Positions 1 through 64,000 of a DNA stretch of 64,000 bases are shown in pieces. A program made the position numbers and the translations under genes. Source of the DNA: Pratylenchus scribneri (taxonomy: Eukaryota; Nematoda; Chromadorea; Rhabditida; Pratylenchidae). Positions within the stretch are counted from its first letter, which is position 1. Each line of letters starts with the position of its first letter. A model generated the notes under the pieces. It was not told where the DNA came from, made no database searches, and worked only from the letters and a program-made list of their open reading frames with translations. The stretch is from the NCBI GenBank assembly GCA_030063045.1, contig JAQSEB010000082.1:992001-1056000 (forward strand). Direction: 5' to 3'.

Positions 1-22
1 TAATTAACATTCAAATTTTAAG

Positions 23-681
23 GAAACTGGTTCAGTGGCCATCACAATCCGAAATGTGGAATCAATGATCAGAATGGCTGAAGCGCATGCAAAAATGCAT
101 TTACGCTCATTTGTCGATGATACAGATGTAAAAATTGATTTAATTTAAATAAATTTTAAAGTTTTCAAGGTTTCTGTGGCCACAAAAATTATGTTGGAAT
201 GCTTCATTAACACACAAAAGGTAAATCCGAATAATAAATAATTTAAATCGATAATTTCCACAGGCTTCCGTTATGCGTCATATGAAGAAGGTAATCCAAT
301 TCGATTAATATTGATTTAAATTTTAATTAAAAATTCAAGAAATTCTGGAAACAACTCACCTATAAAAGGGAGAACAACGATTTGCTACTCTTCGTCCTTA
401 AGCAATTGGTCCATGAACAAATTGTCTATGAACGGGCACGCCATGGCGGTGGAGGCGGGGATGAGGTTGGCGTCGATACAATTGCCGTACTTGAGAGCGA
501 TTTAATTGATAAGGTTGGTTAAAAGGGACTGTGGAAAATTTTTAATTTCCATTTTTTCACACAGATTCATCAAATGCGAATCGATTCTCTGTCAATAAAG
601 CAATTCTACAAAAGCAAACAATTCACCGACAATTTCCAATACGACCCACAACACAAACAAATTGTGAAGACAATTTCATAA
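23..681 (+). CDS. mcm-2: DNA replication licensing factor MCM2, C-terminal part (5' truncated by window edge)
   Basis: Spliced 3' end of the MCM2 subunit of the MCM2-7 replicative helicase, which unwinds origin DNA in the nucleus. The first visible exon follows an AAG acceptor at 20-22 and reads [20 protein letters not shown], the conserved block after the AAA+ core. Further exons give the family's C-terminal winged-helix tail ([14 protein letters not shown], then a final exon ending KQIVKTIS and TAA at 679-681). Five exons are separated by introns of 40-60 bp. The helicase motifs lie upstream of the window. The next gene, PRIM2, starts about 250 bp downstream on the same strand, so the two are probably in one operon. 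The identity rests on the distinctive [16 protein letters not shown] block and is secure. Confidence 0.93.
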
Positions 682-930
682 TAATCTTTCTCCGCATTTT
701 ATTTATTTATTTATTCATTATTTATTTTTGCATTATTCAATTTTGATGATAAATTTGTCCAAAAATGTTTCAAATTAATTTACAATTTAAATGTGAAATA
801 TTCAAATAATTATTTATATTTAAATTTATTAATTATGGAAGAGGATCAAATGATCAGGTGAGATGCCATTTTATTTAATTATAAATGCTCATTTTTTAAG
901 TAATATTTTTTAATTAAAGATTAAGCATTT

Positions 931-3152
931 ATGGAATTTGGTTCCAGCATTGTTTGCCGCCGCACCACAAATGGAGAGGGGAATTTCACGAAAATTCGAT
1001 TGGAATCGGGGGATGATCAATTCAATTTGAGCATGTACAATCAACCAAGCACCGAAACAATTCCAATTGAAGAATTCCAACAGTTGGGCGTTCAGCGATT
1101 GGCAGTGTTGCGAGCAGTGGAATTGCTGAAAGAAAAATATGGGAATGAACCGAAAAAATATTTGGAAATGTTCAAAGAGGTTAGCGAACTTGAATAATAT
1201 ATTTTTTAAATATTTTTTTACAGAAAATGGAACATTTGATGCCATTTTATGCTGGCAAATTATTGGCAGCCGCTCAGAAAAAGGCCCGTCGCGATGATCG
1301 AATTTCCCACTACATTCTACGCCTGGCCTATTGCCAATCTGTGGAAATGTCCGATTGGTTCGTGCGTCAAGAGACTGAATTGTTCAAGTGCCGTTTTCAA
1401 GTGGAAAGTGGCGGAGTTTCGGGTTTCCTAAGAGCCAACAATATTATACCGGAAGAGGTTAAAACTTTGAATTTAATTAAATAAATTTAAAAAGAATTTT
1501 AAAGGTCAGCGAAATGGATAAAAGGGCACTTTTGGATGAACTTTCGCAGGCATTAACATTGAGCCCCGATTCAGTGTTGAACAATCCAATTTACAAGGTC
1601 TAATTTAATTACATTAAAATCAATATTATTTAATAATTCTAATTTTTAAGGTTAATTGCTGGGATGTCATCGACCTATTCCCCAGCTATCGCCTCCTGCT
1701 CCGCGATGGATTTGCCTTCATCAATGCCGCCGATTTGATAGCACTTGTCGCCCCACAATTCAAGGAAAACATTGCAAAATCGTTGGCAAATGCCCGCCGA
1801 AATTTGGGTTTTATCCAAGAAGAGGATCGCCTCATCCCTCTGATGAAGCAAATTGTCACAAATGGAATTGGCGTTTACAAAAGGGAATATGGCAACGGGT
1901 AAAATTAGTAAAAATGAATTAAATTGATTCAGCTTTTATAGAAATTCGGACGAAATTCACCCAGAAATGATTGATGATTTGGCGAGGGAGTCTTTTCCAC
2001 TTTGTATGCGAAATATTCATTTCAATTTGCGCAAAGAGCACCATCTTCGACATCGTTTGTTTGCTTTAATCAATTTTAAATTAAAATTTATTATTAAGAT
2101 GCTCGTCAACAATATGGCCTATTTTTGAAGGTTAGTAATTTTTGCATTAGTCAATAAACATTTTATTTAATATTTTCGGACCTTGTTTTTTGGTCGAATT
2201 AATATATTTCGTCTATAAATGAACTATAAGAATATGTAAAAAAAATGCGCATAAAAAAGTAATGAAGCCTAAAAAATTAGCTACCTCTGAGCGGATTCGA
2301 ACCCGAGACCTAAATTAAACAAAAGTGAAGAGTCCCCTCACTACACTAAAAGTCGGAAATTTTTAAAATTTTATTCGACCAAATTATAGGTCAATTAACG
2401 GGTTTTAATAAGCTAAATACTGACCATAAATACCAATATTCTAACTAATTTAATTTTCAGGGCATTGGTCTTTCCATGGAAGGTTCATTGGAATTTTTCC
2501 GTACCGAATTCTTGAATCGAATGGATGGCGACAAATTCGCAAAGGAATATGCATATAATATTCGGTATGAATAAATATTAATTATGAATAACAAAACAAT
2601 TTTTCAAAGCCACATTTACGGCAAAGAAGGCAGCCGAATTGATAGAAAACCACTTCCATGTACCGCAATCATTTTGGGCACCGCCCCCAGTCCATTGGAC
2701 TGTCATGGATGTCCGTATAAGCATTGGGAGTCGGCGATGTTGAGTGAAAGGCTGCAAACGTTGGGTTTGAAGAGCGACCAAGTTACGGAAATTCAAGGAC
2801 TTTGCAAAATGAATCGATTTGACAAGGTAAATTGGAGGTGGTTTTTCATTTGGGTAGAGTTTTTTTAATTTACGGTCCAAACTCCAAAATGTAATTTATA
2901 TTTGTAATATTTAAAATAAATTATTTTGAAGAGAAGACTTAAACACAAAAATGACACAAATAAATTCATTTTTATAAATTACTGATTTTCAATTTTTAGG
3001 CATGCACCAAATACTTTGAATTTGTGCACAAAATTCCGGAAATGGAAGATTTGATCACCCATCCGAACCAATATTACTCTTTGTCGAGAAAAATGCGAGG
3101 AGGCGATGGTGTTGACCAAACAATGACGACCACTATCAAAAATGAGGAATAA
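931..3152 (+). CDS. pri-2: DNA primase large subunit (PRIM2)
   Basis: Large regulatory subunit of primase, which with the small subunit and polymerase alpha makes RNA-DNA primers. Nine exons sum to 1443 nt (480 residues; human protein about 509). The N-terminal helical domain includes DDRISHYILRLAYCQS. The four [4Fe-4S] cysteines are all present: PLCMRNIH, LPCTAI, CHGCPYKH and ACTKYFEF. The start at 931 is chosen because a TTAAAG acceptor ends at 919, just upstream, as expected for trans-splicing. An earlier ATG at 835 leads into a GT donor at 858, but joining it to 920 is out of frame. The sixth intron (2131-2460) is long and holds a tRNA-derived SINE. The gene lies between MCM2 and HDAC on the same strand with about 250 bp on each side. 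Confidence 0.95.
2273..2365 (-). mobile_element. tRNA-derived SINE, copy 1 (PRIM2 intron)
   Basis: On the minus strand it reads an A-box-like TTAGTGTAGTGAGG, then the B-box GGTTCGAATCC, then GCTCAGAGGTAG and a T-rich tract. Downstream sequence towards 2190 (TTTTTATGCGC, then ATAGTTCATTTATAGACG) resembles the tail of the other copies. It lies in the long sixth intron of PRIM2. Confidence 0.8.
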
Positions 3153-3399
3153 CAGAATTTATGGATAACATTTTTTGACGAAATTACACAAATATTGAAA
3201 CAATTCACTTAACATTTTTCTTTTACAATTTCACAGATCTCCATAATTTATTTTTACTTTTTTGATAATAAATTTTGAAAATACATTTTATTATTTTTTT
3301 CACATTGTTTATGCACACATTCAATATTTGTTTAATTTAATTTTAAAAATTTTATCACAAATAAATATTTTAGATAATCATTAATCAAGCAACCAACAA

Positions 3400-6300
3400 A
3401 TGTCTGTGTCCGGAGAACATTACAGAAAGAGGGTTTGTTCTTTATAATATTCATTTTAGTTTTAATTTAACTTTAAAATTCAAGGTCGCCTATTACTATG
3501 ATTCAGTGAGTTTTTTTCTCTTCTTAAAAGCATTATTTTAAAATCATTTTAGAATGTTGGCAATTATTATTATGGCCAAGGCCATGTGATGAAGCCTCAT
3601 CGCATTAGGATGACCCATCATCTTCTATTGAATTATGGCATTTACCGATACCTTGATGTTTATGTAAGTTCGAGAGTCCAAACCAAACCATACTTTGGGT
3701 TTTTGGTTATTAAACCGAAACCGTCCAAACCTTATTTGGTTTTGGTTCATAAAACTTTCGGTTTTGAATCAAGACAATCTATAGTTCAATCGGCACAACT
3801 CGGCAGATCTATCGAATAATTTAAGTTTTATAAACCCTAAGATCAAGCAATTTATAGGCTTTAGGCAAAAATCAACACCAAGATTTTTATTAAAGAATCA
3901 AACATTTAATTATTGCATCATATTCAGCGTCCATTCCCGGCCACTTTGGAGGAGATGACCCGATTCCACAGCGAAGACTACATGGACTTTTTGAAGAATG
4001 CAACACCCGAAAATCTCAAACAATTCAACAAACAAATGTTAAAATTCAATGTGGGCGAGGATTGTCCAGTTTTTGATGGACTCTTCGAATTTTGCCAACT
4101 CTCCAGTGGAGGATCATTAGGTTTTTAAATAGAATTATTCCATAAAATTTATATTTTTAGCCGCTGCCGTCAAACTGAACAAACAGAAGGCGGACATTGC
4201 CATAAATTGGATGGGCGGTTTGCATCATGCCAAAAAATCAGGTTAATTTTTTGGGTGGTCAATTCAATTTTTAATCGACCAATTCTCCTTTCTAGAAGCT
4301 TCCGGTTTTTGTTACACAAATGACATTGTGCTGGGCATTTTGGAACTTTTAAAATACCACAAAAGGTTACTCATCCAATAATATTATTCAAATTATATTT
4401 TTTAATTTTTTCAGAGTTTTATACATTGATATTGATGTTCATCATGGTACGGATTTTATTTAATATTTAATTCATTTTTATTCTTTCAAGGCGATGGCGT
4501 CGAGGAGGCTTTTTACACAACTGACCGAGTGATGACCGTTTCATTCCATAAATATGGCGATTTCTTCCCGGGCACTGGAGAATTAAAGGTTGGCTAATTA
4601 ATAATATTGATGAGCAGAATTTATCCAATTTTCACAACAGGATATCGGAGCAGGCAAAGGCCGCCATTATTCGGTAAATGTTCCCTTGCACGATGGCATT
4701 TCTGATCAGGCTTATGAGCAAATTTATGTTCCAGTCAGTTTTTCTTTTCTCATTTAAAAAATAATTTGATTTTATTGAAGATAATGAAAAAAGTGATGGA
4801 AGTATTCCAACCGAATGTGGTCGTCCTCCAATGTGGCGCCGATTCATTGAATGGTTTTAATTGCTGGATAATTTTTCATTTCTATTTATTTTTTAGGCGA
4901 TCGGCTTGGCCCCTTCAATTTAACCCTAAAAGGTGGGAAACAAATTTATTTTTTTTCTTAATTTAATATTTAATTTTTAGGACATGGAAAATGCGTAGAA
5001 TTCCTTCGAGCCTACGATGTCCCATTGATGCTCCTTGGTGGAGGAGGGTAAGTGAGTGGGTTAATTGTAAATTCTGATTTGCGATTGTAATTGTAATTCT
5101 GATTTGCGATTGTAATTGTAATTCTGATTTGCGATTGTAATTGTAATTCTGATTTGCGATTGTAATTGTAATTCTGATTTGCGATTGTAATTGTAATTCT
5201 GATTTGCGATTGTAATTGTAAAATTCTGATTTGCGATTGTAATTGTAATTCTGATTTGCGATTGTAATTGTAATTCTGATTTGCGATTGTAATTGTAATT
5301 CTGATTTGCGATTGTAATTGTAATTCTAATTTGCGATTGTAATTCTGATTTGCGATTGTAATTGTAATTCTGATTTGCGATTGTAATTGTAATTCTGATT
5401 TGTAATTGTAATTCTGATTTGCGATTGTAATTGTAATTCTGATTTGCGATTGTAATTCTGATTTGCGATTGTAATTGTAATTCTGATTTGCGATTGTAAT
5501 TCTGATTTGCGATTGTAATTGTAATTCTGATTTGCGATTGTAATTGTAATTCTGATTTGTAATTGTAATTCTGATTTGCGATTGTAATTGTAATTCTGAT
5601 TTGCGATTGTAATTCTGATTTGCGATTGTAATTGTAATTCTGATTTGCGATTGTAATTATATATTATAAATTCTGATTTTACCGAATGATTAGAAAATTT
5701 CATGCTATTTATTTCAGTTATACACCAAAGAATGTGGCTCGCTGTTGGACGGTATTTTCTTTTTAAATTTTATAAATCATTGTTCAATTCAAGTATGAAA
5801 CTGCATTGGCCCTGAATTTGGACATTCCAGACGGTAAGCAATATTCTTCAATAAATTTAAATATTTTCACAAATTTATAGAACTTCCTTTTAACGACTAT
5901 TTTGAATATTTTGCACCCAATTATCGTCTGCATATTGATGCATCTAATGCTCCAAACGAGAACACGCCCGAATATCTTCAAACCGTGATGTGAGTTGCCA
6001 ATTTGAATTTCATAAAATAAATTAAGAAATTTGAAAAAAAAATTTTTCTAAAAATTTCTATTTATTAATTTTATTTTTAGGTGTGAAGTGCTCAAAAATT
6101 TGGGAGAATTGCCGCCCGTTCCCAGCGTTCAATTCCAACGTTTGTTCAAATAATTCAATTTTAATTTCATTAATTCATTCAATTAAGCAATTCCACTCGA
6201 TTTTATGCAGTTGGACGAGAACAACGAATTGGACGAATCCGACCTGGACAATCGGCTACCAAGTAAAAAGAATGAAGGTCAAAATTTTTGAATGTTAAAT

Positions 6301-6568
6301 TGAAGGGGCAATCAGCGATCGAATGGTGGCCGATATGGGCGAATTCTATGATGGTGAAACAGAGGGGGATGATCGAAAAAATAGGCAAGATCCGGCTGGC
6401 AAGCGAAAACAACCACAAATGGAGGAGGCATCGACGGCGGAAGAAGGCGGCAGAGTGGATGAGGGCGATGAAATGGAAGATGGCGACAGGAAGCCGGAAA
6501 GTTCAAAGAGGATGCGGATTGGTGGTGGAGGAAATAACGCGGAGAAACAGCAACAACAACAGGAATAG
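3400..6568 (+). CDS. hda-1: Class I histone deacetylase (HDAC1/2 type)
   Basis: Zn-dependent lysine deacetylase of the Rpd3/HDAC1 class, the catalytic subunit of nuclear corepressor complexes. It starts [11 protein letters not shown] after a TATTTTAG acceptor at about 3372. Conserved blocks appear in order: GGLHHAKK, the DIDVHHGDG metal and charge-relay motif, [27 protein letters not shown] and [16 protein letters not shown]. The tail is acidic and low-complexity (GDEMEDGD..., poly-Q), ending QQQQQE. About fifteen short exons. The intron 5048-5717, between the codons of GGGG and YTPK, is filled by a 25-bp minisatellite. The intron at 3664-3926 is rich in AAACC/GGTTT tracts. It is the third gene of the MCM2-PRIM2-HDAC row. 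The class I assignment is firm; HDAC1 versus HDAC2 orthology is not resolved. Confidence 0.95.
5063..5680 (+). repeat. 25-bp minisatellite array 1 (HDAC intron)
   Basis: Tandem array of a 25-bp unit starting AATTCTGATTTGCGATTG and ending with a repeated TGTAAT hexamer. Most units are 25 bp; 19-bp forms lacking one hexamer equivalent also occur. It fills nearly all of an HDAC intron. The long open frame it makes on the other strand (RKSELQLQ repeats) is an artefact of the repeat. Confidence 0.97.
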
Positions 6569-7391
6569 AGAGGACCAACCAATAACAATGAAGAATAATG
6601 ATGATCTGATTATTAATCATTTTTTTTATTTTCATTCTAAATATTCGAAAAAAAAACCATCTTCTTCTTTTCCCACCCCTTTTTATGCGTTTATCTGTTA
6701 TCTCTCCATTTACTCCTCTCGAAAAACATAATTTTAGCGCACTTGTATTAGCCACCTCACCTTTCTATTTTTATAATATTTTGATGATATTTAATAAAAC
6801 TTTTTCTCACAATTTGTTTCGATATTATTTGAATCAAAGTGTCTGGTTTTAAAAATTGATGAGAACTTTCTGGATTTAGAAATAATATAGGATAGGAGTA
6901 TTTTAGCTTTAAATTCTTTAATTTTACTCAAATAATTTTGACTCACTGTTCGAATAGCCAAAAATATACACAAAATGGCCGAATTTTTCCCCTCATACTC
7001 AGATAATTTTTACACATTTTAAATTTGTGACGTGACCCATGATTCCCAGAGGGCCTAGCTCGACAAATTATTTAAAATTCCAAATTCAATTTAAGTTTAA
7101 AGTGTCCAATTTATACGATAATATACATGTGTTTTACATTAAAACAAAAAAGAAAGCCATAATTGAAGCAAACAAATAGAAGAAAAACAAACATTATGGG
7201 CAAAGAACAACAATAAATAGAGAAAATAATGAGATTGGGTGGGAAATATGGGATTATAAGCACAAAAATACATAATAATAATATGTCACAATTCAACAAT
7301 ATTGAGCAATATAGGTATATCCGTACATCTGTTCATTATCATTTATCCTCCATCGCGCACATAATCCTCCTCCCGCGTCGTTCATCGTCCA
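6569..7391. other. Intergenic region, convergent 3' ends of HDAC and ERM
   Basis: AT-rich sequence between two converging genes. It should hold both 3' UTRs; an AATAAA lies near 6790 on the plus strand. No convincing gene is seen here. Confidence 0.6.
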
Positions 7392-10060
7392 TCACATATT
7401 TTCATATTGGTCAATTCGGCGTTGCGTATTCCCTGAACGAATTTGACGCAGCGTTTTGTATCGATCCCGGCCTTGACGCTGAAAATTGAAAAGAAAAATT
7501 AAAATTTGAATCACAATAATCCCCAATTTTACCTTATTTTCCATGTGCAAAATGTCAAATTGGGTGATTGCCTCCGGGTTTCGTTTAGCGTCCAACTCCT
7601 TTGTCAGCAACTAAAAAAAAAATAAAAACTATTAAAATTATTCCAAATTTTCCCCTTATTCCTTACCTCGAGTCTGTGCTTCAATGTTTGATTCCGCTCC
7701 GTCACATTTTGTCGATCCAATTCCCGCTGCTGGCCATATCCCCCATTTTGATGATGATAAGTGCTCAATTCTGAAATTTCAAAAATTTAAATTATTTAAA
7801 TTATTTAAATTTCACTCACCGGCATGCCCAATTGTCATCAAATCATCGTCATCACCAGCAGGTCCGTCGCCGTTGAATTCACTGTGCAAATGATGATGAT
7901 GATGATGGTGTCCCCTTCGATGATTTGCACTGCCACTGCCGCCGCCGTTCACTTCCTCCTTCAGCTTGTTCATTTCCGTCGTTTTCCATTGCACTTCGGA
8001 ACGCATTGCCACCACCTGCGCGCGATTTTGCTCAATTTCGGCCAACAGTCGATTTCGTTCCCCTTGGCTCATCTGCAAAAAATAAAACAAATTAAGTTAT
8101 TATTTTTGATTAACCCAAAAACCAACCGCTCTTTCCGATTGCAATTGATGGTTCAATGCGTCCAATTCAAGTTCTTTGCGCTCCAAAAGTCGTTTTGCCT
8201 GAAAATTTGAAAAATTAAATTTTAATTAATTTTTTTAATTTTACCTCATTCAATTCGCAAATTTGATATTCGAGGCGGTGAATTCGATCTTTGGCCATTT
8301 CCAGCTCATGCACAGCCGCATCCTTTTCCGCCTTCATTTGCATCATTTTTGCCGCATATTCGTGTTGTTTTTGTTCGGCATGCTCCCGCGCATTCATTTC
8401 ACGTTGCAATCTGAAAAATTAATTTTGCATAAATTATTTATCTAAAAATTTTTGTTTAAAAAATACTTTAGAATGTGTAAAAATGACTACCATTTCCGAA
8501 AAAAAATATCTGCCTCTGAGCGGGTTCGAACCCGAGAGCTAAATTTTGCAGAAGTGAAAGGTTACCCATTCAGCTAAAAGTGCCACTAGAAAACAAACTG
8601 ATAAAATCCTATTTATAAAAACCCAATTAGTCTCTTAACCTAAACCTAGTTCAAAAATATTATGTGTTCAACCAACCTTTCCTGCTCAATTTGTCGCTGA
8701 ATTCTCTCCTCTTTTGCATGTTCTTTCATTTGGTGCACTTCAAAGGAATCCGGTTTTCGACGGCGCTCATACATTTCGTGGTTGCCCTCGCACAGTGCCT
8801 AAAATATATTCTCAAAATTTATTCATTTAATATTTGAAAATGTTTACCAAAATTTGCTTATTGACGGACAATCTCGGAGAATAGAAGACGAATTTCTGTA
8901 AAAGTTAATAAATGATTTTAAATTTTTTGTTTAAAAACCTGGTATTTTTGTTGGTGGTTCCGCGTTTCGATGATGAACTTCTTGTCGTTGAATGCAATAT
9001 TCTCGATTTCGGACCAGTGGAAGCCGACTCTTGGATTCAATTTGTCACCTTGATCGTAGATGTTCAGCCCAAATGCATCCACACCCAAATACAAATGCGT
9101 CGATTTTTTGTTGCGAACTTCAAAGAACTAAATTGAAAAATAAATTAATTATCAATTTAATTTAGAATTCAAAACTCACATTGACTCCGTACATCTCCAA
9201 ATCCTGTGCAGTGCTCAAGTATTCCAGCATGGCCGTCTCACGTTGCATTCCCCGATGATCCACCCACCAAACTGTCATTCGATGTGCCCATTCGTAGATA
9301 TCCATTTTGAACTGAAAATTTCGATATAAATATTAATTACAAAATAAAAGATAAAATTAACCTGTCTGATTATTCGCGGCGAAAGGAATCGATCCTGGAC
9401 CAAAAGTTCCGGAACATGTTCATTCTTAAATTAAATGCAATTATTGATTAATTTAGGCAAAAATATTGAACCTTATTGAAGTCGCCATATTTTGCCTGCA
9501 TTGCATAGGAAGCCAACAGAAGTGCCGAATCAGCCGGACAGTAGATTTCATCGCGCAAAATCAAATCCTTCACTTGGAAATAGAACAAACGCACCGTAAC
9601 ATCCTGGATCAATTCCTCAGTGACATCTGAAAATTGCGATAAAATTAGTATTTTTCCCACAACAAATTTTCCCTTTCTTACCTTCGGGATAGTACTTTGC
9701 ACGAAATTTGAATTGCAAGATTGGCTCCTTTTTCACATGCTGTTTGAGTACTTTCTGGAAAATAATAAAGAGGAGAAATTTATTGTTAAAATGTGGTGGT
9801 GAATCAAACCTTTTTCAATTGCAACCAAGCAGTCGATCCTTCCGAGTCAACAAATTGAAGGCCGAAATACCAAATTTCATGCAGATTGATGGCTTTGACA
9901 ACTTGATCGAATAATTGTTTGCCCAGTGTAGTTGATTGAATCTCAAAGTCGAATTGCGCGCCGTCCATCGTGGTGACATGAACCTTCTGCAAAAATATGG
10001 GAATTATAATTATGAATTGAAAGTAATTTTTGATGGACTTACCACATTTTTTGACGGCAT
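7392..10060 (-). CDS. erm-1: Ezrin/radixin/moesin protein
   Basis: Membrane-cytoskeleton linker that binds membrane proteins through its FERM domain and F-actin through its C-terminus, working under the apical plasma membrane. It starts MPSKNV (18-nt exon 10043-10060) and runs into [17 protein letters not shown]. The FERM domain spans roughly residues 1-300, with [52 protein letters not shown] and [19 protein letters not shown] long alpha-helical coiled coil follows, then a linker with a seven-His run. The last exon encodes [13 protein letters not shown] sequence ([19 protein letters not shown]), which ends at QYENM. This C-terminal actin-binding signature separates ERM from merlin. The intron at about 8410-8690 carries a SINE. 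The gene is divergent from the acyl-CoA dehydrogenase. Confidence 0.94.
8506..8590 (-). mobile_element. tRNA-derived SINE, copy 2 (ERM intron)
   Basis: The minus strand carries the best A-box of the family (TTAGCTGAATGGGTAACC), then CTTCTGCAAAATTTAG, then the B-box GGTTCGAACCC and CTCAGAGGCAG followed by a T8 run that could end Pol III transcription. It sits in an intron of the ERM gene in the same sense as the gene. Confidence 0.85.
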
Positions 10061-10678
10061 TTTTGTGCGAAGAGATGATGACAAAATACTTATTAGCAGC
10101 AGAATATATGGTTCGATTTATTTGTAGCAAGTATTTTTGGGTGGATTTGGATTGAGGAAAGTGGGGAGTGGTTGTTTTTTGACAGATGTATTTGATAAAA
10201 TACCCAGGCTTTTATACTTTTTTTTTCTGATGAATGATGATTGTTGTATTTTTCATACCGTACCATAAAATCTCAGTTATTGATTGATTGCCAAAGTCGT
10301 TTCAATAAATTTTTATTGGCGCGAATTCAAATAGTATGAATGACTCTTTTTATTTCTCTCAATTAACAATCAAGCAAGCTAAAGCTAAAAAATAAAAATA
10401 GTTAAGCTTTTTGATTAGCGTAAATTGGTTAGCTCGAAGTTTTTAAGCCTTTTTAGTTAGAGTTCGATACCCGACCCGACACCCGACTCGGTAAAGGTCA
10501 TTTTTTCATTCAAATCAATTAACACGGAAAAAAGATAATTTTCTTTTTGCATTTTAGGCAATAAACATTATACATTAATGATAAAAAGGTCATTTCCTTC
10601 AAAATTGCTTAAAATCAATCTAAAATTGACTTTTTAAACATACTCATCATTTCAATTCTTCATTTTTAGCAAATTTAA
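10061..10678. promoter_or_regulatory. Shared upstream region of divergent ERM and ACADSB genes
   Basis: The two start codons face away from each other across about 620 bp, so promoters of both should lie here. A C-rich stretch at about 10469-10492 (CCCGACCCGACACCCGAC) stands out from the AT-rich background. A TTTTTAG acceptor ending at 10669 just precedes the ACADSB start. No element could be assigned with confidence. Confidence 0.45.
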
Positions 10679-12677
10679 ATGATTTCGAGAAAATTACTAA
10701 ATGCCCGAGCATTGCCGGCTTGCACACATCAATTAAGGCGTAATGTTCTTACGGCTGTCCAGAGCCAAACATGCCGTCAAAGCCAGGATGCCCCGCCGCT
10801 CACTCAATTTTCAGAAGAAGAATTGGCCTTCAAAAATTCAGGTTTAATCGATAAATAAATAAAAATTTAAAATGATTTGGTAAATTTTTCAGTAAAACTT
10901 TTTTCCAACGATGTTATCAAACCATTGGTCCGGGAAATGGATGCCAAATCTGCGATGGATAAACGCGTAATCGATGGGGTTTTTGAGAATGGAGTGAGTA
11001 AATTTAAATTTTCTGACTAATGGGTTGACTTTTTCCAGCTAATGGGCATCGAAATTGGGCAAAAATACGGAGGGCCCGAGTCAACATTCTTCAATGTGGT
11101 GATCGTTGTTGAAGAGTTGGCCCGTGTTGACCCGTCCGTTTCGGTGTTCGTTGATGTGCAAAATACGTTGGTTGCCCCGCTGATCATGCAATTGGGAACG
11201 GAGGAACAAAAGCAGAAATATTTGACACGAATTTGGAAAGATTGGGTTAGTTGGTCATACATAAATTAATTTGACATAAAATTTTGAATTCAGGTTGGAG
11301 CTTTTTGTCTGTCGGAAGTGGGCAGCGGTTCGGATGTAAACACATTAAAATTTTTATAAAAATAAATTTTTAATTTATTTTTAAGGCATTTGCGATGAAA
11401 ACAGTGGCAAAACCAGACGGCGATGATTTTCTAATTTCCGGCACAAAAATGTGGATTTCCAACGCCGAACATGCCAAATTTTTTCTGGTTTTTTCCATTC
11501 AATTATTTATACTTTTATACGAATAATTTAAGGTAATGGCAAATGCGGATCCATCCAAGGGCTATAAGGGAATTACATGCTTTCTTGTGGACCGTGACCA
11601 AAAAGGTTTGAAAAATAAATAAATAATTAAATGGAATTGAATTTATTTAATTTTCCAAGGTGTTTCCGTGGCCAAGCACGAAGACAAATTGGGCATCCGG
11701 GCCAGTTCCACATGTCCAGTCCATTTTGATGAAGTCCGAGTGCCAAAATCCGCAATTTTGGGTGAATTCGGCAAAGGTAAATTTAATAAAAACAGTCCAA
11801 AAAATAATTTTATTCCTCATTTTAGGCTATAAAATGGCGATTGAATGCTTGAATGCAGGTAAATATGGGCAGATCGTAGATGATTATATTCGAGAAAAGG
11901 TCGAATTGGGATTGGCGCCCAAATGATTGGATTGGCCGAAGGATGTTTCGAACAAACTGTGCCATATTTACAAGAGAGGAAACAATTTGGGCAGCGAATT
12001 GTCGACTTTCAGGTGGGTGGATTTTATTCATCTTTTAGGGAATATTAATTAGTTTAAAAATTTTCCCATTATTTGAGACTTGAGAGTATCCAAAAAAAAT
12101 CCTGATCCAATTTCTCATAAAATTATAATCGAAGAAAAATAGTAAAAATGAGAGTATGGGTAAATATAAATATATAAATTTATTTTCCCTAAATTTTCCA
12201 CTTATAAACAATCATTCATTTTTCAGGCTGTCCAACATCAATTGGCGGATTTGGCCTGCGAAATTGAGGCGGCCAAATTGTTGGTCTACAATGCTGCTCG
12301 ACTCAAGGAAGCCAATATTCCCTACATAAAGGAGGCCGCAATTGCCAAATTGTACTCTTCAAATTGTGCAACAAAAGTGACAAGCAAATGTGTGGAATTG
12401 ATGGGCGGGGTCAGTTTGGCCTTGATAATGAATAATACATATTCAATATTTCATTTTGAAGGTTGGCTTCACCAAGGAATTTCCCATTGAAAAATTCTAT
12501 CGGGACTGCAAAATTGGTGCGTTTAAATTTTCTCATTTTTAATTAATTTTAAAATTTTTATTTTTTGTTCCATTAATAATTTATTACAATTAAATTAAAG
12601 GCACAATCTACGAGGGAACATCCAATGTCCAGTTGAACACAATTGCCAAATTTATTGACAGTGAATTCAGGCAATGA
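10679..12677 (+). CDS. Short/branched-chain acyl-CoA dehydrogenase (ACADSB type), mitochondrial
   Basis: FAD enzyme that alpha,beta-dehydrogenates short or branched acyl-CoA in mitochondria (isoleucine/valine breakdown). The N-terminus ([15 protein letters not shown]...) is basic and lacks acidic residues, as a mitochondrial presequence would. Family blocks: [14 protein letters not shown] (FAD/substrate site), [75 protein letters not shown] and [17 protein letters not shown], where the Glu of YEGT is the usual catalytic base. The exon joint [11 protein letters not shown] is recovered by splicing 11859-11911. The ASSTCP and [14 protein letters not shown] blocks favour ACADSB over other ACADs. 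Stop TGA at 12675-12677, followed by a minisatellite about 135 bp downstream. Confidence 0.93.
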
Positions 12678-12811
12678 ATGGAGGGAATTCGGTCGAAGAA
12701 GGAAAAAGAATGAAACAAATTATGAATTTTCTTTTTTAATTCTACATTTTTGTAATAATTATTTGTGTGATAATTGCCTAATAAATTTAACATTTATTGT
12801 GATTTGTAAAT

Positions 12812-13293
12812 TTATTCTGATTTGCGATTGTAATTGTAATTCTGATTTGCGATTGTAATTGTAATTCTGATTTGCGATTGTAATTGTAATTCTGATTTGC
12901 GATTGTAATTGTAATTCTGATTTGCGATTGTAATTGTAATTCTGATTTGCGATTGTAATTGTAATTCTGATTTGCGATTGTAATTGTAATTCTGATTTGC
13001 GATTGTAATTGTAATTTCTGATTTGCGACTGTAATTGTAATTCTGATTTGCGATTGTAATTGTAATTCTGATTTGCGATTGTAATTGTAATTCTGATTTG
13101 CGATTGTAATTGTAATTCTGATTTGCGATTGTAATTGTAATTCTGATTTGCGATTGTAATTGTAATTCTGATTTGCGATTGTAATTCTGATTTGTAGTTG
13201 TAATTCTGATTTGAGATTGTAATTGTAATTCTGATTTGCGATTGTAATTGTAATTCTGATTTGCGAATGTAATTGTAATTCTGATTTGTAAAT
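12812..13293 (+). repeat. 25-bp minisatellite array 2 (3' of ACADSB)
   Basis: The same unit and orientation as array 1, mostly perfect 25-bp units with a few point variants (CGACTG, GAGATTG, a TAGTTG unit) near the 3' edge. It starts about 135 bp after the ACADSB stop, probably in or just beyond its 3' UTR. Confidence 0.97.
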
Positions 13294-14188
13294 TTTAATT
13301 CACAAAATGCCTTAAAAACAAAATAACATTTGCCATAAGGAAGGGAATTAAATGTTCTTCAATAAAATTGGGGGTGGATCGGCTTTATTCCCCCTCATCC
13401 ATTCCCCATGAATCTTCTCGAATTCCCATCAAGAAGGATCGATCCACATCCATCCAAATGAAGGAAAAAAGGGAAAGATGGCGCGCGACTTTTTCGCGGG
13501 AGGAGAATTCGATTGGGGCAAATCAAACGAGATTCTCTCATTTTGGCGCCGAATGCTTTTCCTCTCACCACAGGAAACAGCTACTTCTCCCCTCAAAATC
13601 CTCATCAATTGCACTCCGCGTCATCCATTTTTGTGCATTTCGTTTATTTATGCATAAAACCGACAAGAAATTTCCTTAAAAAGCCCAACAACAAATGTTC
13701 ATAGACAATCTTTACTGAATTTTGATTCAAGCAACCATGAAATTATTTAAATACTTTGTCCATATGGATTATAAGCTATAAAAAATATCTGCTGATAAAT
13801 GATATAGAAAGATGTCAACATATTGTAATTGTAATAATACCCTTTTATGCTTATTTTGCTTCGGGGATTATTTGATATACCGTATATATTAAATCTACCC
13901 CTCTCTTTAAAATAATTCCACCCTCAATTTTGAGGATCCATAGTTCCATAGCTCCTGTGACAAGATATTATTGCATTTTATTAATTCCCTAAAATTCTAC
14001 AAAATCCATTATAATTTTTTTTAAAATGTTCATAAATTAAGGTATTAAAAAAATTAGAGGAGAATCCATGCAAGCGCATCAAAAATTTTCAATAGTGATA
14101 ATTGAGCCATTTAATGAGTATATTTATTAAATAATTGTTAAAAAATGATTTTAGCTTTAAAAGTTCCTCCAATATCCTCGCAAACCCA
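13294..14188 (+). promoter_or_regulatory. Upstream region of AGMO
   Basis: No supported gene. A more GC-rich patch near 13470-13560 (GCGCGCGACTTTTTCGCG) stands out and may be promoter sequence. A GATTTTAG acceptor ending at 14154 is well placed for spliced-leader addition before the AGMO start at 14189. Confidence 0.4.
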
Positions 14189-17100
14189 ATGAATTTCTCC
14201 ACGATTTCCCCTCCTCCGTCCCCAAATTTTTCCTTGCCAATTTGGTTGGCCAATGCCCATGGCCATTTGTTTCCAAACACTTCGTTGGCATTTCGCCTCT
14301 ATCATCGGCTGGATTTGGCCAATTTACGACATATTTTCTACTTGACCACTCCCTGGGAATCGGCATTTGCCAATTTGGATCAAGTGCCCAACTACAATGT
14401 TCAAGTAAAAAAATAAAATTCCATGTTTAATACCTATTTCATCATTTATTTCACTTGAACATAAGGTATAGAGAGGTGATCTCATTCAAAAATAGATTAT
14501 ATAAAACAGGAGAATGATTTAAATTAAATGGCAACCTGCGGGTATCGGGAATGCCCATTCTTTTCTCCATAAACAATGTTAGTGCTTAGTGGATGCCCAT
14601 TTAAATTGATTGGTTCATTCAAAATACTTTTCGAACGAAACAATGATTCCCCGAAGGAATGTCATAAAATTTTTCCTTTCTTGACTTTTGTAGAATTACA
14701 CTCAAAAATTTGAGCTATGTCTTCACAATTTGTCCATTCCATTGGCCACATACATATTTCGGCCTAGTTATGGATATTATTTCTTTGTTTTTTGAACATT
14801 CTCAACACCAAAAAATTCATTCATTTTTGTGCAGGTTTCAGCCTGGTGGATGGCATTAATCACCGCAGAATTTGTATTTCTCACACTCACTGGCCATTCG
14901 GATCGATTCGCTTTGAACGATTCGATCACGTCCGTTTGTGCCGGAATGTGTTCCCAATGCTTCAAGTACTGTATTTTAGGGAATAATTTATCAGAGGGAA
15001 AATATACGACTAAAAAGGAATATAATTGCTTGATTTTATCCTCATCAATTATTCCTCTTTATAATGAATTTCCCTCCATTTCGTAGATTCGGTGGCCGTG
15101 CAGTGGCCATTTTTGGCTATATTTGGGTTTGGGACAATTTTCGGATAATTGAATTGCCCTGGGATTCGCCATGGACTTGGGCAATGTTCGTCGTTTCCAC
15201 ATTATTCTTTCTTAGTTGTATTATTGTTTTGCAGGTGTCTCATCACACAGGATTTTGCCTACTATTTAGGCCATCGGGCCATTCACGGTTGATACTTGAC
15301 ATCATAAACTTAAATTATATTTTTAATTTTAGTAATCCATCAAAATCTTTAGGGTTTATTTTTATTCTATCCACACTTTTTCTGATTGTTATTCCTAATT
15401 CCACAAAATTTTTCTCCAATTCGAGTTCTTTCCATGTAAATTTGGCACAAAATTTGCCAATAAATTACCAATTAAATTTGACCAAAAATTCCATCAAAGT
15501 GTCCAACTTCCAAATTTTATATATTTTCCTCCTCCATTTTTGTAGAAGCTGGCATCTTTTGGGGCCTCCATACCATTCATCATTCCAGCCAATATTATAA
15601 TCTTTCTACGGCCCTTCGCCAAGCTGCCATTCAGGCAATTCCTTCCCCATAAAATTTATGCCAAAATATTTTTAAACAGGATGCCGGATTGGCCATTTAT
15701 GATATTGCCCAGGTCCATTCCGCCTTTAACTCATCAATTATTATATATTTCCACAATTTGAAGGCTTTCTTCATTCCACCGCCCATTTTCCTTGTCCATC
15801 GATATTTTTCGGAAATTTTCCAATTTTGGATGCATACAAGTGTTCGTTTGAAATGGATTTAATTAATCCCCTCCTCCTCCCTTTTTCCAGTTACTCGGCT
15901 CACTTGGCCCAATTGGATGGGTGCTGAATACTCCATCCCATCATCGGGTCAGTTTTTAATGGAATTGGAATGGCCATTTTTATGATTTAATTTGGTGTTG
16001 AACTCCGATAAGGGATTTCAGTATCTGGGCCATTCTTTTGTTTATAGCGCAGCGAGGTAATTGCCAATCTGGGAAGGATATATGCCAATTGAAAACCCTA
16101 AATACCTCCTACAAAGTGGCCTAATTTAAATTTTATGAAATCCAATTGGATTTAAAAATTATTATTGAGGAAGATCCACTTATTTACAAAAAATTTACTT
16201 CTGTTTTTCCTCCTTTTTTTGATGAAGCGAGGTAGCCACAAATTTCTAATAAAAAATATTCTGGCCACTTTTTAGAGGAGAATTAGGGCTTTCAAATAGC
16301 ATATTGTCTTCCCCAGATTTGTTATTGCCTCGCCGAATTATAGGCAAAAGAATGAATGCCTATTGCCTACTGAATCGTTTCCTTATATCAAATGAATTGA
16401 TGTCAGTTAGGCACCTTTGTCTACCGTAATAACAAAAGGGAAGGCACCTTTTCGCAGAGCCCTAAAAGTACCTTCAGGCATCAATCAATTCATTTGGTAT
16501 AAAGATTCGATTCACTAGGCATCCATTCTTTTACCTATAATTCGGCGAGGAAATAACCAATCTTGGAAGGCGATATATCATTTGAAAGCCCTAAATGTCC
16601 TCTACTAATTGCCTTTCTTTGATTTGATGAAATTCAGGATTAAAAAAGTTAAATGTCTTTGAATGTAATAGACCCGAATTTGTTGAGGATATGTGGCTCA
16701 TTTTACAAAAAAATTTCGATTTTTAATAAAAAAAAAAGTGGACACTATTTAGAGGAAAATTAAGACTAAATTTTTAATAATTCAAAAAATTAGTAAAGCC
16801 ACTTTATAGAGGACACATTTAGGGCTTCCGATCATATCGCTTTTCTGAATTGGTTGCTTCCCTGATGAGTTTTGGCTAAACGAATGGTCCAATGTTAACC
16901 AAATGTGAATGCCACAATGTCATCGATCAATTCCATCATTTTTGTTCAGGTTCATCATGGCCGTAATCCATATTGCATTGATCGCAATTTTGGAGGTGCC
17001 ATCCATCCATTTCCTAAATTTCCCCCAATTCAATTCATTTAAAAGGTGTTCTCATCATTTGGGATCGAATTTTTGGCACATTTGAAGCCGAACGCCGCAA

Positions 17101-18791
17101 TGATCCGCCAATTTATGGGCTAATCAAAAATGAGCGATCATTCAATCAAATGTGGCTTCAATTTCACACACTCAAAGTTGGGAAGATTAATTTGAATATT
17201 TAAAACGAATTTACATAGGAATTATTATTGGACAAATGGCGAATGAAGGATGAAAAAGGGATGCCATTATTCCCTGGATTATTGGATAAATTTAAAGTGA
17301 GAAAATATTAAATTAATTGAATTGGCCAATTTAATTAAATTATAGGCAATGTTTTTTCCACCCGGCTGGTTTCCCGGCATACCGGTATGATTTTGGGAGA
17401 ATTTTTAGGAAAAATGGAGTTATGGTTTTTAGGAAAAGTAATAAAAATAATGGCACAATTTTTCTGAATAATTAAGAAAAACAATTTAGAATATTTTCGG
17501 GGAATATTAATTCAACGAAAAATCCATCCAAATCACAATTCCTCTTTAATTCACATTCCCTTCAAATTCTCAAGGTTCGTCCATTTTGTAATTGGGCTTC
17601 ATTGGTCAATTCCGCCCACGATGTTCCCCAACCCGAATCTCCACCAATCCTCTATAATCCGCCCATTCCAAATTGGCTAAAGGCCTATTTATTTGGCCAT
17701 TTCCTTCTCCTTTTGGCCATTTTCCTTCATTTTGAATATGACCGTGATGAATTGGATTGGCTTGATTTTTGCCTAAAATTGGCATTTTTCATTTGCACAA
17801 GTTTTTGCGGACCAATATCACTAAAAACAAATTCCCTTTCCCCAAAAAGTGCAATCATTCGGTGCCTTCTTTGACAATCGCCCTTGGGCTCCATTTTTGG
17901 AACTGTTCCGTTGCATCGGTGTCCTTCTATATTACTGCACAAAAATGGCACTGGAAACCGGTGGAATTCGGCCAAATCGAATTTTTGTCGGCTCCCTCTT
18001 CGCTTTGTTCTCCATCTTTTGGGCAATTCACATTTCCGTAAACGCATTCCATGTATGGAGGGAAGGACGAATGCAAAGGAAAGTGGCAGCGGCAAATGGA
18101 GGGGAAAATGGCAATAAAAAGGTGGGCAATTTCTGTTCAAAATTCAGAATTTTCTCTATTAGAAAATCCCACCCTAGAGAGTCTCCGAAATTTATAAACC
18201 CACAGGCTTCTAATAGAGGAAATATTGGTATTTATGAAAGGGTTCTTTTTTTGTGGTAAATTATTAGCTGGGCCATTGTTTTGGCTATAGCTCAACGAGG
18301 CAATGACCAATATGAGATGAGAAGGCGATATATCAATTGAAAGCCCTAAAAGCAGTCCCAAAAGTGGCTATAAAATTCATATACCGTTTTAATGTTATTA
18401 GTCTTTGAATACCCGAATTTCTTGAGGAAAAACCACCTATTTTAGAAATTCTTTTTAATTTTAAAAATTAGTAAAGCCACTTTTTAGTGGACTGGCTTTC
18501 CAATGGCATATCGGATATCGCCTGCTTGAATTGGTTGCTTCCTTGATGAGATATGGCCAAAATAAATTGATGTATTGAAATGGCGGTAGAGAAATGTCCT
18601 ATTTCGTCTTTTTTGTGTTATTTTTTTGAAAAAAAATTAGGAAATTAGACAAATTTTAGGGAACAAAATTTATTTAAAGCCATAACATTAAATAAAAACA
18701 GGAAAATGGGCAAAGGACGGCGATGACGACAATTTCGGCCCAAATTGATGAGGAGGAAGAAAGGAGAAAAAAACACCGGCAACAAGGATAA
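14189..18791 (+). CDS. agmo-1: Alkylglycerol monooxygenase (AGMO/TMEM195)
   Basis: Tetrahydrobiopterin- and di-iron-dependent ER membrane hydroxylase that cleaves the ether bond of alkylglycerols. The eight-His signature of the fatty-acid-hydroxylase fold is complete: GHRAIHE, GLHTIHHSSQYYNLSTALRQ and NTPSHHRVHHGRNPYCID. Other conserved blocks are LPWDSPWTW, FIPPPIF and IIWDRIFGTFEA. C-terminal hydrophobic segments follow (RCIGVLLYY..., IFVGSLFALFSIFWAIHI). The start follows an acceptor at 14154. After ATALRQAAIQ-type sequence the donor at 15643 is GC rather than GT. A 1-kb intron (15948-16949) and the last intron (18122-18701) hold foldback elements. The C-terminus is chosen by splicing NKK to ENGQRTAM..., phase 0, stop at 18789-18791; reading through the donor would instead stop at 18259. 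Confidence 0.88.
16030..16354. mobile_element. Foldback element, copy A (AGMO intron)
   Basis: Imperfect palindrome of about 320 bp. The left arm reads CCATTCTTTTG, GCGAGGTAATTGCCAATCTG and a CCCTAAATACCTCC block; the right arm is its inverse (GGAGAATTAGGGCTTTCAA, GTTATTGCCTCGCC). It pairs with copy B through a palindromic 170-bp spacer (16355-16522), making one composite of about 860 bp in the intron. Confidence 0.8.
16523..16888. mobile_element. Foldback element, copy B (AGMO intron)
   Basis: Second palindrome of the composite. The left arm has CGGCGAGGAAATAACCAATC, GGCGATATATCATTTGAAAG and CCCTAAATGTCCTC. The centre reads GACCCGAATTTGTTGAGGAT. The right arm inverts the left (GAGGACACATTTAGGGCTTC, ATATCGCTTTTC, CGAATGG). 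Confidence 0.82.
18272..18566. mobile_element. Foldback element, copy C (AGMO last intron)
   Basis: A single palindrome of about 295 bp: GGCTATAGCTCAACGAGGCA, GGCGATATATCAATTGAAAG, centre TACCCGAATTTCTTGAGG, inverse arm ending GATGAGATATGGCCAAAAT. It is a member of the same family as copies A, B, D and E. Confidence 0.82.
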
Positions 18792-19039
18792 TTAATTGGA
18801 ATGATTGATTTGAATTGAAATTTATTGAAAAATTGAAAGGAAGGGAAAAGTGCCTCGAGCATCATTTTTTTATTGTAATAAATTTACTGCCCTTTTTTGT
18901 GGTCAAATTGGCCAAATAAACACATTGTAAATATTTCGTCTGGGTGGGTGAAAATAATTCGAGTTTATAGGCCTCCAAAAAAGTGCGATTAAGTACATTT
19001 TCTTTCATCCTCCTTTTCACTAAATTTGACTTCAATAAA

Positions 19040-19824
19040 ATGCACAATTTATTTGTTATTTCCTTCCTTTTTGCCTTAATTTCCTTGGCATTTGTGGTAC
19101 AAGGCCAGGATTTGATGGGAATGTTCAGCCAAGGTAAAGAAGGATTACATAAATCCTCTATTAGAAGCCCGCTTCTATTTAAGTGCCCCTTCTAGAGGGT
19201 CTGAAAATTTGTGGCCCCGGTTACGGTAGAAGAAATTGAGAACTAAAATAAAATTGCTTCTGGGCATATCACTTGTTTGCTAGGATAATCCACTTCTAGA
19301 CCTGCTTTTTCTCAAAAACAAAACTGTTAATGTTAAAAATATTAAGTTAGCTTTAATTCTTATAACCTTATTAGATCTTTGTATTATTATTGTAGATTTA
19401 ATAGTATGGTTGCTCAAAATAGGTTTAAAATCCGGTTTTCCGTTAACCGTTGGTTTTCAATTTCTCTTACTTTCGGTTTTAAAGAGCTTCCTAATTTCGT
19501 TTTTAAATTTCATCGATTTTCTGAAACCGAAACCGACTTTGTACACATATTATTAAGAGGTTTAAAAGATTAAATTACCAGCGGACATAAATTGAATGAA
19601 TCAATTTGATGGTGAATTTATTAAAAATTAATTTTCAAGGGATGGGAATGTTCACTGGCGGTGGTGGCCAATCCGGCGGAATGGGCGGATTGAGCTCATT
19701 GATGGGCGGTGGCCAGCAAGGAGGCGGCGGATTGGGCGCATTAACCGGATTAATGGGAGGAGGAGGAGGCCAACAGGGAATGGGCGGATTGGGCAGCCTT
19801 TTGGGAGGGCGAAAACGGCGATGA
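19040..19824 (+). CDS. Small secreted Gly/Gln/Met-rich protein
   Basis: Two exons (19040-19133 and 19640-19824) joined in phase 1. The first encodes a clear signal peptide (MHNLFVISFLFALISLAFVV, then QGQ, likely the cleavage region) and DLMGMFSQ. The second is GMGMFTGGGGQSGG followed by repeats of GGLSSLMGGG/GGLGALTGLMGGG/GGLGSLLGG, ending RKRR and stop. The mature product is about 70 residues, low in sequence complexity and basic at the end. Function is unknown; Gly-rich secreted proteins of nematodes include cuticle-associated and antimicrobial peptides, and secreted effectors also look like this. No family can be named. The intron contains a dispersed CTCTATTAGAAG repeat and AAACCG/CGGTTT tracts. 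Confidence 0.75.
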
Positions 19825-20271
19825 ACGGTTCCGAGGATTTAGAATAATATTCGCATTTTTTGTATTTGTGTAAAATTATTCAATTTTTATTGAAATAAAA
19901 TAAATATGTATAAAAATCGAGCTGCATCGTCAATTTAAAACAACTTCGGCGAAACATTGAAAAATATTAAAAATAAAAATCTAACCGGATGGAAACACAA
20001 AAAATCGAATTGTTTCTGGAATACCGTAGCCTTCTCTCATTAAATTAAATTAAATTCTACATAATAATATAAATCCTCTTATTTATTTGTATTTTTTAAT
20101 AGGTAAAAATTTTATTATTTTAGAATCACTAAATGTGATATTGGCCTTTAAAAAGGCAAATGGACAATTTTTATTTAATTATATTATTATATTTATTGCA
20201 TCTTATTAGGCTGAATATTAATATGCACAAGTACATAACTAAATCTAAATATTCATTGTCCTGAATTCATT
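19825..20271. other. Intergenic region, convergent
   Basis: AT-rich, between the Gly-rich protein gene and the converging membrane protein gene. AATAAAATAAAT near 19894 is a likely plus-strand poly(A) signal. Nothing else is evident. Confidence 0.5.
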
Positions 20272-21766
20272 TCATCCATTTGGTTGGTTCTTGGCAATAT
20301 TTCGGCCAAATTCTTTTTGTTCTTTTTCATTAATTCCATTCATTTCCTCCTCCCGATTCTCGTTGCTTTCCGTCACTTTGATTTGAGGCAACGTTCCACC
20401 ATTCAATGTCAAATTGTCGGCTACAACTCCCAAATTGTCTTCGCCACCATCGCCTTCGGCAGCAGATTGTTTTCGCGCAATAAACTGAGCAAATTTTTGT
20501 AAATTATTGAAGGTTTTTAACAACGCGGTCAATGCCAATTTTCTACGATTTCCCTCTGTCGGATTCATTTCCATCATTCTCATTAAATTTGACCCTTAGG
20601 CCAAGTGAATTTTCCCATTTTTGTCAATACGATAATTTTAATTGGCAATATTTCCTACCTGATTGATGCAAACCAGCCGTTCGCGTTCGCCTAATTCCGC
20701 CTCCTCTTCCGCCGCTTTTTCTCGTCTTTTTCGTTGCTTCTTTACCAAAATATTGGGCTGTTTATTTGATCATTCAAATTCCATACCTTTCTTTGAAGTA
20801 ATAAAGTGCGAAGGCAACAGCCAAAAGCGCATAAAATTGCTAGCCCAATAATGAAAAATGCCAAAATGACCAGCGCCAAATGGAATTGGGGAATGGGGCC
20901 AAGGCCATTGGGATTTGGCCCATTCAATGAAGGGGAAGGGGAGGTGATGGTGGAAAATTCGTGTGGCCTTTGGGAGGAATGCACCGCTGAAACCAAGAAT
21001 GGATAATGAGGACCATGTATAAAATATTCAGAGAGTAATTTGTTAAGCTAATTGTATCCAAAAAATTAAATTTTTTCTGATTAAATTAAAGCCATCAATT
21101 GTAATATTTTCCGAATGGAATATTGTATCAAAATTTAACCGAGATTTGGTCTAAAACTTCAAATTATAAACCTAAATGCATATTTATTAAATTTGATAAT
21201 TTTACAAAGATTTGTATGCTGATTTATAATTGTAATTGTAATTCTGATTTGCGATTGTAATTGTAATTGTAATTCTGATTTGCGATTGTAATTGTAATTG
21301 TAATTCTGATTTGCGATTGTAATTGTAATTGTAATTCTGATTTGCGATTGTAATTGTAATTCTGATTTGCGATTGTAATTGTAATTCTGATTTGCGATTG
21401 TAATTGTAATTCTGATTTGCGATTGTAATTGTAATTGTAATTCTGATTTGCGATTGTAATTGTAATTGTAATTCTGATTTGCGATTGTAATTGTAATTCT
21501 GATTTGCGATTGTAATTGTAATTCTGATTTGTAATTGTAATTCTGATTTGTAATTGTAATTATTCAATCCAAATCCTCCACTTTCCTTTTTCCATCAATT
21601 TTTTTCAATAAAATTGCCTACTTCCATTAAGTGGCCTTCGTATTTGCTGATTAGAATGGGCGAAAGCATGAACATGTTTTTGTTTGTGTTTATTTGATGG
21701 CCACTTTTGTTGCTTTGGCTTCTTTTTTGACGCCAAAACTTTGTTCGCTGGATTCAGATGCTCCAT
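20272..21766 (-). CDS. Unknown single-pass membrane protein
   Basis: I do not recognise a family. The first exon starts at 21766 (MEHLNPANKVLASKKKPKQQ...) and ends in phase 1 at a GTAGGC donor near 21620. Splicing over minisatellite array 3 to CG|GTGCATTCC at about 20986 restores frame and leads to a Pro/Ser/Asn-rich stretch and one membrane helix (FHLALVILAFFIIGLAILCA), then CCLRT. The next exon is highly charged (KKQRKRREKAAEEEAELGER). The last segment, MRMMEMNPTEGNRRKLALTA..., stops at 20272. The joint into this last segment is out of frame: from the GTAGGA donor to the only acceptor, translation ends GQI-stop, and that TAA overlaps the ATG of the next frame. Either the protein ends there, there is a one-base error, or the last 103 codons are separate. 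Confidence 0.6.
21218..21563 (+). repeat. 25-bp minisatellite array 3 (intron of membrane protein gene)
   Basis: The same family as array 1. Here many units are 31 bp because they carry three TGTAAT hexamers instead of two; 25-bp and 19-bp units also occur. It lies in the first intron of the membrane protein gene, antisense to it. Confidence 0.96.
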
Positions 21767-23426
21767 TTTGGCACCGGAAATAAAAATGAGGAGATAAGCG
21801 ATTGGGGGCTAAGAAAGTTCAACGTTTACAAATGGAATAAAAAAAGAATTCGCTTTTGAAGGAATAATTGAATGAAAAATGGAGACCAAAAACCACAGAG
21901 GGCAAATTTGTTGGCGCCTTTTCCTGGGGTATTGAAGGAAAAAAATGGGATAATGGGGGCAACAAAGTGTCGTCGTCAATGGAGATTTTACATATGGGAT
22001 GGGGGCACCAAACCAGACTTGAAAAAGATGTTTAAGAGGTAAGGGCAAAGGAGAAGTGCCAAAAATGGAGGAAGGCCCCAAATGGAAAGGATTTATATTC
22101 GGGAATCCAACAGATTGGATTGGGTGGGGGAATTTTGCGCATTAAAAGTGGAAAATTAAATGGAAAATGTGCCATTAATGGAAATGAAATAGGATGCGAA
22201 ATTTTAAAGGAAATTGATGGGAAAAAGAGAGAATTCACCCCGCGGGGCTGAATGAATCATCCATTCATTTCATGCACTGCTGGACACTGTTTAAATAGAG
22301 TTCGAGAAGGCAACAAATTTCCTTTGCGTTGTTCTCATATTGATCAGCAATTTGAGAAATGAACATTCTTTGTAATGGAATTGAGAGGTGTGATTAATTT
22401 ATGAATTGGAATTTGGAAGAGTAATTAATTGATATTAAATGTTTTCGCCAATTAAATTTTTAATTCGGCCTATTAAAAGAAGTTTATATTAGCTCTAATT
22501 GAAATATATATTTATATTCGATGAGAAAAAGCATTGATTTGATCAAATCAATTCATGGATGGCGAGATTGATGCCAATGCCAAAGTCTATTCAAGCTGAA
22601 GGGAAAGAATCATTCTGGAATCTGAATGGCCTTGGAGAAATGTTCATTGTTTGTTGATAATCTCTGCATTGTCCCAGACCACAATCACCATCCACCCATT
22701 GGAATGTTTGTTTTGTTAATTGGCCTCATCAAAAATATGAAAAGTGTGCTTTTAAGTCGGCCGCCAATTTACGACCAACCACCACCCCCTTCTCATCATT
22801 TTTCCTCTCTTCATCAAAAATTCCAATGGCCCATGGGGCATTTCGACCAAATCAATTTGCCTATTTCCAAAAGGCTAATTTGGTTGAAAATTTTCTTCCA
22901 TTCCAGCAAAAAAAGGAGTGCAAATTTTTTTTATGAATTTTTGTGGCAAATGCCAGCTTTTTGACACCCCTGGCTGCCGGTTGGCGCCTTTCCATTTCAT
23001 CAATTCCACATCATCACATTCCGCCTAAATGAGTTTTTGGACTCACATCGGCTTCATTCCATATCCGTGTACCCAATCAATTCGATTGGCCTCCTTTCCC
23101 GCAATCCACTTTTGGGGTGGTCCATTCCATGGCCCAAAATTGGATTAAGTTTTCCTGTGGAAGTGTGGGAACACTGCCTAAAATAAAACAAAAAGAAAAA
23201 AATGTGGAATGAAATTATTTGGGCCAAATTCGGTGGCTTTTTGTTAAAATTTTACACCCTAAGATTGCCTATTTCGGTTTTCGGCAATTCATTGGGCCAA
23301 ATGGATTTTGGTCAACCAAATTTCCCAAAAATAAATCTCATCATATGAGCCAAAACTTTGTGGACTATTCAACTATTTTTTCCATTATCCATGCCCTTTA
23401 ATAATTCTCCAATTTTTGTAAAGAAA
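21767..23426. other. Intergenic region between divergent membrane protein gene and GPCR
   Basis: About 1.66 kb with no exon I can support. It probably contains both promoters. A purine-rich, G-rich stretch (about 21880-22140) and pyrimidine-rich patches near 22780-22820 and 23100 stand out. Open frames here (for example 22626-22964) have proline/histidine-rich, unconvincing translations. Confidence 0.4.
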
Positions 23427-26208
23427 ATGTCTATTGGCGGCTTCATCCCATCGTGCAATTCAACGGATCCTTGGCGTCCTCTGGGCAAATTCCTCGACCT
23501 CTACGTCCTTCCTGCAATTTGCCTCTCCGGCTTATTCCTCAACATTGCTTGCATTATTGTTTTTGTGCAAAGGTTGTCTTTAGTGTGAATTGGATTGAAA
23601 TAATTCAATTTTAACCAGAAAAACAGTCATCATTTATTTTTCCTCGACCATTTCCGCATTCCACGGTGCATCGCCGAGCAGGAAACTTTCACCCGAAACA
23701 TGTTCCGAGAGGACGGCCAGTCCGGAACGAGAAAAGGCCAATTGGAATGGAAATGGAAGGGACAGAAGCAGATTGTCATCAAGCGGAAATGGTCATTTGG
23801 AAAATGGCCAGAACCAAAGATGCAGAAGAAAGAATGGAAGGACTCAAACAACAAATTCATTGACGCCAATTTTGAGAACACAGCAAGCCAGACCGTAATT
23901 TTAATGAAAATTTTAAAGAAAATATTGAAAAATTGATCATAAACTCCGGAATTTATTGGATACTGGGCTGGTGAATTTAGGAAATTTCGGCTCTATCGAT
24001 TCGCCTGATCGATTTATTCTATAAAATTACAATTTTAAACCTAAAATAAAGCTTAGACAAAACTTATCAAAACCGGATTTGGTTTAGAAAACGGTTCAGT
24101 TTTTCAAAACAAATTCATATCGGTTTAAAATTAATTTCATTGAATTAATAAATTGAACCATATTAAAGTCGTATGAGTCTATTCTTTCTCCTGTACGGTA
24201 TATTGAAGCCGAACTAGCCCAGCATCTAGTAAATTCGGGAATTTTCCCATTTCCAAAAATATACTACTATCAAAATCACCTATTTTCGTACAAAGGCGTT
24301 CTCATCCATTGGTGCCAGTCCTAATTGTCCTCTGCTGTTGCGATTCTTTGCAGCTGCTTTTCTCCCTTTTGGTCCTCTATTTGCCGGCTTTACATGATCA
24401 TTTGGAAATGGACCCCATTGGAATTGTTGCCCAAATTGCTTATTTGGCCACGGGCGGATTGGCTGGCGGATTGTTGGCCGCAAATTGTGCTTCAATTTGG
24501 ACAATGTCCGTTTGCAAATTTGGGAATTGGAATTCACAAATGATTTAGAAGATATAAATTAGGATAGAAATCTACAAAAAATTAGTTTATATTTGCTGTT
24601 GTAGACTCTATTTTAGGGAGAGAAAATCATTGTTATTTTTATAGGCAGATTATGAGAAGAACACAGAACACATAGGTGAAGAATCCCATTGGGAAATGAC
24701 TGTCAATTAGTACAGTACTTTTTCCCTTGCATTTAATCAACGAGTGAAATGTGCCTAATAAGGTATTATTCACTTCAATTATTCCTCTCTTTTCTCTTGG
24801 TTTTGGTATCAAACAATGGAAATTCATCCGATAAATATTAGGAAAATATTTTCCTTTTCTCAGTTCCAGCATTTCCATTAAATATATGTATTTTTAGATG
24901 CTTCATTTCCCTGCAACGGCATCGTGCCATTGTTCGTCCATTGTCCACGATTTCGGCATCCAAATCGGCCAGTCATTTGCCACTTTTCCTCATTGCCATT
25001 TGTGCCCTTCTTTTCAATTTGCCGGTTTGGTTCGAATTTCGATGGTCCATTGCCCGAATACCAATTGCCGATGGTCAACAGTATCGTTCATTACTGATCC
25101 ATCAACGGTCGGCGCTGGCCCAGAATGAGGAATATCGTTTCATGGTTAGGCCCTGAACAATGCCCAAATTCCATTCATTTTCAGATGCACAAAGTGCTCT
25201 ATCCAGTTTGCGTTTATTTGGTTTGTTTTCAGTGAATAAAAAGTGCCAATTTGGGACAAGAATAAAAAGCCTAAAATGACCACAATTATTTAATGTTTTG
25301 GACCAAAAAACACTGAAAATGGCGAATAGAGTTATTGAAAATAGAGAAAAGATTATAACGGTTTAGAGTTTAGACCCCAAAACCCTGAAGGCTTCAGTTT
25401 AATTCATAGTTTTGAACTAAAACTGAAAGACGGTTAAAATTGCTTATTAATACATTTTAATTTTTGTATCAAATTATACAAATAATAAACTGAATGGCAG
25501 ATTCCCCTGTTGCTTATTTCCTTCCTGAATATTCGCATTCTGGCCTTCATCCATTCATCGGCGCGATTGCGGGAATTGACCGTCGGCGGCAGTGCCACAC
25601 ATCATCGACGGCGAATTGCCAAGGAGCGCCGATCGGTTTGGCTGCTAATTTCCATTGTGCTCCTCTTCTTCCTTTGTCATACCGGTTCGGAATTAGTGGG
25701 AAGTCAAAAGTGGGGGATAAAATTATGGAAAGAATGTACTTTAAAAAGGAATTAATTATGCCTAAAAGAATGGCAATTTGGAGCAATTTAATATTTTTTG
25801 ATCCCATTCATTTTTGAGGTGGCCTAATCATTCGTTTCGTCGATTTGCGCAAACATGGAAATGAACCGGTTAGTACAGAAATTATCCCATTCAAAATTCC
25901 TCCAAAATTTGCAGTGTTTTGTATTTGCCAAGGATTTTGTGAATTTCCTCTTCAATGTGAATTCATTTGCCAATCCAATGCTTTATTTTTTCTTCACCAA
26001 ACAATTTCGCGATTTACGGACAACTTGGGCCAGTGGCCTATTGCGGGCGAGCACAATAACAGCAGCAGCTGGTGGTGGTGGAGAATATACGGGAATTGAG
26101 AAAGGGAACGGTGGAATAACAATGCCATCATCGGTGAATAGAAATGGAGGAGGAATTTATCAAAAAATGTTGAGGAATGGGAAAGAAATTGTGAATAATG
26201 AAGACTAA
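23427..26208 (+). CDS. Rhodopsin-like (class A) GPCR, FMRFamide-peptide-receptor-like
   Basis: Seven-helix receptor at the plasma membrane; a ligand cannot be read from sequence. It starts MSIGGFIPSCNSTDPW, with an N-glycosylation site, after a TAAAG acceptor. All joints are in frame: TM1 (FVQR|RSHP, over intron 23573-24293), TM2 with CCCDSLQLLF, TM3 (SIWT|ICFISLQRHRAIVRPL), TM4, TM5 (YPVCVYL|IPLLLISFLNI), TM6 (SVWLLISIVLLFFLCHTG|G) and TM7 with NSFANPMLYFFF, which holds the NPxxY-type motif as NPMLY. The DRY position reads QRH, as in some nematode peptide receptors. The tail after TM7 is Gly-rich, ending IVNNED at 26208. Closest by eye to nematode FRPR/DMSR receptors; that subfamily call is inference. 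Confidence 0.82.
25315..25390. repeat. Dispersed TGGCGAAAA/ATAACGGTTTA repeat, copy 1
   Basis: It contains GAAAATGGCGAATAGAG, TATTGAAAATAGAGAAAAGA, TTATAACGGTTTAGAG and ACCCCAAAACCC in order. The same order recurs at about 45705, 58640 and 62450. It lies in a GPCR intron. Confidence 0.6.
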
Positions 26209-26735
26209 AAAATGATGCGCGAAAATTGTATCATTTTATAATATTGAAAAAATGAATAAAAATAAATAATTAATGAGTGCATTAAACTTTTTATTGATAC
26301 AATGAAATTTGGAGAATATATTTATGGGAAAATTGTGAGGTGAAAAAGTAATCACAGTGGAACAGCAAATTGTCAGCTTGAAATGGTGACCAGCATCGAT
26401 GATAATGCTAAAATGGCTATCAGCCAAATATTTGTCCATTTCATTATTCGCCTTTCGGCTCCACTCAATTTTGCTGTTTGCAAATCATCGTGAATGTTGC
26501 ATTCATCTAATTAAATGAATGAAAATAAGGGAAATTTCTCAATTAAAGCCGCGCTAATTAATAAATGCACCCTTTGGAAGGTATCCGAAAATTTGGAGCC
26601 CAGAGGTTATAATAATAGAGAATTAAGGATAAGGGGAATTGCGATAAATTAATTCATTCTTTTCACATTCTCATCGATCAAGGGGAATTCAACGAAATAC
26701 TAGGATGAGTGATATCACTGATTAAATCCCAAGGT

Positions 26736-27052
26736 TATTCTTATGAACATAGCTCAAAAAGTCATTAATGAATTTTGGAAAGAGATATGCCATTCGAAAG
26801 CATTAACTCTCTTCTAAAAAGTCGCTTTTATATTTGGGAAACATATTAAATTAATTTATAGAAAAAGCCGTTTTTCCTCACTCAATTAAGAAAATTCGGG
26901 TTCATTACGCTCAAAGGCATGTAACTTTTTTGAAAGTTGATTTTCAAAAAATTTAAAATGGCAAAATTAAAGAAGACACTTTTGGCTTTAAAATGTTATA
27001 TCGCCTTCCCAAATTGGCTATTGCCTCTTTGAGCTATGGGCTAAAAGATAAT
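26736..27052. mobile_element. Foldback element, copy D
   Basis: Palindrome: left arm ATAGCTCAAAAAGTCATTAA, ATATGCCATTCGAAAGCATT; centre AAGAAAATTCGGGTTCATTA; right arm GTTATATCGCCTTCCCAAAT, GCTATTGCCTCTTTGAGCTA. It is joined to copy E by a spacer whose sequence is the reverse complement of the A-B spacer. Confidence 0.8.
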
Positions 27053-27267
27053 CGCAACTTATACCAAATGAATTGATTGATGCCTGAAGGTCCATTTTTA
27101 GGAGCTGCGAAAAGGTTACTTTCCTTTTGTTATTACGGTAGGCGATGGCGCCCAAATGCACCCCACCCTTGTCACTCAAAGGCATCAATCAATTTACTCA
27201 AAGGCATCAATCAATTCATTTGGTAAAAGGAAATGACAAACGATACAGTCAGCTCAGCAGAATACAT

Positions 27268-27581
27268 CCATTTTTTTTATCTATAACTCAGTGGGGCAAT
27301 AACCAATCAGTGAAGGCTATATACCATTCGAAAGCCCTAATTCTCCTCTAAAAAGTGGCCATTTTATTTTAATTAAAAATTAAAAATGTTTTTAAAATAA
27401 ACGACTTTTCCTCACCCTATCAGAAAATTCGGATTCATTACATTCAAAGGCATGCAATTTTTATCAATGCTTGAATTCTTTAATTAAAAAAAGCCAAATT
27501 TGTAGAGGGCACTTTGGGCTTTGAAATGAAATATCATTTTTTCAGATTCAGTATTGCCTCGATGAGCTATAGTCAAAATAA
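27268..27581. mobile_element. Foldback element, copy E
   Basis: Palindrome: CTATAACTCAGTGGGGCAAT, GGCTATATACCATTCGAAAG, centre GAAAATTCGGATTCATTACA, inverse arm TATTGCCTCGATGAGCTATA. Together D, the spacer and E form a composite of about 845 bp, matching the A-B composite in inverted orientation. Confidence 0.8.
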
Positions 27582-27705
27582 TTGCCCGGGGATTCATTCG
27601 GCGGTACCCAATGTTCCCTTTGATAAAATTACCATTCGAGCAGCTGCAGACCCGCACAAGTTCTCTGCAATGAAATATTCAAACGCATTAAATTTGCCAA
27701 TAAAT

Positions 27706-29259
27706 TCATTCAAACTTTGTTGAGCCGCTGGCCGTGCCCAACTGTGGCCAAATTTGGTTAATGGGCAATTCCAAACAGGCCTGGGTCCGATGCAAAAACT
27801 GGAAGAATGGAGGCAGTTATTAGAGACAAAAATTAATGGAAAATAATTATTGTGAAATCTAAAAGAGATGATGAACCAAAATGGCCATTAATAAATATGA
27901 AAAAGCCTTCAATTCGCTGCCTTTTAATTTATTTGTTTTAGCTTAGATTTAGTCTTATTAGCTTCGGTTAATATATTGGAGTATTTTTTGCCAAAATGCA
28001 AAAGAATCGCCATTAATAAATAGATAAAAGCCTTAGTGCTTAATGGCTTTAGTTTGACATTATTAGGATGTGCCCATCAAGATAACAAAATGAGTTTGGA
28101 CTTGGACCTCAATTTCAGTGGGTACTCCTTCGGGTCCGGCCGAGGCAATGGCTAGCTCGAAAATGTCGCTGGCACAGCCGCGCACAAATGTGAATGGGCG
28201 ACGTTCGTTTTGTACACCTACAAACTCAAATTATTTCATTCCCCAAAATGATTTAATATAAATTAAGGTATTAATGAAGGAATATATGATCCAGGGATTT
28301 AACTAAAGCTAAAACATAGTTCAAGAGCCAAGACATAGATTTGCCTTACCGCCAAAGTATTGAGGCTCCAGCATGGAAATACAAGTAGAGTCGCATGGCA
28401 CCAATGCCGAACTGCTCATTGTGGCCAATTCCAACCGAGAATCACATAAACGATCAAAAATGACGGGGCGGCCGAAAAGGGCTGGGCTATTAGCGCGCAA
28501 AAAGATGGACTTGAATATTTTTTTTTTCGATTTGATTATTTCCAGCAGAGGAGGCGGACTAACCTCGTAATCTTCGGAGGCACAAGAAAAGCAACTGTAA
28601 ATTTAGGGGACAAAGTTTGGCTTGGAATATAATAGAAATGGTAATGAAAGGAATAGTCGGATTCGGGTGTAAACTGTAAATGGAAGGGGCATTGGATTTG
28701 GATTCATTGGGATTCCTTCCTTAAATTCCTTTGAAGGCAATCGGAATTGCTGGAAACAACCCAACTTTATAACTTCACAATTTCTAAACCAATTAAAAAA
28801 TTAATAAAATTTGATAGCCAAAAGTCTGATCTTTAATTTGATACCAAAAACATCAAATACAGTTCTTTATGAGTTATTATAAATGGCGAAAAGTTGGCCG
28901 GAACTAAATTTATTGGCCATACATTGTCCTGTTAATATAATTAATGGAAAAAAGTTAATTTTCGATAAAAAATTACCACTTTCTCCTCCATTTCAATTGG
29001 CCAATTTTCCTTATTGCTTCAATATTCATCCATATTTGCCCTCAATAAATGGGACCTAGCCTAGCCTTCAATTGTTCTATTCTAAGTTCTAACAAAGACT
29101 CGAAAATGTCGTTGGCCAATTTCATTGGATTTATGACCTGATGAATGGATATTCTGGCAAAGGAGATCCGATGATGAATTTTAGGGGCTGGAATATGATA
29201 AAAAGGAGGCAGCAATAGGCGGTCGGTAGCCGGAACAGAAAAAGCAAATCCATGCGCAT
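27706..29259 (-). CDS. Secreted cysteine-rich protein, nematode Ly6/ET-module-like
   Basis: Assembled from five exons (29138-29259, 28564-28594, 28350-28509, 28087-28217, 27706-27798) whose splice phases all match; total 537 nt, 178 residues. The start encodes a hydrophobic signal sequence (MRMDLLFLFRLPTAYCCLLF). Then come cysteines in a pattern of small extracellular domains: SCFSCASEDYE, RLCDSR, LVPCDSTCISM, FVRGCASDIF and a final QACLELP. CxxC near the start and FVRGC near the middle resemble nematode Ly6/uPAR-like or ET-module proteins. No GPI-type hydrophobic tail is visible before the stop. The role is unknown. The long first intron holds half of a second repeat family (28740-28920). 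Neighbouring genes are the GPCR (convergent) and a gene-poor region upstream. Confidence 0.72.
28740..28925. repeat. Dispersed TTTGATAGCCAAAAG repeat, copy 1
   Basis: Shares TTTGATAGCCAAAAGT, CTTTAATTTGATA, ATGAGTTATTATAAATGGCG and AAGTTGG with 60400-60500. It lies in the first intron of the Ly6-like gene. Confidence 0.6.
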
Positions 29260-31685
29260 TTCATTGGTGGCCCATTGTGGAGAATAGAAGAGAGGGAGGA
29301 ATTGGTTAATGGGTTGAATTTAATGGCAAATTTTATGGCTCTGAAACAGTAAATTTTTGATTTAAACTGATTTTGAGGAGCAAATATGGAATAAAATAGG
29401 CAAAGAAGCCTCAGAATTTGGCCTGGTTTGGGCCTCTCTGATTCACGGTGAGGGCCGTTTTGTAGCCGGGTGATTTTGAACCGAGGGTTACTCTTTCCTG
29501 CTGGGGTTCATAATTTGAGAGCCTAAATACCCGTAAATTCTTTAAAAGTGGCCCCGGGGCTATTAATTTTCAGAGAACTTCTAGAGGGGGCTAAAATAGA
29601 GAGGGGGTCGGTCAATAATAAAGAATTTACGGCAGTCCCAATAAGACCAATGGTTCCGAGCCCTAAACCATAAACCTTAATCTTATAGCCCTAAATCCTG
29701 AAGATGGCGCTACATTGGCGGCGTCAAAACGACCTCTGGTCCAAGTGATTCGTTTTTTGATTTATGGGCTTCCTATTATTTAATTTTAATAAGTAGAAAT
29801 CAATGTGAAAAAAAAAGAATTGGCAAACCAATATCGAATGAGGCGAAGCTAAATTTGCCCAAAAAAATGTGTAAAATGTAGGTAAAAATGAATGATTTGT
29901 GGAAAGAAATGAGGCAAAATTCGCGCCACCAAAAGCACCTGCCCCTTTCGTAAATGTCGATGGGAAAATAAAGAGAAAATGGGAGAAGGTCCACTAATTG
30001 AGTTATAGCTGGGAATGGCCAAAAGGGGATGGAATTTGTTTGGTGCGCGAAAGGGGGAAATGGGCGAGGGAAAGGCGCCGGTGGTTGGTGGATGAATTAG
30101 CTGGGAAAATGTGCCGAGAATGGAATTTTGAGTGAGGACATAAAGTGCTCCTTGGCCAATTATTGTAGAGGGGAGAAATGCACTGAAACTAAGAAGAAGG
30201 CGAGGATGGGGACGAAATGGATGCTTATTCGAAAGGAATTGAGGGAAAGTGCCAATAAACTTATGCGCCAAAAGGAGGGAGAATTGTGGGGGCGGAGGGT
30301 AACGAAATTCAATCCAATCCCCCTTTGGGGAATGAATTTTTGAAGGGGCCGCCGATGTGCATTTACCAATTAAGGAGGAAGTGGATTGAACAAATCCAAT
30401 TAATTCAATTCAAAAACAAAAAAAAAATTAGGGTAATATGGAAGAAATGGAAATTGGAAATGGAAGTGAGAATGGATTTAATCAATGCCTTCTCTGGGCA
30501 AATTCATTTAATTTCAGACAGGGATTGTCATAAATTTATTTGCAATACCGTATTTTCTATCAGAAACCCCGACGGAGTTTGTAAATTTCAGCAGAGACCT
30601 TCCAAGAGAGACTTCTAATAGAAATGAGTCTTCTATTAGAAAAATATGTTATTTATTGCTAGAAAGAACTAAAATTTGCCTTTTAAACTTTGATAAATTC
30701 TGCCATTTCTCGAGGCCACAAAAATTGGCCAAATAATGATTTTTGATGGAGAATCCTCACCCGTAAAATAAGTCCTAAATTCATATTGAAAAATGCTTCA
30801 ATTTAGACACAATGCAAAAAAATGGGGGAAGAATGGACATTCAGGACATTTTTGAGCGAATAAAATTGGTGGCGGATGAAAAGCCTTTGAAATAAACAGC
30901 AAATTCATTGAAGAAGGTGATGGGGCATTTAGGCGAATTTTGTGGTCCAAAATGCCGAGGAGGAGCAGCAGAAGAAAAAGAGGTCGATGAAGACAATGAA
31001 ATAGACCAAAGCCAAAAGCGGTTGGAAATTGAGCCGGAAGGAAGTTGGAAAAGTGGGAATTGGGTGCCAAATCCGGCGGTGGTTGGCGGCGGCTTTATGC
31101 CTGGTTGATTTTGAATTGGCCCCCAAATTGGGGGATGTTTTGGCCGAAAAATGGGCGCCAATCAGTGGTGGAAGAAGGCACACAAATGGGGAAGTTCCCA
31201 AAATATGGGGTGGGCATTGTCAATGAAAGAAGAAAGGAAAAATGCCGGCTTCTTGTCGATTCATGTTTAAGTGGAAGGGTGAAAAGCCTTTCTATAGGCT
31301 AAAAAACAAAAATATCCTTTACTCTTCTCAAAAAATGGAAATGCAAAGGCTAGGCTATCGCTGGAAGGGCATTTTGTCCATATGTTTATTTCCTCCATCG
31401 TCCAATTTGGTAATTGCCGTCTCCGCTTTATGACACCATCCATCCACGGCAAGAAAGACACGATTTCTGCACAAAAGAATTCCAAAGGAAGGAAAATAAA
31501 TTGGAAAACGAGTAAAAAAAGGATTACTTAAAGCTTTAAAATCGGGAAAATCACATTAACCAAGAACTGAAAGACATGCTGGTTTTTATACAATCATTAT
31601 TTTTAAAATCATCATTTTTTACATCAAAAGTAATAATTAAATTAATCCAAATTAAATTCATAGAGCAGAGCTGTCTTCAACTTGT
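29260..31685. other. Gene-poor region upstream of the Ly6-like gene
   Basis: About 2.4 kb without an exon I can support on either strand. It should contain the promoter of the Ly6-like gene. G/purine-rich stretches occur at 30000-30330 and 30900-31200. Palindromic TCTATTAGAAA/TTCTAATAGA segments at about 30545-30645 match similar ones at 18155-18225 and 19155-19220. Long frames here translate into low-complexity Pro/Phe- or Gly/Glu-rich sequence and are probably not genes. Confidence 0.4.
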
Positions 31686-32607
31686 ACGTGCCACTTATTT
31701 GTCTCCCAAAATCGACTTATTTTTGCACCAAATTTTTCCCTCTCCCAAAATCGACTTATTTTTGCACCAAATTTTCACCTCTCCCAAAATCGACTTGTTT
31801 TTGCACCAAATTGGGCGGAAATTTGAATTTTCACATTTACTTCCTCTTTTCTCTACTCAAATCTAATACGGAAAAGCTTAATTGTCCCTCAAAATGGGCT
31901 CGAGTCCTGTCTTAGGCTGTTTTTCTTCCGGCTTCGCGAGATTCCAATGCTCCGAGCCCCTAATCCTAAGCCCCTAGCCCCTAAATCCCATGCCGACCAT
32001 AACCCTAAGCCCCTAGCCCCTAAATCCCATGCCGACCATAACCCTAATCCCTAGCCCCTAACTAGACTTATCCGGCTTAATTCCCCTATATCCACCTAAA
32101 TCCCCCTATATCCGGCTAAATCCCGCGCACTTTCCGGGCCTCTATTATACTTCACCGACTTTCTAGTGGCCTTCCCAGCCATTTCCAATCCATTTCTATG
32201 CTTAATCCCCCTATATCCACCTAAATCCCCCTATATCCGGCTAAATCCCGCGCACTTTCCGGGCCTCTATTATACTTCACCGACTTTCTAGTGGCCTTCC
32301 CAGCCATTTCCAATCCATTTCTATGCTTAATCCCCCTATATCCACCTTAATCCCCCTATATCCACATTAATCCCCCTATATCCGGCATAATCCCGAGCAC
32401 CTCCTTTTTGACTTCCGCGTACCCCAGGAATGTCCCAAAATCGTTTTATATTATTTACAACGTGAAAAACAAATTCCCCCGATTTGGTGCAAAAACAAGT
32501 CGATTTTGGGAGAGGTGAAAATTTGGTGCAAAAATAAGTCGATTTTGGGAGAGGGAAAAATTTGGTGCAAAAATAAGTCGATTTTGGGAGACAAATAAGT
32601 TTTTCCG
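31686..32607. mobile_element. Non-autonomous foldback transposon with 9-bp flanking repeats
   Basis: About 920 bp, flanked by TCAACTTGT at 31677-31685 and 32608-32616. Each end carries about 125 bp of inverted repeat, built from three tandem units beginning CCCAAAATCGACTTATTTTT and ending GCACCAAATTT. The interior has two further tandem repeats: a CCCCTAGCCCCTAAATCCCA unit (31960-32060) and a ~120-bp unit (about 32080-32335, two copies) rich in CCCCTATATCC. No transposase is encoded. A 9-bp target duplication and long structured inverted ends suggest a Mutator-like (MULE) derivative; that class is inference. Confidence 0.82.
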
Positions 32608-33067
32608 TCAACTTGTTAATAGGATGTTTAGCTTACTGTAGTTTTAAGAGGTGGTTATTTTAATTTTTGAATTGTTTACCGGAATATTGTAGCCGAAAAA
32701 GAATTGGCGAAATGTATTTTCCGACGCCGACGTCAGAACTCAGAAGTCAGATCAGCACACATCAGAAGCAAACAGCAAGCAGAAAATCGACATTCGAATT
32801 CGAGGGAAAATATTTTTTTGCAGAAAAGAAATGCTTGTTTTGCAGAAAAAAAATATTTTTGACTTCTAATAAAAATCAGGCCCAATTCGTACAATAAATA
32901 CCATAAGAGATCGAATGAAACCGATTTAACCCCAAAATTTTCGGGTGGTTGGCTTGGATAATCGAATCAAATTTTATTTATTAATCATGTTATAATATTT
33001 TAGCGAATATCAAGACTTAAATTTGAAAATTCAACAACAAAACAAGTTCAAAAACATCCTAATAAAA
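32608..33067 (+). promoter_or_regulatory. Upstream region of zinc-knuckle/SUMO gene
   Basis: No gene supported. A less AT-rich patch at 32700-32800 (CCGACGCCGACGTCAGAACT, with AGAAGTCAGATCAGC) may be promoter or 5' UTR. Confidence 0.35.
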
Positions 33068-34265
33068 ATGCAACAAAGTAAGTTGGAAATAAATTCACAT
33101 TGAATTCAATTTGTTCTTAAGATTGCTACAATTGTGGCCAGCCTGGACATCAAGCGCGTGATTGCCAAATGGGCAACCGTATGTTTATAATAATCCTTTT
33201 TATTAAGTCATTTTTTAATTTAGGAAATTGTTACAACTGTGGCGAATATGGTCACTTCTCGCGTGAATGCCCCAGCCCACTCCGTAAATAATTTTTGATT
33301 ATGCGTTCCATTAAAATCAATTTTCAGTCTGCCGCCGATGCCACCAGCCAGGTCACGCTATTGTCGATTGCACAGAAGGCCGCGAAATCCAAAGTTAGTG
33401 GACTTAAAACACTAAAATCTTAATTTTTCAGTTTGCTATCGTTGCAACCAACCAGACCATATTGCTCGATTTTGCCCATTGGGAGGAGGAGGTGGTGGAG
33501 GCAGAGGTGTTGGAGGCGGAGGCGGTGGCCCAAATCGTATGTTTTTAACCTTTATATTCTTAGTAATTTGTTAATTTAGGAGCATGCCACAACTGTGGCG
33601 AACATGGTCATTTCTCGCGGCAATGCCCCAATCCACTCTGTAAATAATTTGATTATGCGTTCCATTAAAATCAAATTTTCAGTTTGCTACCGCTGCCGCC
33701 GACCGGGGCATGTTTCTCGCGATTGCAATGAACAAGGAGGCGGAGGTGATGAGGATGGGCAGCAACTGATGGAGGAGGAGGCGCAGCACCCGATGGAGGA
33801 GGCGGAATACATCAAACTCAAAGTGGTTGGCCAGGTTTGTATTTTTTTGGAATTTTCTTGAATAAATTGATTTTAATTCAGGATTCCAATGAAGTCCATT
33901 TCCGAATGAAATATGGGACCAGCATGGGCAAATTGAAGAAGGCATACGCAGAACGCGCTGGAGTCACGGTTTGTTTTTTCGGTTAAATTCTTAGGATGGG
34001 ACACGAAAATATTCTCATTAAAAAAACTGAGTTTGATTTTCAAAAATTAACTATAGAATTAAATAATCATTTTAGGTCGGTTCGCTACGCTTCCTGTTCG
34101 ATGGACGCCGAGTTAACGACGAGGACACTCCCAAAAGCTTGGAAATGGACGAAGACGATATCATTGAGGTATGTTAAATTTTCAATCAAGAGCACAATTA
34201 ACTAATCAATTCGTTCTCATCTTCAGGTCTACCAAGAACAGCTGGGTGGCAGCGACCAACTCTGA
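33068..34265 (+). CDS. Fusion protein: six CCHC zinc knuckles plus SUMO
   Basis: N-terminal half is CNBP/GIS2-like: six CX2CX4HX4C knuckles ([84 protein letters not shown]), with a Gly-rich linker after the fourth; such proteins bind single-stranded nucleic acid. After an acidic linker ([16 protein letters not shown]) comes a complete [53 protein letters not shown] and VYQEQLGG followed by SDQL and stop. The di-Gly is the processing/conjugation site; four residues would be removed. Knuckle 6 and the first SUMO strand are in one uninterrupted exon (33683-33834). Internal ATGs at 33769 and 33793 could start a free SUMO if a second transcript exists. About 240 residues in all. Confidence 0.88.
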
Positions 34266-34721
34266 TGAATGAAGGCAAAAGAAGAAGGATAAGAACTGCG
34301 ATGATTGGAACGTTGTTGTATTTAAATAGTATTTTGACTTCAAATAAAAATCACATTTGTTTGTTTTATTGTTTATTCTGATTTTTAATTTAATTCTTGA
34401 ATAAAATAATAATTTATTTTAAAAATTTAAATATTTGGTGTTCTGCTGATATTCACGAAAATTATCGATTTTTTTTGAATGAATGACGTTGGATTTTTTG
34501 TGATATGTGTGGAATTGCACTACCAAATTAAGAGATCAATGTCATATATTAATTTTGTTGGAAGTTGGAAGCTTGGAACTAAATGTTTAATCCAATTTTA
34601 AAATTTAAACCCAATCCTCTGCCCCCCACATTCGAATAATTAAATAAAATGAATTTTATAGCAGTAAATTTTGGATTAATAAATTGTGTGAAAAACGAAT
34701 TGCTTTTGAATTTGAGTTTTT
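34266..34721. other. Intergenic region between zinc-knuckle/SUMO and FET genes
   Basis: AT-rich, 456 bp. It contains the SUMO 3' UTR (AATAAA at about 34343) and the upstream region of the FET gene. No gene seen. Confidence 0.5.
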
Positions 34722-37700
34722 ATGTCTACAGCATTACCCGGTAAGTATTTTGATGCTGAACATATTGAAAAAGTCATTCTTTTCAGCAAACTACAACAAT
34801 ACAAATACAACAATGAGTCAACAAGCCCAAGGTGCTGCCTATGATCCACAGGTTTTTTTGGATTCCTTGAAAGTTGGTAAATTACAATTTTTGAAGCTGG
34901 CACAACAGCAATACGAAGCTTGGCAACAATATTATGCACAAGGAGGAGGGCGGGCCGCACAACCCCAGCAAAGTCAACAACCGGGCCAAGAGGTTTTTTG
35001 GTCAAATTGTATTTCAATTTAATTTCGAATTAAGAGTGGCGGAGCATATCGAGCCTATTTTGATCAGTCCAATGCTTCACAACCGGCACCACCTCCACAA
35101 GGTTTTAAGTAGATATTGGAATAGTAATCTCAAAATCATGCTTAAGTTGGTCAGCAACAAGCCTATGGACAATCTGCGCAACAGCCAATTGCAGGCAATT
35201 ATGGTGGTGCCGGTGCACCCGCAATGCCACCACAACAATATGGCGGTGGAGCCGGTGCGGTGCCGCCTCAACCAACAAATCCGTATGGACAAAACCAATA
35301 TTATGGGTGGGTTATTTTTGCTAGTGAATTGAGCGGAGACGGATTTGAAGAAGGTTTATTTTGGGCGTAAATCTGCATATAGAGAACTGTTTTTTAAATC
35401 AAAATTAACAACATAGAATTAATATTCTAATTATTTTTATTTAAGAAATGCGCCCGTTTTCCCTCCTGCGCAACCAAATCCGGCGGCGCAAGGCCGCCCA
35501 CCACCACCGGGAGCATGGTCTGGAGGAGGCGGTGGACCACCACAACGAGGAGGCCCTCCACCATTGAATGCATTCGTCGGTGGACCACCGGGCGGAGGAG
35601 GCTATGGCGGCGGACCGGGAGGAGGTTATGGAGGCGGCGGCGGACCGGGAGGAGGTTATGGAGGCGGCGGCGGAGGAGGCCAATGGGGTGGAGGTGGTGA
35701 TCGCGGTGGAGGACGTCGACCTTATGATCGAGGGTGAGCTAGCAATTTTTTAAATTAAATATAAAATTTGGTACATTAAAAAATGGATTAAAAAATATCC
35801 GTATCCTTATGAGTCAGGGGTTCGATGTTATAACATCCATACATCCGAATCCGAATTTCAAAATGTTATTAGACCTGAATAATTGGTCGTGGTCATCGCG
35901 TTAAGCGCCCAAATGTTAAGAAATCGAGTTTATTTTACACAACAAGTTTTTCCATTTTCCGGTCTGGGTTGTGGGTTTATTTTGGCAATGACTTGGATTA
36001 AGGATTAGCTTACTAAAGTATTTCGAAAATCAGTACCGATGACCTAAAAATGTTGCAAAAGTGAAGGGGGTCCCCCTTTGAGTTGATTTTATTTGGTAAA
36101 GTTCTCTTTAAAAACCATTAATTTACGGATGAAAATAAAAAAATAACACCACTAATCAATCAATTTATCATAAATCACATCATCTCGCCATCATAAATGT
36201 GTCTGTCAAAACAGGAAAATATATGTTATTGTGGTGAAAAGGTAAATGATCACAAATTGTTCAAAGAGTTCAGACAAAAGACAAACAAAACACGAACCAT
36301 CCATTCATCTTTGGTGTGGGGGCTCATCCGAGCCCTCCTCCTCATTCATAATAAATGATTGATTGATTACATTTCGATGATTTGCAGACCCGGTGGCGGT
36401 GAGGGATACCGACCGGGCGGTCAGGCTGGTTACAGAGGTATTTTGTTGGGTAAACTGTGAAAGTGAATTTTGGTCTATAAAAATGGAACTACCCAAAAAT
36501 AGAGCAAATTATGTTCAAACGAATTTTAGAGTATTTATTAATGAGTTTATTGGTCTCAATTCTCCAAATAATAATTAACCATTTGTGATTATTGAAAAGG
36601 GGTAAAATGGTAATTAATTTGCCATCTTTTACGAATATATTTTATACATAAACTGGTTAATAACATTGGTCAAAGTCCAAAAATTAATCGAAATTAATTG
36701 TAAAAAAATAAATAATAAGCCCTAATTTAATATTTCTATCAATTCAAGGTGGAGGCAATGATCGTCGTTCGGGTGGTGGTGGTGGAAGAGACGGAGGCGG
36801 TGGATATTCTCGCAATGATCGAGGCGGCGGTGGAGGCTATGGCGGAGGCAGTGATCAACAATACGAGAGCAAGAACATCCTCTATTTTTCGGGACTTCCT
36901 TTGGAGTGAGTTAAATTTAAACATTAAATATAAGAATATAACCGTAGAAAAATGAATTTTTTCCCAGAAAATATTTTAAAAAGATCTCAAACCTATCCAA
37001 AAATCCTTTATATTATAAATTCATGTTTCAGTGCCAACGAACAATTCATCCACGATGTGTTCAGCATGGAACAGGGCGACGTTGAATCGGGGCCAGATGG
37101 GCGGCCAAAAATCAAAATCTACAAGGATGCTGGCCGACCAAAGGGCGAATGCACAATCACGTTCCGCAATGAAGAAGTGGCCCAACGTGTCATGAGCACT
37201 TATAATGGTTGGTGTGAAAAATTCAAAATTAATAATAAATTAGAATTAAAATAAAAATTAAAATATTTTCATTTCAAGGTCAACCATTTCCTGGCAGCGA
37301 GGGAGTTATGAGCATTTCTGTGGCCAAATTTAGTGGCAACAAAGGAGGAGGAGGGGGTGATGGTCGTGGCGGCGGTGGTCGTCCAATGCGCGATGGAGGT
37401 GGACGAAGCGGCGGAGGAGGAGGTTTTAATTCTTTTTAATGTAAATTTATATACAAATAATTTAAGGATATGGAGGCGGAGGAGGCCGTGACTACGGTGG
37501 TGGGGGAGGCCGTGATGGCGGTGGTAGAGGTGGCGGAGGGCGCGGACCACCGGGACGCGATGGAGGTAAGCAAAAATTTGAATTTTTGGCAAATATTCCT
37601 CAAAATTCCAATCTTCTCACAGGTGGTCGTGGCGGTGGTGGAAGAGGAGGCGAACGTCAAGGCGGCGGCGGTGGTGGAAGAAAGGGCCTGGAAATACGCA

Positions 37701-38088
37701 AAGGAGACTGGACTTGCCCGTATGCATTCTTCACAAATTTTATTCATTAATTCTAATCAATTTTTTGTAGATGTGGAAATGTCAATTTCGCCTTCCGTCG
37801 TGAATGCAATTCCTGCAAGGCTCCAAAAGGACAAGATGGAGGCGGCGGTGGATATGGGGGCGGTGGGCCAGGAGGACCAATGGGTGGCGGATATTATCAA
37901 GGAGGACCACCCCAGGGACCATATGGTAAATATTATTGTTATAAAACTTAATTTTAAGCCAATAATAAATAAAATTAACCTATTAAAAATTTAATTTAAA
38001 AATTTCAGGAGGAGGCGGTGGTGGACCAATGCGCGGCTATGGGGGAGGTGGCGGATATGGTGGCCCCGATCATTCTCGTCCATACTGA
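34722..38088 (+). CDS. fust-1: FET-family RNA-binding protein (FUS/EWS/TAF15 type)
   Basis: Nuclear RNA-binding protein of transcription and splicing. The order is that of FUS: Gln/Tyr/Gly-rich low-complexity N-terminus ([17 protein letters not shown]..., [12 protein letters not shown]), RGG-rich stretch, one RRM ([20 protein letters not shown] ... [15 protein letters not shown] ... [16 protein letters not shown] ... MSISVAKF), second RGG stretch, RanBP2-type zinc finger ([24 protein letters not shown], four cysteines) and a third Gly-rich tail ending GPDHSRPY, a PY-type nuclear localisation signal. The short first exon encodes MSTALPG. The introns at about 35735-36387 and 36439-36748 are unusually long for this window and may take part in autoregulation, as known for FUS; that is inference. 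Confidence 0.92.
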
Positions 38089-38759
38089 TTCGTGCGGATT
38101 AACAACAATCAATGATAAAGAGTGAAGGATGCTTTTGATGAAATAATATTTTTGTATTTCATTTCTGTTCTATGTTAATTTTATTTTTATAATCACACAA
38201 ACATTCTCCATTCTCCCGCAATTGTGTCGTGATTTGTCATTTCCAAAACACATTTTCATCTTTTATATTATAATATTTTTCGATATTATTATTATTTAAA
38301 TGTAGTCTTATCTTAATTAATTTTGATTTTTTGGGATAAAAAATTTTTAAATTTTAATATTCAACTCCATTTCGAGGAAATCATATTAAACTAAAAACAA
38401 TAAAAAAATAAGATGGATTAATTCGGCCATACTCCTTCTTTCCCTTCCTCTTAATCTCCCCCAATATTATATCATAGCTGCTGTAATCGTTAAAATTGAT
38501 GGGGTGCTCAAGAATATGCTTATAACGAGTCCTTGCTTTTATGCATATTTATTAGGGCCTCATATGTCTTCATGGATATTTATTAGGCATAAAATAATAT
38601 TAAAATAATATTCTGCTGTTGAGATTTATCATTTATTTAATGTTGTTGTAGAATTAAAATATTTGTAAACATGGAATGAGTTATGCAAATGCAACAAATA
38701 AATAAATACAATATATTTGCTTGTTAATCTTCTTTCGTCTTCATTCATCGGTGCGAGGG
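38089..38759. other. Intergenic region, convergent 3' ends of FET and PPP2R3C genes
   Basis: AT-rich, with several ATATTATTATT runs. Expected to hold both 3' UTRs. No gene supported. Confidence 0.5.
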
Positions 38760-41415
38760 TTATTCAGATTTTCTTCCTTCCTCAAAGGCTTCATCCTGTG
38801 AAGATGATGGCGGATCCTCGTCGAAGAATGGGGGCATTTCGGAATCCTTCAAAATGGATAAAAATTGTAAGAAAATTAAATATAAATACCTGTTCAAGTC
38901 CTCCGTTTTCCTGGTCCCTTGTTTCGTAGCGATAAAATTCCGTATGACTTATCAGGCAGAGCACAAAATCATGGCCTTGTTTGCATTTGAGCAGTTCATT
39001 GAATGTTATCCTGAATTTGCAAAGAATGTTTTATGATATAAGATGGTGCAATATTAGGCTAAAAAAAGAATAAAATATTATTCACAATCGCAAATAAGAA
39101 TTATAATTCAGAATTACAAAATCAGAATTTTACAATTACAATCGCAAATCAGAATTACAATTACAATCGCAAATCAGAATTACAATTACAAATCAGAATT
39201 ACAATTACAAATCAGAATTACAATTTACAATTACAAATCAGAATTACAATTACAATCGCAAATCAGAATTACAATTACAATCGCAAATCAGAATTACAAA
39301 TTACAATTACAATCGCAAATCAGAATTACAATTACAATCGCAAATCAGAATTACAATTACAAATCAGAATTACAATTACAATCGCAAATCAGAATTACAA
39401 TTACAATCGCAAATCAGAATTACAAATTACAATTACAATCGCAAATCAGAATTACAATTACAATCGCAAATCAGAATTACAATTACAAATCAGAATTACA
39501 ATTACAATCGCAAATCAGAATTACAATTACAATCGCAAATCAGAATTACAATTACAATCGCAAATCAGAATTACAATTACAATCGCAAATCAGAATTACA
39601 ATTACAATCGCAAATCAGAATTACAATTACAATCGCAAATCAGAATTACAATTACAATCGCAAATCAGAATTACAATTACAATCGCAAATCAGAATTACA
39701 ATTACAATCGCAAATCAGAATTACAATTACAATCGCAAATCAGAATTTTACAATTACAATCGCAAATCAGAATTACAATTACAATCGCAAATCAGAATTA
39801 CAATTACAATCGCAAATCAGAATTACAATTACAATCGCAAATCAGAATTACAATTACAAATCGAAATCCTAAATTGCAATCCAAATCAATTCAAAATATT
39901 TAATATTTAAAAAAATTGTTGTTTTTATGTTCCATTCCCACTTACTTTCCATTGTCCACCGGTTTAACCATGTCAAAAAATTGATCGGCAAAATCATCGA
40001 ATTCCGGCATTGCCCCATCCATGAACCAAGAATTATAGGCCAATCGCAATTCCCCATAGAAATAGTACAGCTCATGCCGGGTGATTAATCCATTGCCGTC
40101 CACATCGAGTATTTTGAAGAAATAGGCCAACGAGGATGGATGCTAAATGTCAATTGGTTTTAATGGATTTAAGAGAAAAGCAAACCGCCAAATGATTGAA
40201 GGCAATTTGGAATTGGACAAACTCTTCGTAGCACATCATTTTGCCACCATTATGGACGTGAATTTCGAAGAGACGTTCAACAAATGTGGAAGTGAATGCG
40301 CCATTTTGAATTCGTTGAAAGTCCTCTATTGTCAAGTAGTTTTTCTGATCCGTATCATAGATTTGGAAGAAGCCATTTTGCTCATGTGTCTTTTCCGGAG
40401 AAAACCTTAAGATTTGAAATTTTAACAAAAATTGTAGAAAAAATTACACTAACCAATTTTCGAAATCCTCATGGTTGACTTGCAGTCCGAATGCATTCTC
40501 CAAAAAGCCGCAAACAATGGCGTCGTTTATCCGAATCCGACCAATGTGTTTTGGGTCAAGGAAGAAGAAGAACATCGTCTCCACTGTGTTCATATAGCAA
40601 ATTTCGAATGTTTCCTGCAGTTTTTGGGTTATTATTTGTATTTAATCTGATAAGACCTCCAAATCACGAAGAACATCGACTTTGGGGATGACCTCGTTTC
40701 GGTAATATGCCGAAAATTGCTAAAAATTATAAAGAAAATTATTAATGATGAGCGTAAGACTACCTCTCTGGTCAAACTGCCCAATCCATCCTCATCATAT
40801 TTGGCCATGTTGAGTCGATTACGGAAAAATGCAGTTTTATTGGTGACATAGTCCTGGAGTGCCTCAACCGTAATTTTTGGATTTGATGGTTTTTGTTGAA
40901 TTTGGTGGGCTCGAAAGAATGTTGCGGGTAAAATAAAATTCATCAGACGTTTTGGAAGTCGTTTCCGGAGAGCCTAAGAACCAAATAAATTTAGCGATTT
41001 AATAAAAATTTAATTTGGGTTACCATAAATTGGTTGAATTTGATTGTTTTCTGTTCGCCATCTTCAGTTTCGGACTCTGATGCGCGGCCCAATAATTCTT
41101 CGAATTTCTTAAATAATTTAATTTTTAGTCTGATTTCTAATCAAATTAAACCTTTAAATCTTCTTCCGTCGGCAACTTTTCCTTCTCCAGTTCAAAGGCA
41201 ATTCGGTAAGAAAGTTTCCTAATTCGTTCTGAGAGCAAATTTTTTCGGTGAATTTGTTGGAAGAAATTTGGCTCCTCTCCATTGCAATCATTCAAAATGC
41301 TTTTGTATTTTTGAGCATTTGACAATTCAATTGGATCATCAATGTTCAATGCATCCGGAAATTTGGCCAAATATTCATCCAAATATGCGGCAATTTTTGT
41401 CGATTTTTTAGTCAT
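38760..41415 (-). CDS. PP2A regulatory subunit B'' gamma (PPP2R3C/G5PR type)
   Basis: EF-hand regulatory subunit that targets protein phosphatase 2A, found at centrosomes and nucleus in animals. It starts MTKKSTKIAAYLDEYLAKF, with an ATTTTAG acceptor just upstream of the ATG. Family blocks: KFNQFM, MNTVETMFFFFLDPKHIGRI, WFSPEKT, a degenerate EF hand YDTDQKNYLTIEDF, a canonical one (DVDGNGLITRHE) and DQFFDMVKP. The joint VDNGK|ITFNELLKC spans intron 39019-39944, which is filled by minisatellite array 4. The last exons give TEFYRYETRDQENGG and an acidic end (DEDPPSSSQDEAFEEG), stop at 38760. It is the last gene of the minus-strand row starting at DnaJ-A, 358 bp after CAML. Confidence 0.9.
39083..39868 (-). 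repeat. 25-bp minisatellite array 4 (PPP2R3C intron)
   Basis: The longest array, about 785 bp, reverse-complement of the others on the plus strand (units contain TACAATCGCAAATCAGAATT). Near 39180-39500 several units are 19 bp or have an extra base; from 39520 onward nearly all are perfect 25-mers. It fills the penultimate PPP2R3C intron in the same sense relative to the gene as array 1 in HDAC. Confidence 0.97.
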
Positions 41416-41772
41416 CGTTTTGTTTTTGTGTTATTATCTAAAATATTTACGGGTGAATTAAAAAAATGATTAATTGGAAATTAATTAAAATATTAAATTC
41501 GATTTATTTTACGAAATAATTAAATGAATAAATTAATTTTGAAACATTTATGCAGTCATTTTATATATGTCTGGGGGTTCAAAGTTGCGAACATTGATTA
41601 AAAAATAAATAAGTGCAAGAAATTAATGAGGAAAATATGTAAATTTGAGCTATTTGGATAAGGAAAGGAATGTCATTGTCATGGGAGTGGGTCATTTCGG
41701 ATAATTTCGTTGAGTTTAGTGAGTATCCATCCATCATTTGAACAGGTCATTTTGTGTTTGATCCGAGCGCAT

Positions 41773-42568
41773 TCACACAATCGACGAACAGCAAGGGGCC
41801 TTCATAATGGTGTCGACCAATTGGAGGAGCAAATGTGTGCAGAGGAAAGAGAATGTCACAAGGCAAAGGTCCATGCCAAATTCCCAGAGCAAATCCAGTA
41901 AAATTCCCAGCCAGATGACCTTTAAAATTATGTAAAATTTTTTGCTTTATTTTAAAATTCATACCATTCGTTCGTTCAGTCCGGAAATGAGCAAAGTGTT
42001 CACCAGGTAACCATGTTTTGGATACTTTTTGAGCAGGCGCTTTTGGGGAATGGCCACCGCCAATTCCCAGGCACAAAACATCCCTGTGAATGTGAGCAGC
42101 ACATATTCGAGCATGGCCAGTTGGACGGCAATGCGGAACGCAAAGCCCAGTGTGATCATCAACCAAAAACGATGGCGGTCGACCAGCTCGCAATAAATGG
42201 GCGCAACAAATTGGATCTCATCCTTAAATGTAATATTAAAAGAATATTTTAAGAATTTAATTCAATAAACCTGAACAAAACTGGTCTCAGCACCACCGCC
42301 AACCCTTTGTCCATCTTTGTTGTTAATTTTGTCTCCGTCCTCCGCCTCCTCTTTTTCATAATAACCCTCAATTGATGGTGCCTGTCGTTTTTCATTTCCC
42401 TCGGGTCCAGATAAAATTGCCGAAAGACGTTCCTGGCCATTTTGCAATATCCGTTGACGACGACGTTCTCGGCGCATTGCTTTATGGAATTGAACATATT
42501 TATTTAACCATTTAATTGTAATTTTTACCGGCTGTCTCACTGGCACAATCAGCGATTGTCATTGACAT
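41773..42568 (-). CDS. CAML/GET2-like tail-anchored-protein insertion receptor
   Basis: ER membrane subunit that with GET1/WRB receives tail-anchored proteins from the GET3/TRC40 ATPase. The cytosolic N-terminus has the GET3-binding motif: MRRERRRQRILQNGQERLSA, similar to RRRKLLMNSEQRINRI of animal CAML. An acidic linker (EKEEAEDGDKINNKDG) follows, then three hydrophobic segments: around FRIAVQLAMLEYVLLTFTGM, around YLVNTLLISG, and VIWLGILLDLLWEFGMDLCL onward. The final exon is in the frame V-I-W-L..., stop TGA at 41773. The start ATG (42568) is in a small exon after a TTTGAG acceptor. Length about 195 residues, shorter than vertebrate CAML. Position: 171 bp after MRPS18C in the same row. Identification rests on the basic motif and topology. 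Confidence 0.78.
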
Positions 42569-42738
42569 TTATTCTCAAATTTATTGTTAATTTTATTGCT
42601 TTAAACTTTTAAAACATAAATTAATCAATTAAATAGAATTTAAATATGGCAAAATAAAAATAGATTACATAACTAATTAATTTTAAAATAGCAATTTAAA
42701 CAAAATAACTTTATACTAAATGAAAAAAAGCAACAAAT

Positions 42739-43397
42739 TTATCCATCAAATGAATGTGATCGAATTGGTTTCAGCGGATCAAATAGTTTCGGATCGCGTA
42801 AATACTTCGGTTCTTTAACCAAAATTGGCATATAACCGGCTCTTCTGCAAAATATAAATGCATGAAATTTTAATTTAATTCCAATTTATTAAACCTGCTC
42901 ATTGCAATTGTCTCGAGAAGTGCTTGGTGCTGTTTCTTGCAAAGTCCAGTAATATCTGAAAATTTGTTCAAAAACCTTTAATAATCAATTCTCTTACGGC
43001 GTTCATAGACTCGTCCACTGAATGAAGAAACGAATTGTTGAAGAAGGCGAGCATTTTTGTAGTCCAATTTTATGCCAAGTTCACAAAGTAGGCATTTTCT
43101 GGTTGCCTTAATTAGAAAAATTTAATTTAATAATTCTTAAAAAAAATTTACATAATCGTAAGGATTGAATCCAAGTTGAACGGGTGCATCCGGATCTTCA
43201 GGGAACAATTTTTGCTTCTCCACTCTGACTTTGTTTGCCGCCAAATTGCAACGGACTTTGCCAAATTCAATGTTGTCTCTGGGAATGAGTTTCGTTTTGG
43301 CCAGTGAACGCATTCTAATAAATTTAGTTGGATTATTTATATTTAAATAATTAAAATGTTACCCAGCGGATATTTTTCGAGAACCCCTCCGCATCAT
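42739..43397 (-). CDS. mrps-18C: Mitochondrial small ribosomal subunit protein bS18m (MRPS18C)
   Basis: Component of the mitochondrial 28S subunit. It starts MMRRGSRKISAG after a TTTAAG acceptor close to the ATG. The S18 core is clear: KCLLCELGIKLDYKNARLLQ, FVSSFSGRVYERH|ITGLCKKQ, then AMSRRAGYMPILVKEPKYLRDPKLFDP. The CxxC and the later Cys of the S18 zinc site are present. The YMPxxxKxPxYLxDP tail matches MRPS18C rather than 18A or 18B. Five exons, all phases consistent. It lies 256 bp after the SMC2 stop and 171 bp before CAML. Confidence 0.92.
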
Positions 43398-43652
43398 TTT
43401 TGTCAGTTGGCTTAAATAAAATTAATTAAAAGTTTAAAAGTGCATAAATAATTCATAAATATTTGATTGAACAAAACATTCATATAAATTTTCAATAAAT
43501 AAAATTAAATAATTTTAATAAGTGAAATTAAAAGAAAAAATATTGGATTATCGCTGATGGGCAAAAATTCATCATAAATAAAAATGAGATAATTAAATTA
43601 AAATAATTGTGGGAGATCAAAATTGGATAAATAAAAGTGGAATAATGCCATC

Positions 43653-46600
43653 TCAATGATTGTTTTCGGTTCGTGTAATCGATGAGCGTCCATCCTTGAA
43701 TTGCACTCGATAAACAACATTTGCATTGTCGAAAAAGCCTTGTTTCAACGAAACAACAATAAACTAAAAAGAAAATATTATAAATTAAATCTAACATTTT
43801 TATGAAACTTACTTGGCTTTGACTGAAATGATTTTTGATCATTTTTCCGATATTTTCCGTATGCGACATGTCCAAAGCGGCATCGATTTCATCGAGAATG
43901 TAGAAAGGCGCTGGTTTGAATTTTAACATTGCCAGAATGAGTGAAAGAGCCACAAGTGAACGCTGCCCTCCGGACAATTCGCTCAATGAATCCTAAATAA
44001 AAATATATTTAATGCGAATTAAATACAAAAAAACCTTATATTTTCCATTAAATGCCACTCGAACTTCCAATCCATTAAGGCAATCCTCCTGCCCGTTTGG
44101 TGGAAGCAATTCGGCACTTGCGCCCGGCAAAAGTGTTGAATAAATTGCACAAAAATCAGTGCTGATTTGTTTGTGTGCCGCAATAAGTTCACGTTTCTTC
44201 TTCACATCCAGCTGTTCAATTGAATCCAATAATTGTTTTCTGTCCCTTGCCAGCTTAAAATTCAAACATATTTTCATAAAAATTTCCTTTTTTTTCTTAC
44301 TTGAGCATGTTTAATCTCCAATTGTTGGCATTGTTCTTCGGCGGTGTTCAACAATTTAATTGCTCTAAATTTTTAAAAATAGGTAATATTAGAATTTTGT
44401 AATTTATTTTTTGGTTAAATGGCAGTATTTCGTCTAGAAATATATGGTAGAATGTATAAAAGTGTGTACCATGCTTTAAAAAATTATTGGACTCTGAGTG
44501 GGTTCGAACCCGAGACCTAAAATTTTGCAAAACTGAAAGGTTTAACATATGTACCAAAAGTTTTTTTTTCTAAGCAATATCTTTTCATTAATCTTAGCCA
44601 ACTTAAAAACTAACCCTAAACCTAAATTAATCTATTCCATTCAACTTACTTGGTATTCACTGTTTGAAGCAATTCCTTGGTTCGATCTCGGCGTGTTTCC
44701 ACCTCTCTTTTGCCAATTTCAAAATTGTAATTGCTAAAATCGTAAGCACCGCCAGCGTTGCCAAATGTGTTCTTCTCCTCTGCGATCCATCGATGCGTTT
44801 TTTCTAGTTGTTGGGCCTAAAATTTAGTGTTAATTTATCGATATTTTAAAAAAATTTTTTACTCTTTTTGCAAATTCATGTGAATTTTTTTCGTATTCCT
44901 GTGCATCTTTTTCCTTCGATTGTTGTTTATTTTCCAGTTGGCGCTTTCTCTTCTTCATATCTTCAATTTCGGCCATTTTCGTTCGGATCGCTTTGTCCTT
45001 TTGTCGAATTTCCTTATTAAATTTGTCCATTTTTTGTTGGGATGCATTCACTCTCTCCTAAACAAATATTAAATAAATTAATTATTAATTTTAATTAATT
45101 TCCATACATTTGCTTCGCGAACATTTTCATTGAATTGATTTAGGTCCGCTTGCTTCTCTTCCTTCTGCTTTGACATTTTTTCCAATTCCTCTTCATCTTC
45201 ACGAATTGAAGTTTGCATTGATGCAATTTCCTCTCTTAAAAATGAAATGAATTATTAATAAATTCATTTTTAATTTTCAAAAATTACCTTAAGCTAGCCA
45301 ACACTTCTTTAGCATTGGCAAATGTGTTCTTCAATTTGTCCAACTCTTTTTGGGCATTCGCCAATTCCTTTTGTGCACTCTTTTTCTCATTTTCTTGATA
45401 ATTTCCATCTTTCTGCTGAATTTCCAGTGCTTTCACTTTCTTCGTCAATGTTTCAATTTCGGGTTGATCATTTTGGATTAATTCATTCCCTTCGGCGATT
45501 TCCCGTTCCATTTGTTCAATTTCGGCACGGATCACCTCCACTGGGCTCATTTTCAATTTTGTTTTCACTGAATCCAAACGCTTCTTCCTCTCCACCAATT
45601 TATTGTTTAAATCATCAAATTTGAGGCCAATTTGTCGTTTTGTAACCAATTCAGCTGAAAATTTAAAAAATATTTTCGTTGATAGTATATTTAATTAATT
45701 TAGCGAAAAAAATTGAAAATGGCGAAAGTTAAAAAACTATTGAAAATGGTGTGAATATTATAACGGTTTAATGGTTTTTCCTAGACCCCCAAATCTTTTA
45801 GCCTAGGATAGCAGATAGCTGAAACATTACATTTTTATGCCACATTCATTTGCCAAATTAAATATTTTCTACTAAATAAATTACCATTGATTTCATCCAA
45901 TCGCTGGTTGATGGCCTCAACGCGAGCATATTTGCCGGACAATTCATGAATTGACTTCAATACGGACGCCTTTGCCGTTCGCGAACCGCCAGTCATTGTG
46001 CCCCGTGGATTGTAGTCTTCCCCACTCATTGTTACGGTTCGACAGGCGTGTTGATTTTCATAGGTGAGCACTTTGGCTTGTTCCATGGTTTCACAAATCT
46101 TCAAAACAATAAATTATTTTAATAAATTAAAATAATACCAATAAATTAAAATAATACCAAAGAATTTCCGAAAACATAATCAACAATTGGCTTCAACTCC
46201 GGTTCATAATCAATGAGTTGGCTGGGCACATAAACATTTTCGGCGCCAATCAACTTTTTTGCCTCATCAATATGTTTCTTTGTGATTGCCGATCGACCAT
46301 CAATTTTGTCCAACGGTAAGAATGTGACACGGTTTTGGAGGCATTTGTTGTTCAAAAGAATTTTGGCTGTCTCCGCTTTGTCCACTACAATGTTGTAAAT
46401 CTTAAATTTATAATTAAATTAATAATAAATTTTATTTGTTTTTACTCTTCCGCCGCCGACAATTTCCAGCGCAGTTGCAAATTTTGGATCTTTCAGCTTG
46501 AAAAGGCGCACAACCAACCCTTTCACTTTGCTTTTATCAAAGCCAGGATAGGGATCCTTGTAGTTGAATTGTAAATTGAAATAACTGTTAAATATTTTTG

Positions 46601-49600
46601 TAATTAAAATTATAAAAAATAATTTTTACTCTTTCTCAGTTGAATCAATTTGTTGGCTGAGTTGATTTTTCTCTTTGACCAATTGCCTTTGCTCTTCTTC
46701 CAATCGCTTCAGTGAATTAGAATCGAAATTCAATTTGCCCAATTCATTCTAAGAAATTAGCCAATTTTACATTATTTAATATTAAATTGAAAAAAAAACC
46801 TCAATTCGTTTAATTTCCTCTTCTAATTTATTCTTTTCCCCTTCATCTCCAATGGATTTTCGGGCCATTTGACGCAATTCAGTATTCTTTCGGTCAACTG
46901 TTTTCGTCAGTTCTTTCAGCCTCATTTGTGCTCTATTCACATTTGTTTGACGTTCAGCCAATTTGGAACGAGTTGCTAAATAAATTATTTTAATAACTCA
47001 TTTTTGGATAATTGATGACCAGTTGCAACATTTTTAAATTGGTCAAATCAATCTCTAATGGGTTTAATGAATGAATTAAACAATAGGAAATCGTGAAAAA
47101 TGTATTTTTATGGACGGAAAAAACTATTAGACTCGGAGTGGATTCGAACCCGAGACCTAAATTTTGCAAAAGTGAATGGTCACACCACTGAACCAAATAT
47201 TTGAAGTTTTTTTTTATGAAATCCTGTATAAAACTAATCTGGCAAAATCTAGCCCTAATCCACCCTCTAAGATTTATGTGTAAATTCTAAAATTCATGGT
47301 GGAAATGGCCTTTTTTTTATTAAACAGAATACAAATTTTGCTGGTGATCATCTCTATAAGAAAGCCCATATTAATTTACCAATGAGTTGTGCTTCCAATG
47401 TCACCGGATTCCCATCATCATCGGTGGTCAATCCTCGAGCCAATGCCTCCAGTTTTTGCCTTGCGCGAATGACAACCTCTTCGGCGTTCTTCCCAATTTG
47501 CTCTTCATTCCCACAATCCGATTCAGTTTGAGTCAATTGCTTTCGCTTCTTTTCCAGCTCCGAATTGTCATTCTTGATTGATTTAATTTTCCGATCGATT
47601 GCTGTTTGTAATTCGGCCAAATTTGCCTTTAAAAAATTTTAAATATTAAAAAACGATTAATGTTTTGGTCACCTCTTTTCCATCTTTTTCCGATTCGATT
47701 TTTGCCAATTCTTTTTGCACTTCTTTCAATTCTTTTTCCAAATTCTTAGTCTCCGGTCCCATTTCATTTTGTTTGGCCTTTTCCATCTTTTGTAAATTCG
47801 CTTGTTCTGCTTTCAAATTTTCTTCCATTTCCTCCGATTCTCTGTTCATCCCTTGAATTTCTTCTTGGATTGAATCAACTTTTTTGGCGAATTCGCGAAC
47901 TTGCAGCTAAATTTTCATTTTAATTTAAAATAATATAAAATCATCAAACTTTGCTATTGTAATAATCGTATGCGTGTAATTTCCGTTCATATAATTCCAA
48001 TTCTCGCTCAATCCTTTGATAATCCAAATAATTTTGCCGATCTTTTTTCAATTTATCAACAGAAGGTAAAATTTCCTCTCCAAGCAGCTTAAAATAGGAT
48101 TATAAATATCTTTCATATTTATGAGAATTACCCTCGAAATCTCATCCAGTTTGGCCTCCTTCTTTTCAATTGTTTTAATTGCACTCAATTTCTTGCATTC
48201 ATACATGCGGACTCCGGCTGCTTCTTCCACCATTGAAAGTATCTATAAAATTATTTAATTTAAATATTTTAACAAATAAATACCTCTAACGGTTTCATAT
48301 TCAACACTTTGGTTATTCGTCCTTGCATAATAAGAAAGTGCGGATTGTTCACATTGATGCCAACCATTTTGAATAGATCAGTCACCCGCTGGTTTGTTGC
48401 GGTTACCCCATTAATTTGGTAAGTGTTGCGACCGTTGAGAATTACCTTCAATTTAAAATTGTAATAATTAATTAGTAGTATTTAATTTAACAAAAAATGA
48501 AATTATACATACTTGACGTTTCACAATGATCTCTCGGTATTTGTTGTACCCGGATGGTTGTTGTTCAGGTGGCACATTGTTGTCGAAAGTGATCGTTACG
48601 GTTGCCCGATTTATGCCTGCCTGCCCTTGTTTATAGACGAGATCCGTGAATGAATGTGCGCGAACATTTGATAAATTTGTGATGCCAAGTAGAAAGCAAA
48701 TTGCATCCAATATATTCGATTTGCCGGAACCATTTAGGCCCTGTACATACTTGGTGACAGCTATCACCTCACCACGCTATTTTCTTTCTCTATTTCTTGC
48801 CTCACAAGTGGTGAGTGGTTGGTGTATATACTGTTTCCCCCTTTTTTGTGAGTTGTGAGGCTCACATGGTGAGTCGTTGCGAATGCCTCTCCAATTTTTT
48901 AAACCGGTTTTTCTCATCAAATTCGTGGCCAAATCTCGTTCAAATTAATTCCATATAAAGTAAATCGACTACGGAGAATCCAAAAATGAAATCAATTTTG
49001 AAATTTGAAAACATGGATATATGATAAGCGGATTTGGATATAAAATGAGTTATAAAAATGGACAAGATGAATATAGGAAATTGCTTTTCACATATTTTGT
49101 AGCCCTTTTTCTCCTCTTTCCAACAAGCTATGCAACATCGAATTTGGTCAACTACATGGCGAGTTAGCGGCTCTGGAAATTTGCATATTCCTGACATTCT
49201 GGAGGCCATAACTTTTTTATTTGACGACCGATTTACAAAATTTTTTTATATTATTATTCTACTCGACGAGCCCTATCCAATGATGTATAGAACATGGCGT
49301 TAGAGGTTCACAGGAAACCGGTTTAAATTTTGGTTCAAAACCTTGGCAGGAACAAGAAGCAGTTTGACGAAAATTTCTCCTTTTATTTTTAAAATATTCC
49401 CCATTTTTTTCTGATCATTTTTCACTATCACATCATTGGGATTGGCCGGTGTTTTCCATCAAAACATGGGTGGTGAGGCGTTCATTTTAATTATTTTCAA
49501 TTGCATTTTTCTCGAAACCGGATGGATAAAAAATTCTGAAAAAAATTTCTAAAAATATTTTAAAATATGCTTAACAATATTGGAAAAACAATGGGGCCAT

Positions 49601-49955
49601 TTGGTACCATGGTTGTCTTGATACATGAGTGGTGACAAGTGCAGAACGGCTCACACATTTTTTCTTCCCCTCACCAAAAAAGTATGTACGCATTTTTTGG
49701 TGACAGAGTCACAATTTTGACTCGCTCACACTCTGCCGGAAAGGGGTGTGGCCTCACCAAGTATATACGCGAACGCCTCACCAAAGTGTGATTGGGCCAC
49801 CACTCACTTTGTGAGGCTCACATGTGACTCTGTCACAAAAAGTATGTACATGGCCTTAGGCCAGTAATTGCATTGAATTGATGGTCAAGAACGTCAACAA
49901 CCTCCCTTTGTGAATATGATTTGAATCCTTCGATTTCAATCTTTTTAATTCTCAT
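43653..49955 (-). CDS. mix-1: SMC2, condensin core ATPase (first exon interrupted by a transposon)
   Basis: Structural-maintenance-of-chromosomes subunit 2, the ATPase of condensin. The first exon ([20 protein letters not shown]...HQFNAITG) and the next ([18 protein letters not shown]) together make the SMC2 head with Walker A. Later: [20 protein letters not shown], the coiled coils, the hinge around 45870-46640 ([35 protein letters not shown]), then the signature [20 protein letters not shown] and Walker [13 protein letters not shown]. It ends TRTENNH. A 1119-bp transposon (48737-49855) splits the Walker A coding sequence. Two introns (about 44360-44650 and 47000-47350) carry SINE copies and one (about 45660-45880) a dispersed repeat. 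An ATTTTTAG acceptor lies just before the ATG, fitting a downstream operon gene. Confidence 0.92.
44483..44552 (-). mobile_element. tRNA-derived SINE, copy 3 (SMC2 intron)
   Basis: Minus strand: TTTTGGTACATATGTTAAAC in place of the A-box, CAGTTTTGCAAAATTTTAGG, B-box GGTTCGAACCC, ACTCAGAGTCC. The plus-strand side continues with a tail (TGTATAAAAGTGTG, TTCGTCTAGAAATATATGG) similar to copy 1. The A-box looks decayed. Confidence 0.78.
45705..45800. repeat. Dispersed TGGCGAAAA/ATAACGGTTTA repeat, copy 2 (SMC2 intron)
   Basis: Contains TTGAAAATGGCGAAAGTT, CTATTGAAAATGG, TATTATAACGGTTTAATGG and AGACCCCCAAA, in the order seen at 25315, 58640 and 62450. Confidence 0.6.
47126..47205 (-). mobile_element. 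tRNA-derived SINE, copy 4 (SMC2 intron)
   Basis: Minus strand: A-box-like TTGGTTCAGTGGTGTGACC, CACTTTTGCAAAATTTAGG, B-box GGTTCGAATCC, ACTCCGAGTC and then a T6 tract. It has the same sense as the gene. Confidence 0.82.
48737..49855 (-). mobile_element. 1.1-kb GGCC-terminus transposon inside SMC2 Walker A codons
   Basis: Ends are GGCC(A/C)TGTACATACTT inverted, flanked by 3-bp direct repeats TTA at 48734-48736 and 49856-49858. Removing the element and one TTA restores a coding sequence for [11 protein letters not shown]. The 3-bp TTA/TAA duplication and GG-starting termini fit PIF/Harbinger-type non-autonomous elements. It is the same family, in inverted orientation, as 52058-54300. The internal 89-codon frame (49209 to 48940, minus) occurs in all copies but shows mostly amino-acid-changing differences, so is probably not a gene. 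Confidence 0.88.
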
Positions 49956-50245
49956 TTTCTTGAGGATTTACTCTAAAAATCTTAATTAAAATTAATTTGG
50001 CTTGTTTAAAATATATTGAAAAGTATATTGAATAAATAAACATTGAATAAAAAATAAAATAATTTCCAAATTTATCCATTGAGAATATTGTTGTATGTTT
50101 GGTTTTATCAAATAACGAGCAAAAAAGTAGAATATATAAAATCGATTGTTCTTAAAAATAGGTAGCAAAAACAATGGATTATCACGAGAACACAATGCAG
50201 CGCAAAAGTGTGCATTTCTTCCGACTTCCGGTCAATTTTCATTCA

Positions 50246-51645
50246 TTACTGCTGCGCACATTGGACATGTTGTGCTCCTCCCGGTCCGGGCATATCATCG
50301 TCACTGCCGCTGTCATTGTAAGCTTCTTGTCGTCCGGCACCACCCGAATGGCGATCATAGCGATGAGGGTCGAATTCGGACAGGTTGACTTCGTCCACTT
50401 CCACATGTGCTGACAATTTGGGTGGTGCTGGTGGTCGAGGTGGCACGAGTGACTCCAATTTCTGCAAAATAATCAATAATTTCTGAATTAGTAAGAAAAA
50501 TTCCAAACCTTATACAAATCTTCCTTTTTCAAGAAATGATTCGAAGGAAATTTGACTTCAAAGACAATATATAGATTTCCAAATTCTCCTGGTGTATTGT
50601 GTTTCGGCATTCCCTTCCCAATGGCACCACGAATCGATTCTTAATATTTCTTTTATTTGATAATTAAATTAATATTTGTTAACCTGGATGGATGACCTCA
50701 CCGGGCGAAGTGGTCATCACAATATGCTCACCATCAAGATGCTTAATTGTCATGGTAAACCCGCATAATGCCTGTTTGAGTGTGACAATTCTGAATAAAT
50801 TCCAATTAAATTAGTTTAACTAATTTATTACAAACTTTTTCATGAAGAGATCATCACCCTTTCTTTCGAATAATTCATTCGGTTTTGTTTTGATGATCAG
50901 CACAACATCGCCTGGCTCGATTCCCGGCTCTTGATCACCTTCACCGTAGAAAACAATTTTTTGATTCTCGCGCATCCCTGGTACAATTTTCACTTCGATG
51001 ATCTTCTTCTCTTGTACCGTCTTTCGTCCTTCGCAACTTTTGCAACGACCAGCTTCATCGATTGACTCTCCTGTAAATTATTTGTTATTTTAATCTTTGA
51101 ATTATATAAAATAAACCTTCGCCATGACATTGGTCGCAATGGGTTGCCATTTGTTGAATCATTCCTGGTCCAACTTGCCGAGTAATGAACATCCGCCCAC
51201 TGCCACGACAACGATCACAACGCTTTACAGCATCAGCTTTTCCTCCAAGTCTTTTAAAGAAAAATTTAAATAAATTAATATAAAATGATTATTATAAACC
51301 CATTGCAAGATTTGCACAATGCCTTTTTGGTGAGTTGCAATTTTGAAGTCTTCCCTTTGTATAAATCTTCCAATGCAACATGCAATGGTTGAACGGTTGC
51401 TTCTCCTAAATAATTTGAAGTCATAAATGCGAGCAATATAAAATTTTTACCTTTGCGAGCTCTGCGTCTTCCGCCACCACCGAACATTTGACTCAGTAGA
51501 CCACCGCCTCCCATTCCCATGAAACCTGGCATGCCGCCCCCGCCACCATTGAGCATATCAAATAGATCACCTTCGTCACCATGTCCTAGAAAAATATTTG
51601 TAAAATTCCAATGATACGAATGATCTTACCAGGAAAGCCGTCCAT
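50246..51645 (-). CDS. DnaJ subfamily A (Hsp40) protein, J domain not found
   Basis: Type A Hsp40 co-chaperone. Visible are the Gly/Phe-Met-rich region (MDGFPGHGDEGDLFDMLN, GGMPGFMGMGGGGLL), the domain with four CxxCxG-like zinc motifs (CKSCNG, CDRCRGSG, CDQCHGEG, CKSCEG), the client-binding beta domains (VPGMRENQKIVFYGEGDQEP, DDLFMKKIVTLKQALCGF) and a DPHRYDR...CAQQ end, a possible CaaX farnesylation box like those of DNAJA1/A2. The first visible exon (ATG at 51645) follows an ATTAG acceptor. In other DNAJA proteins this region is preceded by the J domain with HPD; I find no such exon between here and CDK7, where a transposon sits instead. Either the 5' exons are lost, displaced or not assembled, or the product is J-less. 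SMC2 follows 290 bp downstream. Confidence 0.88.
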
Positions 51646-52057
51646 TGCTAATTATTACTCTTTGTGATAATGAACAGATTTATTATAATTGATTATCTAA
51701 ATTTTAAAATCTTCAGGTTTGAAATAAAACAAACTCATGAAATTGATGAAAGAAGGGGAAAATTAAATTTAGGAATTTTATTAGTTTTTTTATTCACGCC
51801 AAAGAACGGGGATTTTGGTTTTGGTAACCATTTTCTGCTCTTTAGTTTTATAGTTCATTTTCTTCTAGAATTCTCCGCGCTCATTTATCTATGTCCAAAA
51901 AATTGGCAAAAATAAATGCGTGCTATTTTTACTTTATTTCTTATTCATTCACCTCGATCTTTTATTTACAAATTTTTCTCATTATACTTCAAATTTTAAA
52001 AAATTTTAAGCAGGAATTTTTAAAAAACCAATATAATTCCGAAACTTAAATTAGGTA
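51646..52057. other. Short gap upstream of DnaJ-A
   Basis: AT-rich sequence; no J-domain exon is recognisable on either strand. An open frame at 51664-51915 (plus) looks like chance. Confidence 0.5.
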
Positions 52058-54300
52058 GGCCATGTACATACTTTTTGTGACAGAGTCACATGTGAGGCCA
52101 TGTACATACTTTTTGTGACAGAGTCACATGTGAGCCTCACAAAGTGAGTGGTGACCCAATCACACTTTGGTGAGGCGTTCGCGTACATACTTGGTGAGGC
52201 CACACCCCTTTCCGGCCGAGTGTGAGCGAGTCACAATTGTGACTCTGTCACCAAAAAATGCGTGTATACTTTTTTGGTGAGGGGAAGAAAAAATGTGTGA
52301 GCCGTTCTGCACTTGTCACCACTCATGTATCAAGACAACCATGGTACCAAATAGCCCCATTGTTATTCCAATATTGTTAAGCATATTTTTAAATATTTTT
52401 AGAAATTTTTTTCAGAATTTTTCATCCATCCACTTTCGAGAAAAATGCAATTGAAAATAATTAAAATGAACGCCTCACCACTCATGTTTTGACCTAAAAC
52501 GCCGTCCAATCCCAATGATGTGATAGTGAAAAATGATCAGTAAAAAATGGGGAATATTTTAAAAATAAAAGGAGAAATTTTCGTCAAACTGCTTCTTGTC
52601 CCTGCCAAGGTTTTGAACCAAAATTTAAACCGGTTTCCTGTGAACCTCTAACGCCACGTTCTATACATCATTGGATAGGGCTCGTCGAGTGGAATAAGAA
52701 TATAAAAAAATTTTGTAAATCGGTCGTCAAATAAAAAAGTTATGGCCTCCAGAATGTCAGGAATATGCAAATTTCCAGAGCCGATAACTCGCCATGTAGT
52801 GGACCAAATTCGATGTTGCATAGCTTGTTGGAAAGAGGAGAAAAGGGACTACAAAATATGTGAAAAGCAATTTCCTATATTCATCTTTTCCATTTTTATA
52901 ATGCATTTTATATCCAAATCCGCTTATCATATATCCATGTTTTCAAATTTCAAAATTGATTTCATTTTTGGATTCTCCGTAGTCGATTTACTTTATATGG
53001 AATTAATTTGAACGAGATTTGGCCAAGAATTTGATGAGAAAAACCGGTTTAAAATAATTGGTGATGCATTCGCAACGACTCACCATGTGAGCCTCACAAC
53101 TCACAAGAGGGCGGAAAATAGTATGTACACCAACCACTCACCACATGTGAGGCAAGAAATAGAGAAAGAAAATAGCGTGGTGAGGTGATACCTGTCACCA
53201 AGTCTGTACAGGGCCTGAGCCTCACAAAGTGAGTGGTGACCCAATCACACTTTGGTGAGGCGTTCGCGTACATACTTGGTGAGGCCACACCCCTTTCCGG
53301 CCGAGTGTGAGCGAGTCACAATTGTGACTCTGTCACCAAAAAATGCGTGTATACTTTTTTGGTGAGGGGAAGAAAAAATGTGTGAGCCGTTCTGCACTTG
53401 TCACCACTCATGTATCAAGACAACCATGGTACCAAATAGCCCCATTGTTATTCCAATATTGTTAAGCATATTTTTAAATATTTTTAGAAATTTTTTTCAG
53501 AATTTTTCATCCATCCACTTTCGAGAAAAATGCAATTGAAAATAATTAAAATGAACGCCTCACCACTCATGTTTTGACCTAAAACGCCGTCCAATCCCAA
53601 TGATGTGATAGTGAAAAATGATCAGTAAAAAATGGGGAATATTTTAAAAATAAAAGGAGAAATTTTCGTCAAACTGCTTCTTGTCCCTGCCAAGGTTTTG
53701 AACCAAAATTTAAACCGGTTTCCTGTGAACCTCTAACGCCACGTTCTATACATCATTGGATAGGGCTCGTCGAGTGGAATAAGAATATAAAAAAATTTTG
53801 TAAATCGGTCGTCAAATAAAAAAGTTATGGCCTCCAGAATGTCAGGAATATGCAAATTTCCAGAGCCGATAACTCGCCATGTAGTGGACCAAATTCGATG
53901 TTGCATAGCTTGTTGGAAAGAGGAGAAAAGGGACTACAAAATATGTGAAAAGCAATTTCCTATATTCATCTTTTCCATTTTTATAATGCATTTTATATCC
54001 AAATCCGCTTATCATATATCCATGTTTTCAAATTTCAAAATTGATTTCATTTTTGGATTCTCCGTAGTCGATTTACTTTATATGGAATTAATTTGAACGA
54101 GATTTGGCCAAGAATTTGATGAGAAAAACCGGTTTAAAATAATTGGTGATGCATTCGCAACGACTCACCATGTGAGCCTCACAACTCACAAGAGGGCGGA
54201 AAATAGTATGTACACCAACCACTCACCACATGTGAGGCAAGAAATAGAGAAAGAAAATAGCGTGGTGAGGTGATACCTGTCACCAAGTCTGTACAGGGCC
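52058..54300 (+). mobile_element. Tandemly duplicated GGCC-terminus transposon
   Basis: Begins GGCCATGTACATACTTTTTG and ends GTCTGTACAGGGCC, flanked by GTA on both sides (52055-52057 and 54301-54303). Inside, a block of about 1085 bp is repeated with no difference seen (for example the frame at 52742-53011 recurs at 53827-54096), and the first 38 bp is also doubled. The same family interrupts SMC2. It contains many short GTGAGGC/GCCTCAC and GTACATACTTGGTGA motifs in inverted arrangement. No transposase is encoded. Confidence 0.88.
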
Positions 54301-54621
54301 GTAGGCATAGGCTGGGCTGGCATAACAAACGTAAAATTTTTTATTTTACGCTTTGCTTTTTGATAAAATTTTACGCTTTTCTGAGAGAAAGAGAACAAGC
54401 GGAAATAGAATAGTAAAAGAGAGAAAAAAGAGAGAAAGTAAACAAGAGAGTATGATAAAAAAAAATGACAAAATATCCAAATTTTACGCTCGAGCTCGAG
54501 TGTAGGGTCGAGGTCGAGGCTCAACGCACAATTGAGTAAAAAAATTTTACATTTTTTTTACCCTACCCCTACCCTTAACTTAGGTCAAAATCTTGTATTA
54601 TTTTACTTTTCATTTTCATCA
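54301..54621 (+). promoter_or_regulatory. Upstream region of CDK7
   Basis: No gene. It has a TTTTACGC motif repeated (54345, 54371, 54481), a CTCGAGCTCGAGTG palindrome at about 54490 and a pyrimidine-rich stretch before the CDK7 start. Probable promoter for the CDK7-DDX27 pair. Confidence 0.4.
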
Positions 54622-56038
<1,417 letters not shown>

Positions 56039-56210
56039 TTATTTATTTGTTTATGTTTTATTTTGTTATCAACACAATTTTGTCCATTTTTTTAAAAGAT
56101 AAAATTAATATTTATAAATTATTTAAAAAATATTCCGAACAAAAATGGGATAATTTAATTTTTTATTCAATAATTTATGTCAATTTAATTATTTTATTTA
56201 TTTATTTTTT

Positions 56211-59200
56211 ATGATGCTTTATCCGCCTTCAATAATTCAAAATGATGATGAAGAAGACAACTCGATTACTGAAGATATTGAGGAAGATGAACAGCGAAAG
56301 ACGAAGGTCCATTCAATTAAAATTCTTTTATAAAATTTATTTCAGAAATTTATGAAAAAGGGAACAAATAAAAACGGCAAAAATCACGAAGAACTAGGCG
56401 AATTCCGGGCTGACTTTAATTTTAATTTCGATGATGATGGAATTAAAGAGAAGAAAATTTTGAAGAAAACCAACAAACGAATAGAAAAAGAAAACATTAC
56501 CGACGAAGAGGCAGGCCAAGTGAAAGAATTCACAAAAGTAAGACATTATTTTTCGATTAAATTCATCCAAATAAAAAATTACAGCCATTTTATGAGCCAA
56601 ATCAACGAAAACCGGCAAAGCCCTCTTCACAACCAAAATTGGAAACATTTGATGGTTTGAATTTGAGCCGACCAATTTTAAAGGTAATAAATATTTTAAA
56701 AATTATTCAATATCAAATTTTGGATAGGCTGTTTTTGAAGCCGGATTTCAGCAGGCAACACCAATTCAGGCAGCATGCATTCCGGTGGCACTTTCGGGAC
56801 GTGACATTTGCGCATGTTCAGCAACGGGGACGGGCAAAACTGCGGCATTTATGCTTCCAATTTTGGAGAGGCTTTTATTTAAGTAAGTAAACTAATTAAT
56901 TAAAGCTGATTTTGACTAATATTGAAATTAGGGATAGCCCAATAGCTGGATTAAAATATATTTCATTCTTATTTCTTAAGAAAATTATTTTTTTTAAAAT
57001 CATTATAAAAAAATCGAACCAGATTAGATAGGCCGATATATAAAATCTAATTAAAATAAAATTATTTTATCTATTCCAAATTATTCTTTTCCTCATAATT
57101 TTAGGCCCAGAACACAGAACAGATCAACGACCAAAGTTCTGGTGTTGGTGCCTACACGTGAGCTGGCCATTCAAGTTTTTCAAGTCAGCCGTCGACTTGC
57201 AAAATACACAAATATCGAAATGTGTTTGGCAGCCGGTTGGTTTTAATTTTATTATTTCATTAATACAAAATAATAAAACATTAAATTTGTGTGCGGATTA
57301 TGTGGTAATTAGACTGGGTAACAAGGTTCGCATTCTGGCATTTGTCTCTTTGGCATACACCGTTATATAGGCCAGGGTGCCCAACATCACTAGGGCACTT
57401 GTGTAGAATGCATAGGTATAGTGCCAAGAATCGACCAAATGCGAAGTGTAGAGGGGGACGAGAAAATGCGCAGTCCATTGGACCATTGAAGCGAGCCCGG
57501 TTGCTTTGCCCAAATCACTGATTTGAACCGCGCTTAAAAATATTTGATATAGGTTAAAGAAAGCTGGTTAATACATATTTATAAAGATTTTACAAAACAA
57601 TTTGGTTGAAAATGCTTGGTTCAGAGGTATGACCACTCACTCGCTTTTATAAATTTAGGTCTCGGGTTCGAACCCGCTCAGAGGCAAATAATTTTTTTTC
57701 TGGCTTGCTCCACATTTTTATGCGCTTCTATACATTTTAAAGTATATTTCTAAATGAGATACAGTATTTAAGTGTTACCCCTAACCCAAACCCCTAGGCA
57801 TTTTTCCTTCATATTCCTATTTCTATTCCCAGTTCCCACCATGTTATTTGAGTGGAAGATTCGGCATAGGCAACCGCATATGCCCCAGTTTGAATTGCGG
57901 TGATCAGCAAATATTCATACAGGGAACCGATCATGGTAACGGCAGCATAGGCTGCGATTAGGGCGATGCTGGCAAGTTGGAGCAACGTTTTTGGGCTCAC
58001 ATGGCGTTGTAGAATTGGCAAAATGACGAATTGTGTGATAATAAGTGATGCACTGAAAATGTTCAATATTTTAAAATAATAGTTTTTGGTATTTATAGCA
58101 TTTTTTAATGTTTCCTCGAAAAATATCAAAATAGGTAAAAAAAATTGATCAAAAAATTGTCAAAATCTGGACCAAAATGTTTTTTTAAGTAATTCAATTA
58201 TTTTCCCTACCCATTGATCATATCTACTCACCCCATGGTAATCATCACTTCAGCATTATCGCTGGTCTCGTGCATATAAGCACGAAGGACAAAATTCCGC
58301 GCAATCAATTCATAACAAACATAGGAGACAATTAACAGGGCACGCAATATAAGACCCTCGCGAAGTGCTTGATTTTGCTTTAACATTGGCCAATAATCCT
58401 GTACATAATTAAGGAAATTATCATAAATTATCCCTTTTCACTAAATACCTGTGGCCGCAATTTGGCTGTGGCCAATCTGGGTATGGAATGAGTGCTGGGA
58501 AGGAAGAATAGGACAAATGGTATTAGCAATCCGGCCATCACAATGCCATTTGTGATTTGCGAGAAGCGAAGTGTTGTGTAGGCAGCAATTTTGCTACCAA
58601 CTTAAAAATGTTGGCGAATACAGAAGGTATAATATTTAATTTGGCGAAAAAGGTATTGAAAATGGCAAAAAGATTATAGCGAATGGTTAGTCCTAGGTTC
58701 CCAAACCCAACCCAACGATAGATCTCATCAAATTGCATCGAAATTTCCCATAAAGAAATGAATTGTTCCAATTTTCGGGAAAGGTCTATATTCCAATTTG
58801 AACGCACCGATTGGGGCAAAAAACATTGAAATTGCCTGGGGAATCGTCAAAATCATCAAAGCCCCAGTTCGTTCCCTTTCCGTTGTGACGGTGGCCAAAT
58901 ACATTTCCGCTGTGCTATCCAATTGATAGCCAATTCGAAGAATCTTTAGAGGATAAAATATTTAATAAAAATAAATAAATTGGATAGACTTGGAGGAGGA
59001 AAAATGTCAACCATGTGCGACATAGGCCAAGTCCAATAAAATAGAGTGAAGTGAAAATAATGGAGAAAAGGAACATTATTTTTGGGCCAATTGTGTCGGT
59101 CATCTAAATTCCAAAAAAGGTAAAAAAAAGTGACTATTCGCGCGCACCTGTCCAATTGCCAATGAGCCTACCGCATTGCAAAAGCTTCCAAAGGCTGAAA

Positions 59201-62123
59201 ATTTTTAAAAATAAATGAATGGGTTTTTAAATTGAAGGCAGAAATTAATTAAACCAAAAAGAAATTCCATTTATGACCAATAAAATTGATATTTGTACCC
59301 TGAATATAGGCCAAATCCACAATGGACAAAATCTCTGTGGTGTCCCATTGGAGAAATGAGAGAAGGGTAGTCGTCCAATTTGTGCCAAAATGCCAAATCC
59401 CATAAAGTATGCATAAAATGGTAATTATTTTCTGCTTCTTTTCCATTCTCCACATTTCAGTGTCTGCGAATGAAATTAAGTTTATAAACACGCAAATAAT
59501 TCTGATCAAGCAAAAATCTTAATGATCGACTTAATAAATGTAAATAAAAACAGTCATCAATAATAAGTATACGTATAAAAGTGAAGTAAAAACTTGCTTC
59601 AGGGAATATATAATGGATTTATGTGACTATGAATGAGAGGAAATTGCAAATGATCAAAAGGAAATTTGTGTCTGAGAAGGGGAGAGTGGGATTGTGCGCG
59701 AAGAAAATGCGCAGGGCTACCCAATTGTGGGTGGATGGAAGGACACGATTTGTGGATTACAGAGTGAGAGGAGAGAGTGGACGATGGACCGTCCAACTGA
59801 CTTTTTTTGACTACTTTCCCCTTGAGGGGAAGCCAATACTTTTCCTCAAGGCGATCGGACGCATCAAGTGATGGTTGTTGGGCTTGGGGGTTGACTTTGA
59901 CTGACTATCTGGTTTTTTCTTATTCCGGATTTTCCGACTAAAATTAATAAAATCAATTCTTTTGGGTGATTGAAAAGATCAAAAAAAAAATATGAGAAAA
60001 ACGCATTCAAATTTCAGGTGGTCTTGACAAAAAGGCACAAGAGGCTGCATTGCGCCAAGGACTTGATGTGGTGATCGCAACCCCGGGACGATTGATTGAT
60101 CATTTGCATAATGTGCCGAACTTTTCACTCTCGGAAATTGAGGTGATTTATTTTTTTTGCTAGAATCACCCTAACTTGGATTGGAGCCGTTATATTAATT
60201 CATAAAAAGGACTGAACCAGTCTTGATGAATTTCTTATTAAATTAAAGAGAGACTTTTGACTATCAAATGATATTATTTTTAAATTGGTTCAGAATTGAT
60301 GAAGTTGTGCCCGAAAAACTGCTGACAATTACTTTAATCCATAGTAAATATAATTTTAAATCGTTTTTAATCACAACCACCAATTTGAATAAAATTAATA
60401 TCATTTGATAGCCAAAAGTTGCCTCTTTAATTTGATATCAAAATCAGAAAAATTGTTTTAAATCCTATATGAGTTGTTATAAATAGCGCCAAGTTGGTTT
60501 CCTTTTTTAAATTTTTACCATTTATTTTTTCCTCTTCAGGTTTTGATACTGGATGAAGCGGATCGCATTTTGGAGGAACAATTTATGGATCAAATGAAAG
60601 AAATCATCAAATTATGCGCCCGGAATCGTCAAACAATGCTATTTTCCGCGACAATATCCGAAGAAGTGCAGTAAAATTTGTTCAATTTTTAATTTTAATT
60701 AATTTTCTTAGATCGAAGTTTTGGCAAATCTTTCATTGAATAATCCAGTCCGATTGTTCATCAATGAGAACACTGAAATGTCACTGAATTTACACCAAGA
60801 ATTCATTCGAATTCGTGTGGATCAGAAAAACAACAAAGAAGAGGTTTTCCTTGAGAATTTAATTTTAATAATTTTTTTAATTAAAAAGGAGGATTCAAAA
60901 CGCGAAGCAATTGTTGCCGGTAAAATTTGAAATTTAAAATCGAATAAATATCTCAATTTTTAAGCCCTCGTGACCCAAAATTTCGCCGATCGTTGCATCA
61001 TTTTCATCCGTACAAAACAGGGTTGCCAAAGAATGCAAATGTTTTTGAAGCTTTTGGGCGCTAAAGTCGGCCAATTGCACGGCGCCCTGACCCAGGCCGA
61101 ACGAATTGAAACACTGGCCGCATTCAAGCGGCAAAATGAGGTGAAAATATTGTGCGCAACGGATTTGGCCGCTCGTGGATTGGATGTTGAGGAAATTACA
61201 ACGGTAAATAAAATGTGTTTTCGACCATTTTCATCAAAACATTTTTTAATTAATTTTAAGGTGATCAACATGAATATGCCATCAACCCTCAAACAGTACA
61301 TCCATCGGGTGGGGAGGACGGCCAGGGCTGGCAAGGCGGGTCGTTCAATTTCGTTGGTTGGCGAAGAGGAGAGAAAATTGATGAGGGAAATTTTGAAAGC
61401 CACCAAAAAGAACAATGCCCCATCGCCGTTGAAGCGGACAATTGCGCCAGGTTTTTGATCAATATTTGGCAAATCGCAAATATAATAAAATATATTTAAG
61501 AAACGGTGGATTTGTTTATAAAAAAGAAAGCAGAATTAGAAGAGAGTATTTCGAAAGCACTGGAAGATGAAAAATTTGAAAAGGAAGTCCAAAAGGCGGA
61601 AAAAACGCTGAAAATGGCGGAGAAGGAAATAAAAACATTGGATGAGAAGAAAAAACCAACAAAACAAGTTAAAATTATTAAATTCTATTTAAATAATTCC
61701 ATTTAGGAATTTAAATTGGCCAAAAATCCGCCGAATTTGAATGGGAAAAAACGGCAAAGAATGTCAAAAGGGCGGAAGAGGGAAGAAAAGAAGAAGCAAA
61801 AAATGGGCAAAATGGACGGGGGCGGCGATTACAAAAAATCGTTGATGAACGGGACCGGAGAAACCAGAAAGAAAAAGGACAGGAAACCTAAAAGTAAATA
61901 AAAATTGCTTTTTAAATTAAATTTTACATTTAAGAGACTTCATTTACCGAAGAAATTGCGAACACTTCAACCAAGGCTATAAAACGCTACCGATATGGGT
62001 TTGTTTTTTGGAGGAGGGAAATACCAAAAATTTAATTATTAAATTTATAGCCCCGATGATTTTGAGTTCAAAAAGAAGAAACGGGAACAGATGGATAAAA
62101 TTGGTGGAAGCAGAAGAAAATGA
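56211..62123 (+). CDS. DEAD-box RNA helicase DDX27 (Drs1 type)
   Basis: Nucleolar ATP-dependent RNA helicase of large-ribosomal-subunit assembly. The acidic N-terminus is followed by Q motif [13 protein letters not shown], motif [13 protein letters not shown], Ia PTRELA, GG, Ib TPGRLID, DEAD as LDEADR, SAT as FSATI, then domain 2: [57 protein letters not shown]. The C-terminus is lysine-rich and ends with [20 protein letters not shown] and SRRK, as DDX27 does (ELTNTSKKALKQYR in animals). The exon joint [13 protein letters not shown] spans a 2.78-kb intron (57237-60018) that contains a whole antisense MFS gene. Stop at 62121-62123. Probably co-transcribed with CDK7. Confidence 0.93.
57298..59455 (-). 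CDS. Major-facilitator-superfamily transporter (MFSD9-like), nested in a DDX27 intron
   Basis: Multi-pass transporter with unknown substrate. It starts [20 protein letters not shown]. After [19 protein letters not shown] comes [16 protein letters not shown], the MFS loop 2-3 motif (G-x-x-T-D-x-x-G-x-K). Then [31 protein letters not shown] (an MFSD9-like TM4/5 region), [10 protein letters not shown] in the central loop, [40 protein letters not shown], and [20 protein letters not shown] near the end, stop after SLITT. About twelve hydrophobic segments are expected. Its intron carries SINE copy 5, antisense to the gene, and a dispersed repeat at 58640-58700. It lies wholly inside the DDX27 intron on the opposite strand. 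The MFSD9 assignment is tentative; MFS is firm. Confidence 0.8.
57617..57700 (+). mobile_element. tRNA-derived SINE, copy 5
   Basis: Plus strand: A-box TTGGTTCAGAGGTATGACC, then TTTTATAAATTTAGGTCTC, B-box GGTTCGAACCC, GCTCAGAGGC and a T8 tract. Downstream (to about 57760) is a tail with CCACATTTTTATGCGCTTCT and ATACATTTTAAAG. It lies in an intron of both the MFS gene (antisense) and DDX27 (sense). Confidence 0.85.
58640..58705. repeat. Dispersed TGGCGAAAA/ATAACGGTTTA repeat, copy 3
   Basis: TTTAATTTGGCGAAAAAGG, TATTGAAAATGGCAAAAAG, ATTATAGCGAATGG and GTCCTAGGTTCCCAAACCC, in the same order as the copies at 25315, 45705 and 62450. Confidence 0.55.
60168..60508. mobile_element. Second foldback family (TTTGATAGCCAAAAG), in a DDX27 intron
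   Basis: The left arm (AACTTGGATTGGAGCCGTTA, AATTAAAGAGAGACTTTTGA, CTATCAAATGATATTA) is the inverse of the right arm (TAATATCATTTGATAGCCAA, AAGTTGCCTCTTTAATTTGA, GCGCCAAGTTGG). A half copy is at 28740-28925. Confidence 0.65.
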
Positions 62124-62207
62124 ATGAATAATTTTATCATTTTTTGTTGATTTATTTATTTTTAAAAATTGGAATAAACAATAAAAGAAAAAATGTGTTT
62201 ATTTAAT

Positions 62208-63329
62208 TCATGGATAAAAATCCGGGTGGTCTCTATCAACATTTGCTTCTTCAATTTCGGCCAAATGTTTGTTGGCTGGATAGGTTGGCCTCTCCTTGTA
62301 GTTGGAATGGTCCCACCGCCAACTTCCTTGGGCATATTTGGGCGCAGTCAACAGTGATGTGCATGGATGTTGGCCTTGGACTTCGCAGATGCATTGCTGA
62401 AATTGGGGGAAATTTTGATCAAATAATTTATTGTGACATAAATGGGTAGTATTTAATTTGGCGAAAAGATTCTAGTGGTTTAATGGTTTGTCCTAAAGCC
62501 TTAATGCTACCCTCTCATAAAGATAGGCTGTAGGCTGATGAGTGGTTTATAATTTGTTATTGTTTTGTCAACAATTAAAGGGTATTAAACTGTTTATTTA
62601 AACCCATTTTGGTTTAATGGTTCAAAACCAATTTAAAATTGGTTAAACCTAAACCAAATCATAATCAATCGACACGTCTTGATTGGTTCCATCGATTGGG
62701 TAAAGGGTTTGGGAGTCTAGGACAAACCATTGAACCATGTTTGTGGTTTTTTGTTTTAATCAAAATGCACCACAAACCCTTTTGCAATTGATTCCAAAAT
62801 CTGCCGGATTGTTTTTGAGCAGTGTGACCATATGGTCCCTCTTTTGTACCAGCGCCGTGTTCCCCAAAGTTGACAGGAACATTTGCTCAATTTCTTCCTG
62901 TGTTTTCCACTCCAAATCGAATGGAACTTCCCGTCCATCTCCTCAAAAAAAATAAATTTTAAGATAGGAAATTGTTAATTTATTCTTACGCAAGAAAGCC
63001 AAAGCAAATGGATTGACGCTCATTTTATCATATTTGAGGAATTGGATTTGCGGATTCTTGAATATTAACTGGGCCCAATGCCAAAAAATGAAATCCTTTG
63101 TGCCTTGTTGGGCTGGGTTTGGCCGATGATGATAGGAAATGATGAAAATCTAATAAATAAATAAATTATCATTTTTTAATTATGTATTTTACCTTCACTT
63201 CATCTCTAAATTTGATTTTGCCCTAAAATATTTGAATTTTATTTGCACATTTTTAAATATGAATTAGTAAACCTGTCTCAGAAAGAAAAGGGTCCGCCGA
63301 AGCGGCATCATGCCGCGCATAAAAGGCAT
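62208..63329 (-). CDS. mrps-25: Mitochondrial small ribosomal subunit protein mS25 (MRPS25)
   Basis: Mitochondrial 28S subunit protein with a thioredoxin-like fold. It starts MPFMRGMMPLRRTLFFLRQ and continues GKIKFRDEVK, IFIISYHHRPNPAQQGTKDF, FKNPQIQFLKYDKMSVNPFA, FDLEWKTQEEIEQM and NPADFG. Splicing over 62411-62773 gives KR|QCICEVQGQHPCTSLLTAPK, which matches the CICEVEGQVPCPSL block of animal MRPS25, including its cysteines. It ends DHPDFYP, stop at 62208. A dispersed repeat (62450-62510) and GGTTTAA-rich sequence lie in the last intron. The upstream partial gene stops 345 bp before its start on the same strand, so the two may form an operon. Confidence 0.93.
62445..62515. repeat. Dispersed TGGCGAAAA/ATAACGGTTTA repeat, copy 4 (MRPS25 intron)
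   Basis: TAGTATTTAATTTGGCGAAA, AGATTCTAGTGGTTTAATGG and TTTGTCCTAAAGCC, a shorter version of the family. Confidence 0.55.
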
Positions 63330-63674
63330 TTTGATTTATCTTGTTTTGTTGTTAGGTTTAACAATTTTTTTTATCTTATCTGCTAAAAATTTATATTATT
63401 TACTCCCAAACTTTTGCATTTATGTGAATTCAATCAATAAATATCTGGGATTTTCGACATTGTCTGGAAAAATACAACAAATTTTAATGGCATTTTTATA
63501 ATAATTTATCGATTATCGAAGCAATTCAACAATAACAAAAACAAATGAATACAACAATATGAATATGAGTAAATATTAAAAATACAATATGAATATGAGC
63601 AAATAATAAGAATACAATATGAATATGAGCAAATAATAAGAATACAATATGAATATGAGCAAATTATGAATTAT
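63330..63674. other. Intercistronic region with a 30-bp tandem repeat
   Basis: Between MRPS25 and the partial upstream gene. At about 63543-63665 a 30-bp unit beginning AATACAATATGAATATGAGC is repeated about four times with few differences. The rest is AT-rich with no gene. Confidence 0.75.
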
Positions 63675-63976
63675 TTACAATAACAAAAAGACAATGTGTG
63701 TATAATCCTGCACTTGATCCTCTTCATTTGGTTGATAGTTGCCAAAAATTCCAGGGAAAAGTTGCTTGAAGTCATCCAAATTTGCTGCATAACCAGGGGA
63801 AGCAGGCAGACGCATTTCGATGTTGAACATTTTGTCGGCCAAACATTCCAGCAAAGCGTGTATTGAAGCAATCCGTTCTTTGTCCATTTTCCAAGTCTTC
63901 AAACTGATACGTTGGATTGGCCGTTTGTCTGCGATTGATCCATAGCAAAGAGTCGATTTGCCTATTTGGGAGATAT
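63675..63976 (-). CDS. Unknown protein, C-terminal exon (5' part beyond window)
   Basis: One exon after a TTTTAG acceptor at 63977-63982, open for 100 codons. It encodes ISQIGKSTLCYGSIADKRPI, then a helical stretch with MDKERIASIHALLECLADKM, RLPASPGYAANLDDFKQLFP, an acidic patch PNEEDQ and the end DYTHIVFLLL, stop at 63675. I recognise no family. IGKSTLCYG is not a full P-loop. It lies 345 bp upstream of MRPS25 on the same strand. Confidence 0.65.
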
Positions 63977-64000
63977 CTAAAATACACAAAAATTATTTTA

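Follow-up and report, generated by a model that had tools for sequence, protein, structure and literature searches.

Does the gene at positions 33068-34265 encode a single polypeptide in which a six-knuckle CCHC protein is joined to a complete SUMO domain and, if so, what might such a protein do? The window analysed is a stretch of 64,000 nucleotides from the Pratylenchus scribneri assembly GCA_030063045.1 (contig JAQSEB010000082.1, here C82), and positions are those of the window unless another contig is named.

Structure of the fusion gene and of its second copy

When splicing was modelled by GT..AG borders, the gene resolved into ten plus-strand exons that together comprise 729 nt, equivalent to 242 codons and a stop, with the borders present in all nine introns. 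Exon 1 (33068..33077) provides the start codon and the residues MQQ. Knuckles 1, 2, and 3 are encoded singly by exons 2 (33122..33178), 3 (33224..33283), and 4 (33328..33393), respectively, followed by knuckle 4 with a glycine-rich spacer in exon 5 (33432..33536) and knuckle 5 in exon 6 (33580..33639). Exon 7 (33683..33834) is the junction exon: knuckle 6 and the first SUMO strand, YIKLKVVGQ, both lie within it, separated by a linker of 27 residues (33727..33807, residues 135-161) that was delimited from the exon 7 frame. The remainder of SUMO occupies exons 8 (33882..33968), 9 (34076..34168), and 10 (34227..34265), the last of which specifies the C-terminus VYQEQLGG, the residues SDQL and the stop codon. 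A candidate polyadenylation signal, AATAAA, is located on the same strand at 34343..34348.

The six C-x2-C-x4-H-x4-C knuckles start at residues 5, 25, 44, 66, 102, and 121, and the SUMO core begins at residue 162. The lengths of exons 2-6 are multiples of three and, if all five were skipped, knuckle 6 and SUMO would still be in frame. The head is internally duplicated: 33175-33377 and 33533-33700 are ~80% identical and correspond to a knuckle pair with its introns. Upstream of the gene, a candidate 3′ splice acceptor on the plus strand, AATATTTTAG, ends at 33003, 64 nt ahead of the ATG, and is among four YAG sites in 32801-33067. It is possibly a trans-splice site. The corresponding 5′ region of the second copy described below reads TTATTCAG. 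An Rfam scan of window positions 28000-40000 produced no matches.

The predicted fusion protein matched four Pfam families, namely zf-CCHC (2.4e-36), Rad60-SLD (2.8e-15), ubiquitin (1.1e-12), and zf-CCHC_2 (2.3e-6). Among the best 60 of the 163 PDB matches to the SUMO half, the top two were 4bkg_A (7.2e-45), a chain that contains two SUMO stretches, and 5xqm_A (2.4e-40, 77 aligned residues), which we take to be C. elegans SUMO. The head matched 18 PDB chains, mainly of Gag or nucleocapsid proteins, but also AIR2 and the terminal uridylyltransferases 4 and 7. Thus, profiles and close sequence matches both identify the C-terminal half as a SUMO domain, and the head has the tandem CCHC knuckles of CNBP/GIS2 proteins. 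Proteins of the latter family bind single-stranded nucleic acid, and by family resemblance the fusion head is predicted to do likewise.

A protein search of the same assembly revealed a second fused locus on the minus strand of contig C34 (851796-852959). This copy has 241 codons after removal of one codon by which the automatic model opened ahead of the ATG. It retains the identical ten-exon layout and a linker of equal length, has no frame break, and starts with MQN where the window gene has MQQN. The two regions are colinear over >3 kb at ~91% DNA identity and may represent homeologs or alleles. For the P. scribneri draft genome, k-mers were reported to fit a diploid model, and 41.4% of BUSCOs were duplicated once haplotigs had been purged (PMC10138993).

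As the C34 copy keeps exon layout and frame at ~9% DNA difference, an assembly error is unlikely. More generally, that the fusion is an artefact of assembly or of gene modelling is scarcely credible, given two contigs with the same structure, GT..AG borders in nine of nine introns, and an exact frame. The genomic data therefore confirm that 33068-34265 is a real, and unusual, in-frame joining of two known families. The preliminary description had claimed that the fusion lies in one uninterrupted exon with no missed gene boundary, and that SUMO ends in GG plus four removable residues. The first claim is borne out by the lack of a stop at the junction, by the second intact copy, and by the patterns of change between copies considered below, and the second by the terminal GG-SDQL.

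Other features were recorded in the vicinity. The next gene downstream, from ~34715 on the plus strand and ~460 bases away, encodes a Q/G-rich protein. A piece of this gene at 36934-37251 resembles an RRM (RRM_1, 20.3 bits against a cut-off of 20.7), and presumably it may be an RNA-binding protein of FET/FUS type. This gene and the fusion might lie in one operon. On the other side, the 922 bases of window positions 31686-32607 are missing from the colinear C34 copy and bear short inverted repeats, CTCCCAAAATCGACTT, near both ends; this segment is probably a mobile-element insertion. Positions 39058-39907 are repetitive, with all three plus-strand frames open for 267-281 codons that specify repeating peptides. 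A C-terminal piece of an SMC ATPase (SMC_N, 8.3e-22) is located on the minus strand at 43531-43992.

Free SUMO genes, unfused knuckle loci and database relatives

The SUMO half matched 25 exons in 15 places of the assembly, ten strong and five weak. All ten strong places are complete SUMO domains, two of them fused and eight free. The free genes fall into one family with the tail LGGS(G or N)EFSDE, on contigs C39 (two) and C50 (two), and a second family with the tail LGGGSDQF, on C42, C20, C46, and C11. All eight possess their own ATG, situated 1 to 12 codons past an in-frame stop, and no knuckle matches at E <1e-4 were detected in their ~3-kb loci. Three intron places and phases are common to the two fused and eight free genes. 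When the SUMO coding sequences of all ten genes were placed in a tree, the two fused genes separated from the eight free ones with support of 100; as the tree is unrooted, it does not give the order of origin. The search for a free SUMO gene elsewhere in the genome that the preliminary description had proposed thus uncovered eight ordinary ones, which rules out the fusion as the sole SUMO of this genome.

Among the weak places, three were modelled and scored 83 to 130, compared to at least 346 for the strong ten. Two loci, L006 (G000:C34:78472-81564) and L033 (G000:C262:77912-81028), contain in automatic splicing models distant SUMO-like frames that end in DDDLIDVVQDQHGGMMK and DSIDVVEIQFGG, respectively, followed by a stop. 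Both are possible diverged SUMO paralogues that likewise end at or near GG. A SUMO-like exon in L001 (G000 C141), KFIFDSFPLKDTDTPLSAEMEDDDAIDVYQERL, is without GG, and similar exon matches occur in L002 (C34 near 1.955 Mb) and L003 (C155). Exons of the L001 type are perhaps, we presume, of RENi/NIP45 type.

CNBP-type loci with at least two exon matches were found in eight clusters, on C2, C76, C37, C1, C11, C49, C33, and C91, and six further single-exon matches were noted elsewhere; as these are counts of exon clusters and not of full gene models, they are minimum values. No SUMO place lies at any of these eight clusters. Knuckles of the unfused loci L045, L049, and L050, e.g., CYRCNQPGHISRDC, are similar to those of the fusion's head, and no SUMO motif emerged when these three loci were searched as text. 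As the genome has eight free SUMO genes, and no fewer than eight CNBP-type loci that are not fused, the fusion is an addition to both sets.

Absence of lysine from the head was considered, and rejected, as a sign of selection. The head of the window gene has no lysine in 161 residues and that of the C34 copy one in 160. CNBP-like database matches with at least four knuckles (25 of 41, the other 16 having been dropped) average 4.1 lysines per 100 residues, a rate at which zero lysines in 130 residues has a probability of 0.004. Nevertheless, little weight can be placed on this feature because 2 of the 25 relatives and the knuckle cores of L045, L049, and L050 also are without lysine.

Relatives were sought in protein databases with the full fusion (264 matches, best 120 examined), the knuckle region (41 matches, all examined), and the linker with SUMO (485 matches, best 120 examined). 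Candidates were restricted to 0.55 to 1.75 times the query length, and intron-containing genes often are absent from metagenome proteins. Among the 232 different proteins listed, Pfam assignments placed none in both a knuckle and a SUMO or ubiquitin family, and the same fusion was not found in another species. A looser text filter on the same 232 proteins, assessed by eye and with Pfam, yielded only knuckle proteins without SUMO. The 120 listed matches to the full fusion included no CCHC knuckle motif. The matches listed for the linker with SUMO included free SUMO proteins from Meloidogyne graminicola, M. hapla, M. enterolobii, Heterodera schachtii, and Ditylenchus. Among the titles listed from the open-licence literature, none reported this fusion.

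Signs of constraint on the joined frame and possible roles of the protein

Over the whole coding sequence the two copies differ by 15.8 synonymous changes in 157.3 sites and 22.2 nonsynonymous changes in 565.7 sites, a dN/dS of ~0.37 (Fisher p 0.007 for the contrast, with counts rounded to 15 and 22). The knuckles show a dN of 0.044 and a dS of 0.161, and the linker has five nonsynonymous and no synonymous changes. In the SUMO half, dN is 0.021 and dS 0.06 (4.0/180.8 and 3.0/50.2 sites, respectively), a contrast that is not significant for this half alone (p 0.17). Aligned intron bases differ at 17 of 431 positions (3.9%), with 11 of the 17 in intron 8; as this value is close to the dN of 0.040, the argument from substitutions is weakened. 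Lengths differ in seven of the nine introns, whereas the coding sequence contains one 3-nt difference and no frame-breaking indel in 726 aligned bases. The Poisson probability of one or fewer coding length changes at the intron rate is 1e-4, in a test that is rough as short introns may carry constraints of their own. Taken together, the indels and substitutions suggest that the joined frame is under constraint.

These values bear on the view that the gene is a recent chimera with no special function, translated or not, which has drifted since its duplication. Consistent with drift are the dN/dS of 0.37, the similarity of dN to intron divergence, the lack of significance of the SUMO half taken alone, the finding of two copies only, and the many duplicated genes of the assembly (41.4% of BUSCOs, in the excerpt of PMC10138993). 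The 726 coding bases free of frame-breaking indels, set against seven of nine introns that differ in length, and the synonymous/nonsynonymous contrast argue otherwise, and we regard drift of this sort as improbable.

The fused SUMO half differs from the free gene A_C50a by 10/50.5 synonymous and 4/180.5 nonsynonymous sites (p 5e-5), a comparison that also covers time predating the fusion. The dN between fused and free SUMOs is 0.022-0.046, compared to 0.006-0.017 between the two free families. This greater protein change in the fused SUMO is compatible with a SUMO that is never conjugated, but serves as a permanent domain through which the knuckle protein makes contacts of SUMO type. Such a built-in surface has a precedent in RENi proteins, whose SUMO-like domains are proposed, in an excerpt of PMC549199, to be stable mimics of SUMO. 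Against it, the RENi domains as described there are without a C-terminal GG, and the fusion keeps GG and tail in both copies. The built-in surface, the main rival of the reading that we favour below, is thus somewhat unlikely.

The preliminary description had raised two routes to free SUMO. One was a carrier from which SUMO is released. The maturation cut of SUMO falls after GG; as SUMO is the C-terminal part of the fusion, this cut would take off SDQL alone and leave the head in place. The carrier proposal therefore fits poorly. The other was initiation at internal ATGs. Exon 7 of the window gene does have in-frame ATGs at 33769 and 33793, and to that extent the proposal holds, but four out-of-frame ATGs (33710, 33728, 33749, and 33755) precede them. 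In the C34 copy both in-frame sites are GTG and the two ATGs of exon 7 are out of frame, by which internal initiation was rejected as a conserved route. Moreover, exon 7 contains 13 AGs, each with 0 to 3 T among the 12 bases ahead of it, unlike the T-rich acceptors of the fusion gene. A scan for one acceptor-like pattern returned 8 matches where 5.0 were expected, and was uninformative. Given also the eight free SUMO genes already present, it is very unlikely that the locus acts as a second source of ordinary SUMO, either by a start at 33769 or 33793 or by proteolytic removal of the head.

The reading that we favour, with a probability of roughly 0.5, is that the chimeric gene encodes a conjugatable SUMO that is extended at its N-terminus by a nucleic-acid-binding head. 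The two intact copies, the conserved exon layout, the retained GG and short tail, the introns shared with the free SUMO genes, the frame that survives skipping of exons 2-6, and the indel and substitution contrasts given above support this reading. Against it weigh the greater protein change of the fused SUMO, the purely nonsynonymous changes of the linker, the closeness of dN to intron divergence, the lack of significance of the SUMO half taken alone, and the finding of the fusion in no other species among the proteins listed; retention of GG may also be a mere effect of low divergence. A duplicated knuckle gene of CNBP/GIS2 type would have become joined, at a point within one exon, to a SUMO gene that was likewise a duplicate and had lost its start, and a single polypeptide would be made. 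A SUMO protease (ULP/SENP) would trim SDQL to expose GG, and the ordinary E1/UBC9 machinery then would attach the whole chain to targets. A target would gain SUMO and, tethered by a flexible linker, a head that binds nucleic acid; alternatively, such binding by the head would steer where the fused SUMO is attached, with general sumoylation left to the free SUMOs. That this SUMO isoform would carry in its six knuckles an RNA or ssDNA address of its own, which directs sumoylation or is delivered by it, is a plausible, but more tentative, extension. In C. elegans, SMO-1 tagged N-terminally with AID/FLAG at its own locus supported wild-type vulval morphology, and homozygotes of the tagged strain were sterile, according to an excerpt of PMC9203017. 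The wild-type vulva indicates that an N-terminal head alone does not block the use of SUMO, the sterility speaks against the favoured reading, and such a head may be tolerable in P. scribneri because eight free SUMO genes exist. The preference for conjugation over a built-in surface is a matter of judgement and was not computed. Were the chain to be conjugated, it would act as a modifier that delivers a module for nucleic-acid binding to its target; should it not be, the gene is still a clear exon-internal fusion that creates a new protein of the SUMO pathway.

Comparison with known systems

The fusion resembles SUMO/SMO-1 in its complete domain, the sequence YQEQLGG and the short tail after GG, with LGG-SDQL in both copies, and has its three SUMO introns in common with the genome's free SUMO genes. 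Unlike free single-domain precursors, which have a short N-terminal tail, its SUMO is preceded by 161 residues with six zinc knuckles. The head is similar to CNBP/GIS2 proteins in its tandem C-x2-C-x4-H-x4-C knuckles, one per exon, with a glycine-rich spacer, and in its likeness to the unfused CNBP-type loci of this assembly. It departs from them in its internal duplication and in a C-terminus that continues into SUMO, a ubiquitin-like domain that such proteins are not known to carry behind their knuckles.

In UBA52 and RPS27A, N-terminal ubiquitin is fused to a ribosomal protein and a cut after GG frees both halves. There, as here, a modifier gene is joined in frame to that for a zinc-binding, RNA-associated protein. 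The order is reversed in the fusion, with the modifier at the C-terminus, and a cut after GG therefore cannot free both halves, which sets the gene apart from ubiquitin carriers. RBBP6, as described in an excerpt of PMC1360078, likewise combines a ubiquitin-like domain, DWNN, and a zinc knuckle in a single chain. In RBBP6 an N-terminal DWNN is accompanied by a knuckle and a RING, and no DWNN or RING was present among the four Pfam families matched by the fusion protein.

The RENi proteins Rad60, Esc2, and NIP45 likewise are larger proteins that terminate in SUMO-type folds (excerpt of PMC549199). As portrayed in that source, they typically have two SUMO-like domains without GG, whereas the fusion has a single SUMO, close to the standard form and complete with GG and a tail, and does not belong with them. 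The same excerpt divides ubiquitin-like proteins into those that are conjugated and possess a C-terminal double glycine, and those that are unconjugated, usually multi-domain, and without it (PMC549199). The fusion gene, with its sizeable separate head and a GG end that appears intact, bears the marks of both classes as they are defined there.
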